This document shows positions 1 to 64,000 of a DNA stretch of 64,000 nt, in pieces (positions within the stretch are counted from its first letter, which is position 1; each line of letters opens with the position of its first letter). The position numbers and the translations under genes were made by a program. The stretch is from Winogradskyella sp. (GTDB lineage Bacteria; Bacteroidota; Bacteroidia; Flavobacteriales; Flavobacteriaceae). Below the pieces are notes generated by a model. It saw nothing but the letters and a program-made list of their open reading frames with translations. It did no database searches and was not told the origin of the DNA. The DNA lies in contig NZ_JABDQL010000025.1 of the NCBI RefSeq assembly GCF_013042245.1, positions 97,686 through 161,685 of the forward strand, given 5' to 3'.

Positions 1-3000
1 CATCTAAAAATGGATCCTGTACCCAAAACTCAATATATTCTACATTGGCTTGTTCAAAATCTGTCGTTGTGATTTGTCTTGTAATTCCTGCCCAACTGTC
101 ATTGGGGTTTAAAGGTTGGTTATTTGATGCAGATGGGTCAAAGTTATAAGGGCCACGTTCAGTTGGATAGTACACTAAGTCTAGTGTATTAATTACTGCT
201 TGCTGCCCTTGTATCAAATCTATTTCAGGAAAAATTTCACGAATAAAAACACGTCGTGTGTATAAGTCAGAAACATCTTCGTCTGTAATTTCACTTGGTC
301 GTTGCGGTCCGTAGAATATAGGGTCAATGGTATACCAATTTAAAAACGCACGATCAAAACCATTTTGAATTCCTGGGTCATCCTCATTTCCTTGCGCGTA
401 AACACGACCAAGGTTTCGAGGCCTACTTGAAAGGCTCCAAACTAACGGTGATAATAAATCTATATTACCTTGTGTCCCTTCAAAATCGTCTATGTATGCA
501 GTTGCTTCGCCATTAAAATCAGTTCCTTTTGGTGCTCCTGGAGCGAGATAAGCAAACTCTCCTCTAATAGAAAAATTTGAAGGTGCATCTGTATCTATAT
601 TTGGAAGCTTGTTGACAAGCCTTGTTAAGAACGGTACTTCGGTAGCATAATTTCCATTCATGCCAAAGATTGTATTATTGATTGGCTCCGAGTCAAAATT
701 AGCTTTTTGGGTTATTGGGCGTTCATTTAAATTTAAAAGTGTAGCACCCAATAAAAAGTCTTCATTAAATTGATGCTCAACATTTACACCTGTAAATCGT
801 CTTGTTTGTTGACCAAATAATGCATTGTTTTCTACATCTACATTTATAGGTGTATTTGACGCTTTTAGTGACTCGTCTAAAATTTCAACACGGGCTGCAG
901 GATAATTGACAACGTAATCTATACCTTCAACCAATAACTGTCCGTTTGCTGTAACTCTTACCGAACCTCTTGCTGCATTAAATGGAATAGGTATTCCGCC
1001 ACTCCCACTACTTTTAAATCGTCCTTTGATTTGAAATTTATTTTTCTCAGCAGCATCTAACGCTTGTGTCTTGGTACTCTTATACAATAAATCGTAGACG
1101 TACTTTTCTTGATTGGGGTTATATGTTGCTGTGTTTTCATAATCTTCTGTCAGATCATTTGGATCATCCAAAACATCGAATAAATAATTACCAAAAGGCT
1201 GAACCTTAGTGAAAATAATTTTACCGTTTTGAACCAATACGGTTTGACCTGGTACAAAATCAAAAAAACCGTCACCGCCTTCTTGCGGATCGCCATTAAA
1301 GTTTAATCGGTCTAGATGAAATAAGCGTATGAGTGCTGTATCCTCAATTTCAGAATCATCACCTGATATAAATGTGTTATTATCGTAGAGCTGTGCAAAA
1401 GGTACAGGCACACCGTTAACTTCAGCTGGCGTAATATAGTTTAAGGGCGATGCTTCTGTATAGAATATGTTTAACCTAAAATCTTCTTGAGACAGTTGAA
1501 AAGCACCAGTATCATAGATATTCTTCATCATTAAATCCCAAATAGGCTCTTCAACAGCCGTTATAGCACTCTTTAACATTTTGAGTATTAAGCTCTGATT
1601 GTTTACTATTTGATTTCCATTAGTACCATCTACAACATTTGTTGCATCGACACCATCATTAGCAAACTCACCTACTTGAAATACTTCTCCCCCAACTGTA
1701 TATTGAAACGCTACGGCTAATACTTCGTCATTGAGTAATCGTTGATTTAGTGAAATATATCCCAATTGGGTGTTCAAGGTATATTCTTGTCCTTGATTAA
1801 GCTTACGTGCACTTTCTAGAATACCATAATCAAACCCTTCATTCACTTGCACTCCAATGCCATTTTGCACATTAGTAATATCACGAACATTGTCATTAAG
1901 TAGTGAACCCGCACCACCAACATTAGTAGGATCAAAATCGTTGTTGGAATCATCAGGAAAACTTGTACTTGGTACATTCACAAATCCTCCTGGAGGATTA
2001 TCTAAACCTATACGATCTGCTTCCCCTAAATCTTGAAACGCAACCACATTTCTAACATTCTGTGTTTGATTGTTTCTGTTAGTTACCCAAACCTCTATTC
2101 TTGTAATTTGGATATTATTATTGAGATAAGGATAAGTTAGCATAGCCCTATCGTAATTCTGCTCGAAATATTGAGCTAAAAAGAAGTGACGATTTTCATC
2201 GTAATCTCTTGCAAAAAACTCAAATTCCTCGAGAGTTCCTCCACCTTGAGCCGTCACAGAACGAGACTCAGATTGTTGTTCTGAAAAAACTGCTGTAACC
2301 GTAGTTTTACCAAACTGTAATTGTGTTTTTACCCCGAACAAACTTTGCGCTCCCGTAATTAGAGAACTATTGAGTGGCATGTTAACGTTCCCTATTTCAA
2401 TTTTTTGAATGATATCGTCCTCTGTTGGCGTGTATTCTAACTTTACTAAATTCTGAAAATCGAACGTACGTTCTGTATCATATTGCGCATTAACCTGAAG
2501 CCTTGTCCCAACTGTACCTGTTAAACTCATACTGATACGCTGATCGAAATCAAATGTAAAATTACTTCGATTACGTGGTGTAAATGTTGGGTTATCTTGT
2601 CGTGAAAATAAAACGCCCAAATCAACATCTACAGAACCTTGCGGAATTACAGAAATCTCATCTCCCCCAAAGAGTGTCGAAAAGAATCCTGGATTAAGAT
2701 AGAAACTTGGCAATAAATTTTTCTGAGCATCTTCGGTTCCTTCTTTCTGTCCAGCAGCCGCGTCAATCTGTTCTTTGTAATAGGCATTTAAACGTTCGCG
2801 TTGAACTAACTTCTTAAATTCCGCAGGTGTTAAAATTAATGGATAGTTAATATTGAATCCACCTATTTTTTCATTATAAATGTATCTGTCTAATACAGGA
2901 TCGTAAGTGTATTTTGACTCAATACTGCCTAGCTTAGGTAATTTAATATCTCCGAAAGTAACCGTAGTTTTGGTTGAATCTGTTTGTGTAGGATTGGTCT

Positions 3001-3097
3001 GAGCGTAAACCACTAGAATGCTCAAAAATCCTAATAAAAATAGGACCCATTTTAATTCTCCCAAGAAAAAAGATTTTTTAGCGGTGGTTGTATTCAA
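1..3097 (-). CDS. sprA: SprA, gliding motility / type IX secretion outer-membrane translocon (5' part, runs off window)
   Basis: The minus-strand frame is open from about 3097 to the left edge, giving roughly 1030 N-terminal residues of a protein that is usually about 2400 long. It is absent from the ORF track because it has no ATG start and no stop in the window. I place the start at TTG 3097: it opens a signal peptide (GELKWVLFLLGFLSILVVYAQ) and no in-frame ATG precedes that. Visible segments such as GGFNINYPLILTPAEF, FTFDFDQRISMSLTGTVGT and ANVEYIEFWVQDPF are typical of SprA (Sov in Porphyromonas), the very large beta-barrel through which type IX substrates cross the outer membrane. It begins 5 nt after the ruvA stop, as expected for an operon, and the ruvA-sprA order is familiar in Flavobacteria. 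The family call is strong; the exact start is less certain. Confidence 0.9.
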   Translation of the reverse strand, partial: MNTTTAKKSFFLGELKWVLFLLGFLSILVVYAQTNPTQTDSTKTTVTFGDIKLPKLGSIESKYTYDPVLDRYIYNEKIGGFNINYPLILTPAEFKKLVQRERLNAYYKEQIDAAAGQKEGTEDAQKNLLPSFYLNPGFFSTLFGGDEISVIPQGSVDVDLGVLFSRQDNPTFTPRNRSNFTFDFDQRISMSLTGTVGTRLQVNAQYDTERTFDFQNLVKLEYTPTEDDIIQKIEIGNVNMPLNSSLITGAQSLFGVKTQLQFGKTTVTAVFSEQQSESRSVTAQGGGTLEEFEFFARDYDENRHFFLAQYFEQNYDRAMLTYPYLNNNIQITRIEVWVTNRNNQTQNVRNVVAFQDLGEADRIGLDNPPGGFVNVPSTSFPDDSNNDFDPTNVGGAGSLLNDNVRDITNVQNGIGVQVNEGFDYGILESARKLNQGQEYTLNTQLGYISLNQRLLNDEVLAVAFQYTVGGEVFQVGEFANDGVDATNVVDGTNGNQIVNNQSLILKMLKSAITAVEEPIWDLMMKNIYDTGAFQLSQEDFRLNIFYTEASPLNYITPAEVNGVPVPFAQLYDNNTFISGDDSEIEDTALIRLFHLDRLNFNGDPQEGGDGFFDFVPGQTVLVQNGKIIFTKVQPFGNYLFDVLDDPNDLTEDYENTATYNPNQEKYVYDLLYKSTKTQALDAAEKNKFQIKGRFKSSGSGGIPIPFNAARGSVRVTANGQLLVEGIDYVVNYPAARVEILDESLKASNTPINVDVENNALFGQQTRRFTGVNVEHQFNEDFLLGATLLNLNERPITQKANFDSEPINNTIFGMNGNYATEVPFLTRLVNKLPNIDTDAPSNFSIRGEFAYLAPGAPKGTDFNGEATAYIDDFEGTQGNIDLLSPLVWSLSSRPRNLGRVYAQGNEDDPGIQNGFDRAFLNWYTIDPIFYGPQRPSEITDEDVSDLYTRRVFIREIFPEIDLIQGQQAVINTLDLVYYPTERGPYNFDPSASNNQPLNPNDSWAGITRQITTTDFEQANVEYIEFWVQDPFLD

Positions 3098-3102
3098 AAG
3101 AA

Positions 3103-3684
3103 TTATAAGTTTTTTAAGGCGTCTTTAATTAATGTTTCTACATTAGCATCTGGTTGTTGCGATACTAATTTTTCAATAACTTTTTCGGATTGTTTTTTAT
3201 TAAATCCTAAAACCTCTAATGCTGATAACGCTTCACTTTTATTCGTATTGTTTTGTGATAAAGAAACTTCATCAATTCCATACACCTTTAACACCTTATC
3301 TTTTAAGTCTAAAATAATGCGCTGGGCTGTTTTTGCTCCTATACCTTTGACAGACTGAATAATAGGCACATCTCCTGATGCTATCGCGTCTTTTACTTGT
3401 TCTGGATTTAATGAAGACAACATAGTACGTGCCGTACTGGAACCAACACCACTTACAGATAAGAGTAACTTAAAGATTTCACGCTCAGTTTTTGTTGAGA
3501 ACCCATACAAGGTGTGTGAATCTTCCTTAACTTGAAGATGGGTGTATAATCGCAAATGTTCTTTGTCTGGAATTTGTCCGAAAGTATGTAATGAAATATT
3601 AAGCAAATAGCCCACACCATTACAGTCTATAACTACATCTGTTGGATTCTTCTCAACAAGCTTTCCCTCTATGTGTGTAATCAT
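3103..3684 (-). CDS. ruvA: Holliday junction branch-migration protein RuvA
   Basis: The 193-residue protein has the standard RuvA length and order: an N-terminal OB fold (MITHIEGKLVEKNPTDVVID), two central helix-hairpin-helix units (LLSVSGVGSSTARTML near 78 and VKGIGAKTAQRIILDLKDK near 113) and a C-terminal three-helix domain (EALSALEVLGFNKKQSEKVI) that contacts RuvB. RuvA binds four-way junctions and loads the RuvB motor during recombinational repair. Here ruvA is not beside ruvB, which lies 5 kb upstream on the same strand; queG, the GIY-YIG gene and the malic enzyme gene intervene. It is followed 5 nt later by sprA. Confidence 0.97.
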   Translation of the reverse strand: MITHIEGKLVEKNPTDVVIDCNGVGYLLNISLHTFGQIPDKEHLRLYTHLQVKEDSHTLYGFSTKTEREIFKLLLSVSGVGSSTARTMLSSLNPEQVKDAIASGDVPIIQSVKGIGAKTAQRIILDLKDKVLKVYGIDEVSLSQNNTNKSEALSALEVLGFNKKQSEKVIEKLVSQQPDANVETLIKDALKNL

Positions 3685-3708
3685 GTAGTTAAAAAAAAGT
3701 TAATGCCT

Positions 3709-3716
3709 CAAATATA
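3709..3716 (-). promoter_or_regulatory. Possible -7 element for ruvA-sprA
   Basis: On the minus strand TATATTTG fits the Bacteroidetes -7 consensus TAnnTTTG and lies 25 nt before the ruvA start. A TTTG lies only 15 nt upstream instead of the usual 19, so the -33 match is imperfect. The 80-nt gap after the malic enzyme gene leaves room for a promoter here. Confidence 0.35.
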
Positions 3717-3764
3717 ATATAATTATTGAGACAAAAAAGCCCTTATAACTCACTATTACGTCAA

Positions 3765-6050
3765 CTATTTTTGTTTACGTTTTTCGCACTCTTGAGCATC
3801 GATTACAGCAATAGCCGTCATATTCACGATTTCATCTACACTTGCATCGAGTTGAAGGATATGTACAGGTTTTTTAAGTCCCATCATGATTGGCCCAATA
3901 GACTCTGCTTTATTAAGCTCTTTTAGCAATTTATAGGTAATGTTTGCAGACTCTAAGTTTGGAAAAATGAGCGTATTCACTTTATGCCCCGCAAGTTTAG
4001 AAAATGGGAAAATATCCTGAAGCATTTCGGAATTTAAGGCAAAATCCGTTTGCAATTCTCCATCAACAATCATATCAGGGTTACTTCGATGTAAATACCT
4101 CACGGCATCTCTTACTTTTTTGGTCCTTTCATTATCCGAAGACCCAAAATTCGCATACGATACCATAGCAATTACGGGCTCTATACCAAACATCTTTGCA
4201 GCACGAGATGTCATTTGTGCAATTTTAGCCAAGTCTTTGGCAGATGGGTCTATATTTATGGCTGTATCACTCAAAAACATAGGACCGCGTTGTGTCATCA
4301 TTATGTTGGTAGTTGCAATACGGGTAACACCTTTACCCATTCCTATAAGTTCTAACATTGGTTTTACAACGCTTGGGTAACTTCTAGAATATCCTGAAAT
4401 TAATGCGTCTGCATCACCTTCATTTACCATCATTGCTGCAAAATAATTACGCTCACGCATAATTTTTCCTGCTGAATATTTTGTGACACCGTTGCGCTGA
4501 TGTTGTTTCCAATAGGCATCTGCATACTTATCTTTTCTACCTGATTCTTCGTCAGATTTTGGGTCAATGATTAAAACATCAGCATCTTCGAATTCGATTT
4601 CTTTCATCAATTCTAAAATGGTGTCTTTTCGACCTAAAAGAATTGGTATGGCTACTCCTTCTTCGTATACAATCTGTGCAGCTTTCAATACATCTAATTG
4701 GTCTGCCTCTGCAAATACAACACGTTTTGGGTTTGTTCTAGCGCGATTTAATAGTAATCGAACAAGCTTATTATCTGAACCTAATCGTTCTAACAAACTG
4801 TTTTTATATTTTTCCCAATCTTCAATTGGTTCTTTTGCAATACCGCTTTCCATAGCAGCTTTAGCTACAGCTGGTGGCACCTCAGCAATTAACCTTGGGT
4901 CAAATGGCTTAGGAATAATATAATCCCTACCAAAAGTTAATCGTGTTTCGCCATATGCGATATTCACTTGTTCAGGAACAGGCTCTTTGGTTAGATTTGA
5001 TAGTGCTTTAACTGCTGCCATTTTCATGGCTTCATTAATTTTTGTTGCTCTCACATCTAGCGCTCCTCTAAAAATAAAAGGAAAACCTAAAACATTATTT
5101 ACCTGATTTGGATGGTCGCTACGACCTGTTGCCATAATAATATCATCCCTTGTATCTATGGCCAATTGATAACTTATCTCTGGGTCTGGGTTTGCCATAG
5201 CGAAAACAATAGGATTATCCGTCATTGTTTTTAACATAGCTGGCGTGACAATATCTGCCATAGATAAGCCTACAAATACATCGGCATCTACCATTGCCTC
5301 ATCGAGCGTGTCTATATTTCTATTTGTAGCAAACTCTGCTTTTTGGCTTGTTAAATTATCTCTGTCTTTTCTAATAACGCCTTTACTATCAAGCATAACA
5401 ATATTCTCACGCTTAGCGCCAAAAGCTTGGTATAAACGTGTACAAGAGATAGCCGCTGCACCTGCACCACTAACAACAATTTTAACATCTTCTATGTTTT
5501 TTTCGGCAAGCTCTAAAGCATTTAATAATGCTGCTGCAGAAATAATTGCTGTTCCATGTTGGTCATCATGCATTACAGGAATATCTAATTCCTCTTTTAA
5601 TCGGCGTTCGATTTCAAAAGCTTCTGGAGCTTTAATATCTTCTAAATTTATCCCACCAAAAGTTGGTGCAATATTCTTAACAGTTTCTATGAACTCATCA
5701 ACATTTTCAGTATCTACTTCAATATCAAAAACATCAATATCTGCAAATATTTTAAAAAGTAATCCTTTACCTTCCATGACAGGTTTAGAAGCCTCGGGAC
5801 CTATATTACCTAAGCCTAAAACAGCTGTTCCGTTAGAGATTACGGCGACTAAGTTGCCTTTTGTAGTGTACTTGTATACGTTTTCTTTATCTCTATCAAT
5901 TTCTAAACAGGGTTCTGCAACACCTGGAGAATATGCCAAAGACAAGTCACGCTGTGATGCGTATTTTTTTGTTGGGACAACTTTTATTTTACCTGGAGTC
6001 GGCTTGGCATGATATACTAATGCTTCGCGTCTTTTGCTTTGCTTACTCAT
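3765..6050 (-). CDS. maeB: NADP-dependent malic enzyme with C-terminal phosphotransacetylase-like domain (MaeB type)
   Basis: The protein has 761 residues, the size of two-domain MaeB enzymes. Residues ~10-420 are a malic enzyme: SPGVAEPCLEI near 40, GPEASKPVMEGKGLLFK near 84, the nucleotide-binding VVSGAGAAAISC near 195 and FAMANPDPEIS near 285. Residues ~430-755 resemble phosphate acetyltransferase (RVVFAEADQLDVLKAAQI, NIMMTQRGPMFLSDTAIN), a domain known in this family as regulatory and without proven catalysis. The enzyme decarboxylates malate to pyruvate with NADPH formation. It appears to have its own promoter (see 6073-6103) and is followed by ruvA in the same direction. Long plus-strand ORFs inside it are shadows. 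Confidence 0.95.
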   Translation of the reverse strand: MSKQSKRREALVYHAKPTPGKIKVVPTKKYASQRDLSLAYSPGVAEPCLEIDRDKENVYKYTTKGNLVAVISNGTAVLGLGNIGPEASKPVMEGKGLLFKIFADIDVFDIEVDTENVDEFIETVKNIAPTFGGINLEDIKAPEAFEIERRLKEELDIPVMHDDQHGTAIISAAALLNALELAEKNIEDVKIVVSGAGAAAISCTRLYQAFGAKRENIVMLDSKGVIRKDRDNLTSQKAEFATNRNIDTLDEAMVDADVFVGLSMADIVTPAMLKTMTDNPIVFAMANPDPEISYQLAIDTRDDIIMATGRSDHPNQVNNVLGFPFIFRGALDVRATKINEAMKMAAVKALSNLTKEPVPEQVNIAYGETRLTFGRDYIIPKPFDPRLIAEVPPAVAKAAMESGIAKEPIEDWEKYKNSLLERLGSDNKLVRLLLNRARTNPKRVVFAEADQLDVLKAAQIVYEEGVAIPILLGRKDTILELMKEIEFEDADVLIIDPKSDEESGRKDKYADAYWKQHQRNGVTKYSAGKIMRERNYFAAMMVNEGDADALISGYSRSYPSVVKPMLELIGMGKGVTRIATTNIMMTQRGPMFLSDTAINIDPSAKDLAKIAQMTSRAAKMFGIEPVIAMVSYANFGSSDNERTKKVRDAVRYLHRSNPDMIVDGELQTDFALNSEMLQDIFPFSKLAGHKVNTLIFPNLESANITYKLLKELNKAESIGPIMMGLKKPVHILQLDASVDEIVNMTAIAVIDAQECEKRKQK

Positions 6051-6072
6051 AATTTAAAACTAAATTAAGTTA

Positions 6073-6103
6073 CAAAGATACAGATTGTAAGTGGGTCTAT
6101 AAA
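6073..6103 (-). promoter_or_regulatory. Bacteroidetes-type promoter of maeB
   Basis: Minus strand shows TTTA (6100-6103), a 19-nt spacer and TATCTTTG (6073-6080), a close match to TTTG-N19-TAnnTTTG. The predicted start of transcription falls a few bases later, giving a leader of about 15 nt before the maeB ATG at 6050. Confidence 0.6.
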
Positions 6104-6188
6104 AGTTGGAAGATTTAGATTTTAAACATTTTTTGGTGTTGGGTATTGTCTTTAAAGCTTTCAATTTTCATTGTAACACAGTCCGAAT

Positions 6189-6300
6189 GTCATTCCGACC
6201 GTAGTGGAGGAATCTTACCGGTAAAAAGGAGTGTATGACATTTGACTTGACTACATTTAAGATTTCTCCATTACGCCTATGGCTCCAGTCGAAATGACAG
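6189..6300. repeat. Palindromic intergenic repeat, unit 1
   Basis: The unit opens with GTCATTCCGACCGTAGTGGA and closes with the imperfect reverse complement (CCATTACGCCTATGGCTCCAGTCGAAATGACAG), so it can fold into a long imperfect stem with a ~40-nt loop. Its loop differs from that of units 2 and 4. The 547-base gap 6051-6597 holds the maeB promoter and repeat units 1-3; I see no gene in it. Confidence 0.85.
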
Positions 6301-6346
6301 AACGTTAAAATGATGTTTAGTTTATTAACTCTTAACTTTAATTCTT

Positions 6347-6456
6347 GTCATTCCGACCATAGTGGAGGAATCTTAATGATGAACTAGTGTTCGAAACTTG
6401 ATTCTGCTGAATCTGAGATTTCTCCATTACGCCTATGGCTTCAGTCGAAATGACAG
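6347..6456. repeat. Palindromic intergenic repeat, unit 2
   Basis: Same ends as unit 1 but with the loop AATGATGAACTAGTGTTCGA, which is shared almost exactly with unit 4 at 7081. The bases between units 1-2 (6301-6346) and 2-3 (6457-6502) are also near-identical, so part of this block is a direct duplication with a period of 156 bp. Confidence 0.85.
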
Positions 6457-6502
6457 AACGTTAAAATCACGTTTAATTTATTAACTCTTAACTTTAATTC
6501 TT

Positions 6503-6560
6503 GTCATTCCGACGGAGGTCATTGAGCCTGTCGAAATGCAGCGGAGGAATCTTTAGATGC
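6503..6560. repeat. Palindromic intergenic repeat, unit 3 (rearranged)
   Basis: It begins GTCATTCCGACGG like the other units, then switches to a different inner part (GGTCATTGAGCCTGTCGAAA) before GCGGAGGAATCTTTAGATG. It looks like a composite of two related repeat types and lies just downstream of the GIY-YIG gene. Confidence 0.7.
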
Positions 6561-6597
6561 AACATCGTTAAACCGTAAGGTTCAACGGAGCCAAATC

Positions 6598-6933
6598 TCA
6601 AACTGCATCATTAAGAAACTTCAAAGTTGGATTAAACGATTTAATAAGCTTATCTTTTTTTTCTCGACGCCATCTTTTTAACTGTTTCTCTCTAGCAATA
6701 GCATCTTCAACATCAAAAAAATGCTCATAATAAACCAAGTACTTAAATCTATATTTATGTGTAAAACTCTTCGAGTAGGGTTCTGGATTGTTATGATAGT
6801 AGAGTCTGTCTTTTAAGTTATTGGTCATACCAACATACAATACAGTTTTAGCTTTATTAGTTACAAAATAGACATAATAATTATGTTGGGCTTGGACTTT
6901 TACCATAGCAAAGGTTTTCTGGAACATTATCAA
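6598..6933 (-). CDS. Small GIY-YIG nuclease-family (UvrC N-terminal-like) protein
   Basis: The 111-residue ORF contains a single GIY-YIG domain: YYVYFVTNKAKTVLYVGMTN (the GIY and YIG strands appear as YYVYFV and LYVGMT), the following arginine in LKDRLYYH, and the acidic helix VEDAIAREKQLKRWRREKKDKLI with the conserved glutamate. This is the COG2827/YhbQ-like stand-alone type. Its cellular role is not established in most bacteria. Translation may begin at the first ATG or at Met10 (MVKVQAQHN). The gene is bracketed on both sides by GTCATTCCG.../...TCGAAATGACAG palindromic repeats within a few hundred bases, suggesting that gene and repeats travel or spread together (inference). Confidence 0.85.
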   Translation of the reverse strand: MIMFQKTFAMVKVQAQHNYYVYFVTNKAKTVLYVGMTNNLKDRLYYHNNPEPYSKSFTHKYRFKYLVYYEHFFDVEDAIAREKQLKRWRREKKDKLIKSFNPTLKFLNDAV

Positions 6934-6994
6934 ATATACTCATTAAGGTGTTACAAAAAATTGAGATTCTAGATGAGATTTTGCAACGAAACCT

Positions 6995-7037
6995 GAGATT
7001 TCTCCTTTACGCCTATGGGCTTCAGTCGAAATGACAG
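6995..7037. repeat. Palindromic repeat half-unit upstream of the GIY-YIG gene
   Basis: GAGATTTCTCCTTTACGCCT...CAGTCGAAATGACAG matches the 3' half of units 1 and 2 with one or two changes. The usual 5' half is missing; the bases before it (GAGATTCTAGATGAGATTTT) look like degenerate repeat sequence. Confidence 0.75.
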
Positions 7038-7080
7038 TAGGACTTGGAATGGTAATTTAGTATAAAAATTAATCACTAAT

Positions 7081-7155
7081 GTCATTCCGACCGTAGTGGA
7101 GGAATCTTAATGATGAACTAGTGTTCGAAACTTGATTCTGCTGAATTTGAGATTT
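7081..7155. repeat. Palindromic repeat, unit 4 (3' end lost)
   Basis: This unit repeats the 5' arm GTCATTCCGACCGTAGTGGA and the loop of unit 2 with about one mismatch, then stops at GAGATTTTTT, so the closing arm is missing. It lies between the GIY-YIG gene and the queG stop at 7207. Confidence 0.8.
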
Positions 7156-7206
7156 TTTGGTATTATGAGATATAATATTATAACTCATTTTTCAAAATCT
7201 TAAGTT

Positions 7207-8139
7207 CTAATCCTTAATTTTCAAAAACCTGATATTTCGTTGTAAACCCGAAAACTTAGTTCGTTTTACAGCAGATTTTTTAAAGACTTTTCTAAACGTG
7301 TCTTCAGTGATGTCTTCCCAATCTTTTTTTGACATAGATAAGAGTTCAGGATGTGGATTAAACAATGGCTCATTATGGGATTTGCTAAAGCGATTCCATG
7401 GGCAAACATCTTGGCAAACATCACAGCCAAACATCCAATCGTCAAATTTTCCTTTAAATTCTGAAGGGATATTTTCTTTTAATTCTATTGTAAAATAGGA
7501 GATACATTTGCTACCATCTACAACATAAGGTGCTGTAATCGCTTGCGTTGGGCATGCGTCTATACATGCAGTGCATGAGCCACAATGGTCTGTGACGGGT
7601 GTGTCGTAATCAAGTTCTAGATCTATGATGAGCTCTGCGATAAAATAAAAAGAGCCTACTTTTTGAGTGAGTAAGTTACTGTGTTTTCCTATCCAACCTA
7701 AACCAGATTTTGCTGCCCAAGCCTTATCCAAAACGGGTGCCGAATCTACAAAAGCGCGTCCGTTGACTTCTCCTATTTCATCTTGAATAGTGTGCAAGAG
7801 TTCTTTTAGCTTGTCCTTAATCACAAAATGGTAATCGGTGCCGTAAGCGTACTTAGATAGCTTATAACTATTTGCTGTTTGCTCTTGGTTCGGAAAATAA
7901 TTCAATACTAAAGAGACGACACTTTTTGAGCCTTCTACCAATAATGTTGGGTCGAGGCGTTTATCGAAATGGTTTTCCATGTAACGCATTTTGCCGTGCA
8001 TATTCTTATTGAGCCAAGCTTCTAATCGGGGGGCTTCTTCTTCTAAAAATTCTGCCTTACTGATACCACAAGACAAAAAACCGAGGCGTTTGGCTTCAGT
8101 TTTAATAAGTGCTGTGTATCTGGCTTTGTTGTTAATCAT
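7207..8139 (-). CDS. queG: Epoxyqueuosine reductase QueG
   Basis: QueG reduces epoxyqueuosine to queuosine in tRNA anticodons with cobalamin and two 4Fe-4S clusters. Two cluster-binding motifs are visible, [16 protein letters not shown] near 193-208 and [13 protein letters not shown] near 246-258, along with the family stretches [13 protein letters not shown] and [10 protein letters not shown]. The ORF track starts at 8160, but the first seven codons (MQAKNLI) are read from a common intergenic repeat (GAGATTCTTCGCTTGCATTTCGA on the plus strand); Met8, at 8139, begins [13 protein letters not shown] and is the more likely start, giving 310 residues. It follows ruvB on the same strand with 60-70 nt between them. 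Confidence 0.93.
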
Positions 8140-8140
8140 G

Positions 8141-8195
8141 ATGAGATTCTTCGCTTGCATTTCGACTGTGCTTAATGTGCAGCTCAGAATAACAT
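8141..8195. repeat. Intergenic repeat remnant between ruvB and queG
   Basis: GATTCTTCGCTTGCATTTCG followed by ACTGTGCTTAATGTGCAGCTCAGAATAAC belongs to the same broad class (GAxTCTTC...TTTCGAC, GCTCAGAATAAC) as the repeats near the GIY-YIG gene. It covers the first codons of the track's queG ORF. Confidence 0.6.
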
Positions 8196-8203
8196 TTAAA
8201 CTT

Positions 8204-9226
8204 TTAAAAAAGTCCTCCTTGCGTTGGCCCTTTAATTTTTCCTAAGTGTTTATAAGCTTGCTCTGTAACTTCTCGTCCTCGTGGCGTACGCATTATAAAT
8301 CCTTGTTGGATTAAAAATGGCTCATATACTTCTTCGATAGTTTCTGAACTTTCACTTACAGCTGTTGCTAAAGTTGTTATGCCTACCGGTCCACCTTTAA
8401 ATTTCTCAATAATCGTAGTTAATATTTTATTGTCCATTTCATCCAAACCATGTGCATCTACGTTTAGTGCTTCTAATGCAAATTTTGATATATTGATATC
8501 GATATTTCCGTTACCTTTTATCTGGGCAAAATCACGAACACGTCTTAAAAGTGCATTTGCAATTCGTGGTGTACCACGACTACGACCAGCAATTTCAATT
8601 GCAGCCTCCATTGTTATAGGCATATTCAATATCTGAGCACTTCGCTGAACAATTGTTGTTAGCAATTCTGTTTTATAATACTGAAGCCTACTACTTATTC
8701 CAAAACGTGCACGCATTGGTGCGGTTAATAGTCCAGAGCGTGTAGTTGCGCCAACCAATGTAAATGGAGCTAAATTGATTTGAACGGTTCTAGCATTTGG
8801 TCCAGATTCAATCATGATATCAATCTTATAATCTTCCATTGCAGAGTATAAATACTCTTCAACAATTGGACTTAAACGGTGAATTTCATCTATAAATAAA
8901 ACATCACGCTCGTCAAGATTTGTCAATAATCCTGCTAAATCTCCTGGTTTATCTAAGACTGGTCCTGAGGTAACCTTAATACCAGCGCTTAACTCATTAG
9001 CCAAAATATGTGCTAAAGTCGTCTTACCTAAACCTGGAGGTCCATGAAATAAAGTGTGATCTAAAGCCTCATCTCTGAGGTTAGCCGCCTGAACAAAAAT
9101 CTGAAGATTTTCTAACACCTTATCTTGACCTGTAAAATCATCAAAGGAGAGTGGTCTCAATTTCTTTTCGACATCAAGTTCTTCTGGTGAAAAATTTTCG
9201 TTTGTTGGATCTAAATTTTCGTTCAT
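8204..9226 (-). CDS. ruvB: Holliday junction branch-migration ATPase RuvB
   Basis: The 340-residue AAA+ ATPase has the usual RuvB length. Visible elements are the start of the large domain ([19 protein letters not shown]), Walker [14 protein letters not shown] near 61, Walker [12 protein letters not shown] near 109, sensor 1 [18 protein letters not shown] near 159, and the winged-helix C-terminus ([20 protein letters not shown]). It drives branch migration with RuvA. The gene lies directly after the cytochrome oxidase terminator and before queG, an order common in Flavobacteria. A TATATTTG -7-like box (9234-9241) sits a few bases before the ATG but lacks a good -33 partner. Confidence 0.97.
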
Positions 9227-9240
9227 ATTAAAACAAATAT

Positions 9241-9274
9241 AAAGAAAAAGCCTTTCTAAATTAGAAAGGCTTTG
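9241..9274 (-). terminator. Rho-independent terminator of the act-cox operon
   Basis: On the minus strand AAAGCCTTTCTAA and its complement TTAGAAAGGCTTT form a near-perfect stem followed by TTTTTCTTT. It lies about 20 nt after the coxA stop and separates the respiratory operon from ruvB. Confidence 0.85.
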
Positions 9275-9295
9275 TATATAAGTTATTAGAAGAAT

Positions 9296-11092
9296 TTAAT
9301 GTTGCAATTCTTCTTCACCGTCTTTCATTGGTACGTTTTGTGGCACATAATCTTCGTCATGCCCTGGCTTACTGTAATCGTAAGGCCATCTATAAACCGT
9401 TGGTAATTCTCCAGGCCAGTTGCCATGAATGTGTTTCACGGGTGCTGTCCATTCTAGAGTATTGGATTTCCAAGGATTTTTTTCAGACTTCTTACCGTAG
9501 AAAATGCTGCTCACGAAATTATATAGAAATACTAATTGAGCAGCTCCAGCTACCAGTGCAAATACGGTAATCACTGCTTGTGCATTTGTAGTATCATCGA
9601 ATAATGGAAAATTTGAGTTAGTATAATAACGTCTTGGTAGGCCTGCCATACCTATAAAGTGCATTGGAAAGAAAACCCCATAAGCACATATTGCTGTTAC
9701 CCAAAAGTGTATATAACCTAAGTTTTTATTCATCATTCTTCCAAACATTCTTGGGAACCAATGATATACTCCTGCAAATACACCATATAAGGCAGATATA
9801 CCCATAACTAAGTGAAAATGCGCAACTACAAAATACGTATCATGTAGGTTAATATCTAATGCACTGTCGCCAAGAATAATACCTGTTAATCCACCTGTTA
9901 TAAACGTTGACACCAAGCCTATTGAAAACAGCATAGCTGGATTCATTTGTAAGTTACCTTTCCATAATGTGGTTATATAATTAAAGGCTTTCACCGCTGA
10001 CGGTATTGCAATTAATAAAGTTGTAAATGTGAATACAGACCCCAAGAATGGATTCATCCCCGAAATAAACATATGGTGACCCCATACTATAGTAGATAAG
10101 AATGCAATTGCTAAAATGGAAGCAACCATTGCTCGATAACCAAATATTGGTTTACGAGAATTTGTTGAAATTATTTCAGAAGTGATTCCCAAAGCTGGTA
10201 ATAATACAATGTAAACTTCAGGGTGACCTAAGAACCAGAATAAGTGTTCAAATAAAACCGGTGAACCACCTTGATAGTGTAATACTTCGCCTTGAATAAA
10301 AATATCTGATAAGAAGAATGACGTTCCAAAACTTCTATCCATTATCAATAATAATGCTGCTGACAATAACACAGGGAATGAAATAACACCAATAATAGCT
10401 GTTACAAAAAAGGCCCAAATAGTTAATGGTAAGCGTGTCATTGACATCCCTTTTGCTCGTAAATTTAATACAGTCACAATATAATTTAATGACCCCAATA
10501 AAGAGGATGCAATAAATATAGCCATTGATACTAACCATAAAGTCATACCTGCACCTGAACCACCTTGTGCCATTGGCAAAGCAGATAGTGGAGGATAAAT
10601 CGTCCAACCTGCTGCTGCTGGTCCAGCTTCAACAAAGAAAGAAAGTATCATGATAACACATGATAAAAAGAATAACCAATACGATACCATATTAAGAAAT
10701 CCTGAGGCCATGTCTCTAGCTCCAATCTGTAATGGAATTAACAAATTACTAAATGTACCGCTCAGACCTGCTGTTAGTACAAAAAATACCATTATTGTAC
10801 CATGAATGGTTACTAAGGCTAAATAAATATCTGCATCCATAACACCACCTGGTGCCCATTTACCTAATAATGCTTCAAATAATACGTTTGGCTGCTCTGG
10901 CCATGCAATCTGCAGACGTATCATCATAGACATCATAATACCTATGATACCCATTATAATTACACCAGTAATTAAATACTGCTTAGCAATCATTTTATGA
11001 TCTTGACTAAATATGTATTTAGTCACAAAAGTTTCTTTGTGATGATGTACGTCGTGGTCGTCGTGAACGTTTGTTTCTGCTGTTGTTGACAT
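9296..11092 (-). CDS. coxA: Cytochrome c oxidase subunit I (heme-copper oxidase)
   Basis: The 598-residue membrane protein has about twelve hydrophobic segments and the heme-copper oxidase signatures: the low-spin heme histidine in LVTIHGTIMVFF (near 92), HPEVYIVLLPALG with the CuB His and Tyr (near 290), WGHHMFISG (the two CuB histidines, near 340) and HDTYFVVAHFHLVMG near 420. It reduces oxygen to water and pumps protons. A histidine-rich N-terminus (HDDHDVHHHKETF) is visible. It is the last gene of an eight-gene operon, follows subunit II by 34 nt and is closed by a strong terminator. Subunits III and IV are not in this operon. Confidence 0.97.
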   Translation of the reverse strand: MSTTAETNVHDDHDVHHHKETFVTKYIFSQDHKMIAKQYLITGVIIMGIIGIMMSMMIRLQIAWPEQPNVLFEALLGKWAPGGVMDADIYLALVTIHGTIMVFFVLTAGLSGTFSNLLIPLQIGARDMASGFLNMVSYWLFFLSCVIMILSFFVEAGPAAAGWTIYPPLSALPMAQGGSGAGMTLWLVSMAIFIASSLLGSLNYIVTVLNLRAKGMSMTRLPLTIWAFFVTAIIGVISFPVLLSAALLLIMDRSFGTSFFLSDIFIQGEVLHYQGGSPVLFEHLFWFLGHPEVYIVLLPALGITSEIISTNSRKPIFGYRAMVASILAIAFLSTIVWGHHMFISGMNPFLGSVFTFTTLLIAIPSAVKAFNYITTLWKGNLQMNPAMLFSIGLVSTFITGGLTGIILGDSALDINLHDTYFVVAHFHLVMGISALYGVFAGVYHWFPRMFGRMMNKNLGYIHFWVTAICAYGVFFPMHFIGMAGLPRRYYTNSNFPLFDDTTNAQAVITVFALVAGAAQLVFLYNFVSSIFYGKKSEKNPWKSNTLEWTAPVKHIHGNWPGELPTVYRWPYDYSKPGHDEDYVPQNVPMKDGEEELQH

Positions 11093-11126
11093 AATCTCTT
11101 TTCTTTTTCTTAAAACAATTTTTTTA

Positions 11127-12185
11127 CTAATTTAATGAATTTCCGAAAGTTTTTTGTTCTTTCATCCACGCATCAAATTCTTCTTGCGTTTCTACTACTA
11201 TCTTCATTTGCATGTTATAGTGAGATTTTCCGCATATTTTATTACAAAGTAATAAATAATCAAATTCGTAAGTTAAATCCTGACCAGAGGCTTCTATCTC
11301 GACTTTACGTTCTAGACGTAATGCGTTAATATTAGCAACTTTTTCTTGCATATCTGGATTTTGACGCATTTCTGATGTAGTTACCGTTGGTGTAAAAGCA
11401 AATTGGGTAACCATACCAGGGACACAATTCATTTGGGCTCTAAAATGGGGCATATAAGCAGAATGCAATACATCTTGTGATCGCATCTTAAATAAAACTG
11501 GTCTTCCCTTTGGTAAGTGCAATTCTGTAACGATAACATCATCTTGTGCGTTTGGATCATCTTCATCTACACCAAGTATATTGGCTTTATCGATATCAAT
11601 CAATCTAACATTAGCCTTACCTAGTACATTATCGTCTCCGCCATATCTTGCTTTCCAGTTGAATTGCTGAGCGTATAACTCAACAACCATTGGATCTTCA
11701 CTCTCGTCTAAATTCATAATATCATTCCAAGTAAATAATCCAGAGATAATTAAACCCGCTAAAACAATTACAGGAATTACTGTCCAGATAAATTCAAGCG
11801 TATTATTGTCTGCATAAAACAGAGCCTTACGCCCTTTTTCACCTTTGTATTTATAAGCAAAGTAATGCAATAAAAATTGTGTTACTGTTTGCACAAAAAA
11901 GATGACAACCATAGAGATAATCATTAAATTATCAATACCAGGTCCATGCTCTGAAGCAGAGTTTGATGTTAATGGCAAATCTCCTAAATAAACAAAACTA
12001 GCTATAGTAATGGCGTATATGAAAATCAAAAAACCTATCATCATATAACCATTAAAACGGTTGTCCTTATCGGTGGCTATTTGCGAATTAGACGCACCTA
12101 CTTGTGCTAAATCAAAAATCTTAACCATTTGCCACATGGCAACGGCTACAAATAGTACTATTACAAATATTAACAAAGTTGTCAT
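11127..12185 (-). CDS. coxB: Cytochrome c oxidase subunit II
   Basis: The protein has 352 residues: a hydrophobic N-terminus, two transmembrane helices near 80-110 and 130-160 (LEFIWTVIPVIVLAGLIISG) and a periplasmic cupredoxin domain. The CuA site is intact: CNKICGKSHYNM (near 305) supplies two Cys, a His and the Met, with an upstream His in DVLHSAYMPHF. It takes electrons from cytochrome c or, in this lineage, from the cytochrome domains of alternative complex III. No C-terminal cytochrome c domain is present, so it is the aa3-type form. It lies 25 nt after actF. Confidence 0.96.
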   Translation of the reverse strand: MTTLLIFVIVLFVAVAMWQMVKIFDLAQVGASNSQIATDKDNRFNGYMMIGFLIFIYAITIASFVYLGDLPLTSNSASEHGPGIDNLMIISMVVIFFVQTVTQFLLHYFAYKYKGEKGRKALFYADNNTLEFIWTVIPVIVLAGLIISGLFTWNDIMNLDESEDPMVVELYAQQFNWKARYGGDDNVLGKANVRLIDIDKANILGVDEDDPNAQDDVIVTELHLPKGRPVLFKMRSQDVLHSAYMPHFRAQMNCVPGMVTQFAFTPTVTTSEMRQNPDMQEKVANINALRLERKVEIEASGQDLTYEFDYLLLCNKICGKSHYNMQMKIVVETQEEFDAWMKEQKTFGNSLN

Positions 12186-12210
12186 TATCTTATCAGTTCT
12201 AAATATTTAA

Positions 12211-13554
12211 TTAATAATGAAAGTTTTCACTCTCCTTAAGGAAAGGGTTTCCTTTAGCCAATAGTGGTGCCTTGCTTAATGCAGTAAACACAACAAACAA
12301 GAATATTCCCGCAAATAGGCATATCGCTCCAATCTCTGGTGCTCCTATATACCATCTATCACCTACTGTTGCAGGCATAATCATATTGAATACATCTAGG
12401 TAGTGCCCACAAAGAATCACAATACCAGCCATAACTACAAACCAAGGAATACGTTTGTAATCGCTATTCATCAATAATAGTAATGGGAATACAAAATTCA
12501 TGGCTACCATACCGAAAAATGGTAATTTATAGTCTTCAATTCTTGACACAAAATATGTAACTTCTTCAGGTATGTTTGAGTACCAAATTAACATGAATTG
12601 AGAGAACCACAAGTATGTCCAGAAAATACTAATCCCAAACATAAACTTAGCTAAATCATGTAAATGACTATCATTTACAAATTCTAGTAATCCTTTAGAC
12701 TTTAAATAGATTGTTATTAAAGCAATTACAGTAATACCACTTACAAACATGCTTGCAAACACATACCATCCAAATAATGTTGAGAACCAGTGTGGGTCAA
12801 CAGACATAATCCAATCCCAAGACATCATTGACTCTGTGTAAATATAAAATACTAAGAAACCAGCTGATATTCTAAAATTCTTCTTAAAGTTACTATTACC
12901 TTCTACTGTATCTTGTGCAAGGGAAAACTTGCGAGAGAAATAACGATATAACGACCAACCTGCTAAGAAAATAATTGCTCTTATAAAGAACCAAGTTTTG
13001 TTTAACCAACTTTCTTTAGCTTGAATGATTTCATCATGAGCAACAACGTCTGGATCCATCCAAATAAAAATATGAGAACCTCCAAGAGCTGCAACTAATA
13101 ATACTAAAATACCTCCTGGTAGCACATATGATGTAATACCTTCCATAACTCTAAAGAGTACTGGAGACCAACCTGCTTGTGCAGCATATTGAATTGCATA
13201 AAATGCTAAGACGCCTAATGCTATCATAAAGAAAAAGAAAGCCGCCACATAAAGTGCAGCATAAGGTCTGTTGTGTATTTGGTGTAACACATGTTCTTCA
13301 TGACTCATTTTATGACCTTCTTCTGCATGGTCTTCGTCTTGTGAGGATTCGACCTTATAAGCCGAAGCACTACCATTGTCTTCGTTGTGATATGCGTCAC
13401 CGTGTCCTTCTCCATGACTATCGTTCATGTATTCAGATATATTGTCTTCAGTTACATCATGAGAACTCATATAGCCCCAACCCCAAAGCAAACCGCCTAA
13501 AACCACTAATATGATTGACGCTATCTTTAATCGATTTGAAATTTTATATTCCAT
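12211..13554 (-). CDS. actF: Alternative complex III subunit ActF, membrane quinol:cytochrome c oxidoreductase subunit
   Basis: The 447-residue integral membrane protein has about ten helices and is a paralogue-like NrfD/ActC-family subunit by size and position. After the first helix (ASIILVVLGGLLWGWGYM) there is a soluble His/Asp/Glu-rich loop (DSHGEGHGDAYHNEDNG, then EDHAEEGHKMSHEEH at residues ~45-90), then helices with the motifs GGSHIFIWMDPDVV, SVDPHWFSTLFGWYVF and WAYF-like FWTYLWFSQFMLIWYSN, which are typical of ActF. In alternative complex III it helps form the quinol site and proton path. The His-rich loop might bind metal, which is only a suggestion. Confidence 0.93.
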   Translation of the reverse strand: MEYKISNRLKIASIILVVLGGLLWGWGYMSSHDVTEDNISEYMNDSHGEGHGDAYHNEDNGSASAYKVESSQDEDHAEEGHKMSHEEHVLHQIHNRPYAALYVAAFFFFMIALGVLAFYAIQYAAQAGWSPVLFRVMEGITSYVLPGGILVLLVAALGGSHIFIWMDPDVVAHDEIIQAKESWLNKTWFFIRAIIFLAGWSLYRYFSRKFSLAQDTVEGNSNFKKNFRISAGFLVFYIYTESMMSWDWIMSVDPHWFSTLFGWYVFASMFVSGITVIALITIYLKSKGLLEFVNDSHLHDLAKFMFGISIFWTYLWFSQFMLIWYSNIPEEVTYFVSRIEDYKLPFFGMVAMNFVFPLLLLMNSDYKRIPWFVVMAGIVILCGHYLDVFNMIMPATVGDRWYIGAPEIGAICLFAGIFLFVVFTALSKAPLLAKGNPFLKESENFHY

Positions 13555-13576
13555 TTATATAATCTTTATCTAAATC

Positions 13577-14134
13577 TTATTTTTCTAAATCTGCTTTCAG
13601 TTTTTCAACATAAGCTACTACTTGCCAGCGTTCTTCTTCGCTCATAAAATTTGCGTAAGAACCCATAGAGTTTTTTCCGTAATAAATAACATGATAAATA
13701 CTACCTGTTGTTATTGCTCTTCCTGCATCTGCATAACTAGGAACACCTAGAATTTTTTCTCTCTTCATTAAAATACCCTGACCAGCACCTTTAGTTCCGT
13801 GACAAATTCCACAATAAATATCATAAAGTTCCTTACCTCTAGCATAATCAACTGCTGTAGAATCTAATGGACTTTCCAAGTTTGCTTTTGCATACTCGTA
13901 TCCGTCATTAGTGTCTTCAATTTCATATAAGGAATAGCCTCTTGGTATAGTTCCTTCTACTGGTAATTGCGCTTCCACACCATTTGCAAATGCGTCTGAT
14001 TCTTGATAAGCCTCGTAACCTACAGATTCGTACATGTTAGGCATATACTGATAGTTACGCCTCGTCTTCTTGTTACAAGACACGATACTTAATAGTAATG
14101 CTAATACTACTGTTATTTTTAAAGTCGTCTTCAT
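13577..14134 (-). CDS. actE: Alternative complex III subunit ActE, monoheme cytochrome c lipoprotein
   Basis: The ORF track begins at 14176, but that would overlap actD by 41 nt. Met15 at 14134 opens a clear lipoprotein signal (MKTTLKITVVLALLLSIVSC), and actD stops at 14136, so I use 14134; the mature protein is then anchored by its Cys20. A single heme c motif CGICHG lies near residue 107 of the shortened form, with a Met-containing sixth-ligand region in KNSMGSYANFMSEEERW. ActE passes electrons from the complex toward the oxidase. It sits between actD and actF in tight operon order. Confidence 0.93.
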   Translation of the reverse strand: MKTTLKITVVLALLLSIVSCNKKTRRNYQYMPNMYESVGYEAYQESDAFANGVEAQLPVEGTIPRGYSLYEIEDTNDGYEYAKANLESPLDSTAVDYARGKELYDIYCGICHGTKGAGQGILMKREKILGVPSYADAGRAITTGSIYHVIYYGKNSMGSYANFMSEEERWQVVAYVEKLKADLEK

Positions 14135-14135
14135 A

Positions 14136-14678
14136 TTAATGTGCGTCTTCGTCTTTTTCAACAATGTTAATTTCAACAGCTCCGGTTTCGGTAAGAAGCT
14201 TTGTTAAATCGGCTTCATTATTGTGGATAGTAATTTCCATAAGGAAATGGTCGTCTGTTGTTCTTGGGTCTGGATTTTCTGCTTTTTTGAATGGCCACAT
14301 TCTACTTCGTAAGTAAAATGTAATTACCATTAAGTGAGCGGCAAAAAATACCGTAAGTTCAAACATGATAGGCACAAACGCTGGCATATTTTCTATATAG
14401 CTAAAACTTGGTTTACCACCAATATCTTGTGGCCAATCTTCAATCATGATGTAATTCATCATAACTACTGCGACTATTAGACCTACACAACCATACATAA
14501 AAGATGTTATAGCGATACGTGTTGGTGCTAGACCCATTGCCTTATCAAGTCCGTGGACTGGAAAAGGTGTATATATTTCTTCGATATGATGCTTTGCTGC
14601 CTTAACCTTTTTAACGGCTGACATTAGTATATCATCATCGGTATAGATAGCGTGAATTACTTTTGAAGCTGCTTCCAT
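14136..14678 (-). CDS. actD: Alternative complex III subunit ActD
   Basis: The 180-residue protein matches DUF3341/ActD by its N-terminal soluble ferredoxin-like part (VIHAIYTDDDILMSAVKKVK), the motif PFPVHGLDKAMGL near 39, and two transmembrane helices (near 60-80 and 100-125). ActD is a structural membrane subunit without cofactors that contacts ActC. It starts 8 nt after the actC stop and ends 1-2 nt before actE starts, so translation is probably coupled. Confidence 0.93.
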   Translation of the reverse strand: MEAASKVIHAIYTDDDILMSAVKKVKAAKHHIEEIYTPFPVHGLDKAMGLAPTRIAITSFMYGCVGLIVAVVMMNYIMIEDWPQDIGGKPSFSYIENMPAFVPIMFELTVFFAAHLMVITFYLRSRMWPFKKAENPDPRTTDDHFLMEITIHNNEADLTKLLTETGAVEINIVEKDEDAH

Positions 14679-14686
14679 ATCTATTA

Positions 14687-16417
14687 TTAGTTTAATAAGT
14701 TTTTAGCTTGTCCTGCCCAATCGTCACGTTCTGCTCTTCCTGGGAAAGAACCTGTAATTGAATCTAACAAGTCGTATTCTTTTTTGGTCATCTTACTTAC
14801 TTGTAAGAATTTATAAATACCTATACTGTTGAGTACTTCTTCCATTTTAGGGCCTACACCACTAATTTTCTTTAAATCATCTGCAGAATCGGTAGCGGCA
14901 TCAAATGTACCAATACTACCTAGAAGGTCATTAACTCTCCCGTCGTCTGTATTTGGTAGCGGCGCTTCAGTAGATGGTGTTAATTCAGCAGGGCTAGAAG
15001 TTCTTTTATCAGCTCCTGTACCTACTAAGCTATCGCCTCTTTCTCTAATTTTTTTGTAACGTTCTCCTGAAGACTTCAAAATAGTTTTTACTTCTGCTTG
15101 TGCTATTACTGGGAATGTACGTGAGTACAATAAGAATAACACAAAGAAGAAACCAATAGTTCCGATAAAGATACCAATATCAACAAATGTTGGAGAGAAC
15201 ATAGACCAAGATGATGGTAAGTAATCTCTATGTAATGATGTTACAATAATTACAAAACGCTCAAACCACATACCGATGTTAACTACAATCGAGATAGCAA
15301 AGGAAAACATGATACTGGTTCGTAGTTTCTTAAACCACATAAATTGTGGCGAGAATACATTACATGACATCATTGCCCAATAAGCCCACCAGTAAGGTCC
15401 AGTCGCTCTATTTAAGAATGCATACTGCTCATACTCTACACCAGAATACCATGCAATGAATAACTCAGTAATGTAAGCTACACCAACTATAGAACCTGTA
15501 AGCATTATTACAATATTCATTAATTCAATGTGTTGTACAGTGATATAATCTTCTAAACTACACACTTTACGCATAATAATAAGAAGTGTATTTACCATAG
15601 CAAATCCAGAGAAAATCGCACCTGCTACAAAATAAGGTGGGAAAATCGTCGTGTGCCATCCTGGAATAACTGATGTTGCGAAATCAAAAGATACAATAGT
15701 GTGTACAGAAAGTACTAATGGTGTTGCTAAACCTGCTAATACTAATGACACTTCTTCAAAACGTTGCCAATCTTTAGCGCGACCAGACCATCCAAAACTT
15801 AATAAAGAATATATTTTCTTTTGAAATGGCTTTACAGCGCGATCTCTGATCATTGCAAAATCTGGTAATAAACCTGTCCACCAGAATACAAGCGATACCG
15901 ATAAATATGTAGAAATTGCAAATACATCCCAAAGTAATGGTGAGTTAAAGTTTACCCATAAAGACCCAAATTGGTTAGGAATTGGTAATACCCAGTATGC
16001 TAACCATGGACGACCCATGTGAATGATTGGGAACAAACCTGCTTGTACTACGGAGAAAATAGTCATGGCTTCCGCAGAACGGTTAATAGCCATACGCCAT
16101 TTTTGACGGAATAATAAAAGTACAGCAGAAATTAGTGTTCCTGCGTGACCAATACCTACCCACCAAACAAAGTTTGTAATATCCCAAGCCCAGTTTACAG
16201 TCTTATTAAGACCCCAAACACCAATTCCTGTAGATATGGTATAAATAATACAACCTATTCCCCAAAGGAATGCTACTAGAGCAATACTAAAAACAATCCA
16301 CCATGCGCGGTTTGCTTTTCCTTCGACAGGTCTAGCAACTTCGACAGTAACGTCGTGATAGGATTTTTCTCCTGTTACTAAAGGTCTTCTAATAGGTGCT
16401 TCGTAATGAGACGCCAT
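14687..16417 (-). CDS. actC: Alternative complex III subunit ActC (NrfD/polysulfide reductase family) with unusual C-terminal helix-hairpin-helix-like tail
   Basis: Residues ~1-465 are an NrfD-type membrane subunit with about ten helices; NFVWWVGIGHAGTLISAVLLL near 88, LFPIIHMGRPW near 128 and GWHTTIFPPYFVAGAIFSG near 254 are family hallmarks for the quinol-binding core. The remainder is atypical: after a charged linker and a Ser/Thr/Pro-rich stretch, residues ~512-576 (DDLKKISGVGPKMEEVLNSI... ending in DDWAGQAKNLLN) resemble the H3TH/helix-hairpin-helix module found in proteins annotated as predicted DNA-binding or 50S L21-linked. ActC normally ends near 460-480, so this is an added domain. 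Its role here is unknown. Confidence 0.93.
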   Translation of the reverse strand: MASHYEAPIRRPLVTGEKSYHDVTVEVARPVEGKANRAWWIVFSIALVAFLWGIGCIIYTISTGIGVWGLNKTVNWAWDITNFVWWVGIGHAGTLISAVLLLFRQKWRMAINRSAEAMTIFSVVQAGLFPIIHMGRPWLAYWVLPIPNQFGSLWVNFNSPLLWDVFAISTYLSVSLVFWWTGLLPDFAMIRDRAVKPFQKKIYSLLSFGWSGRAKDWQRFEEVSLVLAGLATPLVLSVHTIVSFDFATSVIPGWHTTIFPPYFVAGAIFSGFAMVNTLLIIMRKVCSLEDYITVQHIELMNIVIMLTGSIVGVAYITELFIAWYSGVEYEQYAFLNRATGPYWWAYWAMMSCNVFSPQFMWFKKLRTSIMFSFAISIVVNIGMWFERFVIIVTSLHRDYLPSSWSMFSPTFVDIGIFIGTIGFFFVLFLLYSRTFPVIAQAEVKTILKSSGERYKKIRERGDSLVGTGADKRTSSPAELTPSTEAPLPNTDDGRVNDLLGSIGTFDAATDSADDLKKISGVGPKMEEVLNSIGIYKFLQVSKMTKKEYDLLDSITGSFPGRAERDDWAGQAKNLLN

Positions 16418-16444
16418 AATTATATATTGATTTCTTTAATTAAT

Positions 16445-19400
16445 TTAAGCTTTCGTATTTCTAACTTTCGTATGATAGAATACGTTTGGTTTCGTACCAA
16501 CGTACTCTAATAAATGATACATACGATCATCTTCTTTTAATTCGGCAACTTGACTTTCTTTATCATTAACATCTCCAAACACCATTGCTCCGTTTCCGCA
16601 GGCTGCTGAACAAGCCGTTTGGAATTCACCATCTTTAACTTCACGTCCATCACGTTTAGCATCCAAAATTGTTTTCTGAGTCTTTTGGATACAGAAAGAA
16701 CATTTTTCCATAACACCACGAGATCTAACAGTAACGTCTGGGTTTAATACCATACGTCCTAAATCGTCATTCATAAAGTAATCGAACTCATCATTTTGGC
16801 TGTATAAGAACCAGTTGAAACGACGCACTTTATAAGGACAGTTATTTGCACAGTAACGCGTACCTACACAACGGTTATATGCCATGTGGTTTTGACCTTG
16901 ACGACCGTGAGCTGTTGCAGCAACAGGACAAACCGTTTCACAAGGTGCGTGATTACAATGCTGACACATTACTGGTTGGAATACCACTTGAGGATTCTCA
17001 TTAGGGTTTTCCATTTCACCAAACTCACTTAATGAGCTTCCTAAACCAGAAATATTTTCTTTCTTTTCTAAATCTTCGCTGAATGAATCTTCAGAAGAAT
17101 AATATCTGTCAATACGTAACCAATGCATATCGCGACTACGTCTCATTTCGGACTTACCAACTACTGGCACATTATTTTCTGCGTGACATGCAATAACACA
17201 TGCACCACAACCCGTACAAGCATTTAAATCAATCGATAAGTTGAAGTGATGCCCGATTGAACGGTCAAAACTATCCCATAAATCTACATCTGGAGATGTT
17301 ACAGGCGTTTCTATATGATTTAATGATACCTCAGGAATTGCGTTCCAGTATTTTTTATCTTTTGTATTAAAGACTTCTAAAGTGGTTTCTTTAATAATGT
17401 CGCCACGACCCATTAAGGTATTGTGCAATTGCACACAAGCAAACTCATGCATTCCTGAAGCTTTAGAAATAGAAACTTCTTGAACTGCATTAAAGTTTTG
17501 ATATAATGGGTAGGCATTGACACCTGTTTGCATTTCGGGTTTAAGACCTAAAGTTCTACCATAACCTAATGAAAGCCCTACAGCACCTTTTGCTTGACCT
17601 GGCTGAATTAATACAGGAACATCTTTTACAGTAACACCATTTACAGTAACATCGACTTTACTACCGTTAAGACCTCCATTAGCAACATTTTCATTAATTA
17701 AGCCTGCTGCATCTGCATCAACTTTTGAAATGGTTAAATAGTTGTCCCAAGATGTTCTTGTAATTGGATCAGGAAATTCTTGTAACCACGGATTGTTAGC
17801 TTGTTGTCCATCTCCCATACCCGTTTTGGTATAGATAGCTAACTCCATACCGCTAGACTTAGCTGAAGCAGCTAATGCTCTTGCAGCATTTCCGTTAGGT
17901 ATTTCAACAGCTTCACTGTCTGTAGTAGACGCTTCTATAGTAGAAGTAGAAGCAGCAACAAAAACACCATCATGCAAAGCTTGGTTATATGATGCGCCAT
18001 TTAAGATGCTCTCGGTCCAAGTTGCTTTGATGTAATCGTTATAATCTGTTCCATTATCAGTCCATGCTAAAAGCACTTCTTGAAATTGCTTTGTATCAAA
18101 TAAAGGACGAATGGTCGGTTGCATCAATGCATAATGACCAGTCTTCATTTCAACATCGCCCCATGATTCTAAATAATGAGGTGCTGCTGCAATGTAATCA
18201 CAGTGTATTGCTGTTTCGTCTTGTTTCATCGAAAAAGCAATAGACTTTGTTTTCTTTAAGCCTTCTGCAAAATCAGAAGCATTAGGTAATGTGTACATCG
18301 GATTAACACCAACCATTACTAAAGCACCAACTTTACCTGCTTTCATATCGGCAACTAATTGCATAACTGCTTTGTCGTTACCTTGTTTTGTATGTATTGT
18401 AGTTGTTGTATCAAAAGCCTTACTAGATAATGCTTCATTAAGTTCTAATACAACAGTTTGTGCATTTACATCTTGAATACCCGATACAACTACACCATTA
18501 CTACCTGCTTTCTTTAACTCTGAAGCAGCAGCTCTAACAGCTTTGTCTAGATTTTCTGGAAGATTACCACTAACACTGTTTCCTGTAACATAACTATATA
18601 ACTTTGCTAAGGCAAGACGTTGTTCGCTTGGCTTCACTGGCACACGCTTGTCTGCATTAGCTCCAGTTAAAGACATGTTAGACTCAAACTGAATATGACG
18701 TGACATTTTTCCGTTGTCAGGAATACGTTTATTAGCATAAGCAGCATCAAAGCCACCTCCTTGCCAATCTCCTAAGAAATCAGCTCCTACAGAAACAATA
18801 GTCATCGCTTTAGAAAAATCGTAATTTGCTAAAGCGCGTTTGCCGTATTTTGCTTGAAAAGCATCTAATGCAGTAGATTCTGAAACAGCATCGTAAGATA
18901 CGTGACGCACATTACCATACTTCTCAGTAAACTCACCAACTAATTTTGACGTCGATGGACTTGCAAAAGTTTGAGTTAAAAACACGATGTCTTTATCGGC
19001 AGCATCGCTTAATATTTGTTTTGTATCCTTTACAAAAGCACCCCAAGAAATAGTGGCATCACCTTTCATTGGTCCTTGGACACGTAAGCTATCGTATAAT
19101 CCTAAAATTGAAGCGTTAACTCTAGCATTAGCGTGACCATTAGTCTTGGCTAATTTGTTATTTTCAATTTTAATTGGACGTCCTTCTCTTGTTTTCACTA
19201 AAACACTAGCAAAATCATAACCATTTGCAATGGTAGTTGCATAATAATTTGCAACACCTGGAACAATCTCCTTCGGCTGCACTACGTAAGGTATAGATTT
19301 CACAACTGGCCCTTCACAGGCAGCTAATGACGCTGCAGCTGTACTAAAACCAACATATTTTAAGAAATCACGACGCGATGTAGATGAAGACTCTAAAGTT

Positions 19401-19528
19401 TCTTTATCTCCTAAAAACTCATCCGTAGGAATTGCTTCCACAAATTCGTTTTGTTGTAGCGTCTCAACAATAGAGCTGTTTTCGTTTAGCTCCTCAACAC
19501 TTTTCCAGTATTTTTTGTTAGTTGACAT
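16445..19528 (-). CDS. actB: Alternative complex III subunit ActB, iron-sulfur / molybdopterin-like protein
   Basis: The 1027-residue protein has a twin-arginine type signal placed internally (SRRDFLKYVGFSTAAASLAAC, near 51-71), as known for TAT-variant ActB proteins of Bacteroidetes. Residues ~75-700 resemble molybdopterin oxidoreductases, which in this complex carry no Mo cofactor. The C-terminal ~300 residues bind iron-sulfur clusters: LNACTGCGACVIACHAENN near 768, CQHCNHAPCETVCPVAA near 851, CVGTRYCANNCPYKVRRF near 885 and CSFCIQKTQ near 939. It carries electrons from quinol toward the ActA/ActE hemes on the periplasmic side. It lies between actA and actC with 20-30 nt gaps. Confidence 0.95.
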   Translation of the reverse strand: MSTNKKYWKSVEELNENSSIVETLQQNEFVEAIPTDEFLGDKETLESSSTSRRDFLKYVGFSTAAASLAACEGPVVKSIPYVVQPKEIVPGVANYYATTIANGYDFASVLVKTREGRPIKIENNKLAKTNGHANARVNASILGLYDSLRVQGPMKGDATISWGAFVKDTKQILSDAADKDIVFLTQTFASPSTSKLVGEFTEKYGNVRHVSYDAVSESTALDAFQAKYGKRALANYDFSKAMTIVSVGADFLGDWQGGGFDAAYANKRIPDNGKMSRHIQFESNMSLTGANADKRVPVKPSEQRLALAKLYSYVTGNSVSGNLPENLDKAVRAAASELKKAGSNGVVVSGIQDVNAQTVVLELNEALSSKAFDTTTTIHTKQGNDKAVMQLVADMKAGKVGALVMVGVNPMYTLPNASDFAEGLKKTKSIAFSMKQDETAIHCDYIAAAPHYLESWGDVEMKTGHYALMQPTIRPLFDTKQFQEVLLAWTDNGTDYNDYIKATWTESILNGASYNQALHDGVFVAASTSTIEASTTDSEAVEIPNGNAARALAASAKSSGMELAIYTKTGMGDGQQANNPWLQEFPDPITRTSWDNYLTISKVDADAAGLINENVANGGLNGSKVDVTVNGVTVKDVPVLIQPGQAKGAVGLSLGYGRTLGLKPEMQTGVNAYPLYQNFNAVQEVSISKASGMHEFACVQLHNTLMGRGDIIKETTLEVFNTKDKKYWNAIPEVSLNHIETPVTSPDVDLWDSFDRSIGHHFNLSIDLNACTGCGACVIACHAENNVPVVGKSEMRRSRDMHWLRIDRYYSSEDSFSEDLEKKENISGLGSSLSEFGEMENPNENPQVVFQPVMCQHCNHAPCETVCPVAATAHGRQGQNHMAYNRCVGTRYCANNCPYKVRRFNWFLYSQNDEFDYFMNDDLGRMVLNPDVTVRSRGVMEKCSFCIQKTQKTILDAKRDGREVKDGEFQTACSAACGNGAMVFGDVNDKESQVAELKEDDRMYHLLEYVGTKPNVFYHTKVRNTKA

Positions 19529-19552
19529 ATAATTGTGAGTTACTTCTAATTA

Positions 19553-20848
19553 TTAATAATGACACTTACCGCATTCTAATCCGCCCATTTGAGCTGCAGT
19601 TAACTGCTCCACTCCATATTTCTTAGATAATTGCTCATGGATTTTGGTATAGTATGCGTTGTCTTTAACTTTTACATTTGTTTCTCTATGGCAGTTAATA
19701 CACCAGCCCATTGTTAATGGCGCATGCTGATACATTATTTCCATTTCTTCAACTGGACCATGACACGTCTGACATTCTAACCCTGCCACAGAAACGTGCT
19801 GAGAGTGATTAAAGTAAGCAAAGTCTGGTAAGTTGTGTATACGTATCCATTTTACAGGACTTGTATCGCCTGTGTATTTTTGATTATCTGCATCCCAACC
19901 AACTGCTTTGTATAATTTTTGAATCTCTGCGTTGTAATCTACACCGTATTCTTGACCTTCTGCTAGGGTTTCTGGAGCAACTTCTCCTATACTCTTATGA
20001 CAGTTCATACACACATTCAATGAAGGAATACCAGAATGCTTACTTACTCTTGCTGAAGAGTGGCAATATTTACAATCTATTTTATTATCACCAGCGTGTA
20101 TTCTGTGTGAATAATGTATTGGCTGTACTGGCTCGTAACCTTGATCAATTCCAACTTGCATTAAATACCCATAAACAAAATACCCACTTGCTAATAATAA
20201 TACAATTGAAGTGACTAATACTAAGAATTGGTTTTGTACAAAAGCTTTCCAAATTGGCGTTCTTTTTTCAGTTTCTGGCACCTGAACCCCTTTTGCATCT
20301 GCGAATCGCTTTAAAGTGCGATTTACCAAAACTAAGGCCATGGCTAATAAGCCAAACAATAAAGCTAATGCACCTAATATTATTGAATTTGAAGTTGAAT
20401 CGCCTGTTTGACCACCTTCACCTGAAACAAGTACCGGAGGTTTTGGAGGTTCTGGTTTTGGCTGTGCTGTATAAGCCAAAATATCAGATATATCTTGGTC
20501 ACTCAAAAGCGGAAACGCGTTCATCGCTGTTTGATTATACTCGTTCCAGATTTTATTGGCATAAGCATCTCCAGATTTTATTAAAGCAGCACTATTTCTT
20601 ATCCAGCTATTTAACCACTCCCTGTCTAAACCTTCATCTTCATAAAGCCTTGCTTCAACGTTACGTAAAGCAGGACCCGTCATTTTTTTATCTAACTTAT
20701 GACAAGCTGCACACTGTGCGTTAAATAAAGATTTTCCATTTGCTGGATCACCCTCTTGGGCCAAAACGGTAGTTGAAAACGTAAGTAATAATATGAAACC
20801 TAAACGAAGAATGCTTGAGGTTAAATTACGGTAGATAACGTGTTTCAT
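19553..20848 (-). CDS. actA: Alternative complex III subunit ActA, multiheme cytochrome c with an extra N-terminal cytochrome c domain
   Basis: The 431-residue protein carries six CxxCH heme motifs. After a signal peptide, residues ~30-130 form a monoheme cytochrome c (CAACHK near 44; ligand Met in NAFPLLSDQDISDIL region). Two hydrophobic segments follow (near 153-175 and 209-231), then the pentaheme ActA domain with CKYCH, CMNCH, CQTCH, CINCH and a final CGKCHY that ends the protein. Classical ActA has five hemes, so this is a fusion of a monoheme module to ActA. It is the first gene of the operon and should feed or receive electrons at the periplasmic surface. Confidence 0.94.
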   Translation of the reverse strand: MKHVIYRNLTSSILRLGFILLLTFSTTVLAQEGDPANGKSLFNAQCAACHKLDKKMTGPALRNVEARLYEDEGLDREWLNSWIRNSAALIKSGDAYANKIWNEYNQTAMNAFPLLSDQDISDILAYTAQPKPEPPKPPVLVSGEGGQTGDSTSNSIILGALALLFGLLAMALVLVNRTLKRFADAKGVQVPETEKRTPIWKAFVQNQFLVLVTSIVLLLASGYFVYGYLMQVGIDQGYEPVQPIHYSHRIHAGDNKIDCKYCHSSARVSKHSGIPSLNVCMNCHKSIGEVAPETLAEGQEYGVDYNAEIQKLYKAVGWDADNQKYTGDTSPVKWIRIHNLPDFAYFNHSQHVSVAGLECQTCHGPVEEMEIMYQHAPLTMGWCINCHRETNVKVKDNAYYTKIHEQLSKKYGVEQLTAAQMGGLECGKCHY

Positions 20849-20929
20849 ATGTGTAATTGAATTATCTTCTAAAATTTGGTACGATTTTTTCAGTAATTAT
20901 GATAAAAATCATGTTTCTAAAAACTCAGG

Positions 20930-20960
20930 CAAAAATAAGGTATAAAGTCGATTTTATAAA
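20930..20960 (-). promoter_or_regulatory. Candidate promoter of the act-cox operon
   Basis: Minus strand has TTTA (20957-20960), a 19-nt spacer and TATTTTTG (20930-20937), fitting the Bacteroidetes consensus except the last base of the -33 box. It would give a leader of about 75 nt before actA. It is divergent from the SPOR gene promoter. Confidence 0.5.
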
Positions 20961-21015
20961 TGTTACATAAGTCATAATATACAATTTATACACATTCTAA
21001 ATAACAATTTATCCC

Positions 21016-21043
21016 TTGAATACGTTAAGAAAATATAACTTTG
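21016..21043 (+). promoter_or_regulatory. Candidate promoter of the SPOR-domain gene
   Basis: TTG (21016-21018), 17 nt and TAACTTTG (21036-21043) resemble the Bacteroidetes promoter; the -7 box is a full TAnnTTTG match. The ATG follows 19 nt later. Confidence 0.55.
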
Positions 21044-21061
21044 TAACACAAACAGAAGATT

Positions 21062-21439
21062 ATGAATAAATTAAATATAAAAATGTTACATTTTTTAATA
21101 CTCACTGGCTTTTCTATGGCAATATTTGCACAAGATGCAACTGTAACTGTTAATCAGCCAGAAGCTATCAATAAGCTTTTAGAGTTCAAAAAAGATACGC
21201 GAACGGTTGAAACCTTTAGGATACAGATTTATAGTGGTGACAGTTCTTTTAGAGCTAAAAAAGTTAAATCTGAGTTTAGAGAAAAGTATGGCGAATGGCC
21301 AACAGAAATGGTTTTTAATACGCCAAATTATAAAATTTGGGTTGGCAATTTTAGAAGCCGTTTGGAAGCAGACCGTGCTTTACTTCGTATTAAAAAAAAT
21401 TATATAAATGCTTTTATTTTTAAACCTAAAAAGGATTAA
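21062..21439 (+). CDS. Exported SPOR-domain protein
   Basis: The 125-residue protein has a signal peptide (HFLILTGFSMAIFAQ, cleavage after the Ala near 22) and a C-terminal SPOR fold at ~55-122: VETFRIQIYSGDSSFRAKKV, then YKIWVGNFRSRLEADRALLRIKK and INAFIFKPKK. SPOR domains bind denuded glycan strands of peptidoglycan, so a periplasmic cell-wall role is likely. It stands alone on the plus strand, divergent from the respiratory operon. The specific function is unknown. Confidence 0.88.
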   Translation: MNKLNIKMLHFLILTGFSMAIFAQDATVTVNQPEAINKLLEFKKDTRTVETFRIQIYSGDSSFRAKKVKSEFREKYGEWPTEMVFNTPNYKIWVGNFRSRLEADRALLRIKKNYINAFIFKPKKD

Positions 21440-21463
21440 TATTTCATTTTAAACCAGTATAAG

Positions 21464-21490
21464 AGCCGAAATCAAATATTGATTCTGGCT
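21464..21490 (+). terminator. Weak terminator-like hairpin after the SPOR gene
   Basis: AGCCGAAATCAA-ATA-TTGATTCTGGCT forms a 12-bp stem with one mismatch and one wobble, followed by TCGTTTATTT. It lies 25 nt after the SPOR stop and before the T9SS pseudogene on the other strand. Confidence 0.45.
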
Positions 21491-21494
21491 TCGT

Positions 21495-22185
21495 TTATTT
21501 AATAATTATTTTCTTTTCTAAGGTGACAAGTTCAGTCTCAAGCTTTAAAAAATAAATACCTTGCTTAAGCCGAGAAACGTCAATTGAGTTTTGGTTTTCT
21601 CTTTAAAACTCTTTTTTCTAAAATATCAAAGAATCAAAGAATGAAACAGAATAATCTGGATTCGAAATATTACTAGTGACATAAAGAATGTCGTTAGCAG
21701 AATTAGGAAATACTTTAAATTGCGATTCTAAATCAGCATTATCAATACTCAAAATACTACTTTGGACTGCGCCACTTAAAACAGTCATGTTACTACATAA
21801 TGATTGTGTTGTTGCAGTTTCCTGTACCCAAGTTCCTAAAGTTAAATCGGGCGGGTTTGGTAAAGATGCTTCGGTATTTGAAAAAGGATATAAACATTAT
21901 TAAACCCATCATTTCCATCATCTGCAGAGATTTCCCAGCGGCTTTGTATATCGTTCCATGCTATACGCATTTTACAAAAACCTATTCCGCTACAATCTCT
22001 AGATTCCATAACGGGATCAGTAGGATCTCATAAACATAGCGCTCGTTTACTAAAGAGATTTGTTCAAAAACATAGTCATTTCCGTCTATCAAGGTATTAC
22101 ATGCATTCATTGTAATACTTTGAGAAAACAAAAAACCACCAGATGCCAAAACACAGGCAAACTAAACTTGATTATAATACTTCAA
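21495..22185 (-). pseudogene. Decayed type IX-secreted protein with C-terminal sorting domain
   Basis: Read in shifting minus-strand frames, the region contains a broken signal peptide (KYYNQV-stop-FACVLASGGFLFSQ), then pieces ITMNACNTLIDGNDYVFEQI, DCSGIGFCKMRIAWNDIQSR, SNTEASLPNPPDLTLGTWVQ and SNMTVLSGAVQSSILSID, and finally a classic type A sorting domain: FKVFPNSANDILYVTS ... stop ... DVSRLKQGIYFLKLETELVT, ending in KKIIIK-stop at 21495. At least one stop in the signal peptide, several frame changes and one stop in the sorting domain show it is inactive. The plus-strand ORFs of the track here are shadows. Its neighbour upstream is a decayed tail-collar gene, a pairing also seen intact elsewhere in Flavobacteria as I recall. 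Confidence 0.85.
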
Positions 22186-22192
22186 AATCTAA

Positions 22193-22582
22193 TTAATTTT
22201 GTGAAGAGAATATTCCAACTAAAGTTAAATAAAGGTAAAGTCTGTATATGGCGATCTATGGCTTATGGATTGACCTCCACCTGTATTCCCAATCATAGCA
22301 GAATTCATTGTTGACTAAAACAACCATGAACTGGTCCACGACCTCTTAAATCTGGTAAAGCAATTGTCGTTTGTCCGACACCACCATAGGTCGTTCCTAT
22401 AATTGAAAACAAAGCTGTATTTTGAGCCATAGGAAGTAACTGTCCTTCAGATTTTACCCAACCTACCGGAGCAAAGTTACCAACAAACATTCTAATCTCT
22501 TCTATATAAGCATCTTGAGCATTAGATAAATTGACTGAGCACAGAGCGACAATCAGTAAAAAAGTGTAATAATTTTTTTCAT
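22193..22582 (-). pseudogene. Decayed exported phage-tail-collar-domain protein
   Basis: The gene opens with ATG at 22582 and a signal peptide MKKIITLF, but one T is missing from a T-run, so the frame stops and must be resumed (LLIVALCSVNLSNAQDAYIEEI). Then follows the tail collar fold MFVGNFAPVGWVKSEGQLLP ... GGVGQTTIALPDLRGRGPVH, another frame change, and the domain end GNTGGGQSISHRSPYTDFTF plus LVGIFSSQN-stop at 22193. Intact relatives are small tail-fibre/microcystin-dependent-like proteins. The track ORF 22305-22490 is the largest surviving fragment. At least three lesions make it a pseudogene. Confidence 0.85.
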
Positions 22583-22628
22583 GACTTAAAGTATTACGTT
22601 GTTTTTGAGTCTACCCATAAATAATGAA

Positions 22629-22662
22629 TGAAAAAAGCACTTATTAGAAAATAAGTGCTTTG
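22629..22662 (-). terminator. Rho-independent terminator of rimP-nusA-infB
   Basis: Minus strand AAAGCACTTATT-TTCT-AATAAGTGCTTT followed by TTTCATTC forms a 12-bp stem with a T-rich tail about 30 nt after the infB stop. Confidence 0.8.
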
Positions 22663-22693
22663 TCTACTTTTTGTCCGCTCTAAAAAGAGTTAT

Positions 22694-25429
22694 CTATTTC
22701 AAGGTCTTCTTCACTTCAACTTCTTGGAAAGCTTCTATAACGTCACCTTCTTTAATATCATTGTAATTCTTGACTTGCATACCACAATCATAACCCTTTG
22801 ATACTTCTTTGACATCGTCTTTAAATCGCTTTAGTGATGCTAATTCACCTGTATAAATTACAACACCATCACGTATTAAACGAATACCTGAATTTCTATA
22901 AATTTTTCCACTTGTAACCATACATCCTGCAATAGTTCCAATTTTAGATATCTTAAAAGTCTCGCGAATTTCGGCAGTACCAATAATCTCTTCCTTAAGC
23001 TCTGGAGATAACATTCCTTCCATAGCATCTTTAAGGTCATTAATGGCATCATAAATAATAGAGTATGTACGGATATCGATTTCTTCTTTATCTGCGATTT
23101 GACGAGCATTACCCATCGGTCGCACATTAAATCCGATAATAATAGCATCAGAAGCTGTTGCTAGTAGTACATCACTCTCAGTAATTGCACCAACACCTTT
23201 ATGAATTATATTTACCTGAATCTCTTCCGTAGATAGCTTTTGGAATGAATCTGTTAATGCTTCAACAGAACCATCCACATCACCTTTTAGGATGATATTC
23301 AACTCTTGGAAATCGCCAAGGGCAATACGCCTTCCAATTTCATCAAGTGTAATGTGACGTTGCGTTCTTACTGTTTGTTCGCGTTGCAACTGTGTACGTT
23401 TTGTAGCTATTTGCTTAGCTTCACGTTCATCTTCAAACACATTGAATTTATCACCTGCTTGTGGTGCACCATCTAAACCTAATATTGATACTGGAGTTGA
23501 CGGACCTGCTGCTTCGATGTCGTTTCCACGTTCATCTTGCATAGCTTTTACTTTACCTGAAGTTGTACCAGCTAAGACATAATCACCAACTTTTAAAGTT
23601 CCTGCTTGTACTAAAATTGTAGATACATATCCACGACCTTTGTCTAAGAATGCTTCGACAACAGTACCTTGTGCAGCTTTATTTGGATTTGCTTTGAGCT
23701 CTAATAATTCAGCTTCTAGCAATACTTTTTCTAATAATTCTTTAACACCAGTACCAAATTTAGCAGAGATATCATGAGATTGAATTTTTCCACCCCAATC
23801 TTCTACCAATAAATTCATTTGTGCTAATCCTTCTTTTACTTTTTCAGGATTTGCATCTGGCTTATCTATTTTATTAATTGCAAAAACAATAGGCACTCCT
23901 GCGGCTTGCGCATGAGAAATCGCTTCTTTTGTTTGTGGCATGATATCATCATCCGCAGCTGCTACAATAATTGCTATATCTGTAACTTGTGCACCACGAG
24001 CACGCATTGCTGTAAAAGCTTCGTGACCAGGTGTATCTAAAAATGCAATTTTTTGACCATTCTCTAATTGAACACCGTAAGCACCAATATGCTGGGTAAT
24101 TCCTCCAGACTCTCCAGCAATTACATTTTCTTCACGTATATAATCTAATAATGATGTTTTACCATGATCTACGTGACCCATTACAGTTACGATTGGCGCA
24201 CGTTCAACTAAATCTTCTGGCTTGTCTTCTACTTCTTCAAAGGACTCTTCGATATCTGCAGTTACAAACTCTACGCTGTACCCAAATTCTTCAGCAACAA
24301 TAGTTAATGTTTCAGCATCTAAACGCTGATTCATTGTTACCATCATACCTAGAGACATACATGCAGAAATCACTTCTGTTACACCAACATTCATCATTGT
24401 AGCAACTTCACTAACGGTAACAAATTCTGTTACTTTTAGTGTTTTGCTTTCTGCTTCTTCTATTTGAGCATCAATTTCTGTTTGTTCTCTTCGTTGGTCT
24501 CTCTTTTCTCTACGGTACTTAGCACCTTTACCTTTACTACTTTTACCTTGAAGTTTTTCTAAAGTTTCTCGGATTTGCTTTTGTACATCCTCTTCGCTAG
24601 GTTCTTCTTTAACAACCTTTGGTCTATTACCACGACCCTTGTAATTTCCTCTTCTGTCGTTCTTATTATTTGATTTTCCTGGATCTCCTGGCTTGCTAAT
24701 TCTTCTTCGCTTACGTTTATTAGAATTATCACCAGCTTTAGGTTTATCTTCTTTTTTCTTTTTAGGCTTATTGAATTGAGTTAAATCAATCTTTTTTCCT
24801 GTAATATTTGGTCCGCTAAGTTTTTTATACTGTGTTTTAATCTTTTCATCTACTGGCTCAGAAGTAGACTTAGATTCTTCCTTAGTATCTTCCTTATTAT
24901 CTTCCTTTTTAGCTTCAATTACTTTAGGCTTTTCTTCTGCTGGTGTAGGCTTTTCTTCTGCTGGTGTAGGCTTTTCTTTTTTAGCTTTTGCTTGTGCTTT
25001 TGGCTTAGTCACAGGAGCCTCTTTTTTTTCTACTTCAGCTTTAGGTTCTTCTTTCTTAGGTGTTTCAGCTTTTGGTTTATTACCTTCCAAATCTATTTTA
25101 CCAACTTGTTTTGGACCAGAAAGTTCTGCCTTAGCCTTAAGAACCGTTTCTTTTGCAGCCTCTTCTTTAGCTTTTTCTTCGAGCTCACGCTCACGTTTTT
25201 CTCTAAGCGCTTCTTTTTCTTTCAACTTTGCTTCGCTGACCTCTTGCGCTTTTTCACGTTTAGTTGCATCGGTCTGAAATTCATCAGCCAATGTATCGTA
25301 AACATCTTGAGAGATTTTTGTATTAGGGCTTTTCTCTATCTCGATACCTTTGGATTCTAAGAAATCCACAGCACGATCTAAAGAGATATTTAATTCCCTA
25401 AGTACTTTATTTATTCTAATTTGAGCCAT
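22694..25429 (-). CDS. infB: Translation initiation factor IF-2
   Basis: The 911-residue GTPase is a long IF-2. The N-terminal ~330 residues are Lys/Glu/Pro-rich and low-complexity, including a 21-nt tandem repeat giving KPTPAEE twice in a row. An IF2_N-type helix bundle follows ([20 protein letters not shown] near 345), then the GTPase: G1 [18 protein letters not shown] near 413, G3 [17 protein letters not shown] and G4 [12 protein letters not shown]. Domains II-IV ([32 protein letters not shown]) complete it. IF-2 delivers initiator tRNA. It is the last gene of rimP-nusA-infB, 63 nt after nusA. Confidence 0.97.
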
Positions 25430-25492
25430 AAATGCTTTTATATAATCCTAAATATATAGTTTACCAATCAATTTGCAAAAATTGGTAAGTTT

Positions 25493-26725
25493 TTAGTCTT
25501 CGAATTCTTCTTTTAAAATTCTGATAACGTCTGTAATTGTTTCTTCTTCTAAGTCTGTACGCTTCACAAGGTCGTTAACATCTTGTTCTAAAATACTTTT
25601 TGCTGTATCTAGACCTGCTTTGCTAAACTCTTGGATAATCCATCCTTCGATTTCATCAGAGAACTCACTTAATTCTACATCTTCTTCTGCACCTTCTCTA
25701 AAGACATCAATTTCGTAACCTGTTAATTTACCAGCCAATCTAATGTTGTGACCACCACGACCGATTGCTTTAGATACTTCTTCTGGCTTTAATAACACTT
25801 CTGCTCGCATGTTTTCTTCATCTAATTTTAAAGAAGTTACTCTTGCAGGACTTAAAGCACGTGTGATAAATAACTGGATATTATTGGTGTAATTGATAAC
25901 ATCAATATTTTCGTTCCCTAATTCACGGACAATACCGTGGATTCTAGAACCTTTCATACCAACACAAGCACCAACTGGGTCTATCCTATCGTCATAAGAG
26001 TCTACGGCGACTTTCGCTTTTTCACCTGGAATACGAACTACACTTTTAACTGTGATTAAACCATCGAACACCTCAGGAATTTCCTGCTCAAATAATTTTT
26101 CTAAGAACAATGGCGATGTTCTAGACATAATTATCGCTGGCTTGCTTCCTTTGAGCTCTACACTTTCTATAACACCTCTTACATTTTCTCCTTTGCGGAA
26201 AAAGTCTGAAGGTATTTGCTTGTCTTTTGGTAAAATAATTTCGTTACCATCATCATCTAATAAAATAATTGCTCTGTGACGTATGTGATGTACCTCAGCC
26301 GTATAGATTTCACCTTCAAGCTCTTTGAATTGCTTATATATGTTGGTATTATCGTGTTCATGAATTTTAGAAATTAAGTTTTGCTTTAATGCTAAAATAG
26401 AGCGTCTTCCTAATTGATGAAGTTTTACTTCTTCTGCAACATCTTCTCCAACTTCAAAATCTGGTTCAATTTTTTGAGCTTCAGATAATTCTATTTCTTG
26501 ATTTTCGTCCTCTACCTCACCATTAGCAACAACAATTCTGTTTCTCCAAATCTCTAAATCTCCTTTATCTGGATTAATGATAATATCAAAGTTATCGTCA
26601 TCACCATATTTCTTCTTTAACGCATTACGCAATACATCTTCTAGTATTGCCATAAGCGTAACTCTATCTATTAATTTATCATCTTTAAAATCCGAAAATG
26701 ATTCAATTAACGCTAAATTTTCCAT
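25493..26725 (-). CDS. nusA: Transcription termination/antitermination factor NusA
   Basis: The 410-residue protein has the Bacteroidetes NusA order: N-terminal RNA-polymerase-binding domain (LIESFSDFKDDKLIDRVTLM), S1 domain (YTAEVHHIRHRAIILL near 137), and two KH domains (VGACVGMKGSRIHGIVRELG near 252 and VSKAIGRGGHNIRLAGKLTG near 320). A short acidic C-terminal region follows. NusA promotes pausing and intrinsic termination. It lies 11 nt after rimP. Because its product acts at hairpins, the hairpin in the leader of its own operon (27205-27235) is notable. Confidence 0.96.
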   Translation of the reverse strand: MENLALIESFSDFKDDKLIDRVTLMAILEDVLRNALKKKYGDDDNFDIIINPDKGDLEIWRNRIVVANGEVEDENQEIELSEAQKIEPDFEVGEDVAEEVKLHQLGRRSILALKQNLISKIHEHDNTNIYKQFKELEGEIYTAEVHHIRHRAIILLDDDGNEIILPKDKQIPSDFFRKGENVRGVIESVELKGSKPAIIMSRTSPLFLEKLFEQEIPEVFDGLITVKSVVRIPGEKAKVAVDSYDDRIDPVGACVGMKGSRIHGIVRELGNENIDVINYTNNIQLFITRALSPARVTSLKLDEENMRAEVLLKPEEVSKAIGRGGHNIRLAGKLTGYEIDVFREGAEEDVELSEFSDEIEGWIIQEFSKAGLDTAKSILEQDVNDLVKRTDLEEETITDVIRILKEEFED

Positions 26726-26736
26726 ATTAACAGGAC

Positions 26737-27201
26737 TTAAAATTTTATTTTAACTTTTGCTTCTTTAATATTTTCTAAAGCGATTGTAGCCTCTTTGGTT
26801 ACAGTCACTTTTCCTTTTCCTACTGGTTTTGGTTCTCGAGTTTTCCATGTTAAATGAATGGATTCTTCGTCAGCCTTTACCAATTGACCTTCTATGTTTT
26901 GATCGTCCTTTGTTTTAATTTCCAAATTACGTCCTACATTTTTCTTATACTGTCTTGGCATCGTTAAAGGTGATGCGGCACCTGCAGAAAGCACTTCTAG
27001 AGAAAAATCTTCTTCTTCTCTATCTAAGTTATGCTCGATTGCTCTGCTAATAAACATACAATCTTCTACCAAGACACCTTTATCACCATCGATTACTATT
27101 TTGATAGCATTGTCTAGTCCAAAAGTAAAGCTTATAAGAAATAAGTCTTGACGTTCTTCAAGAGCGTTTTGTAATAATTCTTCTACCTTATTTTTTAACA
27201 T
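26737..27201 (-). CDS. rimP: Ribosome maturation factor RimP
   Basis: RimP helps assemble the 30S subunit. The protein shows an N-terminal alpha/beta domain (LISFTFGLDNAIKIVIDGDK, DCMFISRAIEHNLDREEEDF) and a C-terminal SH3-like barrel (QYKKNVGRNLEIKTKDDQNI). The track starts at 27237, but that adds MRGRKVPSFYSC, whose codons coincide with a GAGGGGAC hairpin; Met13 at 27201 (MLKNKVEELLQNAL) is where the family begins, giving 154 residues. It heads the rimP-nusA-infB operon. Confidence 0.93.
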   Translation of the reverse strand: MLKNKVEELLQNALEERQDLFLISFTFGLDNAIKIVIDGDKGVLVEDCMFISRAIEHNLDREEEDFSLEVLSAGAASPLTMPRQYKKNVGRNLEIKTKDDQNIEGQLVKADEESIHLTWKTREPKPVGKGKVTVTKEATIALENIKEAKVKIKF

Positions 27202-27204
27202 ACA

Positions 27205-27235
27205 GCTATAAAAAGAGGGGACTTTTCGTCCCCTC
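27205..27235 (-). terminator. Attenuator-like intrinsic terminator in the rimP leader
   Basis: The minus strand reads GAGGGGAC-GAAAA-GTCCCCTC followed by TTTTTAT: a perfect 8-bp GC-rich stem, tight loop and U-tract. It lies between the promoter at 27264-27294 and the rimP start at 27201, so RNA polymerase from that promoter must pass it. It could also stop transcription from the methyltransferase gene upstream. The ATG at 27237 in front of it could allow a short upstream translation event over the hairpin. Confidence 0.75.
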
Positions 27236-27263
27236 ATAATCTTAGTTTCCTTAAACAGAGTTG

Positions 27264-27294
27264 CAAATATACGATATATATTGTGTTTTACAAA
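27264..27294 (-). promoter_or_regulatory. Promoter of rimP-nusA-infB
   Basis: TTTG (27291-27294), exactly 19 nt, then TATATTTG (27264-27271) on the minus strand: a full match to the Bacteroidetes housekeeping promoter. Transcription should begin near 27257, leaving a ~55-nt leader that contains the terminator hairpin. Confidence 0.75.
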
Positions 27295-27308
27295 GCAACA
27301 ACTTAGAT

Positions 27309-28112
27309 TTAAAAGTTCTGTTTTTTAATAGCTCGTATAGCTGAGCTATGATTATCGTCCTTCCAGGCTTTAAAACCTTTATTCTCTAGTATACTTATGT
27401 ATTCACTTATTTCACCATCTTGTAGTAAATGCATTTCAATATTTAGCTCAATAACTCTATCCAACCAATCTAAATTTTGGTCGCTTAGTATGTCTTTTTC
27501 AGTTCCTTCAATATCTATCTTTAGGTAATCAATCTTTTTAATAGCATGAGTATCTATTAATTGGTGCATCGATATACTTGGCACACTTGCATTATTCTCT
27601 TTCGACAAAATATTTAATGAATAACCATCATAACTACCGTCTTTATAATATTTGACAATATCTTCTTTTATCCATATTGCTTTGTTTTCAATAATTATAT
27701 TACTATAATCTAACGTGTTTTTTTTAGCTAACTCGTAGTTATCTTTATCCATCTCATAACCAATGATTTTTGAGTTAGGAAATAGATTTTTATAATGCCC
27801 TATTGTTACTCCAATATTACAACCTAAATCAACTATAATACACTTATTTTCATTTATCTTATTTATAGGTAAATGGTATTCTCGAAGAAAAACATCTTGA
27901 ACCGTTCTTTTATCTCTAAAACTATTTCTAACCTTAATTTCGTTTACCCATTTCTTAGGGTTGAAATTTAAATAACGTTCTTCATCAGAGACATTATTTT
28001 TAAAATATGATAATTGAAAAGCCTGAGCAATATTGAAATCTGAGATTAATCTATAGAATTTTAAAAATCTTTGTAATTCGTACTTTATTCTATTTATAAT
28101 CTTTTTTAGCAT
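27309..28112 (-). CDS. FkbM-family methyltransferase
   Basis: The 267-residue protein has a Rossmann-type SAM-binding core: motif I IVDLGCNIGVTIGHYKNLFP near 93, the acidic strand-2 end IIGYEMDKDNYELA near 117, and the FkbM signature IDYLKIDIEGTEKDIL near 195. FkbM relatives O-methylate sugars or lipid-linked intermediates; the substrate is not evident. The gene is AT-rich even for this window (many AAA/ATT codons), stands alone between tRNA-Gln and rimP, and ends 38 nt before the rimP promoter box, so it may have been acquired separately. Confidence 0.85.
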   Translation of the reverse strand: MLKKIINRIKYELQRFLKFYRLISDFNIAQAFQLSYFKNNVSDEERYLNFNPKKWVNEIKVRNSFRDKRTVQDVFLREYHLPINKINENKCIIVDLGCNIGVTIGHYKNLFPNSKIIGYEMDKDNYELAKKNTLDYSNIIIENKAIWIKEDIVKYYKDGSYDGYSLNILSKENNASVPSISMHQLIDTHAIKKIDYLKIDIEGTEKDILSDQNLDWLDRVIELNIEMHLLQDGEISEYISILENKGFKAWKDDNHSSAIRAIKKQNF

Positions 28113-28286
28113 TGCTTTTTAGCTATTTTTACTAATACAATAATTTTTCTGTTGAAAAATTTATAGACTAGGTTTATAATCTCCATCTTTTATTTACCTA
28201 CAATTTAAAACAGTAAATGTAAATTTATTGAGAAATCCTGTATAAGCTGTGGTTTAAAAAAAACTATGTTCCTAATGTAGAGGAAT

Positions 28287-28320
28287 AAAAAATCCTAATT
28301 CAGAATTGAATTAGGATTTT
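28287..28320 (-). terminator. Terminator downstream of tRNA-Gln
   Basis: AAAATCCTAATTC and GAATTAGGATTTT form a 13-bp perfect stem with a 4-6-nt loop and a TTTTTATT tail on the minus strand, ~10 nt after the tRNA 3' end. The rest of the 444-base gap 28113-28556, apart from the tRNA, shows nothing recognisable. Confidence 0.8.
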
Positions 28321-28329
28321 AAAATTATG

Positions 28330-28402
28330 TTGGCCTACTAGGGCTCGAACCTAGACTCTTCTGGACCAAAACCAGACGTGTTGCCAGTTACACCATAGGC
28401 CA
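28330..28402 (-). tRNA. tRNA-Gln (TTG anticodon)
   Basis: On the minus strand the acceptor arms TGGCCTA and TAGGCCA pair perfectly, followed by discriminator A; the anticodon arm is TCTGG-TTTTGGT-CCAGA with anticodon TTG; the T arm reads CTAGG-TTCGAGC-CCTAG. The terminal CCA is not encoded. Confidence 0.95.
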
Positions 28403-28556
28403 TCATCTCAAAACGAGGGTGCAAATTTATAACAAAGTTTTACTTGGACAAAAAAAATTTGAATAAATAATTGCAAATACTTAACGTTTGCTTAAAAGCA
28501 TTAGGCTGTGTTGTAATAATTACTAAATTCGCCTGCATCAATAAGAGTTCGTTTTT

Positions 28557-31500
28557 ATGACCAATTTTAACTTCAAGAAGTGGAACACAATTTTAGGATG
28601 GGTTGTGTTTGCTATAGCTGCAATCACTTACGCATTAACGATAGAGCCGACAGTTAGTTTTTGGGATGCTGGAGAATATATTTTGACCTCATCAAAACTA
28701 CAAGTTGGGCATCCACCAGGAGCACCATTATTTCAAATGCTTGGTGCATTTTTCTCAATGTTTGCTTTAGCGCCTTCACAAATTGGCGCTTTACTAAATA
28801 TGATGAGTGGTGTTTCTAGCGCATTCACCATATTATTTATGTTCTGGACAGTTACTATTTTACTTAGAAAATTAGTAAAATATGATACTGAAAAAGATAA
28901 TTCAAGTAAAGGTATGGCTATCTTAGGAAGTGCTCTGGTCGGTAGTTTAGCGTTTACATTCACAGATTCTTTTTGGTTTAATGCTGTTGAAACTGAAGTC
29001 TATGCGATGGCAACACTAATCATGGCAGTGCTGTTTTACCTCGCTTTACGCTGGGAAGAAGATATGCACAAACCTCGTGGTAATCGTTGGTTAATTCTTA
29101 TTGCTTTTGTTATTGGATTATCATTCGGCGTCCACTTTATGGGTCTATTAACTATACCTGCAATAGGATTGATTTATTACTTCAAAAATTTCAAAACGAT
29201 AACGGTTCAAAATTTCATTTTAGCGAATGTTATTTCGGCAGCAATACTATTATTTATCTTCAAACTCTTACTACCCAATGCTCTTCGCTTTTTTGGTTGG
29301 ATGGAAGTTTTTATTGTCAATACCTTCGGAATGCCCTTCCACTCAGGCACCATAATCGCAGGACTTATTGTTATCGCTGCCTTTTATTACGGGCTTAATT
29401 ATACCCTTAAAAAAGGGTTTATCCACGCCAACACGTTAACACTCTGTTTACTTTTTATTTTTATTGGATTTTCGTCTTGGATGATGTTACCCATTAGAGC
29501 AAATGCAAACGTTATTATTAATGAAAATGACCCTTCTGATGCCAGAGAATTATTAGCTTACTACAACTTAGAGCAGTATCCCGAAACCCATTTATTCTAT
29601 GGTCCTCAGTTTACAGAATTATACTCTGGACAAGATGAAAATGAACCGTTTGTAGATGATAAAAAGAATTACGAACGTGATGAAGAAAAAGGAGAGTATG
29701 TTATCATCAACGATTGGAAAAACGCAAAGCAAAATTATAATTCTGAGCATGCTTCAATATTACCACGTATGTGGAGTACAGAGCACGCAGAAAATTACTT
29801 TATGTTTACTGGTTTAATAGATTTTAAAGTTAAACCAACACTTGGTAATGACATCTATAATAGCTATCTCAATGGTGGTTATCCTGAGGAGGAAGCAAGT
29901 GCTAGAGCAAGTTACCAGATGCAACAAATTAACCAAATGGTAAGTCAGTTTAGACTAGCGGTTTCTCAAGGTAAAGTTGATTATGAAGATTACCATAATT
30001 TCCTAAAAGAAAATGCACAATCGTGGTTTGAAGTAGAGAAACCTTCATTTGTAGATAACATGTTTTACATGATTCAATACCAATTTGGTTACATGTATTG
30101 GCGTTATTTTATGTGGAATTTTACCGGGAGACAAAATGATATTCAAGGAAGATACGATGATTTTAATGGTAATTGGATTTCTGGAATTTCGTTTATTGAT
30201 GAATTACATCTTGGTATGTCACAAGACAATCTACCGAGTGATGTTGAAAATAATAAAGGTAGAAACACCTACTACTTCTTGCCACTTATTTTAGGATTAA
30301 TAGGCTTTTTCTTTCTACTAAATGCAGATAAGAAACGTTTTTGGGTGCTTTTAGTTTTCTTTTTACTTACAGGTTTAGCCATCCAGTTTTACACCAATAT
30401 TAGACCTTTTGAACCAAGAGAGCGCGATTACTCTGTTGTTGGTTCTTTTTATGTATTTGCGATTTGGATAGGTTTTGGTGTTTATGCACTTTACGATTTA
30501 CTAAGTAAGAAAGCTAAGAAAAGTGTCATACCTGTTACGGCAATTACACTAGCTTGCTTAGTTGCAGTTCCTGGAGTTCTAGCTGCTAATAATTGGGATG
30601 ATCATGACCGCTCAGGTAAATATACAGCTAACTCAATGGCTCGAAAATATTTAGAATCTTGTGCGCCAAATGCCATATTGTTCACTATCGGAGATAATGA
30701 CTCCTTCCCATTATGGTATCTGCAGGAAATTGAGGGTGTTAGTACGGACGTCCGTGTGGTCAATACAAGCCTGTTTCAAACGGCATGGTATATAGATCAA
30801 ATGAAACGAAAAGCTTACAGTAGTGACCCTATACCGTCGCAACTTACGCACAAACAATATAGGGATGGCACAAGAGATTATATTTTCTACAGAGAAATCA
30901 ATAAAAAAATTGCTGAAGATACTTTGGACATCAAAGACTTTATGGATTTTGTTGCTGGCGATGACCCAAAACGAAAAATTAAACATTTAGTCAAAGCACA
31001 AGGTGAAGATCCAAACGATTACCCAACGTATTATGTCAATTCTAACTACTACCCGACACAAAATATCAGAGTGCCTGTTAATAAGGAAACTGTTCTTAAA
31101 AATGGGATTGTAAAACCAAAAGACGCTGATAAAATTGAAGATTATTTAGATATTAAAGTTTCTGGGAATGCGATTTATAAAAATCGTTTACTAATGCTAG
31201 ATATTATAGCCAACAACAATTGGGAGCGTCCAATCTATTTTAGTGGTGGTGCATTTTCTGATGAAGATTATATTTGGATGAAAGACTATCTTCAATTAGA
31301 TGGTTTGTGCTACAAATTAGTACCTATAAAAACACCTGTAGATAAAGCAAACCCTTTTGATATGGGACGTGTTGACCCTGATTTAATGTATAACCTTGTA
31401 AAAAAGTGGGATTGGGGTGGTACAGATAAAGATATCTATCATGATGTGGAAACGCGTAAAAATGGTATTACTTACCGTGGGAATATTGCTCGCATGATAG

Positions 31501-31991
31501 AAAGTCTTTTAGATGAAAAAAAATTAGATAGAGCAGAAGAAATGGCCGATTTAGCTATGGAGAAAATGCCTGTAGATAAATTTGGGTATTACACGCTTTT
31601 AGAGCCTTATATTTCTACTTATTTTGAAGTTGGTGAAGACAAAAAGGCTAAGAAACTATTTATAGATGTGGCTAAGAAATACCAAGAAAATTTGGTGTTT
31701 TACAGTGGGCAAGATATTGATGTGCAGACTGATATTATTGACGAAATATTTACAGATATTCAAAAATACCGCTCTTTAGTTGATGCACTTGTTGCATATG
31801 GCGATAGAGATTATGCATTAGAACAAACTAGAGTTTTTAATGATTATTTGGGTTTATTTGGCCCATTAATGGGGGATGAAGAACTTTCTGAAGAACCTGA
31901 AGCAGATATCAATGACATTTTACAAGACGGACAAACAGTTAACGATACTATAAAAAAACTAACTCCAACAGAAAGCAATAGTAATAAGTAA
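28557..31991 (+). CDS. DUF2723 (GT117-type) multi-pass membrane protein, putative glycosyltransferase
   Basis: The 1144-residue protein begins with a dozen or so transmembrane helices; the first loop holds the hallmark acidic motif FWDAGEYILTSSKLQVGHPP (near 34-53), reminiscent of the catalytic aspartate of GT-C protein mannosyltransferases. A further membrane block lies near 585-690 (NIRPFEPRERDYSVVGSFYV), then a large periplasmic part (WDDHDRSGKYTANSMARKYL, IGDNDSFPLWYLQE) and a C-terminal helical, TPR-like tail. Many Bacteroidetes have several DUF2723 proteins; CAZy lists the family as GT117, but donor and acceptor are unproven. It abuts the polysaccharide deacetylase gene with no gap. Confidence 0.9.
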   Translation: MTNFNFKKWNTILGWVVFAIAAITYALTIEPTVSFWDAGEYILTSSKLQVGHPPGAPLFQMLGAFFSMFALAPSQIGALLNMMSGVSSAFTILFMFWTVTILLRKLVKYDTEKDNSSKGMAILGSALVGSLAFTFTDSFWFNAVETEVYAMATLIMAVLFYLALRWEEDMHKPRGNRWLILIAFVIGLSFGVHFMGLLTIPAIGLIYYFKNFKTITVQNFILANVISAAILLFIFKLLLPNALRFFGWMEVFIVNTFGMPFHSGTIIAGLIVIAAFYYGLNYTLKKGFIHANTLTLCLLFIFIGFSSWMMLPIRANANVIINENDPSDARELLAYYNLEQYPETHLFYGPQFTELYSGQDENEPFVDDKKNYERDEEKGEYVIINDWKNAKQNYNSEHASILPRMWSTEHAENYFMFTGLIDFKVKPTLGNDIYNSYLNGGYPEEEASARASYQMQQINQMVSQFRLAVSQGKVDYEDYHNFLKENAQSWFEVEKPSFVDNMFYMIQYQFGYMYWRYFMWNFTGRQNDIQGRYDDFNGNWISGISFIDELHLGMSQDNLPSDVENNKGRNTYYFLPLILGLIGFFFLLNADKKRFWVLLVFFLLTGLAIQFYTNIRPFEPRERDYSVVGSFYVFAIWIGFGVYALYDLLSKKAKKSVIPVTAITLACLVAVPGVLAANNWDDHDRSGKYTANSMARKYLESCAPNAILFTIGDNDSFPLWYLQEIEGVSTDVRVVNTSLFQTAWYIDQMKRKAYSSDPIPSQLTHKQYRDGTRDYIFYREINKKIAEDTLDIKDFMDFVAGDDPKRKIKHLVKAQGEDPNDYPTYYVNSNYYPTQNIRVPVNKETVLKNGIVKPKDADKIEDYLDIKVSGNAIYKNRLLMLDIIANNNWERPIYFSGGAFSDEDYIWMKDYLQLDGLCYKLVPIKTPVDKANPFDMGRVDPDLMYNLVKKWDWGGTDKDIYHDVETRKNGITYRGNIARMIESLLDEKKLDRAEEMADLAMEKMPVDKFGYYTLLEPYISTYFEVGEDKKAKKLFIDVAKKYQENLVFYSGQDIDVQTDIIDEIFTDIQKYRSLVDALVAYGDRDYALEQTRVFNDYLGLFGPLMGDEELSEEPEADINDILQDGQTVNDTIKKLTPTESNSNK

Positions 31992-32690
31992 ATGAACTTA
32001 ATTCCTGCAAGGATACCAGGATTTGTAATGTCTTTATTCCCAAATTTTATATGGAATATTGATACAAATAACAAGGAATTATATCTCACGTTTGATGATG
32101 GTCCTACCCCAGGTATAACACCTTGGGTTTTACAGCAGCTAAAGAATTACAATGCCAAAGCTACATTCTTCTGTATCGGAAGTAATATTGAAAAATATCC
32201 TGAAATCTTTGAAATGATTGTTGCTGAAGGTCATTCCATAGGAAACCATACTTATAATCATCTAAAAGGCTGGAAACATGAGACTAAAACTTATTTGGAA
32301 GATATTAAAAAAACACAGCTAATTATAAACTACAATAGCCAAAAAGAAGTAGAATACCATACTGAGCTAGCCTGCACTAAGCGAAGTCGAAGTGATGTAT
32401 CTCAAACTATCAAATTATTCAGACCGCCATACGGAAAACTTAAAACAAAACAAGCAAAACAAATTCAAAAATTAGGTTATAAAATAGCACTTTGGGATGT
32501 ATTGTCTTTTGATTGGGATTCAAAAGTTTCAGAAGAAAAATGCTATGATAACATCATAAATTCTGCAAAAGCAGGGAGTATTATTGTGATGCATGATAGT
32601 AAAAAAGCAAAAAGGAATTTAAAAACTGTATTACCAAGGGTTTTGGATTATTACAACAAAAGAAGTTTCGAGTTCAAAGCAATCTCCTAA
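31992..32690 (+). CDS. Polysaccharide deacetylase (NodB homology) with an in-frame repeat insertion
   Basis: The 232-residue protein has the NodB motifs: LYLTFDDGPTPGITPWVLQQL (catalytic base and metal Asp, near 32), HSIGNHTYNHL (metal histidines near 81), RPPYGKLKTKQ near 145 and IVMHDSKK near 198. It removes acetyl groups from N-acetylated glycans and is metal dependent. Residues ~118-141 (VEYHTELACTKRSRSDVSQT) do not fit the family and coincide with an intergenic-type repeat in the DNA. There is no signal peptide. The start codon immediately follows the DUF2723 stop, so translation is coupled. Confidence 0.92.
   Translation: MNLIPARIPGFVMSLFPNFIWNIDTNNKELYLTFDDGPTPGITPWVLQQLKNYNAKATFFCIGSNIEKYPEIFEMIVAEGHSIGNHTYNHLKGWKHETKTYLEDIKKTQLIINYNSQKEVEYHTELACTKRSRSDVSQTIKLFRPPYGKLKTKQAKQIQKLGYKIALWDVLSFDWDSKVSEEKCYDNIINSAKAGSIIVMHDSKKAKRNLKTVLPRVLDYYNKRSFEFKAIS
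32361..32407. repeat. Intergenic-type repeat inside the deacetylase gene
   Basis: ACTGAGCTAGCCTGCACTAA followed by GCGAAGTCGAAGTGATGTATCTCAAAC resembles the ACTGAGC...GTCGAAGT repeats that lie between flavobacterial genes (compare 49516-49610 here). It is inserted without disturbing the frame. Confidence 0.65.
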
Positions 32691-32983
32691 ATGTACTCCT
32701 GGATAATCCCAATCAGAGTATTTGCATCTTGCTCACCACTATGGCGCCATTTCATTTCACCGTCTTTATAGATAATAAGTGTTGGCAAGCCTTTTACACG
32801 AAGTGCTTCAGCTAATTCTTGGTTTTTATCAACATTAATTTTTATAACTTTGGCTTTGTCTCCAAGAGCCGCTGCTACATCTCTAACTACTGGATGCATT
32901 GCAGTACATTGCTCGTTCCATTCTGTGAAGAAGTCTAGTAGCACAGGTTTGTCTACATCTATAAGCTCTCCAAATTTTGACAT
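32687..32983 (-). CDS. Thioredoxin-fold protein lacking the first active-site cysteine
   Basis: The 98-residue protein has the full thioredoxin fold: DFFTEWNEQCTAMHPVVRDV near 18-37, KVIKINVDKNQELAEALRVK, and the cis-Pro loop GLPTLIIYKDG near 66. The usual WCxxC site reads WNEQC: the nucleophilic first Cys is Asn, and only the resolving Cys remains. It therefore cannot act as a normal dithiol reductase but might bind partners or act in a monothiol fashion. It overlaps the convergent deacetylase gene by 4 nt. Confidence 0.9.
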   Translation of the reverse strand: MSKFGELIDVDKPVLLDFFTEWNEQCTAMHPVVRDVAAALGDKAKVIKINVDKNQELAEALRVKGLPTLIIYKDGEMKWRHSGEQDANTLIGIIQEYI

Positions 32984-33119
32984 ATCATTGCGTTTTTTTG
33001 TCCAATGTATGCTTCAAACTTAAGCAATTTTTCTATACTATACTTTAAATAAGCTTCAGTATTGCTTTCAGTTTGATGCTTTTATAAATATACAAAATTG
33101 TTTAATGCAATTTGCATCT

Positions 33120-34367
33120 CTACACATTGACTTTTTTACTCCCTTTTTTAAGCTCAATGACTGTGATTTCTGGCCAGATGCCCACTCGTCCAGGAAATGC
33201 CAAATACCCAAATCCACGGTTTACATTAATATATTGACCCAACTCTTCATAAACGCCAGCCCAACGCTTGTAACGCCACTTAACTGGACTCCACTTAAAC
33301 CATCCTGGAATTTCGATACCGAATTGCATACCATGTGTATGACCACTTAATGTTAAATGATAATGATAATCATCATTAACAACCTCAGCGTCCCAATGAC
33401 TCGGGTCATGACTAAGTAAAACTTTAAAGTCCTTTTCATTGACTTGAGATTTTGCTTTCTGTAAATCACCTGCTTTTTTAAACCCACCTTTACCCCAATT
33501 TTCAACACCAATTAAGGCTATGCGTTCTCCTTTCTTTTCAATAAATCGATTTTCGTTTAGAAGTAAATCGAAACCTATATCCTTTTGAAGAGTTTTTAAA
33601 TCTTCTAGGTTTTGTTGTTTTTCTTTTTCAGAAGTCCAACTGATGTAATCACCATAGTCGTGGTTTCCTAATACGGAATACAAACCATCTTTAGCTTTTA
33701 ATTTATTGAACACAGAAACATAAGGTTCTAATTCTGTAGCTTTGTTATTAACCATATCCCCAGTAAATAAAATGACATCACTCTGTTGTTTATTGATTAA
33801 GTCTACGGCATATTTTACCTTATCCATATTATCGAAACTCCCAGAATGAATATCACTTATTTGTGTGAGTCTATAGCCATCAAAGGCTTCAGGTAAATCT
33901 TCAAAATGTAGTACATATTTTAAAACCTTGAAGTTATATTTTCCTTTATACATACCGTATAATATGGATACAAAAGGAATAGCTGCAAATCCTAGCCCAA
34001 TCTGACTAATAAACTTTCGGCGTGAAGGTAAATAATTTAAATCTTGTCCATTCTCGCTACTTTGCATGAAATAACTGTAAATTCCTTGTGGAATTCGGAA
34101 CACGTCTTCGGCAAACATGATGGTTATTAGAATGAGTTTTGGAACTACCATAGCTATCAAAAACCCAATAGCCAAACCGTGAGCTTGCGAAAAACCATCG
34201 CTTCTACTAAATCCAAAAAATTGATATACGAAATTACCTAAAAGAGCTATCGTAAAAACCCAATATAAAGCATACCACCAATTACTTTTTGTGATAGTCC
34301 GTAAAGACTGAAATGCATAATAATCTGCAATAACAAACACAATAATAAATATAAACCAGCGAATCAT
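33120..34367 (-). CDS. Membrane-anchored metallophosphoesterase (YkuE/calcineurin-like)
   Basis: The 415-residue protein starts with about four transmembrane helices (residues 1-110) and a basic stretch SRRKFISQIGLGFAAIPFV near 120, then a phosphoesterase domain with all dimetal motifs in order: QISDIHSGSFDN near 170, LFTGDMVNNKA near 196, VLGNHDYGDY near 217, VLLSHDPSHWD near 303 and LTLSGHTHGMQFG near 324. Relatives hydrolyse phospholipid or nucleotide phosphoesters such as UDP-diacylglucosamine-like lipids; the substrate here is not evident. It stands alone between the thioredoxin-like gene and the glycan locus. Confidence 0.9.
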   Translation of the reverse strand: MIRWFIFIIVFVIADYYAFQSLRTITKSNWWYALYWVFTIALLGNFVYQFFGFSRSDGFSQAHGLAIGFLIAMVVPKLILITIMFAEDVFRIPQGIYSYFMQSSENGQDLNYLPSRRKFISQIGLGFAAIPFVSILYGMYKGKYNFKVLKYVLHFEDLPEAFDGYRLTQISDIHSGSFDNMDKVKYAVDLINKQQSDVILFTGDMVNNKATELEPYVSVFNKLKAKDGLYSVLGNHDYGDYISWTSEKEKQQNLEDLKTLQKDIGFDLLLNENRFIEKKGERIALIGVENWGKGGFKKAGDLQKAKSQVNEKDFKVLLSHDPSHWDAEVVNDDYHYHLTLSGHTHGMQFGIEIPGWFKWSPVKWRYKRWAGVYEELGQYINVNRGFGYLAFPGRVGIWPEITVIELKKGSKKVNV

Positions 34368-34409
34368 AATAGAATTATAATTGCCAAATTTACAAAGACA
34401 ACCTTCTAC

Positions 34410-36914
34410 TTATCTTACAAAAGTGTTAAAGGTTTTTAGCTGCAGATATTGAAGTGATTCTGCTTCGGTTTTATAATGAATTTGGTACGTTTTATTTGGC
34501 AATATATCGAAGAAATTATCACTGAAATGACCTTTGTGATTTGAATATAAAAATACATCTTTTTGAAGTGTTTCACTTTTTAAGTCAATATTAAAACCAT
34601 CTGAAACTTTTTCAATCTCAGTTTCAATTTTAGCTTGATTTAGTTTTAAATTTTTAGGGCTTACAAAGTAAAAAAACGACGTCTGTCCATTAAATTCTGA
34701 GACTAAAACAGCCTTTTCTTTTTCGAATGTTATTCCGAACAAATCTTGAGAATTTATAAGTAAACTCGTATTTGCCTTTGCTGTTTTTTGGCTTGTATTT
34801 TCCCAAATAATAGTCCCTCCAAAATCCATAATTTTTAGCGACAAAATACCTGTAAAATCATCCAAACCATCATTTACTATCCAAGTTTCCAAGGTGTTAT
34901 TTTCAACTTTTGAAGACACTAAAATATTCTCAAAGCTACGTTTGGCTTTATAATGCAATGCTTTCCAATTTCCCATAAAATCAATGCTAGACCAAGAAAC
35001 TACGGGCCAACAATCGTTGAGTTGCCAATACAAAGTTCCCATATTGTATGGTCGAGAACGCCGTTGTGCTTCAAACCCCATCGTCATACCATGAGCTTGT
35101 AGCAATTGACTCATATACATGTAATCTTCTGGTTTTGTTGGCACCGGAAAGTCGCGCTGCATATACTCATTAATGAGCTGAAAACCTCTAATATGTTTTT
35201 GATGGTTTTTAAAACCCTTTGAAGAAATTTCTATACTATCATTAGGATTTATATACCGAATCGCTTCATAACTAGGAAAGGACTGAAATCCAAACTCGCT
35301 CATAAAACGTGGTACGTTTTCTTGAAGATGCTCAAACGGATACGCATCATGCCAAATCCACCAGTTATGCGCATCTCCCTCGGTTTTGTATTTAGGATTA
35401 CCACGACCATATTTTGGGGACGTTTCCCAATAGTCAGTTTCTGTATATTTTAATACTGTATTTGGTAAAATAGAATCGAAAACCTTGAGATAATTATCCC
35501 AAATTTCTTCTTTCTCTGTTTTGCTTCTATCGGCTTGCCAACCCCAACGTTTCCAACCTTCTGAGTTTTCATTATTACCGCACCAGAGTGCAATAGATGC
35601 ATGATTACGCAAACGCTTTACGTTATCAATAGCTTCTTGTTGCACATTTTCTAAGAAGGCTTTATCTCCAGGATACATGGCACAAGCAAACATAAAATCT
35701 TGCCAAACTAAAATGCCTTTATCATCGCATAAATCATAGAAAATATCATTCTCGTAAATGCCGCCACCCCAAACTCTGAGCATATTCATATTGGCTTTAA
35801 CGACATCATTTAGTAATTTTTTGTAATGCTCATCTGTGACTTTGTTTTGAAAACTGTTTTGCGGAATGTAATTCGCACCTTTTGCATAAATAGGTTTGCC
35901 GTTTACTTTAAAATAAAAACTCTCGCCAAAACTGTCTTTTTCTGTAACTAACTCAATATCTCTAATACCATATTTAGTAGAAACGCTATCTAAAATTTTT
36001 TCACCCTCTTTTACAATGACTTTGATATCGTACAAATAGGGTTCTCCTAAATTATTTGGCCACCAGAGTTTTGGATTCTCTACTGTTAATGGTAAAAAAA
36101 GAGGCGAAAGTGGATTGGTCTCTGTAAATTTAAAATTCAAACTATCGTTCACATATATATGATAAGAGTAATCTGAATTAAAACCACCTTCCGAGATTAA
36201 ATCTATAATTAAGTTGCTTATATTCTCATTAGTATGACCTTTAATAATATTTAGATCTTCAATTTTATAATCATCCCAACCTACCAACTTAATTAGCCGC
36301 CAAATACCGTACGTATTTAATTTTGGTCCCCAATCCCAACCGTATTGAAATTGCGCTTTTCTTGTGAAAATGCGTTCGCCTTCTGGTAATTCGTATGGTA
36401 ACTTTTGATTTTCTTTTTCTTCGTATTTTGAAGTGGATTCAAACAAAATTCTCAATTCATTTTCAGACTTTAAAAGTGGTTTTACATCAACTTCAAATTC
36501 TCGAAATGCATTATTGGTTTTTAAGATGAGACTGTCATTCAAAAAAACAGAAGCGTACGTATCTAAACCTTCGAAATTGAGTTCTATATTTTTCTTATCT
36601 AGTATTTTTTTATCAACCAAAAAAGTGGTTCTATATTCCCAATCTTCTTGCGACACCCATTGCACCTCTTTTTCGTTATCGCCAATAAAAGGGTCTTCAA
36701 TTAACTTATGGTTTAATAAATCTGAAAAGACATTTCCAGGAACAATTGCCGAATTCCAAACGGTATCCCCTACTTTTTTGAATTGCCATTTTTGATTCAA
36801 TTCAATGGTAACTGGCACATCGTGTTTGGGTTGACAGCTAAAACAAATTAGAATGAGAAATAATAGAGATTTCTCGACAGGGCTAAAAATGATATTTCTA
36901 TTTTGATATGGCAT
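34410..36914 (-). CDS. Beta-mannosidase, glycoside hydrolase family 2, lipoprotein
   Basis: The 834-residue enzyme has a lipoprotein signal (SLLFLILICFSCQPK, lipid Cys near 27) after an extended N-terminus. GH2 architecture follows: sugar-binding domain (WNSAIVPGNVFSDLLNHKLI, LNFEGLDTYASVFLND), Ig-like domain, and a TIM barrel with MLRVWGGGIYENDIFYDLCD near 370, acid/base Glu in ALWCGNNENSEGW near 440 and nucleophile Glu in MSEFGFQSFPSYE near 538. It removes terminal beta-mannose, as found at the N-glycan core. Its first codons overlap the end of cutC by 17 nt, indicating one operon with cutC and GH20. Confidence 0.92.
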   Translation of the reverse strand: MPYQNRNIIFSPVEKSLLFLILICFSCQPKHDVPVTIELNQKWQFKKVGDTVWNSAIVPGNVFSDLLNHKLIEDPFIGDNEKEVQWVSQEDWEYRTTFLVDKKILDKKNIELNFEGLDTYASVFLNDSLILKTNNAFREFEVDVKPLLKSENELRILFESTSKYEEKENQKLPYELPEGERIFTRKAQFQYGWDWGPKLNTYGIWRLIKLVGWDDYKIEDLNIIKGHTNENISNLIIDLISEGGFNSDYSYHIYVNDSLNFKFTETNPLSPLFLPLTVENPKLWWPNNLGEPYLYDIKVIVKEGEKILDSVSTKYGIRDIELVTEKDSFGESFYFKVNGKPIYAKGANYIPQNSFQNKVTDEHYKKLLNDVVKANMNMLRVWGGGIYENDIFYDLCDDKGILVWQDFMFACAMYPGDKAFLENVQQEAIDNVKRLRNHASIALWCGNNENSEGWKRWGWQADRSKTEKEEIWDNYLKVFDSILPNTVLKYTETDYWETSPKYGRGNPKYKTEGDAHNWWIWHDAYPFEHLQENVPRFMSEFGFQSFPSYEAIRYINPNDSIEISSKGFKNHQKHIRGFQLINEYMQRDFPVPTKPEDYMYMSQLLQAHGMTMGFEAQRRSRPYNMGTLYWQLNDCWPVVSWSSIDFMGNWKALHYKAKRSFENILVSSKVENNTLETWIVNDGLDDFTGILSLKIMDFGGTIIWENTSQKTAKANTSLLINSQDLFGITFEKEKAVLVSEFNGQTSFFYFVSPKNLKLNQAKIETEIEKVSDGFNIDLKSETLQKDVFLYSNHKGHFSDNFFDILPNKTYQIHYKTEAESLQYLQLKTFNTFVR

Positions 36915-37593
36915 CTAAAATGGCTTTTATTTTGTTAATATCTGAAACGCTTTGTGTCATCCCAAATATGGAATTTTCTTGTTCAATTTTTACAGAAGCA
37001 GAGGCATGTACTTCTTGTAAACCAGCGGTTTTAAATTTTGATGCATTGTCTGCATTTACACCACCACCGGCTAAAATGGTAATTCTCCCGTTTGCGATTT
37101 TATTCAATTCTTTTAGCAAACTCAAACCTTCTTCTGCTGATGATTTTTGCCCTGAAGTCAGCACACGGTCAACACCTAAATCTATTAATTGCTCTAACGC
37201 TTCTTTTGGTTTTAGCACCTCATCAAACGCACGATGAAATGTAAATGGTAATGGTTTTGACAACTCAACCAATTCTTGTGTTCGTTTTAAATCTATGGTT
37301 TTATTATGATTTAAAACACCTAAAACAATACCCTGACAGCCTAAATCCTTACAGATTTTAATATCATTTTTAATAATTTGAAACTCGTTATCTGTATAAA
37401 CAAAATCTCCACTTCGAGGACGAATTAAAACAAATATTTCAATCTCTAAATCCTTAATAACTTGCTTTAATAAGCCATATGATGGTGTGATGCCTCCTAC
37501 TGATAACTCTTGACAAAGCTCTATCCGTTGTGCTTGTGCTGATTGCGCATTTTTTGCGGATTGGTATGAGTTGGCGCAGACTTCTAGTTTCAT
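36898..37593 (-). CDS. cutC: CutC family protein
   Basis: The 231-residue TIM-barrel protein matches CutC along its length: LEVCANSYQSAKNAQSAQAQ, RIELCQELSVGGITPSYGLL near 24, FVLIRPRSGDFVYTDNEF near 55, FTFHRAFDEVLKPKEAL near 116 and DRVLTSGQKSSAEEGLSLL near 140. CutC was named for copper tolerance in E. coli, but direct metal evidence is weak. Here it lies between beta-hexosaminidase and beta-mannosidase genes on one strand, overlapping the latter, so a part in sugar metabolism is more plausible (inference). Confidence 0.93.
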   Translation of the reverse strand: MKLEVCANSYQSAKNAQSAQAQRIELCQELSVGGITPSYGLLKQVIKDLEIEIFVLIRPRSGDFVYTDNEFQIIKNDIKICKDLGCQGIVLGVLNHNKTIDLKRTQELVELSKPLPFTFHRAFDEVLKPKEALEQLIDLGVDRVLTSGQKSSAEEGLSLLKELNKIANGRITILAGGGVNADNASKFKTAGLQEVHASASVKIEQENSIFGMTQSVSDINKIKAILDAISK

Positions 37594-37606
37594 ATTAGTT
37601 TTGATT

Positions 37607-37702
37607 CGTCACTTCGAGTGATTTTCGAGGTTCGATAAAATAGTATCGAGATGTTTCTGGTTCTCGATACATCACGCAAAAAGCGTGACACTCGAACTGA
37701 CG
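37607..37702. repeat. Palindromic intergenic element between GH20 and cutC
   Basis: Outer arms CGTCACTTCGAGTG and CACTCGAACTGACG are near-complementary; inside are ATCGAGA...TCTCGAT and CACGC-AAAAA-GCGTG stems. The element fills the gap between the two co-directional genes and differs in sequence from the GTCATTCCG family. Confidence 0.8.
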
Positions 37703-37704
37703 TA

Positions 37705-39993
37705 TTAATTAATTATAATTTCATCTATAAAGGTCCAAGCTTTATTGCCAGCACCTTGTTTTCCTTCTGGAATTGTCCCGTAGTTTTTTATAACTATTTC
37801 TATTCGGGTAACAACCGTAGGTTCTATTTTATAAGCATAATCAACTATCAAATCATGACTATCTTTAATAAGCTTTATATCATTGATTGTTCTTCCATCT
37901 TCTTGGAGTTTAAAACTAAAACCGATTTCCTCTGGCGCATAAATCCACTGCCCATTTCCATTATGAAATCGAGTGGAGATTGAGCTAATCTCCTTTGGTG
38001 TTGAAAAATCTATGATAACAACAATATCTTCTCCCCAAAAGCCCAACCATTCTTTATCACCGTAACGACTAACACTTCCACTAATCCCATTTATTAAGCC
38101 TTCTGCACCACTACCTGAATAGGCCTTATGCGGTTCTTTATCTATAGAAATTTTTGCGCCAACAGCTTTATGGAAATTAATGTTTTGAGAAAATATTTTG
38201 CCTAGTTTTTCTTCAGCATTAAAAACTGCAGCTTTTATTTCTAAACTTTTAGAAATAGGAATTTCAGCCTTATAAATTTCTGATTTTAAAGTTGGCTCAT
38301 TACCGTCTAAAGTATAACGGATGTCTTTACCTTCAGTAAGTGTTTCTAATTTGTAAAATGACTCGTTGTTAATTGAAATCATTTCGCCGTTAATTTCATA
38401 TAAGTGATTTGCATAATTGATCCCCAAAACGTATAGTCGCTTATGGAAATCTTCAACTCTAGTTACAAAATCTCTATAATTTTTATTTTCAGTATTTGTC
38501 CAAAGGACTTCACTCATAGCTAATATCCTTGGGAACGCCATATACTCTACTTGTTCTGAAGTTGGCATATATTCCGTCCAAACATTTCCTTGAACACCTA
38601 TGATATATTTAGATTCTTCCTCGGTTAATTCATCTGGAATTGGATTAAAACTATATACTTTCTCTAATGGTAAATAACCACCAATAGCTGTGGGTTCATT
38701 TTCATTGTCGGACTGGTAATAATCAAAATAACAATGAGATGTTGGTGTCATGACAACATTATGTCCAGATTTTGCAGCTTCTACTGCACCACTTGTTCCA
38801 CGCCAAGACATTACGGTTGCATTTGGCGCTAAACCCCCTTCAAGAATTTCGTCCCAACCGATAATCTGTTTGCCTTTAGAATTCAAATATTTTTCCATTC
38901 GGGTAATAAAATAATTCTGAAGTTCATGTTCATCCTTTAAACCTTCAGCCTTTATCCTAGCCTGACAATTTTTGCAAGTTTTCCATCGTGTTTTTGGTGC
39001 TTCATCACCTCCGATATGAATATACTCACTTGGGAAAAGTGCCACTACCTCGTCTAGTACATTTTCTATAAAATTAAACGTTTCATCCTTTGTGCAATAA
39101 ATATCTTCAAAAACACCCCATTTTGTAGCTACTTCTACCTGTTCTCCAGTGCATCCTAATTCTGGGTATGCTGCAATGGCAGCCTGACTATGACCAGGCA
39201 TTTCGATTTCTGGGATGACCGTAACAAATCTTTCCGCTGCATAGGCGACAACTTCTTTTACTTCTTCTTGGGTATAATACCCTCCATATTTTTTACCATC
39301 AAACTGATGTGGTTGGTCACTATAATGTCCCATAAGGGTTTCTTTTCTGTATGCTGCAACTTTTTGTAATTTCGGATACTTTTTAATTTCTATACGCCAA
39401 CCTTGGTCTTCGGTCAGGTGCCAATGAAACGTATTCATTTTTAACATGGCTAGAGCATCGATATATTTCTTTATAAATTCAACAGGATACATATGTCGTG
39501 CTACATCGAGATGCATGCCTCGATATGAAAACTGAGGCTTGTCCGTTATGGTTAAAGCTTTTATTTTCAAACTATTTGACTTATACTCTTTCTCAATAAA
39601 TTCGGCTGGAAGTAATTGGATTAAAGTTTGTACTGCATAAAAAGCACCTTTTGCTGAGCTTGCTTTTATTGTAATTTCCTCTGTATTAACAACTAAATTA
39701 TAGGCTTCTAAATTTTTAATTGTCTTATCTAAAACAAACTTTATAGTATTTACTTCTCCAGTATTTCCCCCAAAAACTGGTGTTGTGATTGATTCCCAAT
39801 ATGCAACAGCAGGTTTAAGCTCTTCATCATAAACAAGGTTTGTATTAGAACTTAAAAGAAATTCGCCTTTGTTAATATTTAAAGTATTTGGTGCTGGAAT
39901 TATTTGCGGGTCAATCGCTGACTGCTCATTCTCTTTACAAGCAATAATGCTTACTAACAAAAATAAAACAAGGCACTTTTTCTTGAAATTCAT
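37705..39993 (-). CDS. Beta-N-acetylhexosaminidase, glycoside hydrolase family 20, lipoprotein
   Basis: The 762-residue enzyme has a lipoprotein signal (CLVLFLLVSIIACKEN, lipid Cys near 19), a GH20b-like N-terminal domain, and the GH20 barrel: YRGMHLDVARHMYPVEFIKK near 158, FHWHLTEDQGWRIEIKKYP near 189 and the catalytic Asp-Glu pair HIGGDEAPKTRW near 325. C-terminally there is a chitobiase-type module (IRYTLDGNEPTLKSEIYKAE) and a discoidin-like domain (AEGLINGISGSVSRYGDKEW). It releases terminal beta-GlcNAc/GalNAc. It is divergent from the GH92 gene, only 35 nt away, and shares the same pair of C-terminal modules with it. Confidence 0.93.
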   Translation of the reverse strand: MNFKKKCLVLFLLVSIIACKENEQSAIDPQIIPAPNTLNINKGEFLLSSNTNLVYDEELKPAVAYWESITTPVFGGNTGEVNTIKFVLDKTIKNLEAYNLVVNTEEITIKASSAKGAFYAVQTLIQLLPAEFIEKEYKSNSLKIKALTITDKPQFSYRGMHLDVARHMYPVEFIKKYIDALAMLKMNTFHWHLTEDQGWRIEIKKYPKLQKVAAYRKETLMGHYSDQPHQFDGKKYGGYYTQEEVKEVVAYAAERFVTVIPEIEMPGHSQAAIAAYPELGCTGEQVEVATKWGVFEDIYCTKDETFNFIENVLDEVVALFPSEYIHIGGDEAPKTRWKTCKNCQARIKAEGLKDEHELQNYFITRMEKYLNSKGKQIIGWDEILEGGLAPNATVMSWRGTSGAVEAAKSGHNVVMTPTSHCYFDYYQSDNENEPTAIGGYLPLEKVYSFNPIPDELTEEESKYIIGVQGNVWTEYMPTSEQVEYMAFPRILAMSEVLWTNTENKNYRDFVTRVEDFHKRLYVLGINYANHLYEINGEMISINNESFYKLETLTEGKDIRYTLDGNEPTLKSEIYKAEIPISKSLEIKAAVFNAEEKLGKIFSQNINFHKAVGAKISIDKEPHKAYSGSGAEGLINGISGSVSRYGDKEWLGFWGEDIVVIIDFSTPKEISSISTRFHNGNGQWIYAPEEIGFSFKLQEDGRTINDIKLIKDSHDLIVDYAYKIEPTVVTRIEIVIKNYGTIPEGKQGAGNKAWTFIDEIIIN

Positions 39994-40028
39994 TTTAGTA
40001 TCTTAGGTGCATTAAAATTAGTAATCTT

Positions 40029-42959
40029 TTGATGAATCCTAAATTTATTCCTGCTTTCCTTGGTATATTCTTGTTATTTGGATGTCAAAGTGAAAACTCA
40101 ACCACAACAGCAAAAAAAGAACAAACGCTTATAAATTATGTCAATACATTTATCGGTACAGGTGGTCACGGTCATACCTACCCTGGCGCATCTGCACCTT
40201 TTGGTATGATGCAACTAGGGCCAGATACACGACTTGAAGGTTGGGATGGTTGCTCTGGTTACCATTATACGGATGAATATATTTACGGCTTTTCGCACAC
40301 ACATTTAAGTGGCACAGGTATTAGCGATTATGGCGATGTACTTTTAATGCCAACAAATCAACAAATTTTTAATAATGGTGCTGATGGAAAACTAGGATAT
40401 CGTGCTCATTTTTCTCATGATAATGAATCTGCCCGGCCAGGATATTATAAAGTAAAATTAGATTCTACAAATATTGATGTCGAATTAACTGTATCCAAAC
40501 GCAGTGGTATCCACAAATATCAATTTCCTTCTTCAGACAATCAATATGTAATTTTAGATTTAGTACATCGCGATAAAGTCTTAGACGCTAAAATTGAAAA
40601 AGTATCAAATACCGAAATTGTAGGTTACAGACATTCTGAAGCTTGGGCAAAAGACCAACGCTTATTTTACGCCATTAAAACCTCGCATCCATTCTCCGAC
40701 GTGATGCAATCTCCTGAAAAAACAGGATTATCTGGCGGAAGACGCTCTGCTTTAAAATTTAACAACCCAAATAACGAACCTATATACATTAAGGTTGGTA
40801 TTTCAGCAGTTGATATTGAAGGTGCACGTAAAAATCTAGAAGCTGAAATAGAAAATAAAGATTTTTCAGCTATTAAAAAAGAAGTACAAGATTATTGGGA
40901 ACAACAACTTGAAAAAATAGTGATTGAAGATGATAATTTAGATAATAAAACCAACTTCTACTCCGCTTTGTATCATACCATGTTGGCACCGAATCGCTAT
41001 CAAGATGTTGATGGACGTTACAGAGGTATGGATTTAGAAATTCATAATGCAGATTTTGACTACTACTCAGTATTCTCGCTTTGGGATACTTATCGTGCAG
41101 CGCATCCTCTTTACACCATTATTGAACAAGAAAAAACCAACGATTTTATAAATACGTTTTTAGCAAAATATGACGAAGGTGGAATTATGCCTATGTGGGA
41201 TTTGGCAGGGAACTACACCGATTGCATGATTGGTTACCATGCTGTACCAGTAATTGCAGACGCTTACTTAAAAGGTATTAGAGATTATGACACTGAAAAA
41301 GCTTTTGAAGCTATGAAACATTCTGCCACTCGTGATAAATTTGGCCTTGAAGCATACAAAAAATACGGTTTTATTCCAGTTGATGAAGAAAGTGAATCGG
41401 TCTCTAAAACATTAGAATACGCCTATGACGATTGGACCATTGCACAAATGGCAAAAGACATGGGCAAAACAGAAGATTACAAAAATTACATTCAGCGTGC
41501 CCAGTATTACAAAAATGTGTTTGACCCAGAAAGCAAATTTATGCGTGGACGTTTTAGAAATACATGGTTTGCGCCTTTTGATCCTTATGAAGTAAATTTT
41601 AATTATACCGAAGCCAACTCATGGCAATACAGTTTTTATGTTCCACAAGACATTTCAGGATTTATAGAGTTATTAGGTGGTAAAGACCAACTTGAAAGTC
41701 AATTGGACGAGTTATTTACTGCAAAAACAGAAATATCAGGACGAAATCAGTCTGATATTACAGGATTAATAGGGCAATATGCGCATGGAAACGAACCTAG
41801 TCATCACATGGCGTACTTGTATAATTTTGTAAACAAACCACATAAAACTCAAGAACGCGTTTATCAGATTTTGACGGAATTGTACAATAATGACCCTGAC
41901 GGCGTTTCTGGAAATGAAGATTGCGGTCAAATGAGTGCTTGGTATGTTTTAAGTTCAATGGGGTTTTATTCTGTCACACCTGGAAGCAATCAATATATTA
42001 TTGGAACACCGCTTTTCGACAAAGCAACTATTAATTTAGAAAATGGCAAACAATTTACAGTTATTGCTAAAAATCGAAGTGAAACCAATATTTACATAGA
42101 AAGTGCAAAACTTAATGGTAATCCGTTAGAGGAAACATTAATCAAACACTCAGATATTATTGAAGGAGGAACTTTGGAATTCAAAATGACCAATCAACCT
42201 TCAACTTGGGGAACATCTGAAGGTAGCGAACCAATAACTGAAATCACGGAGCATATTATTTTGCCTTCACCATATATTGAAAAAGGTGATATTACATTTA
42301 GAGGTAGTACTGAAGTGGTTCTTAATACTTCTGAAAAAGATGCCCAAATTTTTTATGCTTTAGATGCTGAAGAATTTCAACCTTACGACAAACCGTTTAC
42401 TGTTACAGAAGATACTAAAGTGAAATTATATTCTGAAAAAGGGGAATTAAAAAGTCCTGTTTTAGAAACACCTTTCTATAAAATTGACCCAAATTTGAGA
42501 ATAACATTAGAAAGTGAATTTGCTAATCAATATTCCGCTGGTGGCAATGATGCGTTAATTGATGGGATTAGAAGTACAAAAAATTATAGAACAGGTAGTT
42601 GGCAAGGTTATCACAATCAAGATTTGGTTGTTATTGTAGACTTGGGTAAATTAAAGCCTATTTATAATTTGAAAGTAAATTTTCTACGTGACCAAGGTGC
42701 TTGGATATTTCTACCTAAATCGGTCGATGTATTGACATCTATTGATGGCAAAAAATTCAGGAAACATATTACATGGAATTTTCACACTAAAGAAAAAAAT
42801 GACACTATAGACATCAAAACTGTTCATCTATCAAAATTGGGTAAAGCTAAATATGTAAAAGTCATTGCCAAAAAACTAGGCGATTTACCTCAATGGCACA
42901 TTGGACATCCTATGAATGGAAAAAGCTGGATTTTTGCAGATGAGATTTCAATAAAATAA
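40029..42959 (+). CDS. GH92 alpha-mannosidase, lipoprotein
   Basis: The 976-residue enzyme begins with a lipoprotein signal (FIPAFLGIFLLFGCQSEN) and shows GH92 motifs: YVNTFIGTGGHGHTYPGASA near 38, MMQLGPDTRLEGWDGCSGYH near 60, FSLWDTYRAAHPLY near 348, and the conserved C-terminal half GNEPSHHMAYLYNF near 590 and GNEDCGQMSAWYVLSSMGFY near 628. GH92 enzymes are Ca-dependent exo-alpha-mannosidases acting on N-glycans or fungal mannan. The last ~230 residues hold a chitobiase-like module (AQIFYALDAEEFQPY) and a discoidin-like domain (GNDALIDGIRSTKNYRTGSW), as in the neighbouring GH20. It leads the plus-strand operon. Confidence 0.93.
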   Translation: MMNPKFIPAFLGIFLLFGCQSENSTTTAKKEQTLINYVNTFIGTGGHGHTYPGASAPFGMMQLGPDTRLEGWDGCSGYHYTDEYIYGFSHTHLSGTGISDYGDVLLMPTNQQIFNNGADGKLGYRAHFSHDNESARPGYYKVKLDSTNIDVELTVSKRSGIHKYQFPSSDNQYVILDLVHRDKVLDAKIEKVSNTEIVGYRHSEAWAKDQRLFYAIKTSHPFSDVMQSPEKTGLSGGRRSALKFNNPNNEPIYIKVGISAVDIEGARKNLEAEIENKDFSAIKKEVQDYWEQQLEKIVIEDDNLDNKTNFYSALYHTMLAPNRYQDVDGRYRGMDLEIHNADFDYYSVFSLWDTYRAAHPLYTIIEQEKTNDFINTFLAKYDEGGIMPMWDLAGNYTDCMIGYHAVPVIADAYLKGIRDYDTEKAFEAMKHSATRDKFGLEAYKKYGFIPVDEESESVSKTLEYAYDDWTIAQMAKDMGKTEDYKNYIQRAQYYKNVFDPESKFMRGRFRNTWFAPFDPYEVNFNYTEANSWQYSFYVPQDISGFIELLGGKDQLESQLDELFTAKTEISGRNQSDITGLIGQYAHGNEPSHHMAYLYNFVNKPHKTQERVYQILTELYNNDPDGVSGNEDCGQMSAWYVLSSMGFYSVTPGSNQYIIGTPLFDKATINLENGKQFTVIAKNRSETNIYIESAKLNGNPLEETLIKHSDIIEGGTLEFKMTNQPSTWGTSEGSEPITEITEHIILPSPYIEKGDITFRGSTEVVLNTSEKDAQIFYALDAEEFQPYDKPFTVTEDTKVKLYSEKGELKSPVLETPFYKIDPNLRITLESEFANQYSAGGNDALIDGIRSTKNYRTGSWQGYHNQDLVVIVDLGKLKPIYNLKVNFLRDQGAWIFLPKSVDVLTSIDGKKFRKHITWNFHTKEKNDTIDIKTVHLSKLGKAKYVKVIAKKLGDLPQWHIGHPMNGKSWIFADEISIK

Positions 42960-42984
42960 ATTAACTAATAACTAATAAAAAATC

Positions 42985-44664
42985 ATGAGTAACCAACAAA
43001 CTAATAAATCGGCATTAACAACCTTAGTCACAGTCTTCTTTTTCTGGGGATTTATTGCTGCGTCAAACGGTGTGTTTATTCCGTTTTGTAAAACGTATTT
43101 CAATATCGACCAATTTCAATCACAATTAGTTGATTTTGCATTTTATGGTGCTTATTATATTGGTGCTTTAATGCTTTTTATTATTTCGAGTTCTATTAAA
43201 AAGGACATTGTCAATTCTTGGGGTTATAAAAAAGTGATTGTTAATGGATTGTTGCTTTCGGCAATTGGAGCTTTTGTCATGTATCCAGCAACTGCAGGTG
43301 CAGAGCAAGGACAAACTGCTGTTTTCTATTTTGTATTAATTGCTTTATTTATTGTTGGCCTTGGATTTTCATTACAACAAACAGGTGCAAACCCTTTTGC
43401 TATTGCACTTGGTCCAACAGAAACAGGTTCTCATCGTTTAAATCTCGCTGGCGGAATTAACTCTTTTGGAACAACTATTGGCCCTATTGTTGTGGCACTC
43501 GTTCTATTTGGAACAGCGTCTGTAAGTCCTGAAGAGTTAGTTGCTATGATTAAGAATAATAAAATCACCTTAACCACAGTACAGTTATTATATCTTGGTG
43601 TTGGAGGATTGTTTTTAGTTGCGGCAGCATTATTTCACTTTTCAAAAAAATTACCAGCACTTAAATCAGATACGCCGTTTGAGCCTGCCAACAAAGCGCG
43701 AAATCTATTGATTGTATTAACACTAATAATAATGGCTTGTTTTGGCTATATCTTTAGTACGTATTCGGGAGAAACCCAAGTATCAGAATCAGTTGAAAAC
43801 ATACGTTTAGTATTATTATTTGTTGCTTTAATAGCTGTGATTGCTTCAGTATTTATTGCTAATTCAAGAGCTACAAAAAAACCAGAAGGTTGGGGTGCGA
43901 TGAAATACCCTCAACTCGTTTTAGGAATGTTAGCTATCTTCACCTATGTAGGTGTGGAAGTTACGATTCAGAGTAACTTAGGGGAGCTTCTAAAGACCGT
44001 TGCAGATAAAGTCAATAACTTAAACCCTTTAGGTCTCCCAGTTTTAAATGACGCCGGAATTGCACCTTTTATATCACTTTACTGGGGTGGTTTAATGATT
44101 GGTCGTTGGGTTGGTGCTATTACAGTATTCAACCCAAGTAAAGGATTAAAAAAGGTGTTATTAATCATTGTACCCTATATTGCTTTTGCGGTGATACTAA
44201 TTGCTAATAGAGCTGGTGGAAAGAGCTTCTCTTCAGACGAAATTATATTCTTTGGCATCTGTGTTGCGGTACAAGTTGGTGGTTTCTTTTTAGCTAAAGA
44301 CAATCCAGTAAAAACACTAAAAATATTTAGTTTACTTGGCGTTTTAGGCATGTTAGTAGGTTTATTCACAACAGGTAATTTGGCGTTATTCGCATTTTTA
44401 TCTGGTGGATTGTTTTGTTCTATTATGTGGCCTTGTATTTTTACGTTGAGTATTGCAGGTTTAGGGAAATACACCTCTCAAGGTTCAGCATTTTTAATCA
44501 TGATGATTTTAGGTGGTGCAATTATTCCTCCTCTTCAAGGTAAGCTTGCAGATATATTTAACATCCAATCGTCTTATTGGATTGCAGTTTTCTGCTTTGT
44601 ATACTTATTATTCTATGCCTACAGAACAAAAACAGTATTAGACAAACAAGGCGTGACTTACTAA
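42985..44664 (+). CDS. Sugar MFS transporter (FucP/GluP-like)
   Basis: The 559-residue protein has about twelve or more transmembrane helices. Family features are [20 protein letters not shown] near 18, [20 protein letters not shown] near 125 and the helix with [19 protein letters not shown] near 151, all typical of the FHS (fucose/galactose/glucose-H+ symporter) group. It is longer than E. coli FucP, with an added hydrophobic segment near 470. It lies 25 nt after the GH92 gene and 16 nt before glycosylasparaginase, so it likely imports the released monosaccharide (mannose or GlcNAc; inference). Confidence 0.92.
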
Positions 44665-44680
44665 TTCTAAATCAAAAAAC

Positions 44681-45694
44681 ATGGAACGTAGAAAGTTTAT
44701 AAAAAATGCCTCATTAACTGGTGTTGGGTTGGCTGTTGGCACATCAGTATCTTCTTGCAGAAACCTGACAGAAAAAAAATCTATTCAAACAAAACCGAAA
44801 GAGAAGATGCCGATAGACATATCTAATTTTCCCATAGCCATATGTACATGGGGTTTTGTTAAGGCAAATGCTAAAGCTGGAGAAGCCTTGCTATCTGGAA
44901 AAAATGCATTAGATGCGGCTATTGAAGGTGTTGCTGTAGAAGAAGAAAACCTAAAGAACACCACCGTTGGAAAAGGTGGCGCGCCTGACCGTGAAGGCAA
45001 CGTAACTTTAGATGCTTGTGTTATGGATAGTAATGGTGATTGTGGTGCTGTGGTTTGTGTTGGAGGCTATACCAATGTTGCTGCTTTGGCTAAGAAAGTA
45101 ATGGAAGAAACGCCTCATGTAATGTTGGCTGGTAAAGGCGCTGAAGAATTTGCAAAAGTTCAGGGTTTTAAAAAAGAAAATCTTTTAACTGATGCTTCTA
45201 GAAAAGCGTGGGAAGAATGGAAAAAGTCTCCTGAATACAAACCCATAATTAATATAGAAAATCATGATACCATTGGTATGCTCTGCATCGACAAAGATGG
45301 GGATATAGCAGGCGCTTGCACAACTTCTGGCTTATCGTATAAAATGAAAGGTCGTGTAGGCGATTCACCAATAATAGGCTCAGGATTATTTGTTGATAAC
45401 GAAATTGGTGGTGCAGCAGCAACCGGAATGGGGGAAGAAATTATGAAAACCGTTGGAAGTTTTTTAATTGTAGAATTAATGCGAAACGGTATAAGTCCTC
45501 AAGAAGCTTGTGAAGAGGCCGTAAATAGAATTGTTTCTAAAAACGATAGGTACAAAGATTTTCAAATTGCCTATATAGCTATAAATAAAGCTGGAAAAAC
45601 TGGTGCCTATTGTATTCATCAAGGTTTTTCAATGATGAAATATCAAAATAAAAAGAACGAACGCATGGAGGTTGATTTTTTTAATAAAGTATAA
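44681..45694 (+). CDS. N4-(beta-N-acetylglucosaminyl)-L-asparaginase (glycosylasparaginase)
   Basis: The 337-residue Ntn-hydrolase precursor has a twin-arginine type signal (ERRKFIKNASLTGVGLAVGT). The alpha part contains AICTWGFVKANAKAGEAL; the self-cleavage site is HD-TIGMLCID near 197-206, where the Thr becomes the catalytic N-terminus, followed by GRVGDSPIIGSGLFVDNEIG and GGAAATGMGEEIMKT. It cleaves the GlcNAc-Asn bond of N-glycoproteins. It is the third gene of the GH92-transporter-glycosylasparaginase operon and gives the strongest hint that the locus acts on N-glycans. Confidence 0.94.
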   Translation: MERRKFIKNASLTGVGLAVGTSVSSCRNLTEKKSIQTKPKEKMPIDISNFPIAICTWGFVKANAKAGEALLSGKNALDAAIEGVAVEEENLKNTTVGKGGAPDREGNVTLDACVMDSNGDCGAVVCVGGYTNVAALAKKVMEETPHVMLAGKGAEEFAKVQGFKKENLLTDASRKAWEEWKKSPEYKPIINIENHDTIGMLCIDKDGDIAGACTTSGLSYKMKGRVGDSPIIGSGLFVDNEIGGAAATGMGEEIMKTVGSFLIVELMRNGISPQEACEEAVNRIVSKNDRYKDFQIAYIAINKAGKTGAYCIHQGFSMMKYQNKKNERMEVDFFNKV

Positions 45695-45753
45695 TTATCG
45701 CTAGGGTTTCGGTATAAGTTATAACTAAATTAGCTTTCGACTACATTGACTTC

Positions 45754-45771
45754 TCCCAATAGCTATCGGGA
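45754..45771. repeat. Short inverted repeat between convergent genes
   Basis: TCCCAATAGCTATCGGGA is an 18-bp near-perfect palindrome between the glycosylasparaginase and aldehyde dehydrogenase stops. It could act as a bidirectional transcription stop, though it lacks a T-run, or be a common intergenic repeat. Confidence 0.5.
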
Positions 45772-45783
45772 TTCAACTTTAAA

Positions 45784-47196
45784 TTAAAACCACTTCACTG
45801 TAAATCGCGCTAATTTTTCTTTATAATTACTATATGGCGGAAACAACAACTCCGTGATTCCAAATGTATGTTGCTTAACAATGGCACGCTCGTTACTAAA
45901 TGCTTTAAAGCCATAATAACCGTGAGATTTTCCAATTCCGCTATTGTTTACACCTCCAAATGGTAAATTGTGGTTGGCGTAATGTATAATATTGTTGTTA
46001 ATACATGTTCCCCCAGCTCTTGTATAACTAAGTAGTTTTTCAGTATTCCTTTTACTTTTACTATATATATAAAGTGCAAGTGGTCGTTCTTTAGAATTTA
46101 CATAAGCAATAGCATCATCTATGGTTTTATAAGTTACCATAGGAAAGATAGGTCCAAAAATTTCTTCTTCTAATAACAACGCATTTTCCCCTAAACCTGA
46201 AACTATAGTCGGCGCTATATATTTTTTAGCTTTATCAGTTATATTCCCAAATTCAAAATTACCTCCATTATCTTCAGCATCTGTCAGAAGGGATTTAAGA
46301 CGTTCAAAATGTTTTGGTGTCACAATACGCGCATAAGAACTAGACTCTTTTGGATTATTGCTGTAAAAGGCTTTTAACACATTTTTACATTCTTCAATAA
46401 ATTGATTTTTGACGTTCTGCTGTACTAAAGCATAATCGGGTGATATACAAATCTGTCCGCAATTCATAAACTTACCCCACATAATTTTTTTTGCAGCTGT
46501 TTTTAGGTTAGCAGTTTCATCAATTATTGTTGGTGACTTACCGCCTAATTCTAAAGTTACAGATGCTAAATGCTCTGCAGCGGCTTTCATAATAATTTTA
46601 CCAACGGTTGGCGAGCCTGTAAAAAAGATATGATTAAATGGTAGTTTTAATAAGTCTGTAGATGTTTGCACTTCACCTTCAACTAAAGCGACTTCTTCTT
46701 CACTGAAAACAGTGTCAACAATTTTTTTCATCAATGCAGAAGAATGTGGTGTCATTTCCGATGGTTTTATGATTGCAGTGTTGCCAGCAGAAATAGCTGA
46801 TATCAATGGGCCAAAGGTTAAATTAAAAGGGAAATTCCATGGCGAAATAATTAGGCAAACACCTTTAGCTTCGTACTTAATATAGGATGACGCACCTAAC
46901 ATTGACAATGGTGTTTTTACTTTTTTGTTACGCATCCATTTGTGCAAATAGTTTTTTGCATGCTTAATGTCTCCTACTATCTGGTAAATTTCAGTCATTT
47001 CAGACTCCACATATGGTTTACCTAAATCTTTTAATAATGCTTCTTTAATTTCCTCTCTAAAGGTAATTTCTATAGCTCGTTGAAGTGCACTCAACTTCTT
47101 AATTCTCTGATTATAAGCGCCATTAGAGACTTTAAACTGATTGTTTTTTTGCTTTATGAATAGATTATAATATGGATTATTGGTGTTTTCTGTCAT
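45784..47196 (-). CDS. Aldehyde dehydrogenase, class 3-like
   Basis: The 470-residue enzyme fits the shorter class 3/YwdH type. Visible are the NAD(P) site (FFTGSPTVGKIIMKAAAEHL near 190), the general-base Glu in VTLELGGKSPTIID near 213 and the catalytic Cys in NCGQICISPDYAL near 246. A C-terminal hydrophobic/aromatic stretch (FPPYSNYKEKLARFTVKWF) recalls the membrane-associating tail of fatty aldehyde dehydrogenases. It oxidises medium or long-chain aldehydes. It is convergent with the glycan operon and alone on its strand. Confidence 0.92.
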   Translation of the reverse strand: MTENTNNPYYNLFIKQKNNQFKVSNGAYNQRIKKLSALQRAIEITFREEIKEALLKDLGKPYVESEMTEIYQIVGDIKHAKNYLHKWMRNKKVKTPLSMLGASSYIKYEAKGVCLIISPWNFPFNLTFGPLISAISAGNTAIIKPSEMTPHSSALMKKIVDTVFSEEEVALVEGEVQTSTDLLKLPFNHIFFTGSPTVGKIIMKAAAEHLASVTLELGGKSPTIIDETANLKTAAKKIMWGKFMNCGQICISPDYALVQQNVKNQFIEECKNVLKAFYSNNPKESSSYARIVTPKHFERLKSLLTDAEDNGGNFEFGNITDKAKKYIAPTIVSGLGENALLLEEEIFGPIFPMVTYKTIDDAIAYVNSKERPLALYIYSKSKRNTEKLLSYTRAGGTCINNNIIHYANHNLPFGGVNNSGIGKSHGYYGFKAFSNERAIVKQHTFGITELLFPPYSNYKEKLARFTVKWF

Positions 47197-47330
47197 TATA
47201 TAGTATTGATTTTAAAAGGCTAAGGGAAGAAACTATATATTTCACCGATATTTTAGACAATTACTATCCGTGGATCTAAAAGTGTCCCTTTTTGGTCTAA
47301 AAATTTCTTTTTAAGACATAATCCTCGCTT

Positions 47331-47492
47331 ATGTTTGTACCGTTGTTAAAAATAAGAACAATAAAACAAATTAAAAACTTAATTCTATTACTAGTCTTTT
47401 TAACTCTACCTTTAGTAGGGTTAGCACAGACTGAAAAGCCTGTGTCGGTAGATGTGGACTACCCAATTAATTTGCGCTCTAATTATTCTTAA
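47331..47492 (+). CDS. Small exported 53-residue ORF, possible gene remnant
   Basis: The ORF is too short for the track. It opens with a convincing signal peptide (KNLILLLVFLTLPLVGLAQ, cleavage after the Ala near 32) followed by only ~20 residues (TEKPVSVDVDYPINLRSNYS). It ends 3 nt before the convergent 631-residue protein's stop. A signal peptide followed by so little suggests either a secreted peptide or the 5' end of a lost gene. I do not recognise it. Confidence 0.45.
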   Translation: MFVPLLKIRTIKQIKNLILLLVFLTLPLVGLAQTEKPVSVDVDYPINLRSNYS

Positions 47493-47495
47493 AAT

Positions 47496-49391
47496 TTAAT
47501 CATTACAATTCTCGCAATAATTAGCTCTTAGGTAATCATCCTTTAGAAGCTGAAATGTCACTCCATCTTTATCGGGAGAATCAAATAATTGACAATATCG
47601 TTTTTTATTAAGATTGACCGCATTAAGCATGATAGCGCGATATGTTTCAGTTTTAGTAAGATCCTTATTTATTAGTGTTAGATTTAGATAGTAAAATAAC
47701 AAATCCTCGTCAACCTCAATTTGTCTTGCCTTATCGGATAACAGTTCTGCAGCTGATTCGACGTTTGCATAATATGATAAAAACTGTGCCAAACTGAAAT
47801 AATCAAAATCTGTAAGTGGTACTTTCTTGTATATTGATTTAATATGATTAACTGATTTATCCTTATTAGCATAATCTCTTTTACGATTAAAATTTTCACT
47901 CTGTATGATATGAAAATTAATCAGCATCCTATTAATTAATGCTTTTGAAATTTTATAATTCTCAAGATTATAAATTTCATCTTTAAATAAATCTGGATTT
48001 ACCTTTTCGATATTATAACGCCATATCTTAAATTTTATAGCCGCTAAGTTGTATCTAATCTTAGGGTTTTTAGGATCTAACTTTTTTAGTGCTTCAAGTT
48101 CATTTCTGACAATAATAATTTGTCTTTCATTTAGTTGGTATTTAATAGCACTATTCTTGTTTAAAAAATTAACAAAATTTAGCTGCATCGGTACTTCGAG
48201 CTGTTTTAAAATATCTGGTGATACTTCGCTGTTTTTTAACTTTTCGAAAAGAGAATTCTGAATTGTATTAGCTTCATCTAATTGATTTTCTTTGATAGAT
48301 TGATTAAATAATGACGCCAATTGGTGTGCTGGCATAGTTTTATACTTGTCCTTTTTCTCCAATTCTAATGTTATTAAAGCCTTACGATGGTTTTTTAAAT
48401 AGGGTTCCATTTCACTTGAGAATGCCCCAACCAATTTTGCTTTTATTTGTGTCTTACTTAGTGACTTTAAACTTTCGTATTTAGTACCTTCAATATCATT
48501 TAAGAATTCAACCCAATTTTCTGAAGAAGATATACTGGTTTTAATTGTGGGCTTTTGGTACGTTTGTATGGCTTTTGCAATACTGTTAGCGCGTCCTTCT
48601 TGTAATTCTACATTTCGTTCTAAACTTCCTTCAACAGAAGCATATGCTTTGATATTAATTGTTTTTATATTAAAATCTGTAAGATTTAAGGAGTCGTAAA
48701 CTGGCTTAATATCCTCTGGAGAATACACTGATTTATTCTTATCAAAAGGTATTTTAAACTTTAAAGTTTTGTATCTAATCTTTACATTTTCTTCGCCCTC
48801 ACTTATTAATTTTTGATTGTTGAAACTTACAGAATCTAAATACATACCCATATCCAATAAATCCAATTTATAGGCTTTTAGGTTATATATCACTTGATAT
48901 CTACACAAAGTCTTATTGCCTAAAAACAGGATATTATACTCTAACTCTTTTTCTTTAAGTTCTGAAGGAATTTTACCAACTAACACTTTAAATCTGTCTT
49001 TTCCATTTACCCGTAAACCACTTTTAAGGCGTTGTGCATAAACAGGCTTTAGCAGTGTTCCGTTTATTTGACCTCTTTCAATTGAGACAATGTCACAACT
49101 ATAAATATCTTTTGCAACTACATCAATGGCTAAACCATCAGTAGAGTTTTTGAATAGTTGATTAAACCATTTTTTGTCGTTAGTTTCAAAATATAAGCTG
49201 CCATTTTCATTTATTATAGAAAACTTTACCTCTTTTGGTTTTTGACCAAAAACTCTGAAACAATTATTACAAGCTTTATGACGTTCTGCTACTGTTTTTG
49301 GGAATACAATTCTATAATTATCTTCTTGAGAAAGAGAGAAGTTAGCTATAAATAAAAAAATAAAAGTTGAGAGGATGTATTTTAAATTCAT
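47496..49391 (-). CDS. Exported protein of unknown function with OmpA-like central domain
   Basis: The 631-residue protein has a signal peptide (YILSTFIFLFIANFSLSQ). Near the mature N-terminus is CNNCFRVFGQKPKEVKF, and the very C-terminus is CENCND, so CxxC pairs lie at both ends. Residues ~230-320 resemble the OmpA C-terminal peptidoglycan-binding fold (NIKTINIKAYASVEGSLERN followed by VELQEGRANSIAKAI), with SVEGS in place of the usual TD-x-x-G. The rest is predicted helical, perhaps TPR-like. It stands alone. An envelope role is likely; the specific function is unknown. Confidence 0.75.
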   Translation of the reverse strand: MNLKYILSTFIFLFIANFSLSQEDNYRIVFPKTVAERHKACNNCFRVFGQKPKEVKFSIINENGSLYFETNDKKWFNQLFKNSTDGLAIDVVAKDIYSCDIVSIERGQINGTLLKPVYAQRLKSGLRVNGKDRFKVLVGKIPSELKEKELEYNILFLGNKTLCRYQVIYNLKAYKLDLLDMGMYLDSVSFNNQKLISEGEENVKIRYKTLKFKIPFDKNKSVYSPEDIKPVYDSLNLTDFNIKTINIKAYASVEGSLERNVELQEGRANSIAKAIQTYQKPTIKTSISSSENWVEFLNDIEGTKYESLKSLSKTQIKAKLVGAFSSEMEPYLKNHRKALITLELEKKDKYKTMPAHQLASLFNQSIKENQLDEANTIQNSLFEKLKNSEVSPDILKQLEVPMQLNFVNFLNKNSAIKYQLNERQIIIVRNELEALKKLDPKNPKIRYNLAAIKFKIWRYNIEKVNPDLFKDEIYNLENYKISKALINRMLINFHIIQSENFNRKRDYANKDKSVNHIKSIYKKVPLTDFDYFSLAQFLSYYANVESAAELLSDKARQIEVDEDLLFYYLNLTLINKDLTKTETYRAIMLNAVNLNKKRYCQLFDSPDKDGVTFQLLKDDYLRANYCENCND

Positions 49392-49515
49392 CTTGTACTA
49401 TATTTCTGAAACTTAAAAATAGTAAATTGTAATTACTATCAATAATATAAAAATCTATTATTTTGAATTTGAATGTCGGTAATATGTCATAAATTGATTT
49501 TAATTTAATTTATAG

Positions 49516-49610
49516 CGTTGAGTACTTCGACTATGCTCAGCATAAACTAAAGTCGAAATGTATTAAAATCAAGTGCTTATATTTCTCGACTGTCGCTCGA
49601 AAATAGAGAA
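49516..49610. repeat. Intergenic repeat cluster
   Basis: ACTTCGACTATGCTCAGCAT...AAGTCGAAATG can fold back on itself, and TTCTCGACTGTCGCTCGAAA lies a short distance after. These belong to the TTCGACT...GCTCAG class also seen at 8141-8195 and inside the deacetylase gene. The 300-base gap 49392-49691 shows nothing else. Confidence 0.6.
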
Positions 49611-49691
49611 AATCAGGTTTATTTTTAGCTTATGATAGTTAGCGTATATACAAATTTTTAATTTAAATAAATTACTTTTGTTTACAAGTAC

Positions 49692-50297
49692 ATGGATTTT
49701 ATTTTAAAAAGCATATCGTACGTTTTGCATCCGCTAATAATGCCTTTATTAGGTGTACTGTTTTACTTTTCTAAGACGCCACGGTTTATTCCAGAGCCTG
49801 TTAGTCAAGCCAAAATATTTTCAACGGTTTTACTTACTATTATTCTGCCAGTTCTTGTCTATTATTTATTAAAAACTTTAAATAAAGTAGATAGTATTTA
49901 TCTAAAATCTACTAATGAACGGAAGCTTCCTTTATTGATTAATTTTTTTATAATTTCTTTAATGATTACTCGAGTATTCCCCTTAAATGAAATTGAAGAA
50001 TTATACTATTTTTTCATTGGAATTTTAGCATCTACACTTCTATGTTTTATACTTGCTATTTTTAAGATAAAGGCAAGTATACACATGCTAGCAGCTTCTG
50101 GATTTTTTATGTTCGCTGTTGCGTTAAGTATTCATTTTCAAATAAACATAAACGGAACCATTGCTTTAATGATGATTTTACTAGGTGCCATAGCAACATC
50201 CCGCTTACATCTTAAAGCGCACACCTATCCCGAGTTGTTAATTGGGAGTCTTACAGGGTTATTACCGCAGCTTTTTTTACTTAAGCTTTGGTTATAA
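49692..50297 (+). CDS. PAP2-like integral membrane protein
   Basis: The 201-residue protein has about six transmembrane helices. Three spaced motifs recall type 2 phosphatidic acid phosphatases: KSTNERKLPLLIN near 76 (KX6RP-like), KASIHMLAASGFF near 125 (the PSGH region) and SRLHLKAHTYPELLIG near 172 (SRX5HX3D-like with Glu for Asp). It may dephosphorylate a lipid or polyprenyl diphosphate; the degenerate motifs leave activity open. It overlaps the convergent porT gene by 6 nt. Confidence 0.7.
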   Translation: MDFILKSISYVLHPLIMPLLGVLFYFSKTPRFIPEPVSQAKIFSTVLLTIILPVLVYYLLKTLNKVDSIYLKSTNERKLPLLINFFIISLMITRVFPLNEIEELYYFFIGILASTLLCFILAIFKIKASIHMLAASGFFMFAVALSIHFQININGTIALMMILLGAIATSRLHLKAHTYPELLIGSLTGLLPQLFLLKLWL

Positions 50298-50987
50298 TAT
50301 ATAGAACATAATCCCAACTTTAACTGCCCTAGAATCTATGGTTTGACCATCTATCTGAGTGCTTTCATAAAAAATTGAGTTTAGTCCATAATACAAATTG
50401 AAATTCCATGTGCCATAACCAGCACTTAATGTTAATCCGCATTGAAGTCGATTAAAGACATCTAGGTTTGAAAGTTTTACATCCTGTAAACTACTACGAA
50501 GTTTTGTAGAATTGTAAACTAAATAACTGAATTTAAAACCTGAATAAATCCTCCAAAACTTAAATTTTTCAGGATTCGACGTTCTCCAGCGCAATTCAAC
50601 TGGAACATCGATTAAATATGTAGTAAACTTATTTTTTGTAACATTTCCTAAATTGGTAGCATCTGTAGAAAAACTAATAGTCCCAGAGTCCTGTGTTATA
50701 TATAAATCCTGATTGTAAGAGTTAGAGGAAACACCTAGACCTAAACCAATAGCCCAATTTCTTTTTTGATTAAATGGCATATCCCTAATAAAACCAAAAT
50801 GAAACCCTGTAGAAAAATCGCTTTGTGAAACTCTTTCTGGGTTATTAACTAATAGATTGTAAGTAATAGATGCATAAAACTGATCTTCACGATATTTATT
50901 ATCTATGGTTTCACTTAGATTATCTTGCACTTGTGCCAGTGAAAACATGGACCATGCAGAAAACAACATATATAGATAATATCTCAT
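50292..50987 (-). CDS. porT: PorT-like outer-membrane beta-barrel, type IX secretion
   Basis: The 231-residue protein has a signal peptide (YMLFSAWSMFSLAQ) and alternating beta strands ending in the aromatic KVGIMFYIL, a typical barrel C-terminus. FTTYLIDVPVELRWRTSNPE near 120, FWRIYSGFKFSYLVYNST near 143 and LSAGYGTWNFNLYYGLNSIF near 188 match PorT, a component needed for type IX secretion. It lies just downstream of the exbB-exbD-exbD genes, an order I know from other Flavobacteria, but a terminator stands between. A generic PorT/barrel family assignment is the fallback. Confidence 0.75.
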   Translation of the reverse strand: MRYYLYMLFSAWSMFSLAQVQDNLSETIDNKYREDQFYASITYNLLVNNPERVSQSDFSTGFHFGFIRDMPFNQKRNWAIGLGLGVSSNSYNQDLYITQDSGTISFSTDATNLGNVTKNKFTTYLIDVPVELRWRTSNPEKFKFWRIYSGFKFSYLVYNSTKLRSSLQDVKLSNLDVFNRLQCGLTLSAGYGTWNFNLYYGLNSIFYESTQIDGQTIDSRAVKVGIMFYIL

Positions 50988-51031
50988 AATGTAAAGCTAA
51001 AAAAAATTAGACTACTTTAAGTTTAAAGCAT

Positions 51032-51066
51032 AAAAAAGCGCTATGATAGTATCATAACGCTTTTTT
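51032..51066 (-). terminator. Terminator after the second exbD
   Basis: AAAAAAGCG-(C)-TATGATA and TATCAT-AACGCTTTTTT form a stem of ~15 bp flanked by A and T runs, so it can act in both directions. It lies between exbD and porT. Confidence 0.75.
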
Positions 51067-51083
51067 AAAATTAAGGTTATTAT

Positions 51084-51548
51084 CTAGTCATCTTGACTAA
51101 CGCTAGTTACATACATTATCTTTAATGCATTAGCTTCACGAAGTTCTTGTTTAACATCAGATATAATACCAGCATTGGTATTTTCATCAACTTTCAAAGC
51201 AACGACAACTCTATCTTTTAATTCTTCATTAAGAGTTGCTATATATTCAAAAACTGCAGGTTGTATTGCATCCAAACTAACAAAAGCATCATTAATTTGA
51301 ATACGTCCTTCTGTTCCTAAATTCTTGTATTGAGAATTAGGCTTCCCTGCGTAGATAAACATAGTTCTGTCTTTCTTAAGCTTTTCAACCTGATTTGCAG
51401 CAGGAAGGGTGTTTTCTACCATTGTAGTGTTATCTCTCATTACGGTTGCTACCATAAAAAAGAATAATAACATAAATACAATGTCTGGTAAAGATGCCGT
51501 CGATATCGCCGGTAATTCACCACCTTTTTTCTTCTTAAACTTAGACAT
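51084..51548 (-). CDS. exbD: ExbD/TolR-type proton channel partner (second copy)
   Basis: The 154-residue protein has the ExbD layout: short basic cytoplasmic N-terminus (MSKFKKKKGGELPAISTASL), one transmembrane helix carrying the conserved Asp (LPDIVFMLLFFFMVATVM, Asp near 22) and a periplasmic domain (QINDAFVSLDAIQPAVFEYI). Together with ExbB it uses proton flow to energise outer-membrane processes. It lies 4 nt after the first exbD. The family uses two ExbD copies commonly in Bacteroidetes. Confidence 0.93.
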   Translation of the reverse strand: MSKFKKKKGGELPAISTASLPDIVFMLLFFFMVATVMRDNTTMVENTLPAANQVEKLKKDRTMFIYAGKPNSQYKNLGTEGRIQINDAFVSLDAIQPAVFEYIATLNEELKDRVVVALKVDENTNAGIISDVKQELREANALKIMYVTSVSQDD

Positions 51549-51552
51549 ACTA

Positions 51553-52167
51553 TTAACTTTTATCAGGTTCTGCTTCAGAAAGCTTCATAGGGAACATTTT
51601 CTTAATCCTCTCTATATCCTCATTAAGCTTTTCGTCTTTATTAAACTGATTCTTTTCTTTTTCTTCAAGCATGGAAGCAAATGAACGGTTAAATAAACGT
51701 TGTGCTTCTCTATTTCTTAGAAAGTTGTAAGCTGCTACTAACTCATTTTGCACTTGGATGTAAGTACCATAACTAGTTTCCCTATCGTGCTTAAGTGTTA
51801 TAATTGCTTTATCTGGATGATCAGAAGATGCTTCATCTCGTTTACCTCTACAGTAATCGCAAGACTCACCTTCAGGATTTACGCCTCCTCCATTATCCAA
51901 GAACTCAATAGCTGCTTGTCTTAGGTCTTTGATATCCATAATTTCTTCCTCAACCAATAATCTATTTTGTCTATCTACCAAAATAGTAAATAGATTTTTC
52001 TGCTTAATTATTGGAGGCTCGGTCTCTGTATCGTCAATCGGCGGTAAGCTTCTTAAAATACCTTTATCCTTCTCGATTGTTGTTGTAACTAAGAAAAATA
52101 TCAATAGTAAGAAAGCAATGTCAGCCATTGAACCCGCGTTAACTTCTGGTGCTGCTCTTTTTGCCAT
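51553..52167 (-). CDS. exbD: ExbD/TolR-type proton channel partner (first copy, extended)
   Basis: The 204-residue protein has the transmembrane helix with conserved Asp (SMADIAFLLLIFFLVTTTI), then RSLPPIDDTETEPPIIKQKN and a periplasmic domain interrupted near residue 100-120 by GESCDYCRGKRDEASSDHPD, an insertion with a CxxC pair absent from its neighbour copy. The C-terminal tail (EEKEKNQFNKDEKLNEDIER) is long and charged. It is in operon with exbB, the small membrane protein and the second exbD, with gaps under 10 nt. Confidence 0.92.
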   Translation of the reverse strand: MAKRAAPEVNAGSMADIAFLLLIFFLVTTTIEKDKGILRSLPPIDDTETEPPIIKQKNLFTILVDRQNRLLVEEEIMDIKDLRQAAIEFLDNGGGVNPEGESCDYCRGKRDEASSDHPDKAIITLKHDRETSYGTYIQVQNELVAAYNFLRNREAQRLFNRSFASMLEEKEKNQFNKDEKLNEDIERIKKMFPMKLSEAEPDKS

Positions 52168-52173
52168 AATTTA

Positions 52174-52611
52174 CTATTTACTTAATATTTTTTTAACGCC
52201 TGAGAAAATCATTGAAACGGCTGCTACAGCTAATAATATATAAAATGCTGTTAATCCAGCGCCTACCATTTGAGACTGCCCTTCAGTTGCTATACCATCT
52301 TGCAATTTATAAGCTCTTGTGTCTCCACCAGAAACTACATAAGATACAATAAGCACCAATGCAAATGCACCAACTCCTATTAGGGTATTTTTTAAACCTG
52401 AAGGATTTATCATTATATTTCTAAAAATGAAAAATACAACAGCTGCAACCACGGCAATTAATATTGCATAGGCCGTATAAGCCATAGGGTCTACTAAACC
52501 TGCTTCTTCACCGCTCTTAATAACATCGTCCCCAGCTGAAATAATTCTTACCAAAAAAATTATACCTAGGACGCCTATTACAGCAGCTACTATTTTTAAT
52601 ATTCTGTGCAT
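52174..52611 (-). CDS. Small four-helix membrane protein in the exb operon
   Basis: The 145-residue protein has about four hydrophobic segments (KIVAAVIGVLGIIFLVRIIS, TAYAILIAVVAAVVFFIFRN, LIGVGAFALVLIVSYVVSGG, and VGAGLTAFYILLAVAAVSMI). Conserved spots are SAGDDVIKSGEEAG and GDTRAYKLQDG. It lies between exbB and the exbDs with gaps of about 10 nt, the position of a conserved uncharacterised gene in flavobacterial exb operons. A role as an accessory part of the motor is an inference. Confidence 0.8.
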   Translation of the reverse strand: MHRILKIVAAVIGVLGIIFLVRIISAGDDVIKSGEEAGLVDPMAYTAYAILIAVVAAVVFFIFRNIMINPSGLKNTLIGVGAFALVLIVSYVVSGGDTRAYKLQDGIATEGQSQMVGAGLTAFYILLAVAAVSMIFSGVKKILSK

Positions 52612-52620
52612 ATCTATTTC

Positions 52621-53391
52621 TTATTTTTTGTGTCTAACTAATAAATCCATCAAAGTGATTGATGAATCTTCCATATCATTAACTATGCTATCAATCTTAG
52701 CGATGATGTAATTGTAGAAAATTTGAAGAATAATAGCCACAATAAGACCAAATACTGTTGTTAAAAGTGCTACTTTAATACCGCCTGCTACTAAAGAAGG
52801 TTGCATATCACCAGCTGCTTCAATTTTATCAAAGGCTTGAATCATACCAATTACAGTACCCATAAAACCAAGCATTGGTGCTAATGCAATAAATAATGAT
52901 ATCCAAGATACATTCTTTTCTAATTGTCCCATTTGCACACCACCATAAGCTACAACAGCTTTCTCAGCAGCATCAATATCTTCATCTGCTCTATCTAAAC
53001 CTTGATAGAATATAGAAGCAACAGGGCCTTTTGTATTTCTACAAACTTCCTTAGCAGCTTCAATACCTCCAGATGCTAAAGCGTCTTCAACATTTTGAGT
53101 TAATTTTTTGCTATTTGTTGTAGATAGGTTTAAAAAGATAATTCTTTCGATAGCGATAGCTAGACCTAGAATTAAACATAATAAAACAATCCCCATAAAT
53201 CCAGGACCACCTTCAATAAATCTCTTTTTTAATTCTTGATGAAACCCTAAATCTTCAGTTTCTGCTGTGTCATCTTGGGCTACATTTGCAACAGTTATTG
53301 TTGCGGCTGCTACGGTTGTTGTTGCATTTGCATTAACAGTTCCGATAACCATTAAACATGTAACGGCTAGGATAGAAAATAATCTTTTCAT
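52621..53391 (-). CDS. exbB: ExbB/TolQ/MotA-family proton channel
   Basis: The 256-residue protein has an N-terminal signal-like helix, then the ExbB core: a helix near 58-80 (FMGIVLLCLILGLAIAIERI), the cytoplasmic helical region (EDALASGGIEAAKEVCRNTK), and two helices containing WISLFIALAPMLGFMGTVIG near 163 and AGGIKVALLTTVFGLIVAII near 203, the latter with the conserved Thr pair. It powers ExbD and TonB-like partners. It is the first gene of exbB-orf-exbD-exbD and lies 75 nt after tRNA-Ser on the same strand. Confidence 0.95.
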   Translation of the reverse strand: MKRLFSILAVTCLMVIGTVNANATTTVAAATITVANVAQDDTAETEDLGFHQELKKRFIEGGPGFMGIVLLCLILGLAIAIERIIFLNLSTTNSKKLTQNVEDALASGGIEAAKEVCRNTKGPVASIFYQGLDRADEDIDAAEKAVVAYGGVQMGQLEKNVSWISLFIALAPMLGFMGTVIGMIQAFDKIEAAGDMQPSLVAGGIKVALLTTVFGLIVAIILQIFYNYIIAKIDSIVNDMEDSSITLMDLLVRHKK

Positions 53392-53465
53392 TGTCTTGAA
53401 TCTTAATTTTATTAGTTAAAGTGTTAAAGATAAAAAAAATATGTAACAATTTAATGAAACATCAG

Positions 53466-53553
53466 CAGAGAGGAAGGGATTCGAACCCTCGATACCCTTT
53501 TGGAGTATACACACTTTCCAGGCGTGCGCCTTCGACCACTCGGCCACCTCTCT
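53466..53553 (-). tRNA. tRNA-Ser (GGA anticodon)
   Basis: Minus-strand acceptor arms AGAGAGG and CCTCTCT pair fully, with discriminator G; the anticodon loop CTGGAAA gives GGA; a long variable arm (GTATACTCCAAAAGGGTATC) is typical of tRNA-Ser; the T arm is GAGGG-TTCGAAT-CCC. CCA is not encoded. Length 88. Confidence 0.95.
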
Positions 53554-53625
53554 GTAGGTTATTAAAAATTACAGGACGTGAAATAACAAAAAAAACTTTA
53601 AACACTAAAATTATAGGCGTTAATT

Positions 53626-54663
53626 TTAAGACAACTCGCCACGCAAAGACGTTTCAAATATAGCTTTAAAAGCTAAAGGGTTAATATTCTGACCTATAAG
53701 ATACATGAGCTTAGTTATTGCTGCTTCTGAAGTTAAATCTCTTCCTGAAATAATACCTATTTTTTTTAATTGAGAACTTGTTTCATATTGCCCCATATTA
53801 ACACGACCACCAGAACATTGGGTCACATTAACTATATATATACCTCTCTTTATAGCTGCTTCTAGTAAATCAATAAACCAAGTTTCTGTAGTAGCATTAC
53901 CCGAGCCGTAAGTTTCTAAAATTAATCCTTTAATTAGCCTGCTCCTTAACACCGCTTCTAAAATAGGTTTTGATATTCCTGGAAATAATTTTAGGATGGC
54001 AACATTTGTATCAAAACCCTTATTTACTTTAAGTTCTTCTCCGAGATTAGGTTTTAGCAGAAACTTATTATTTATGTTAAGGTAAACGCCTGACTCGGCT
54101 AAATGTGGATAATTTAAAGATTCAAACGCTTCAAAATGTTCTGCATTTATTTTTGTTGTACGGTTACCTCGATATAATTTGTATTCAAAATATAAGCCAA
54201 CCTCTCTTATTACTGGCACTCCTTTTTCGTGTAATGAAGCCAACTGGATGGATGTTATTAAGTTTTCTTTTGCGTCTGTTCGTAAATCTCCGATAGGCAA
54301 TTGACTTCCTGTAAAAATGACTGGTTTTGTCAAATTTTCGAGCATAAAACTTAGCGCAGATGCAGAATAGCTCATGGTATCACTTCCGTGAAGCACAACA
54401 AAACCATCAAAATTTTCATAATTATCCTTAATCATATCGGCAATAATGCACCAATATTTTGGATTCATGTTTGAAGAATCTATAGCTTTTTCAAAAGATA
54501 TTGTCTCGATATTACAATCTAATAATCGCAACTCTGGTATTGACATTAAAAGATTGTCAAAGTTAAAAGCTTTGAGGGTACCTGTATTGCTATCTTTTAC
54601 CATACCGATTGTTCCTCCGGTGTAAATAAGAAGTATGTTTGGTTTATTCATGCTATATGCCAA
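53626..54663 (-). CDS. ansA: Type I L-asparaginase
   Basis: The 345-residue enzyme has both catalytic threonine motifs: ILLIYTGGTIGMVKDSNTG near 6-24 and VVLHGSDTMSYSASALSFML near 93-112, with Lys and Asp partners in GDLRTDAKENL. It hydrolyses Asn to Asp and ammonia and is cytoplasmic, with no signal peptide. The C-terminal domain (ETYGSGNATTETWFIDLLEA) is the allosteric half typical of type I. Its start overlaps the tatD gene by 11 nt. Confidence 0.94.
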   Translation of the reverse strand: MAYSMNKPNILLIYTGGTIGMVKDSNTGTLKAFNFDNLLMSIPELRLLDCNIETISFEKAIDSSNMNPKYWCIIADMIKDNYENFDGFVVLHGSDTMSYSASALSFMLENLTKPVIFTGSQLPIGDLRTDAKENLITSIQLASLHEKGVPVIREVGLYFEYKLYRGNRTTKINAEHFEAFESLNYPHLAESGVYLNINNKFLLKPNLGEELKVNKGFDTNVAILKLFPGISKPILEAVLRSRLIKGLILETYGSGNATTETWFIDLLEAAIKRGIYIVNVTQCSGGRVNMGQYETSSQLKKIGIISGRDLTSEAAITKLMYLIGQNINPLAFKAIFETSLRGELS

Positions 54664-55420
54664 AGATGGTTTTTGAGTTTTCTGTTGTAATTTTGGCTAT
54701 CTCTACTTCTGAAACATCATATATATCTGATAGTTTTTCTAACACTTTAGTAATGTATGTGCTTTCATTTCTTTTTCCGCGATAAGGTTTTGGAGCTAGA
54801 TAGGGCGAGTCTGTTTCTAAAACAATATGCCTTAAATCTATTTGATTTATAAATTGGTCTACTTTCCCATTTTTGAATGTTACAACACCACCAATTCCTA
54901 ATTTCATATTATATGATATGGCTTGTTCTGCTTGTTCTAAATTACCAGTAAAGCAATGAAAAATCCCGAATAAATCATCACTCTTCTCTTCTTCCAAAAC
55001 TTGAAATATTTCATCAAAAGCTTCTCTACAATGTATTACAATAGGAAGCTGGTATTTTTTAGCTAAATTAATTTGATATTTAAATGCTTCTATTTGAATA
55101 GCCAACGTGCTTTTATCCCAATACAAATCTATTCCTATTTCGCCAACAGCATAAAAATTTCGTTTTTTAAATTGCTCTTCTACATGAAGTAATTCTTCCT
55201 TAAAATTCTCCTTCACAGAAGTCGGGTGCAAACCCATCATCAAAAATACTTCATTAGGAAAGTCAGCTTCTAGGTTATACATAGACTCTGTATAGCTAGA
55301 ATCAATTGCTGGAATAAAAAAGCGTTTTACTCCTGAGTCAATTGCTCGTTTTACCATCTCTTGCCTATCTTCATCAAAAGCCTCACTATATAAATGGGTA
55401 TGCGTATCTGTTATAATCAT
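54653..55420 (-). CDS. tatD: TatD-family metal-dependent DNase
   Basis: The 255-residue protein has the amidohydrolase-like metal motifs: ITDTHTHLYSEAFDEDRQEM at 3-22, MMGLHPTSVKENF near 62, AVGEIGIDLYWDKS near 92, IVIHCREAFDEIFQVL near 127, FHCFTGNLEQAEQAI and LETDSPYLAPKPYRGKRNE near 204. TatD proteins are 3'-5' DNases or related deacylases. It overlaps the asparaginase gene by 11 nt and follows the TPR protein by 21 nt, so the sigma-TPR-tatD-ansA group could be one transcript. Confidence 0.94.
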   Translation of the reverse strand: MIITDTHTHLYSEAFDEDRQEMVKRAIDSGVKRFFIPAIDSSYTESMYNLEADFPNEVFLMMGLHPTSVKENFKEELLHVEEQFKKRNFYAVGEIGIDLYWDKSTLAIQIEAFKYQINLAKKYQLPIVIHCREAFDEIFQVLEEEKSDDLFGIFHCFTGNLEQAEQAISYNMKLGIGGVVTFKNGKVDQFINQIDLRHIVLETDSPYLAPKPYRGKRNESTYITKVLEKLSDIYDVSEVEIAKITTENSKTIFGI

Positions 55421-55441
55421 AGAGCAAAAATAGGCATCTTT

Positions 55442-56185
55442 TTAGTCTAGTTTATCAATTAGTTTTTGTGCTTTTTGATAATGAATAGCATCTTCAGGTA
55501 ATGTTTTAAGTAATTCAATTGTGGCTTCAGAATCTTTCTGTTTTAGCTTACTAAGTGCAGCGTACCATATGGCTTCGTTTTTATAGGCGGTCTTTCCATT
55601 TACCATTTTGGTTAACGCGGCATCAGCTTCTTTAAACTTATCCTGTTCTATTTGACTTATAGCCTTATACAGCTTTACCTCTATATCATCTGGTTTTACT
55701 TTTAAGATATCATCGAAATAAATTTCTGCAGCTTCAAAATCTTTATTGTTAAAAGCATTTTGTGCTTTAGCTGCTGCGTCACTAACAACACCTCTAACAG
55801 ACAAACTAATTACACCATGATTTGAATAATCTTCATAGCCAGTTGTTGAAAATCTGTTGAATATAAATATTCCTAAAAATATTACCACTGCTGCCGCAAT
55901 TGCTAATTGACCTGTTCTAAAAATCCTTGATGTATTTCTTAGCTGATTTTTATTATTCTTTTCAAAATAGTTAGTTGAAATTTTATTAAGATTCACCTCA
56001 AATTCTTTTGAAGTATGATTTTCATCTAAATGTTGTTCTAAAAATCCTGATAACTCTTTATAGGTTTCAAAGGCTTCTTTAAATTCAGCATCTGAATTTA
56101 ACTTTTTCTCAAAAGCTAAAACTTCTTCATCTGATAAAGATTTAGAAAGGTAATTTTCAAACGCTATGTAGTTTTCTTCATTCAT
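55442..56185 (-). CDS. Membrane TPR protein paired with the ECF sigma factor (anti-sigma-like)
   Basis: The 247-residue protein starts with a cytoplasmic domain (EENYIAFENYLSKSLSDEEV ... EFKEAFETYKELSGFLEQHL) resembling the N-terminus of anti-sigma factors, has one transmembrane helix near 92-112 (QLAIAAAVVIFLGIFIFNRF), and ends in periplasmic TPR repeats (KAQNAFNNKDFEAAEIYFDD, EVKLYKAISQIEQDKFKEAD). It overlaps the sigma gene by one base, which supports co-regulation. I infer it holds the sigma factor at the membrane, although no zinc-binding anti-sigma motif is present. Confidence 0.75.
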   Translation of the reverse strand: MNEENYIAFENYLSKSLSDEEVLAFEKKLNSDAEFKEAFETYKELSGFLEQHLDENHTSKEFEVNLNKISTNYFEKNNKNQLRNTSRIFRTGQLAIAAAVVIFLGIFIFNRFSTTGYEDYSNHGVISLSVRGVVSDAAAKAQNAFNNKDFEAAEIYFDDILKVKPDDIEVKLYKAISQIEQDKFKEADAALTKMVNGKTAYKNEAIWYAALSKLKQKDSEATIELLKTLPEDAIHYQKAQKLIDKLD

Positions 56186-56766
56186 TACACTTTAAGCTGG
56201 TTAAACTTGGGCGATTTACGCACCATTTCGGTTAATTTACCAATACACAATGATTTCTTCTTTCTAGCATAAGCATAGGTTACACTTAAGCTTTCTGCAA
56301 CATCTTCCATCGATTTCGTTTTAAAAGTTGCTTTGAGTAAGTTCTTACAAGCATCTCCTAATTTTTGAAACATTTCAGAAAACAGGGCTTGCTTTTCTCC
56401 AAAAAGCTGAGTTTCGAAAGCTAGCCCTTGTGCATCGTCACTTATAGATACAGTAGCTTCATTAATTGTTACCTCTTTATTGTAATTTTTTTTGAGATAG
56501 TTTAACCATTTACGCTTACAAAGTAGAAAAAAGTAAGCATCAAAAGGACAAGTAAGCTGAAGGTTTTTTTGACTTCCTTGATTGTATATTGTAATTATGG
56601 TCTCTTGGACGATGTCTTTGGCTTCATCTTCACTTCCACTGTTCTGTTTAATATAATTAACCACTTTGGGCACATACTTATCATATATAGATTGTATAAT
56701 AAATGAGTTGTTTTGCAACAATCCAATGATATATTTCTGGTCTTCATAAATTTTTTTTTCGCTCAC
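56185..56766 (-). CDS. ECF-type RNA polymerase sigma factor
   Basis: The 193-residue protein has sigma region 2 (IQSIYDKYVPKVVNYIKQNS, then DEAKDIVQETIITIYNQ) near 25-70 and a region 4 helix-turn-helix (KSMEDVAESLSVTYAYARKK) near 150-170. The linker is longer than in many ECF factors. It is transcribed away from the first 99-bp repeat at 56882, with which it shares a 115-nt divergent intergenic region, and is translationally coupled to a TPR membrane protein. Confidence 0.88.
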   Translation of the reverse strand: MSEKKIYEDQKYIIGLLQNNSFIIQSIYDKYVPKVVNYIKQNSGSEDEAKDIVQETIITIYNQGSQKNLQLTCPFDAYFFLLCKRKWLNYLKKNYNKEVTINEATVSISDDAQGLAFETQLFGEKQALFSEMFQKLGDACKNLLKATFKTKSMEDVAESLSVTYAYARKKKSLCIGKLTEMVRKSPKFNQLKV

Positions 56767-56881
56767 TACCCCTTGTAATTTCTACTAATTTAAAAAAACT
56801 TTATTGAAATAGGGTAACAATTTTATAAGTGTGCTGATATAAAGTTGTAACAAGAAAATTAATTCATTAAAAAAATTAGAA

Positions 56882-56979
56882 ATTATGAAACGCGCATGCT
56901 AAATATATTATCTCCCAGAGGAATGATTAATAGCGAACAGCATGTGTCCTTAAAAAAACAATACATATAAACACATGAA
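56882..56979 (+). repeat. 99-bp start-codon-linked repeat, copy 1
   Basis: ATTATGAAACGCGCATGCTA ... AACAGCATGTGTCCTTAAAA ... AACACATGAA. The final ATG is the start of the downstream 147-residue gene. It differs from copy 3 at three positions. GCGCATGCT can pair with AGCATGTGT (two GU pairs) around a ~38-nt loop. It contains the 24-codon ORF MLNILSPRGMINSEQHVSLK-KQYI-stop, ending four bases before the gene ATG. Confidence 0.9.
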
Positions 56980-57418
56980 ACAAGCAATTTTAATTATCAG
57001 CACAGTCGTATTATCAGTATTAAACTTAAATGCTACGACTTCAAAAATAAATTTTAACCCTATTAATACAGAAACTGAAATTACAGAGAACCATTTTGCA
57101 AAAATCTACGAATGGTCTGTAAAAACATTAACAGGTAAAAGTTTAGGAATATCCTCTAGTCTTGAAGATGCAAAAGAAATGATAGCCCTTTTTAGTGGTA
57201 ATGAAGCAGTACTTAAGAAAGAGATTACAAGTTATTATGTTCTAAAATCTGAAGCTACAAACTCTAATAACAGAACGTATTATTGGGAAGTAGTCTCTAC
57301 AAACGGAAATGCAAAAGAGCTTTCTTCTTCCGAGAGAGATGCAAAAGAGATGATTAACCTTGTCTCAAACGAAGAAATTATTACCCATAAAATAATTACA
57401 AGCGAAAAAAGAAAGTAA
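56975..57418 (+). CDS. Small exported protein with an internal duplication
   Basis: The 147-residue protein has a signal peptide (AILIISTVVLSVLNLNATTS). Two similar blocks follow: SSLEDAKEMIALFSGNEAVL with KKEITS, and SSERDAKEMINLVSNEEIIT with HKIITS, each preceded by a beta-rich EWSV/WEVVST strand. This looks like a tandem pair of one small fold. No family is recognised. Its ATG is the last part of repeat copy 1, and it lies across from the ECF sigma gene, so sigma control is plausible. It is followed 71 nt later by a lipoprotein gene. Confidence 0.8.
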   Translation: MKQAILIISTVVLSVLNLNATTSKINFNPINTETEITENHFAKIYEWSVKTLTGKSLGISSSLEDAKEMIALFSGNEAVLKKEITSYYVLKSEATNSNNRTYYWEVVSTNGNAKELSSSERDAKEMINLVSNEEIITHKIITSEKRK

Positions 57419-57489
57419 AATCAAAAAACAGGGTAACAAAATAGTTGCCCTGTTGATATAACAATATAAAACACTAAATATTAGAAATC

Positions 57490-58473
57490 ATGAAACAATT
57501 AAAAACAATTTTCGGAACCTTATTAATGACAGCTATTTTATTCACAAGCTGTGAAACATCAGACGATAGTGATGGAGACATCCTTTTTACACCAAGTGCA
57601 CAACAATTTCAAAATTTAAAAGAGAATGCTCGTGAAGTTTTAAAGCAAGATTTTCAGATAACTGTTGAGGATGGTATTACTACGCTAACAACAGATAATG
57701 GTGTAAGTGTAAGCATTAATGGTGCTTGCTTAACAGTAAATGGAAACGCTGCAACCGGTGTTATAGATGTTGAGTTAATAGAAATTTTTGACAAGGCTAA
57801 CATGTTAAAGACAAATAGAAACACTATGGGTGCTTTACCCGGAGGAGATAAAGCTATGCTTTTAACTGGTGGTGAATTTTTGATAGAAGCTTTTCAAAAC
57901 GGAAATACTGTTGATACCAACTGCCCTTTAGAATTACAAATCCCATCAAATCTTACAGGTGGTGATGACCCAGCAATGGAGCTATGGACTGGCACAATTG
58001 ATGAAAATGACAACCTTACTTGGGATGAGATGGAAGGCGGTCCTCAAGGTCTCGGTGGAGAGGTTTTTGCAGAAGGTGGTCAATACTACGCATTTTTTAA
58101 TGACTTTGGATGGAGTAATGTCGATCGTTTTTATAACGACCCAAGGCCTAAAACTACCATATTAGTTGCTCCACCAACTGGTTTTGACAATACTAACAGT
58201 TCTGTATTTATTTCATATGATGGTGAGGATACAGGATTAGCAAATCTAGATACTTATGATACTGGATTAGGATTATTCAGTGAACATTATGGACAAATAC
58301 CTATAGGCTTAGAGTGCCATATCATTTTTGTATCACCAAATGAAACTGGAGGATGGTTATACCATCTTCAAGCGGTGACCATTGCAGCTAATGACCAGAT
58401 TACTTTTAGTTTTGAAAATTTAGTTTCTGGGACAGACGCAGAGTTAACTAGCGCTATAAATGCCCTACCATAA
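57490..58473 (+). CDS. Lipoprotein of unknown function
   Basis: The 327-residue protein has a lipoprotein signal (IFGTLLMTAILFTSCETSDD, lipid Cys at 21) followed by an acidic Asp-rich stretch. The mature part is beta-rich and acidic: DNGVSVSINGACLTVNGNAA, IDVELIEIFDKANMLKTNRN, WTGTIDENDNLTWDEMEGGP and YAFFNDFGWSNVDRFYNDPR. I do not recognise the family with certainty; it looks like a surface-exposed immunoglobulin-like or carbohydrate-binding lipoprotein. It is followed by a strong terminator, which closes the first repeat-led unit. Confidence 0.8.
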   Translation: MKQLKTIFGTLLMTAILFTSCETSDDSDGDILFTPSAQQFQNLKENAREVLKQDFQITVEDGITTLTTDNGVSVSINGACLTVNGNAATGVIDVELIEIFDKANMLKTNRNTMGALPGGDKAMLLTGGEFLIEAFQNGNTVDTNCPLELQIPSNLTGGDDPAMELWTGTIDENDNLTWDEMEGGPQGLGGEVFAEGGQYYAFFNDFGWSNVDRFYNDPRPKTTILVAPPTGFDNTNSSVFISYDGEDTGLANLDTYDTGLGLFSEHYGQIPIGLECHIIFVSPNETGGWLYHLQAVTIAANDQITFSFENLVSGTDAELTSAINALP

Positions 58474-58485
58474 ATCTTAATCCGT

Positions 58486-58519
58486 AAAAGCGGTGGCTAC
58501 TAGTCACCGCTTTTTTTTA
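58486..58519 (+). terminator. Rho-independent terminator
   Basis: AAAAGCGGTG-GCTACTAGT-CACCGCTTTTTTTT: a GC-rich stem and eight T residues, 12 nt after the lipoprotein stop. It ends only about 26 nt before repeat copy 2, leaving little space for a separate promoter outside the repeat. Confidence 0.9.
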
Positions 58520-58545
58520 TCTTTAAATGCAATCAACTCAATATA

Positions 58546-58642
58546 ATTATGAAACGCGCATGCTAAACATATTATCACCCAAAGGAATGATTAATAGCGA
58601 ACAGCATGTGTCTTTAAAAAACAATACATATAAACACATGAA
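58546..58642 (+). repeat. 99-bp start-codon-linked repeat, copy 2 (one base shorter)
   Basis: Nearly identical to copies 1 and 3 but with six instead of seven A residues after GTGTCTTT and one C-to-T change. The missing A removes the stop of the mini-ORF and joins it in frame to the downstream gene (SLKNNTYKHMKTN), which is why the track starts that gene at 58527. The stem GCGCATGCT/AGCATGTGT is intact. Confidence 0.9.
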
Positions 58643-60602
58643 AACTAATGCTTTTGTCTTTGGCCTTCTTTTCTGTTTTACTACGGCATTCTCACAACAA
58701 TCCACTTCTGTAGATTCTATAAAACCTAGAATAGCTTCTATAAATCATACTATAAAAGGAGATAGTCTATCCTTAAGTGCCATAACACCACAATTACAAC
58801 AAATCGCAGGAGCTCCAAAAGCATTTTACACCTATTACTGGGAAATGGGTGATGGTAATTTTAGTAAAGAAAAAAAACCTAAACACGTCTATAAAGACAA
58901 AGGTGATTATGAAGTAAAATTATGGGTTACCAATAATTACGATACTGGAAAACCACCTGTGAGTCGTCCAAAAAAAATAAGCATTTCTAATAACGCTGAA
59001 AACTATGAAGCTCAAGCATCAATGCCTGAAGATTTTACTTTACAGCGTAACAGAGAACCTGTACCAGATGAAGAGATGGTAGTAGTTATGAGTTATAAAA
59101 ATGAAAATGACTTTATTACTGACGGAAAACTCTTTTTGTTTTACAACGAACAAAAATATACTGCTGATAATTTTGAACTTACAGATACTCGTGTTCATAA
59201 CAGTGAACAAGAAGTATTTAATCAAGATATTGTTTACAACACACCAAAAGATAATTTTGAAGGCACATTATTAGCTTTAACTGATAACAAAGGAGTATTA
59301 AATTTATATCAAAAACAACAAGACTCTACAAAGAAAACGGACTTGGCTTTAACTTTAAAAGAGTCTAATGAATACTTTAAAAATTCTAAAGTTTTAGAAT
59401 TTAAAAATATGGAGCCGCAAGAAGAGCGCAATGTCTTTTTCTCACTAAAAACAACACCAGAAATGCTTAAAGACACAAGCGCTATAATTTCTGTTAGAGG
59501 TGTTTATATTCCAGATTCTAATTATAGCAATCATACTGTAAAAGAAATGGAGATGGAAATTGTGACTTCTCACGATCCTAATAAAATGTCTAGTAACGGC
59601 ACGTTCCTAAATTATAGATTAGTTCGTTTTAAAACCCTGAAATATAAGATAAAATTTCAGAATAACGGTGAAGGTCCAGCTCGTAAAATTAGACTAGAAT
59701 CGGATATTCCTGAGATGTTAGATGAACAGACAATTGAAGTTATTGACATGTATCCTAAAGTAAAAATATGTCCGAAGCTAGAGATACAATATAGCTGCTT
59801 AGACACTACTTTTACTAACCAACAAGCTATATTCACCTTCAAAAATATTTACCTTCCCGGGAGCGAACAAAAAAATGTTAAGGAATACGATTCTACCAAA
59901 GGCTTCGTGACGTATAAAATTAAATTCTCGAAGGACTTCCACAAGAAAAAGACTAAAAGTAGAACTGCCATAATTTTCGATAAAAACGAACCTATAATTA
60001 CCAATTATTCGACAACACGATTTTTGCCAGGTATATCTATTGGTACAAAAGCAGGTTATAATTATTTTCCTGATTTAGTTGACTCTAAAAGTTACTTTTT
60101 TGGTGCTACGATTTCCCCCTATAAATCTTACCGGTGGTATTGGCAGGTAGAGCTTTTAAATAGTTTTCATAATTATGATTCTCAGACAACAATAACTGAA
60201 GATATTATTGGTCAAGCACAAGGCTTTGAACAATTGCAACGTACTACAGCCACCTCAAGTTTTCAGAATATAGATTGGGAAATTCCTATTTTAGTTAGAT
60301 ATAATCTCAATAACTACTTTGGTTTAGGTGTTGGCATAAATACCATGATATCCCTTAACGAAAAAAGAGAAGAATCGCTTTTTATAGAACGTTTTGAAGG
60401 AACAAATCCGCAAGCTCCAATTGTTGAGACACTAAATACATCTTCTGATTTTTCGGATTCGTTTACAAATTTCAGAACAGGCTTATTGATGGAAATCACA
60501 GGAGGTTTTGCTCGTATTGGCCCAAGCTTCGGCGCACGCTATGTCTATAATTTTAAAGACAATTTTAATTACATCCAATTGTATGGTATTTGGAAGTTCT
60601 AA
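58638..60602 (+). CDS. Exported PKD-domain protein with C-terminal outer-membrane barrel
   Basis: I start the gene at 58638, where the repeat ends and a signal peptide begins (MKTNAFVFGLLFCFTTAFSQ), giving 654 residues; the track's extra 37 residues are repeat sequence. A PKD domain lies at ~45-115 (YTYYWEMGDGNFSKEKKPKH, VYKDKGDYEVKLWVTN). A DUF11/adhesin-like Ig region follows (LKYKIKFQNNGEGPARKIRL), then a likely beta-barrel of ~200 residues (SIGTKAGYNYFPDLVDSKSY, FRTGLLMEITGGFARIGPSF) ending in YIQLYGIWKF. It should span the outer membrane and expose or project the PKD part. It is the first gene of the PKD-CHAT-protease operon, 18 nt before the CHAT gene. Confidence 0.82.
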   Translation: MKTNAFVFGLLFCFTTAFSQQSTSVDSIKPRIASINHTIKGDSLSLSAITPQLQQIAGAPKAFYTYYWEMGDGNFSKEKKPKHVYKDKGDYEVKLWVTNNYDTGKPPVSRPKKISISNNAENYEAQASMPEDFTLQRNREPVPDEEMVVVMSYKNENDFITDGKLFLFYNEQKYTADNFELTDTRVHNSEQEVFNQDIVYNTPKDNFEGTLLALTDNKGVLNLYQKQQDSTKKTDLALTLKESNEYFKNSKVLEFKNMEPQEERNVFFSLKTTPEMLKDTSAIISVRGVYIPDSNYSNHTVKEMEMEIVTSHDPNKMSSNGTFLNYRLVRFKTLKYKIKFQNNGEGPARKIRLESDIPEMLDEQTIEVIDMYPKVKICPKLEIQYSCLDTTFTNQQAIFTFKNIYLPGSEQKNVKEYDSTKGFVTYKIKFSKDFHKKKTKSRTAIIFDKNEPIITNYSTTRFLPGISIGTKAGYNYFPDLVDSKSYFFGATISPYKSYRWYWQVELLNSFHNYDSQTTITEDIIGQAQGFEQLQRTTATSSFQNIDWEIPILVRYNLNNYFGLGVGINTMISLNEKREESLFIERFEGTNPQAPIVETLNTSSDFSDSFTNFRTGLLMEITGGFARIGPSFGARYVYNFKDNFNYIQLYGIWKF

Positions 60603-60620
60603 ATTATTTCAAAGTTTTAA

Positions 60621-63206
60621 ATGAAACATTTTCTCTTTCTCTTTTTTATTTTAAGCATCTCTCTTTGCTTTTCTCAATCTTTGGAAGAAAAGATTTATGC
60701 ATCAACAGAACAGTTTTACAGTGAACCAAATCATAAAAACCTACAAGTTTTAAATACTGAAATTGCTAGTTTTGAACCTCAATTAAAAACTAAAGACGAA
60801 TATTTTGCCTTTATAAATCTTATTATAAATAAAGCCTACTATTTGGCTGAACATAACACTCAAGATAAAGCTATTTCAGCATATGAAAAAGCATACAAAA
60901 TCTATTTAAAAAATCAGGTTTTTAGCTATGATATAGTTGAGTATTGTTTAATTCCGCTAGGTGTTCTTTATCATAAAAGCAATGCTTATATAAAAGCTGA
61001 AAATATTATAAAACATTATATAACACTTGCTATAAAACAAGGTAATGTATCACAACAAATTTCAGGTAGTATCAATCTGGCATTGCTTTACCAATCTTTG
61101 AACAGGCATCAAAGCGTGATTTCTATAGTAGACAAAACATTACTTGGTTTTAAAGACATAAAAAAAAATCAAGAACAACGCCTTAATAGCATAAAAAAAA
61201 GAAGTTTACTATTAATAGAAAGCAATCAAGAAAAATTGTTATTAGATAATGATGTAATTTTTAATTCTCAAGATGATTCTGAAATTTTAGACTTAAAATA
61301 TAGGACAGCACTGCAGAATAGGGATTACTCCAAAGCGTATAACTACTTCAATCGTATAAAAAATAAAAGTCTCGTAAATAATTTGATATCAAAAAGAGAG
61401 CTAGCAAAACTTAGTTTTCAAGAAGCACAATTATTTTATCTACTAAACAGAGCTGACAAAGCTCATAAAGAGTTATATAATACACTCTCACTACTTATTC
61501 CTAGCTTTAGAAGCAACCAATCACTTACTGAAAATGATTTGTATCCCGAAAATATTTTTATCGATGTGTTTGATTTATTGGCTACGATAGAAACTACTCC
61601 CGAAAATAAACTACTAAATTATAATCTTAGTTTCTATGTTACATCACTATTAAATAAAGAAAACACAAACGAAGAGAGCCTTATAATTAGCGCTAGTGCA
61701 AATAGGACTAGAGCAGAGAATTGTATAGAAATTCTTTATCAATTATATATAAAAGAAAACAATACAGACTTCATACAACGTGCTTTAAACTTTGCAGAGC
61801 AGTATAAAGCCTCTATCTTAAAAACCAATTCTCAACGAAAATCATTTCTTCAAAAATATGGTAAGATAGACTCAACACTCATAAGAGAAGATCTTCTTTT
61901 AAAAGAACAAAAACAATTAACCAATAGGCTTCTAAGCGGTACTTCTAACACAGATTATCTAAAAAGACAAGATAGTATTAGATCCCGTTTAATAGGTATA
62001 AGTGTAGAGTTGAAGTCACTTCAAAACGTGATTGAACAGACTTATAAAATTGGCATTAATAAAACAATCTCTCTAACAGATATAACGTCTAAACTTAACG
62101 ACACAAAAAAAGCTGTTATACAATATTTCTATGGAAAAAAAGCAATTTATCAATTTGTATTCACTGAAACAAATTATGGCTTTAATGAAATACCTGTAGG
62201 AGCGTCTACAAATCAAAAAATCATTGATTTTATAAGCTATTTTAATGATGTTTCAAAAATCAATTCAGACATCTCAATATTTACAGAAGATGCCTTTTAC
62301 ATATATAATTTACTAAAATTTGATGCAGTTAAAAGCTTTGAAGAAGTGGTAATAATCCCAGATGGATTAATGAGTTTTATTCCTTTTGAGACGCTATTAA
62401 ACTCAAAAACTACTTCCACTTCATTTGCCAAAATGCCTTTTGTTATTAAAAGTCAGTCTTTGGAATATAACACAAGCCTTCAGTTTTATTTGAACAACAG
62501 AACTGAAAGATTAGAAGACAAATTACTCGGTATGTTTCCAGTATTTAAAAATTCTAATCAAGAGCTTACATATACTAAAAATGAAGCCGAAGAAATTAAA
62601 AGTAAAATATCTTCAAAACTTTTAATGTATGAACATGCTACAAGAGTAAATTTTTTAAATCAAATGAAAAACTATTCTGTATTGCACCTCTCAACACATG
62701 CTTCTTCAGGAGATTTTTTAAATCCTGCTAACATCTCATTTTATGATACCGAATTATCGGTAAACGAACTTTATGATTTAGATATAAACCCCAATTTAGT
62801 TGTGCTTAGTGCTTGCGAGACTGGCGTTGGAAAAGTACTTAAAGGTGAAGGTGTTATGAGTATTGCAAGAGGGTTTCAGTATGCGGGTGCAGAAAATACT
62901 TTGTTCTCTCTATGGCAAATTAATGATTTAAGTACTTCTAAGATTATGACTTCATTTTATAAGTATTACGCAAGTGGAAAGACTGCTACTTTTTCCAATA
63001 GTCAATCAAAAATAGATTACTTAAGTAATAGAGAAGTTAGTAATGCAAAAAAATCGCCTTATTATTGGGGTGCTTTTGTTTTTTATGGAGATGTACCAGA
63101 GTTAAAACCTAATAAGCAAACGTATTATTTATTGACTCTTGGCATATTAGCTTTGTTAATAGTCGTATTTTTAATTCTTAAAATTTTTAGTAAAAATGCA
63201 AGCTAA
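60621..63206 (+). CDS. Exported TPR-CHAT caspase-like protease with C-terminal membrane anchor
   Basis: The 861-residue protein has a signal peptide (FLFLFFILSISLCFSQ), a long helical TPR-type region (~25-450), a coiled linker, and a CHAT domain. The catalytic dyad is intact: His in VLHLSTHASSGDFL near 685 and Cys in VVLSACETGVGKVLKGEGVM near 729, with the following FQYAGAENTLFSLWQINDLS. After the domain a transmembrane helix (LLTLGILALLIVVFLILKIF near 835) and a short basic tail place the protease in the periplasm, fixed to the inner membrane. CHAT proteases are caspase/separase relatives. Its stop overlaps the aspartic protease start by 11 nt. Confidence 0.9.
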   Translation: MKHFLFLFFILSISLCFSQSLEEKIYASTEQFYSEPNHKNLQVLNTEIASFEPQLKTKDEYFAFINLIINKAYYLAEHNTQDKAISAYEKAYKIYLKNQVFSYDIVEYCLIPLGVLYHKSNAYIKAENIIKHYITLAIKQGNVSQQISGSINLALLYQSLNRHQSVISIVDKTLLGFKDIKKNQEQRLNSIKKRSLLLIESNQEKLLLDNDVIFNSQDDSEILDLKYRTALQNRDYSKAYNYFNRIKNKSLVNNLISKRELAKLSFQEAQLFYLLNRADKAHKELYNTLSLLIPSFRSNQSLTENDLYPENIFIDVFDLLATIETTPENKLLNYNLSFYVTSLLNKENTNEESLIISASANRTRAENCIEILYQLYIKENNTDFIQRALNFAEQYKASILKTNSQRKSFLQKYGKIDSTLIREDLLLKEQKQLTNRLLSGTSNTDYLKRQDSIRSRLIGISVELKSLQNVIEQTYKIGINKTISLTDITSKLNDTKKAVIQYFYGKKAIYQFVFTETNYGFNEIPVGASTNQKIIDFISYFNDVSKINSDISIFTEDAFYIYNLLKFDAVKSFEEVVIIPDGLMSFIPFETLLNSKTTSTSFAKMPFVIKSQSLEYNTSLQFYLNNRTERLEDKLLGMFPVFKNSNQELTYTKNEAEEIKSKISSKLLMYEHATRVNFLNQMKNYSVLHLSTHASSGDFLNPANISFYDTELSVNELYDLDINPNLVVLSACETGVGKVLKGEGVMSIARGFQYAGAENTLFSLWQINDLSTSKIMTSFYKYYASGKTATFSNSQSKIDYLSNREVSNAKKSPYYWGAFVFYGDVPELKPNKQTYYLLTLGILALLIVVFLILKIFSKNAS

Positions 63207-63639
63207 CCTTAAAGACTTTTTGATTGAAAAAGGCTATTGTAAAATAAAACTGAAACTTACAAAAACTAATCATTTTGAAATAAAAGCATCTATTAATGGT
63301 ATAAAAGGTCGTTTTATTTTAGATACTGGTGCATCTAGTAGTTGCGTAGGTTTTGAGGCTATAGAACAATTTAAACTTAAAGTCGTGGATTCTGAAATTA
63401 AAGCTGTAGGTGCAGGTGCTTCTAACATGACCACTAAACTTTCAAAATCTAATATCATAAAAATTGGCAAATGGAAAAAGCAACGTATTGCCTTAATTCT
63501 ATTTAATCTAACACATGTTAACGAAGGTTTAATTAATCACAACTCAAATGCTGTTGATGGCATTATTGGCGCCGATATTTTAAAAAAAGGAAAAGCAATA
63601 ATTGACTATAATAAAAAATATTTATATTTAAAACTATGA
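63196..63639 (+). CDS. Retropepsin-like clan AA aspartic protease
   Basis: The 147-residue protein has one aspartic-protease half: the active-site motif RFILDTGASSSCVGFEAIEQ near 36-55, the flap region SEIKAVGAGASNMTTKLSKS and the hydrophobic-hydrophobic-Gly VDGIIGADILKKGKAIIDYN near 121. Such proteins act as homodimers, as retroviral proteases do. No signal peptide is seen, so it may be cytosolic, unlike the CHAT protein it overlaps by 11 nt. The tight coupling implies a joint function. Confidence 0.9.
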   Translation: MQANLKDFLIEKGYCKIKLKLTKTNHFEIKASINGIKGRFILDTGASSSCVGFEAIEQFKLKVVDSEIKAVGAGASNMTTKLSKSNIIKIGKWKKQRIALILFNLTHVNEGLINHNSNAVDGIIGADILKKGKAIIDYNKKYLYLKL

Positions 63640-63677
63640 TTTTCAATTATTTAACAACTAAACAACACTAAAATTAC

Positions 63678-63697
63678 GTATTTATACGTATAAATAC
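63678..63697. repeat. Perfect 20-bp palindrome
   Basis: GTATTTATACGTATAAATAC equals its own reverse complement. It lies 38 nt after the aspartic protease stop and 66 nt before repeat copy 3. It has no T-run after it, so it looks more like an operator for a dimeric regulator than a terminator. Confidence 0.6.
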
Positions 63698-63762
63698 TTC
63701 AACTAAAATTTGGAATTTTACTAATGCTAACAAAGTCAATTATATCGCAGAATATGTTTTGG

Positions 63763-63860
63763 ATTATGAAACGCGCATGCTAAACATATTATCACCCAAA
63801 GGAATGATTAATAGCGAACAGCATGTGTCCTTAAAAAAACAATACATATAAACACATGAA
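63763..63860 (+). repeat. 99-bp start-codon-linked repeat, copy 3
   Basis: ATTATGAAACGCGCATGCTA through AACACATGAA, three substitutions from copy 1 and one substitution plus one A from copy 2. The bases before (GTTTTGG) and after (CAATAACAAC) differ from the other copies, so the repeat borders are sharp at ATTATG and ATGAA. Confidence 0.9.
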
Positions 63861-63900
63861 CAATAACAACAGTAAAATATGGCTATATTCTATAATATGA
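63856..63900 (+). pseudogene. Truncated reading frame after repeat copy 3
   Basis: The ATG at the end of the repeat opens MNNNNSKIWLYSII-stop, 14 codons. It looks like the start of a signal peptide or membrane protein that is cut off; the following ORF at 63936 may belong to an inserted element. It may also be an authentic short peptide. Confidence 0.4.
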
Positions 63901-63935
63901 CTTAAATAAGTTGTATTTTAGTAAAAACGAAAGTC

Positions 63936-64000
63936 ATGATACCACAAAATTTCACAGAATACTTCAAAAGCCTCGAATTATTTGAGCGACAGGAAATAGT
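63936..64000 (+). CDS. Start of an unidentified ORF, runs off the right edge
   Basis: ATG at 63936 opens MIPQNFTEYFKSLELFERQE and continues past the window end. The amphipathic start resembles N-termini of some transposases (for example the IS1595 group), but 21 residues are not enough to decide. Confidence 0.4.
   Translation, partial: MIPQNFTEYFKSLELFERQEI

What the first reader, a model, noticed from the sequence alone, without database searches (positions are those of the whole stretch)
56882..63860. Three near-identical 99-bp repeats fused to start codons: a new leader/promoter cassette
Copies at 56882, 58546 and 63763 begin sharply at ATTATGAAACG and end at the ATGAA of a gene; flanks on both sides are unrelated. 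Only four substitutions and one indel separate them across about 7 kb. Each can form a 9-bp stem GCGCATGCT/AGCATGTGT. Repeats whose right border is exactly a translation start are not ordinary intergenic repeats and suggest a regulatory leader copied onto several genes. I know of no named element like this.
Basis: partly seen in the sequence, partly recalled or inferred. Interest (0 to 1): 0.88.

Follow-up and report, generated by a model that had tools for sequence, protein, structure and literature searches.

The report
Tiny mobile elements targeting start codons
The repeat is one member of an apparently undescribed family of roughly 90-bp mobile DNA elements, found across the Flavobacteriaceae, that insert exactly into the start codon of genes, leave a start codon on each side, and hold the new start codon in a conserved hairpin.

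Summary
The repeats and their sharp right border are real, but the third window copy is not at a gene and the proposed 9-bp stem is not the conserved structure. The unit is a mobile element of about 90 nt that inserts at the pentamer ATGAA, so every copy is ATGAA-[~90 nt]-ATGAA; tandem copies overlap by exactly 5 nt. Orthologous empty and filled sites at hemH and nadK show insertion precisely at the start codon. The window's genome has at least 42 copies; 59 of 161 sampled Flavobacteriaceae genomes have the family. Young copies sit at gene starts in 64-80% of cases (about 40% expected), older ones in 58 of 62. The family's best-supported structure pairs internal CATGTG with terminal CACATG, which contains the restored start codon, with compensatory changes. 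At orthologous sites the original ATGAA and CATGTG are constrained. There are no terminal inverted repeats, no transposase and no Rfam match; Y1 and IS110 transposases are each absent from some high-copy genomes. I read it as a non-autonomous mobile element that tolerates start-codon insertion by recreating the start and becoming a structured translational leader. The mobilising enzyme and the translation mechanism are inferred, not shown.

The parts
56885..56979 (+). Element copy 1, from the left ATGAA (56885-56889, presumed original start codon) to the right ATGAA (56975-56979), start of a 147-aa ORF
56892..56900 (+).
   Evidence: folds in this copy; no covariation across 70 copies
56941..56946 (+). 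Internal CATGTG (5' side of the start-codon hairpin P2), copy 1
56972..56977 (+). Terminal CACATG (3' side of P2), containing the start codon 56975-56977, copy 1
58549..58642 (+). Element copy 2; left ATGAA 58549-58553, right ATGAA 58638-58642 = start of a 654-aa PKD/DUF7619/DUF7849 protein; P2 = 58605-58610 with 58635-58640
63766..63860 (+). Element copy 3; left ATGAA 63766-63770, right ATGAA 63856-63860; not at a gene start; P2 = 63822-63827 with 63853-63858

Best explanation
The repeat is a copy of a family of roughly 90-nt non-autonomous mobile elements of Flavobacteriaceae. SHOWN: each copy lies between two ATGAA pentamers; orthologous loci exist with one ATGAA (empty) and with ATGAA-element-ATGAA (filled); tandem copies share one ATGAA. 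Insertion is therefore site-specific at ATGAA and, at a gene start, duplicates the start codon: the original ATG stays at the left and an intact ATG is recreated at the right. SHOWN by covariation: P2 pairs CATNNG with the terminal CNNATG, which contains the restored start codon, throughout the family; in the C type a second stem P1 pairs the left end (for example AACATCC) with GGATGTT, one nt before P2, so that one internal strand splints both ends together. INFERRED: the splint is the signal for mobility (the joined ends fold into a short duplex recognised by an unidentified, trans-supplied enzyme). INFERRED: copies at start codons survive because the A-rich right end supplies a new translation start region, and the element then serves as a structured leader in which ribosomes still load at the original AUG, make a short peptide (most often 5, 4, 13 or 2 codons) and reach the hairpin-held second AUG by reinitiation or a short jump.
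For: Empty and filled hemH and nadK sites. At least 42 own copies on both strands with unrelated left flanks. Tandem copies overlapping by exactly 5 nt in several genomes. 59 of 161 family genomes positive, and about 20 near-identical copies in G066. P2 is 98.8% paired in 70 copies, 0 of 500 shuffles as good, and 98.9% across the family with 13 both-side changes; P1+P2 covary in C-type copies and are the predicted fold of C and D types. The internal strand matches 12-14 of 15 nt of the joined ends in C and D types, in nearly all cases with 0 of 200 shuffles as good. Gene-start location 18/28, 16/20 and 58/62 against about 40% background. At 10 orthologous sites the left ATGAA varies in 1 of 50 columns and CATGTG in 4 of 60, against 87 of 490 in the loops (p 0.001 and 0.016).
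Against: No mobilising enzyme was found. The commonest A type has little of P1 left, and its predicted single-sequence fold uses the left-arm alternative rather than P2. A uORF of 5 codons stops too far upstream for a terminating ribosome to open P2 directly. Some nadK copies have decayed strongly (L167, L168, L175), so the leader role is not essential. The tests for constraint use few sites, and old copies were found by similarity, which favours conserved ones. No expression data were available.
Confidence: 0.72

Rival explanations
1. A pure parasite: random insertion at ATGAA with purging from coding sequence; its location at gene starts has no function.
For: About 40% of ATGAA outside coding sequence are gene starts anyway; young own-genome copies are only modestly enriched (18/28); decayed nadK copies exist.
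Against: 58 of 62 older copies are at gene starts; G066 16/20 (p 4e-4); the original ATGAA and CATGTG are constrained at orthologous sites.
Confidence: 0.3
2. An IS110-derived miniature element mobilised by IS110 transposase with a bridge RNA; the self-complementary splint would be its donor guide.
For: The own-genome IS110 element appears to be bounded by ATGAA on both sides, and all 7 of its left ends sit directly behind an element copy; C-type left ends resemble an apparent IS110-deletion derivative (ATGAAACATCCATG).
Against: No IS110 transposase at E<=0.01 in G203, G131, G149, G184, G171 or G130, all with many copies; none of this subgroup at E<=1e-10 in 37 congeners. More likely IS110 uses the element as its target.
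Confidence: 0.12
3. An IS200/IS605 or REP/RAYT-type element mobilised by a Y1 transposase (single-stranded DNA, hairpin ends, specific pentamer, no target duplication).
For: Hairpins near both ends (C and D types), a fixed pentamer at both borders and no inverted repeats fit this style of mobility.
Against: Y1 genes are absent from G203 and G131 and from many element-bearing congeners; Y1 genes found are not flanked by element ends.
Confidence: 0.12
4. A regulatory leader (riboswitch or attenuator) spread onto a set of genes to co-regulate them.
For: Same-sense location before genes, conserved start-codon hairpin, constraint in place.
Against: No Rfam match; unrelated target genes; copies away from genes; no shared upstream promoter because left flanks differ.
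Confidence: 0.08

Closest known systems
REP / RAYT and IS200/IS605-derived palindromic elements
   Same: Small, dispersed, hairpin-forming, no inverted terminal repeats, fixed border sequence
   Different: Tied to ATGAA and start codons, no Y1 partner in some high-copy genomes, both ends paired to one internal strand (C and D types)
Classical MITEs (DDE transposon derivatives)
   Same: About 100 bp, non-autonomous, high copy number, empty sites found
   Different: No terminal inverted repeats; the shared flank is always ATGAA, not a random target duplication
Rickettsia palindromic elements
   Same: Small palindromic repeats that insert at genes and are tolerated
   Different: Those lie inside reading frames and are translated (from general knowledge); this one sits at the start codon and recreates it
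Mobile translational bypass elements of yeast mitochondria (from general knowledge)
   Same: Short mobile insert with matching codons on both sides, tolerated because the ribosome gets past it
   Different: Here the duplicated codon is the start codon and no jump has been shown
IS110 family with bridge RNA
   Same: Uses an RNA complementary to the joined element ends (general knowledge); the own-genome IS110 is ATGAA-bounded
   Different: No transposase in many element-rich genomes; the complement here is contiguous on one strand

Membership tests
Classical MITE | Terminal inverted repeats | tested here: not met
   Ends ACGMGC... and ...AAACAC are not inverted copies
Classical MITE | Evidence of insertion (empty versus filled orthologous sites) | tested here: met
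   hemH and nadK loci
IS200/IS605 or REP-RAYT derived | Y1 transposase partner in genomes with many copies | tested here: not met
   None in G203 (at least 26 copies) or G131 (12)
IS200/IS605 or REP-RAYT derived | Longer relative carrying a transposase between the same ends | tested here: inconclusive
   No Y1 gene flanked by the ends; no long form in 395 kb of G066; whole genomes not scanned
IS110-derived | IS110 transposase partner in genomes with many copies | tested here: not met
   Absent at E<=0.01 from six high-copy genomes
Known cis-regulatory RNA (Rfam) | Match to a curated family | tested here: not met
Structured RNA or ssDNA element (generic) | Covariation-supported structure | tested here: met
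   P2; P1+P2
Mobile translational bypass element | Ribosome skips the insert | not testable with these tools
   No ribosome profiling or proteome data

The most novel reading that the evidence does not exclude
A new class of mobile element whose target is the translation start codon itself and whose folded RNA brings the original and the recreated AUG together, so that ribosomes loaded at the host's own start site pass to the new one and the insertion is nearly silent: a mobile start-codon shunt.
Probability: 0.22. Interest if true: 0.95.

Novelty: new variant of a known kind. Interest (0 to 1): 0.8.

Why it matters
It shows a mobile element that treats the start codon as its insertion site, in a large environmental family of bacteria, and that has become the leader of housekeeping genes such as hemH, nadK and dapB. 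It would account for some long 5' leaders in these genomes, confound start-codon annotation (two in-context ATGs about 90 nt apart), and offer a natural system for testing how ribosomes deal with a hairpin-locked start codon. The missing mobiliser is an open, directly testable question.

Tried and rejected
(1) Leader peptide MLNILSPKGMINSEQHVSLKKQYI* inside the repeat: read directly in the window copies, but not kept in relatives, where indels and stops break it and most differences from the genus consensus change the amino acid (by eye; no formal dN/dS run). (3) Inner hairpin TTATCA/TGATTAA: no covariation. (4) Y1 partner. (5) IS110 partner. (6) Phage or plasmid carriage: none. (7) A long autonomous version in 395 kb of G066: none; only a solitary 20-nt right end at a gene start. 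(8) A Bacteroidetes promoter motif in the element: none seen by eye; the planned scripted scan did not run because the script stopped early, so this is untested. (10) A regex scan timed out and was replaced by BLAST.

Full report
WHAT IS THERE. The three copies are as described, with four substitutions and one indel among them, but the repeat begins with its own ATGAA: ATT-ATGAA-ACGCGC...AAACAC-ATGAA. Copies 1 and 2 end at start codons of ORFs (56975, 58638); copy 3 ends at an ATGAA with no gene, and an apparent IS left end follows at 63881. The window lies on contig C99 of a draft genome of 2.58 Mb, 154 contigs, 86% complete.

HOW MANY. The own genome has at least 42 copies on both strands. 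40 of 60 relatives had a hit at the permissive cut-off E <= 0.1, with nearly all strong hits in the same genus. A pattern scan of named genomes hit Lacinutrix himadriensis, so the genus is Lacinutrix or close to it. None was found in phage, plasmid or viral-contig collections.

IT IS MOBILE. hemH: empty site in G005 '...actgaaataaattcagc|ATGAAAGGAATTTTATT', filled in G029 '...actgaaataaattcagc|ATGAAACGAGCATG...AAACGC|ATGAAAGGAATTTTATT'. nadK: empty in several species '...taaatacctaaatatgtaatg|ATGAA', filled in G002, G034, G011 and others; heavily altered inserts at the same place in G018, G031 and G003, which I read as decayed copies. Tandem copies overlap by exactly the five bases ATGAA in C10 and C75 of the own genome and in G014, G032, G149, G073, G168 and G195 (the sequence of the overlap was read for the copies fetched). 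Left flanks are unrelated even among about 20 near-identical copies in G066.

WHERE IT SITS. Among ATGAA pentamers outside coding sequence about 40% are gene starts by a simple ORF caller (G066 71 of 171; window 15 of 38). Own-genome copies: 18 of 28 scorable at an ORF of at least 60 aa (one search gives 17 of 27; the copy at 56975 was wrongly excluded by the script and is added here). G066: 16 of 20 (counted by hand; the scripted count failed to match the copies; p). Older copies in congeners: 58 of 62. Targets include hemH, nadK, dapB, xth, and genes whose starts read like aroQ, metF and pyruvate carboxylase (by eye); no common theme. So insertion at ATGAA plus loss from coding sequence accounts for much of the pattern in young copies, with mild enrichment, while long-term survival is strongly tied to gene starts.

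STRUCTURE. RNAalifold pointed to CATGTG pairing with the terminal CACATG. On 70 copies this hairpin is paired in 98.8% of cells with 0 of 500 shuffles as good; across the family 98.9%, 13 cells with changes on both sides (that alignment was fitted to this structure, which favours it). Versions include CATGTG/CACATG, CATCTG/CAGATG, CATAGG/CCTATG and CATATG/CATATG. In the C type a second stem, left end AACATCC with GGATGTT, covaries too (AACACCC/GGGTGTT, AACGCCC/GGGCGTT, eight sequences). Predicted folds of C and D types are two hairpins one nt apart, with ATGA before and AA after. Equivalently, one internal stretch is the reverse complement of the joined ends: 12-14 of 15 positions in C and D types, nearly always 0 of 200 shuffles as good.

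CONSTRAINT. At ten sites shared by two or more species, variable columns: left ATGAA 1 of 50, CATGTG 4 of 60, right ATGAA 0 of 50, loops and A-rich tail 87 of 490 (Fisher p 0.001, 0.016, 1e-4). Where CAC varies (CGC, TAC, CAT), pairing is kept by wobble in most rows: 25 of 28 rows have all six pairs. The left end arm is not significantly constrained there (9 of 70, p 0.2), as expected if it serves mobility only. The original start codon therefore seems still to be used after insertion. In 142 aligned copies the frame from the left ATG nearly always stops inside the element, most often after 5, 4, 13 or 2 codons.

WHO MOVES IT. Not known. Y1 transposases are missing in two element-rich genomes and are not flanked by its ends elsewhere. 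IS110 transposases are missing in six. The own genome's IS110 appears bounded by ATGAA, and all seven of its left ends lie directly behind an element copy, so IS110 probably uses the element as a landing site.

KNOWN OR NEW. No Rfam family. Full-text searches of the open library and two reviews of small mobile elements (PMC10969869, PMC2229807) turned up no start-codon-targeting element; subscription papers and preprints were not searchable, so absence from the literature is not proven. I file it as a new variant within the broad kind 'small non-autonomous mobile repeats', since every specific family considered failed a defining test.

LIMITS.

Noticed in passing
L150, L152, L155 and other congener loci: A Y1 transposase-like (RAYT-like) domain is fused in frame to the N-terminus of what reads as an aerobic coproporphyrinogen III oxidase (HemF), 492-532 aa, in about ten congeners. 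The HemF identification is by eye, not by a domain search.
   Followed up: partly
window 63881-64000; L040: Left end of an apparent IS (GGCTATATTCTATAATATGAC..., ORF MIPQNFTEYFKSLELFERQEI...) inserted 20 nt behind copy 3 and into another element copy.
   Followed up: partly
L030 minus strand; L002, L003, L006, L015, L018, L020: IS110-family element whose seven left ends all follow an element copy directly; L004 and L038 carry a related sequence that looks like a deletion derivative.
   Followed up: partly
window 60621-63639: CHAT-domain protein (PF12770) followed by a retropepsin-like aspartyl protease (PF13650), overlapping by a few bases.
   Followed up: no
window 6186-7155: A second, different dispersed repeat (TGTCATTCCGACC...GGAATCTTA) in three partial copies.
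   Followed up: no
L228, L229, L231 upstream of a D-lactate dehydrogenase-like gene: Longer, diverged insert at the same kind of site (ATGAAGCGAG...TTAGTAGTGAACGG...AACAGATGAA), perhaps a further subfamily.
   Followed up: no
L342, L343 (G149): Element copies carrying an extra short CCTG...GGCAGGCAG insertion inside the internal strand, in more than one copy.
   Followed up: no
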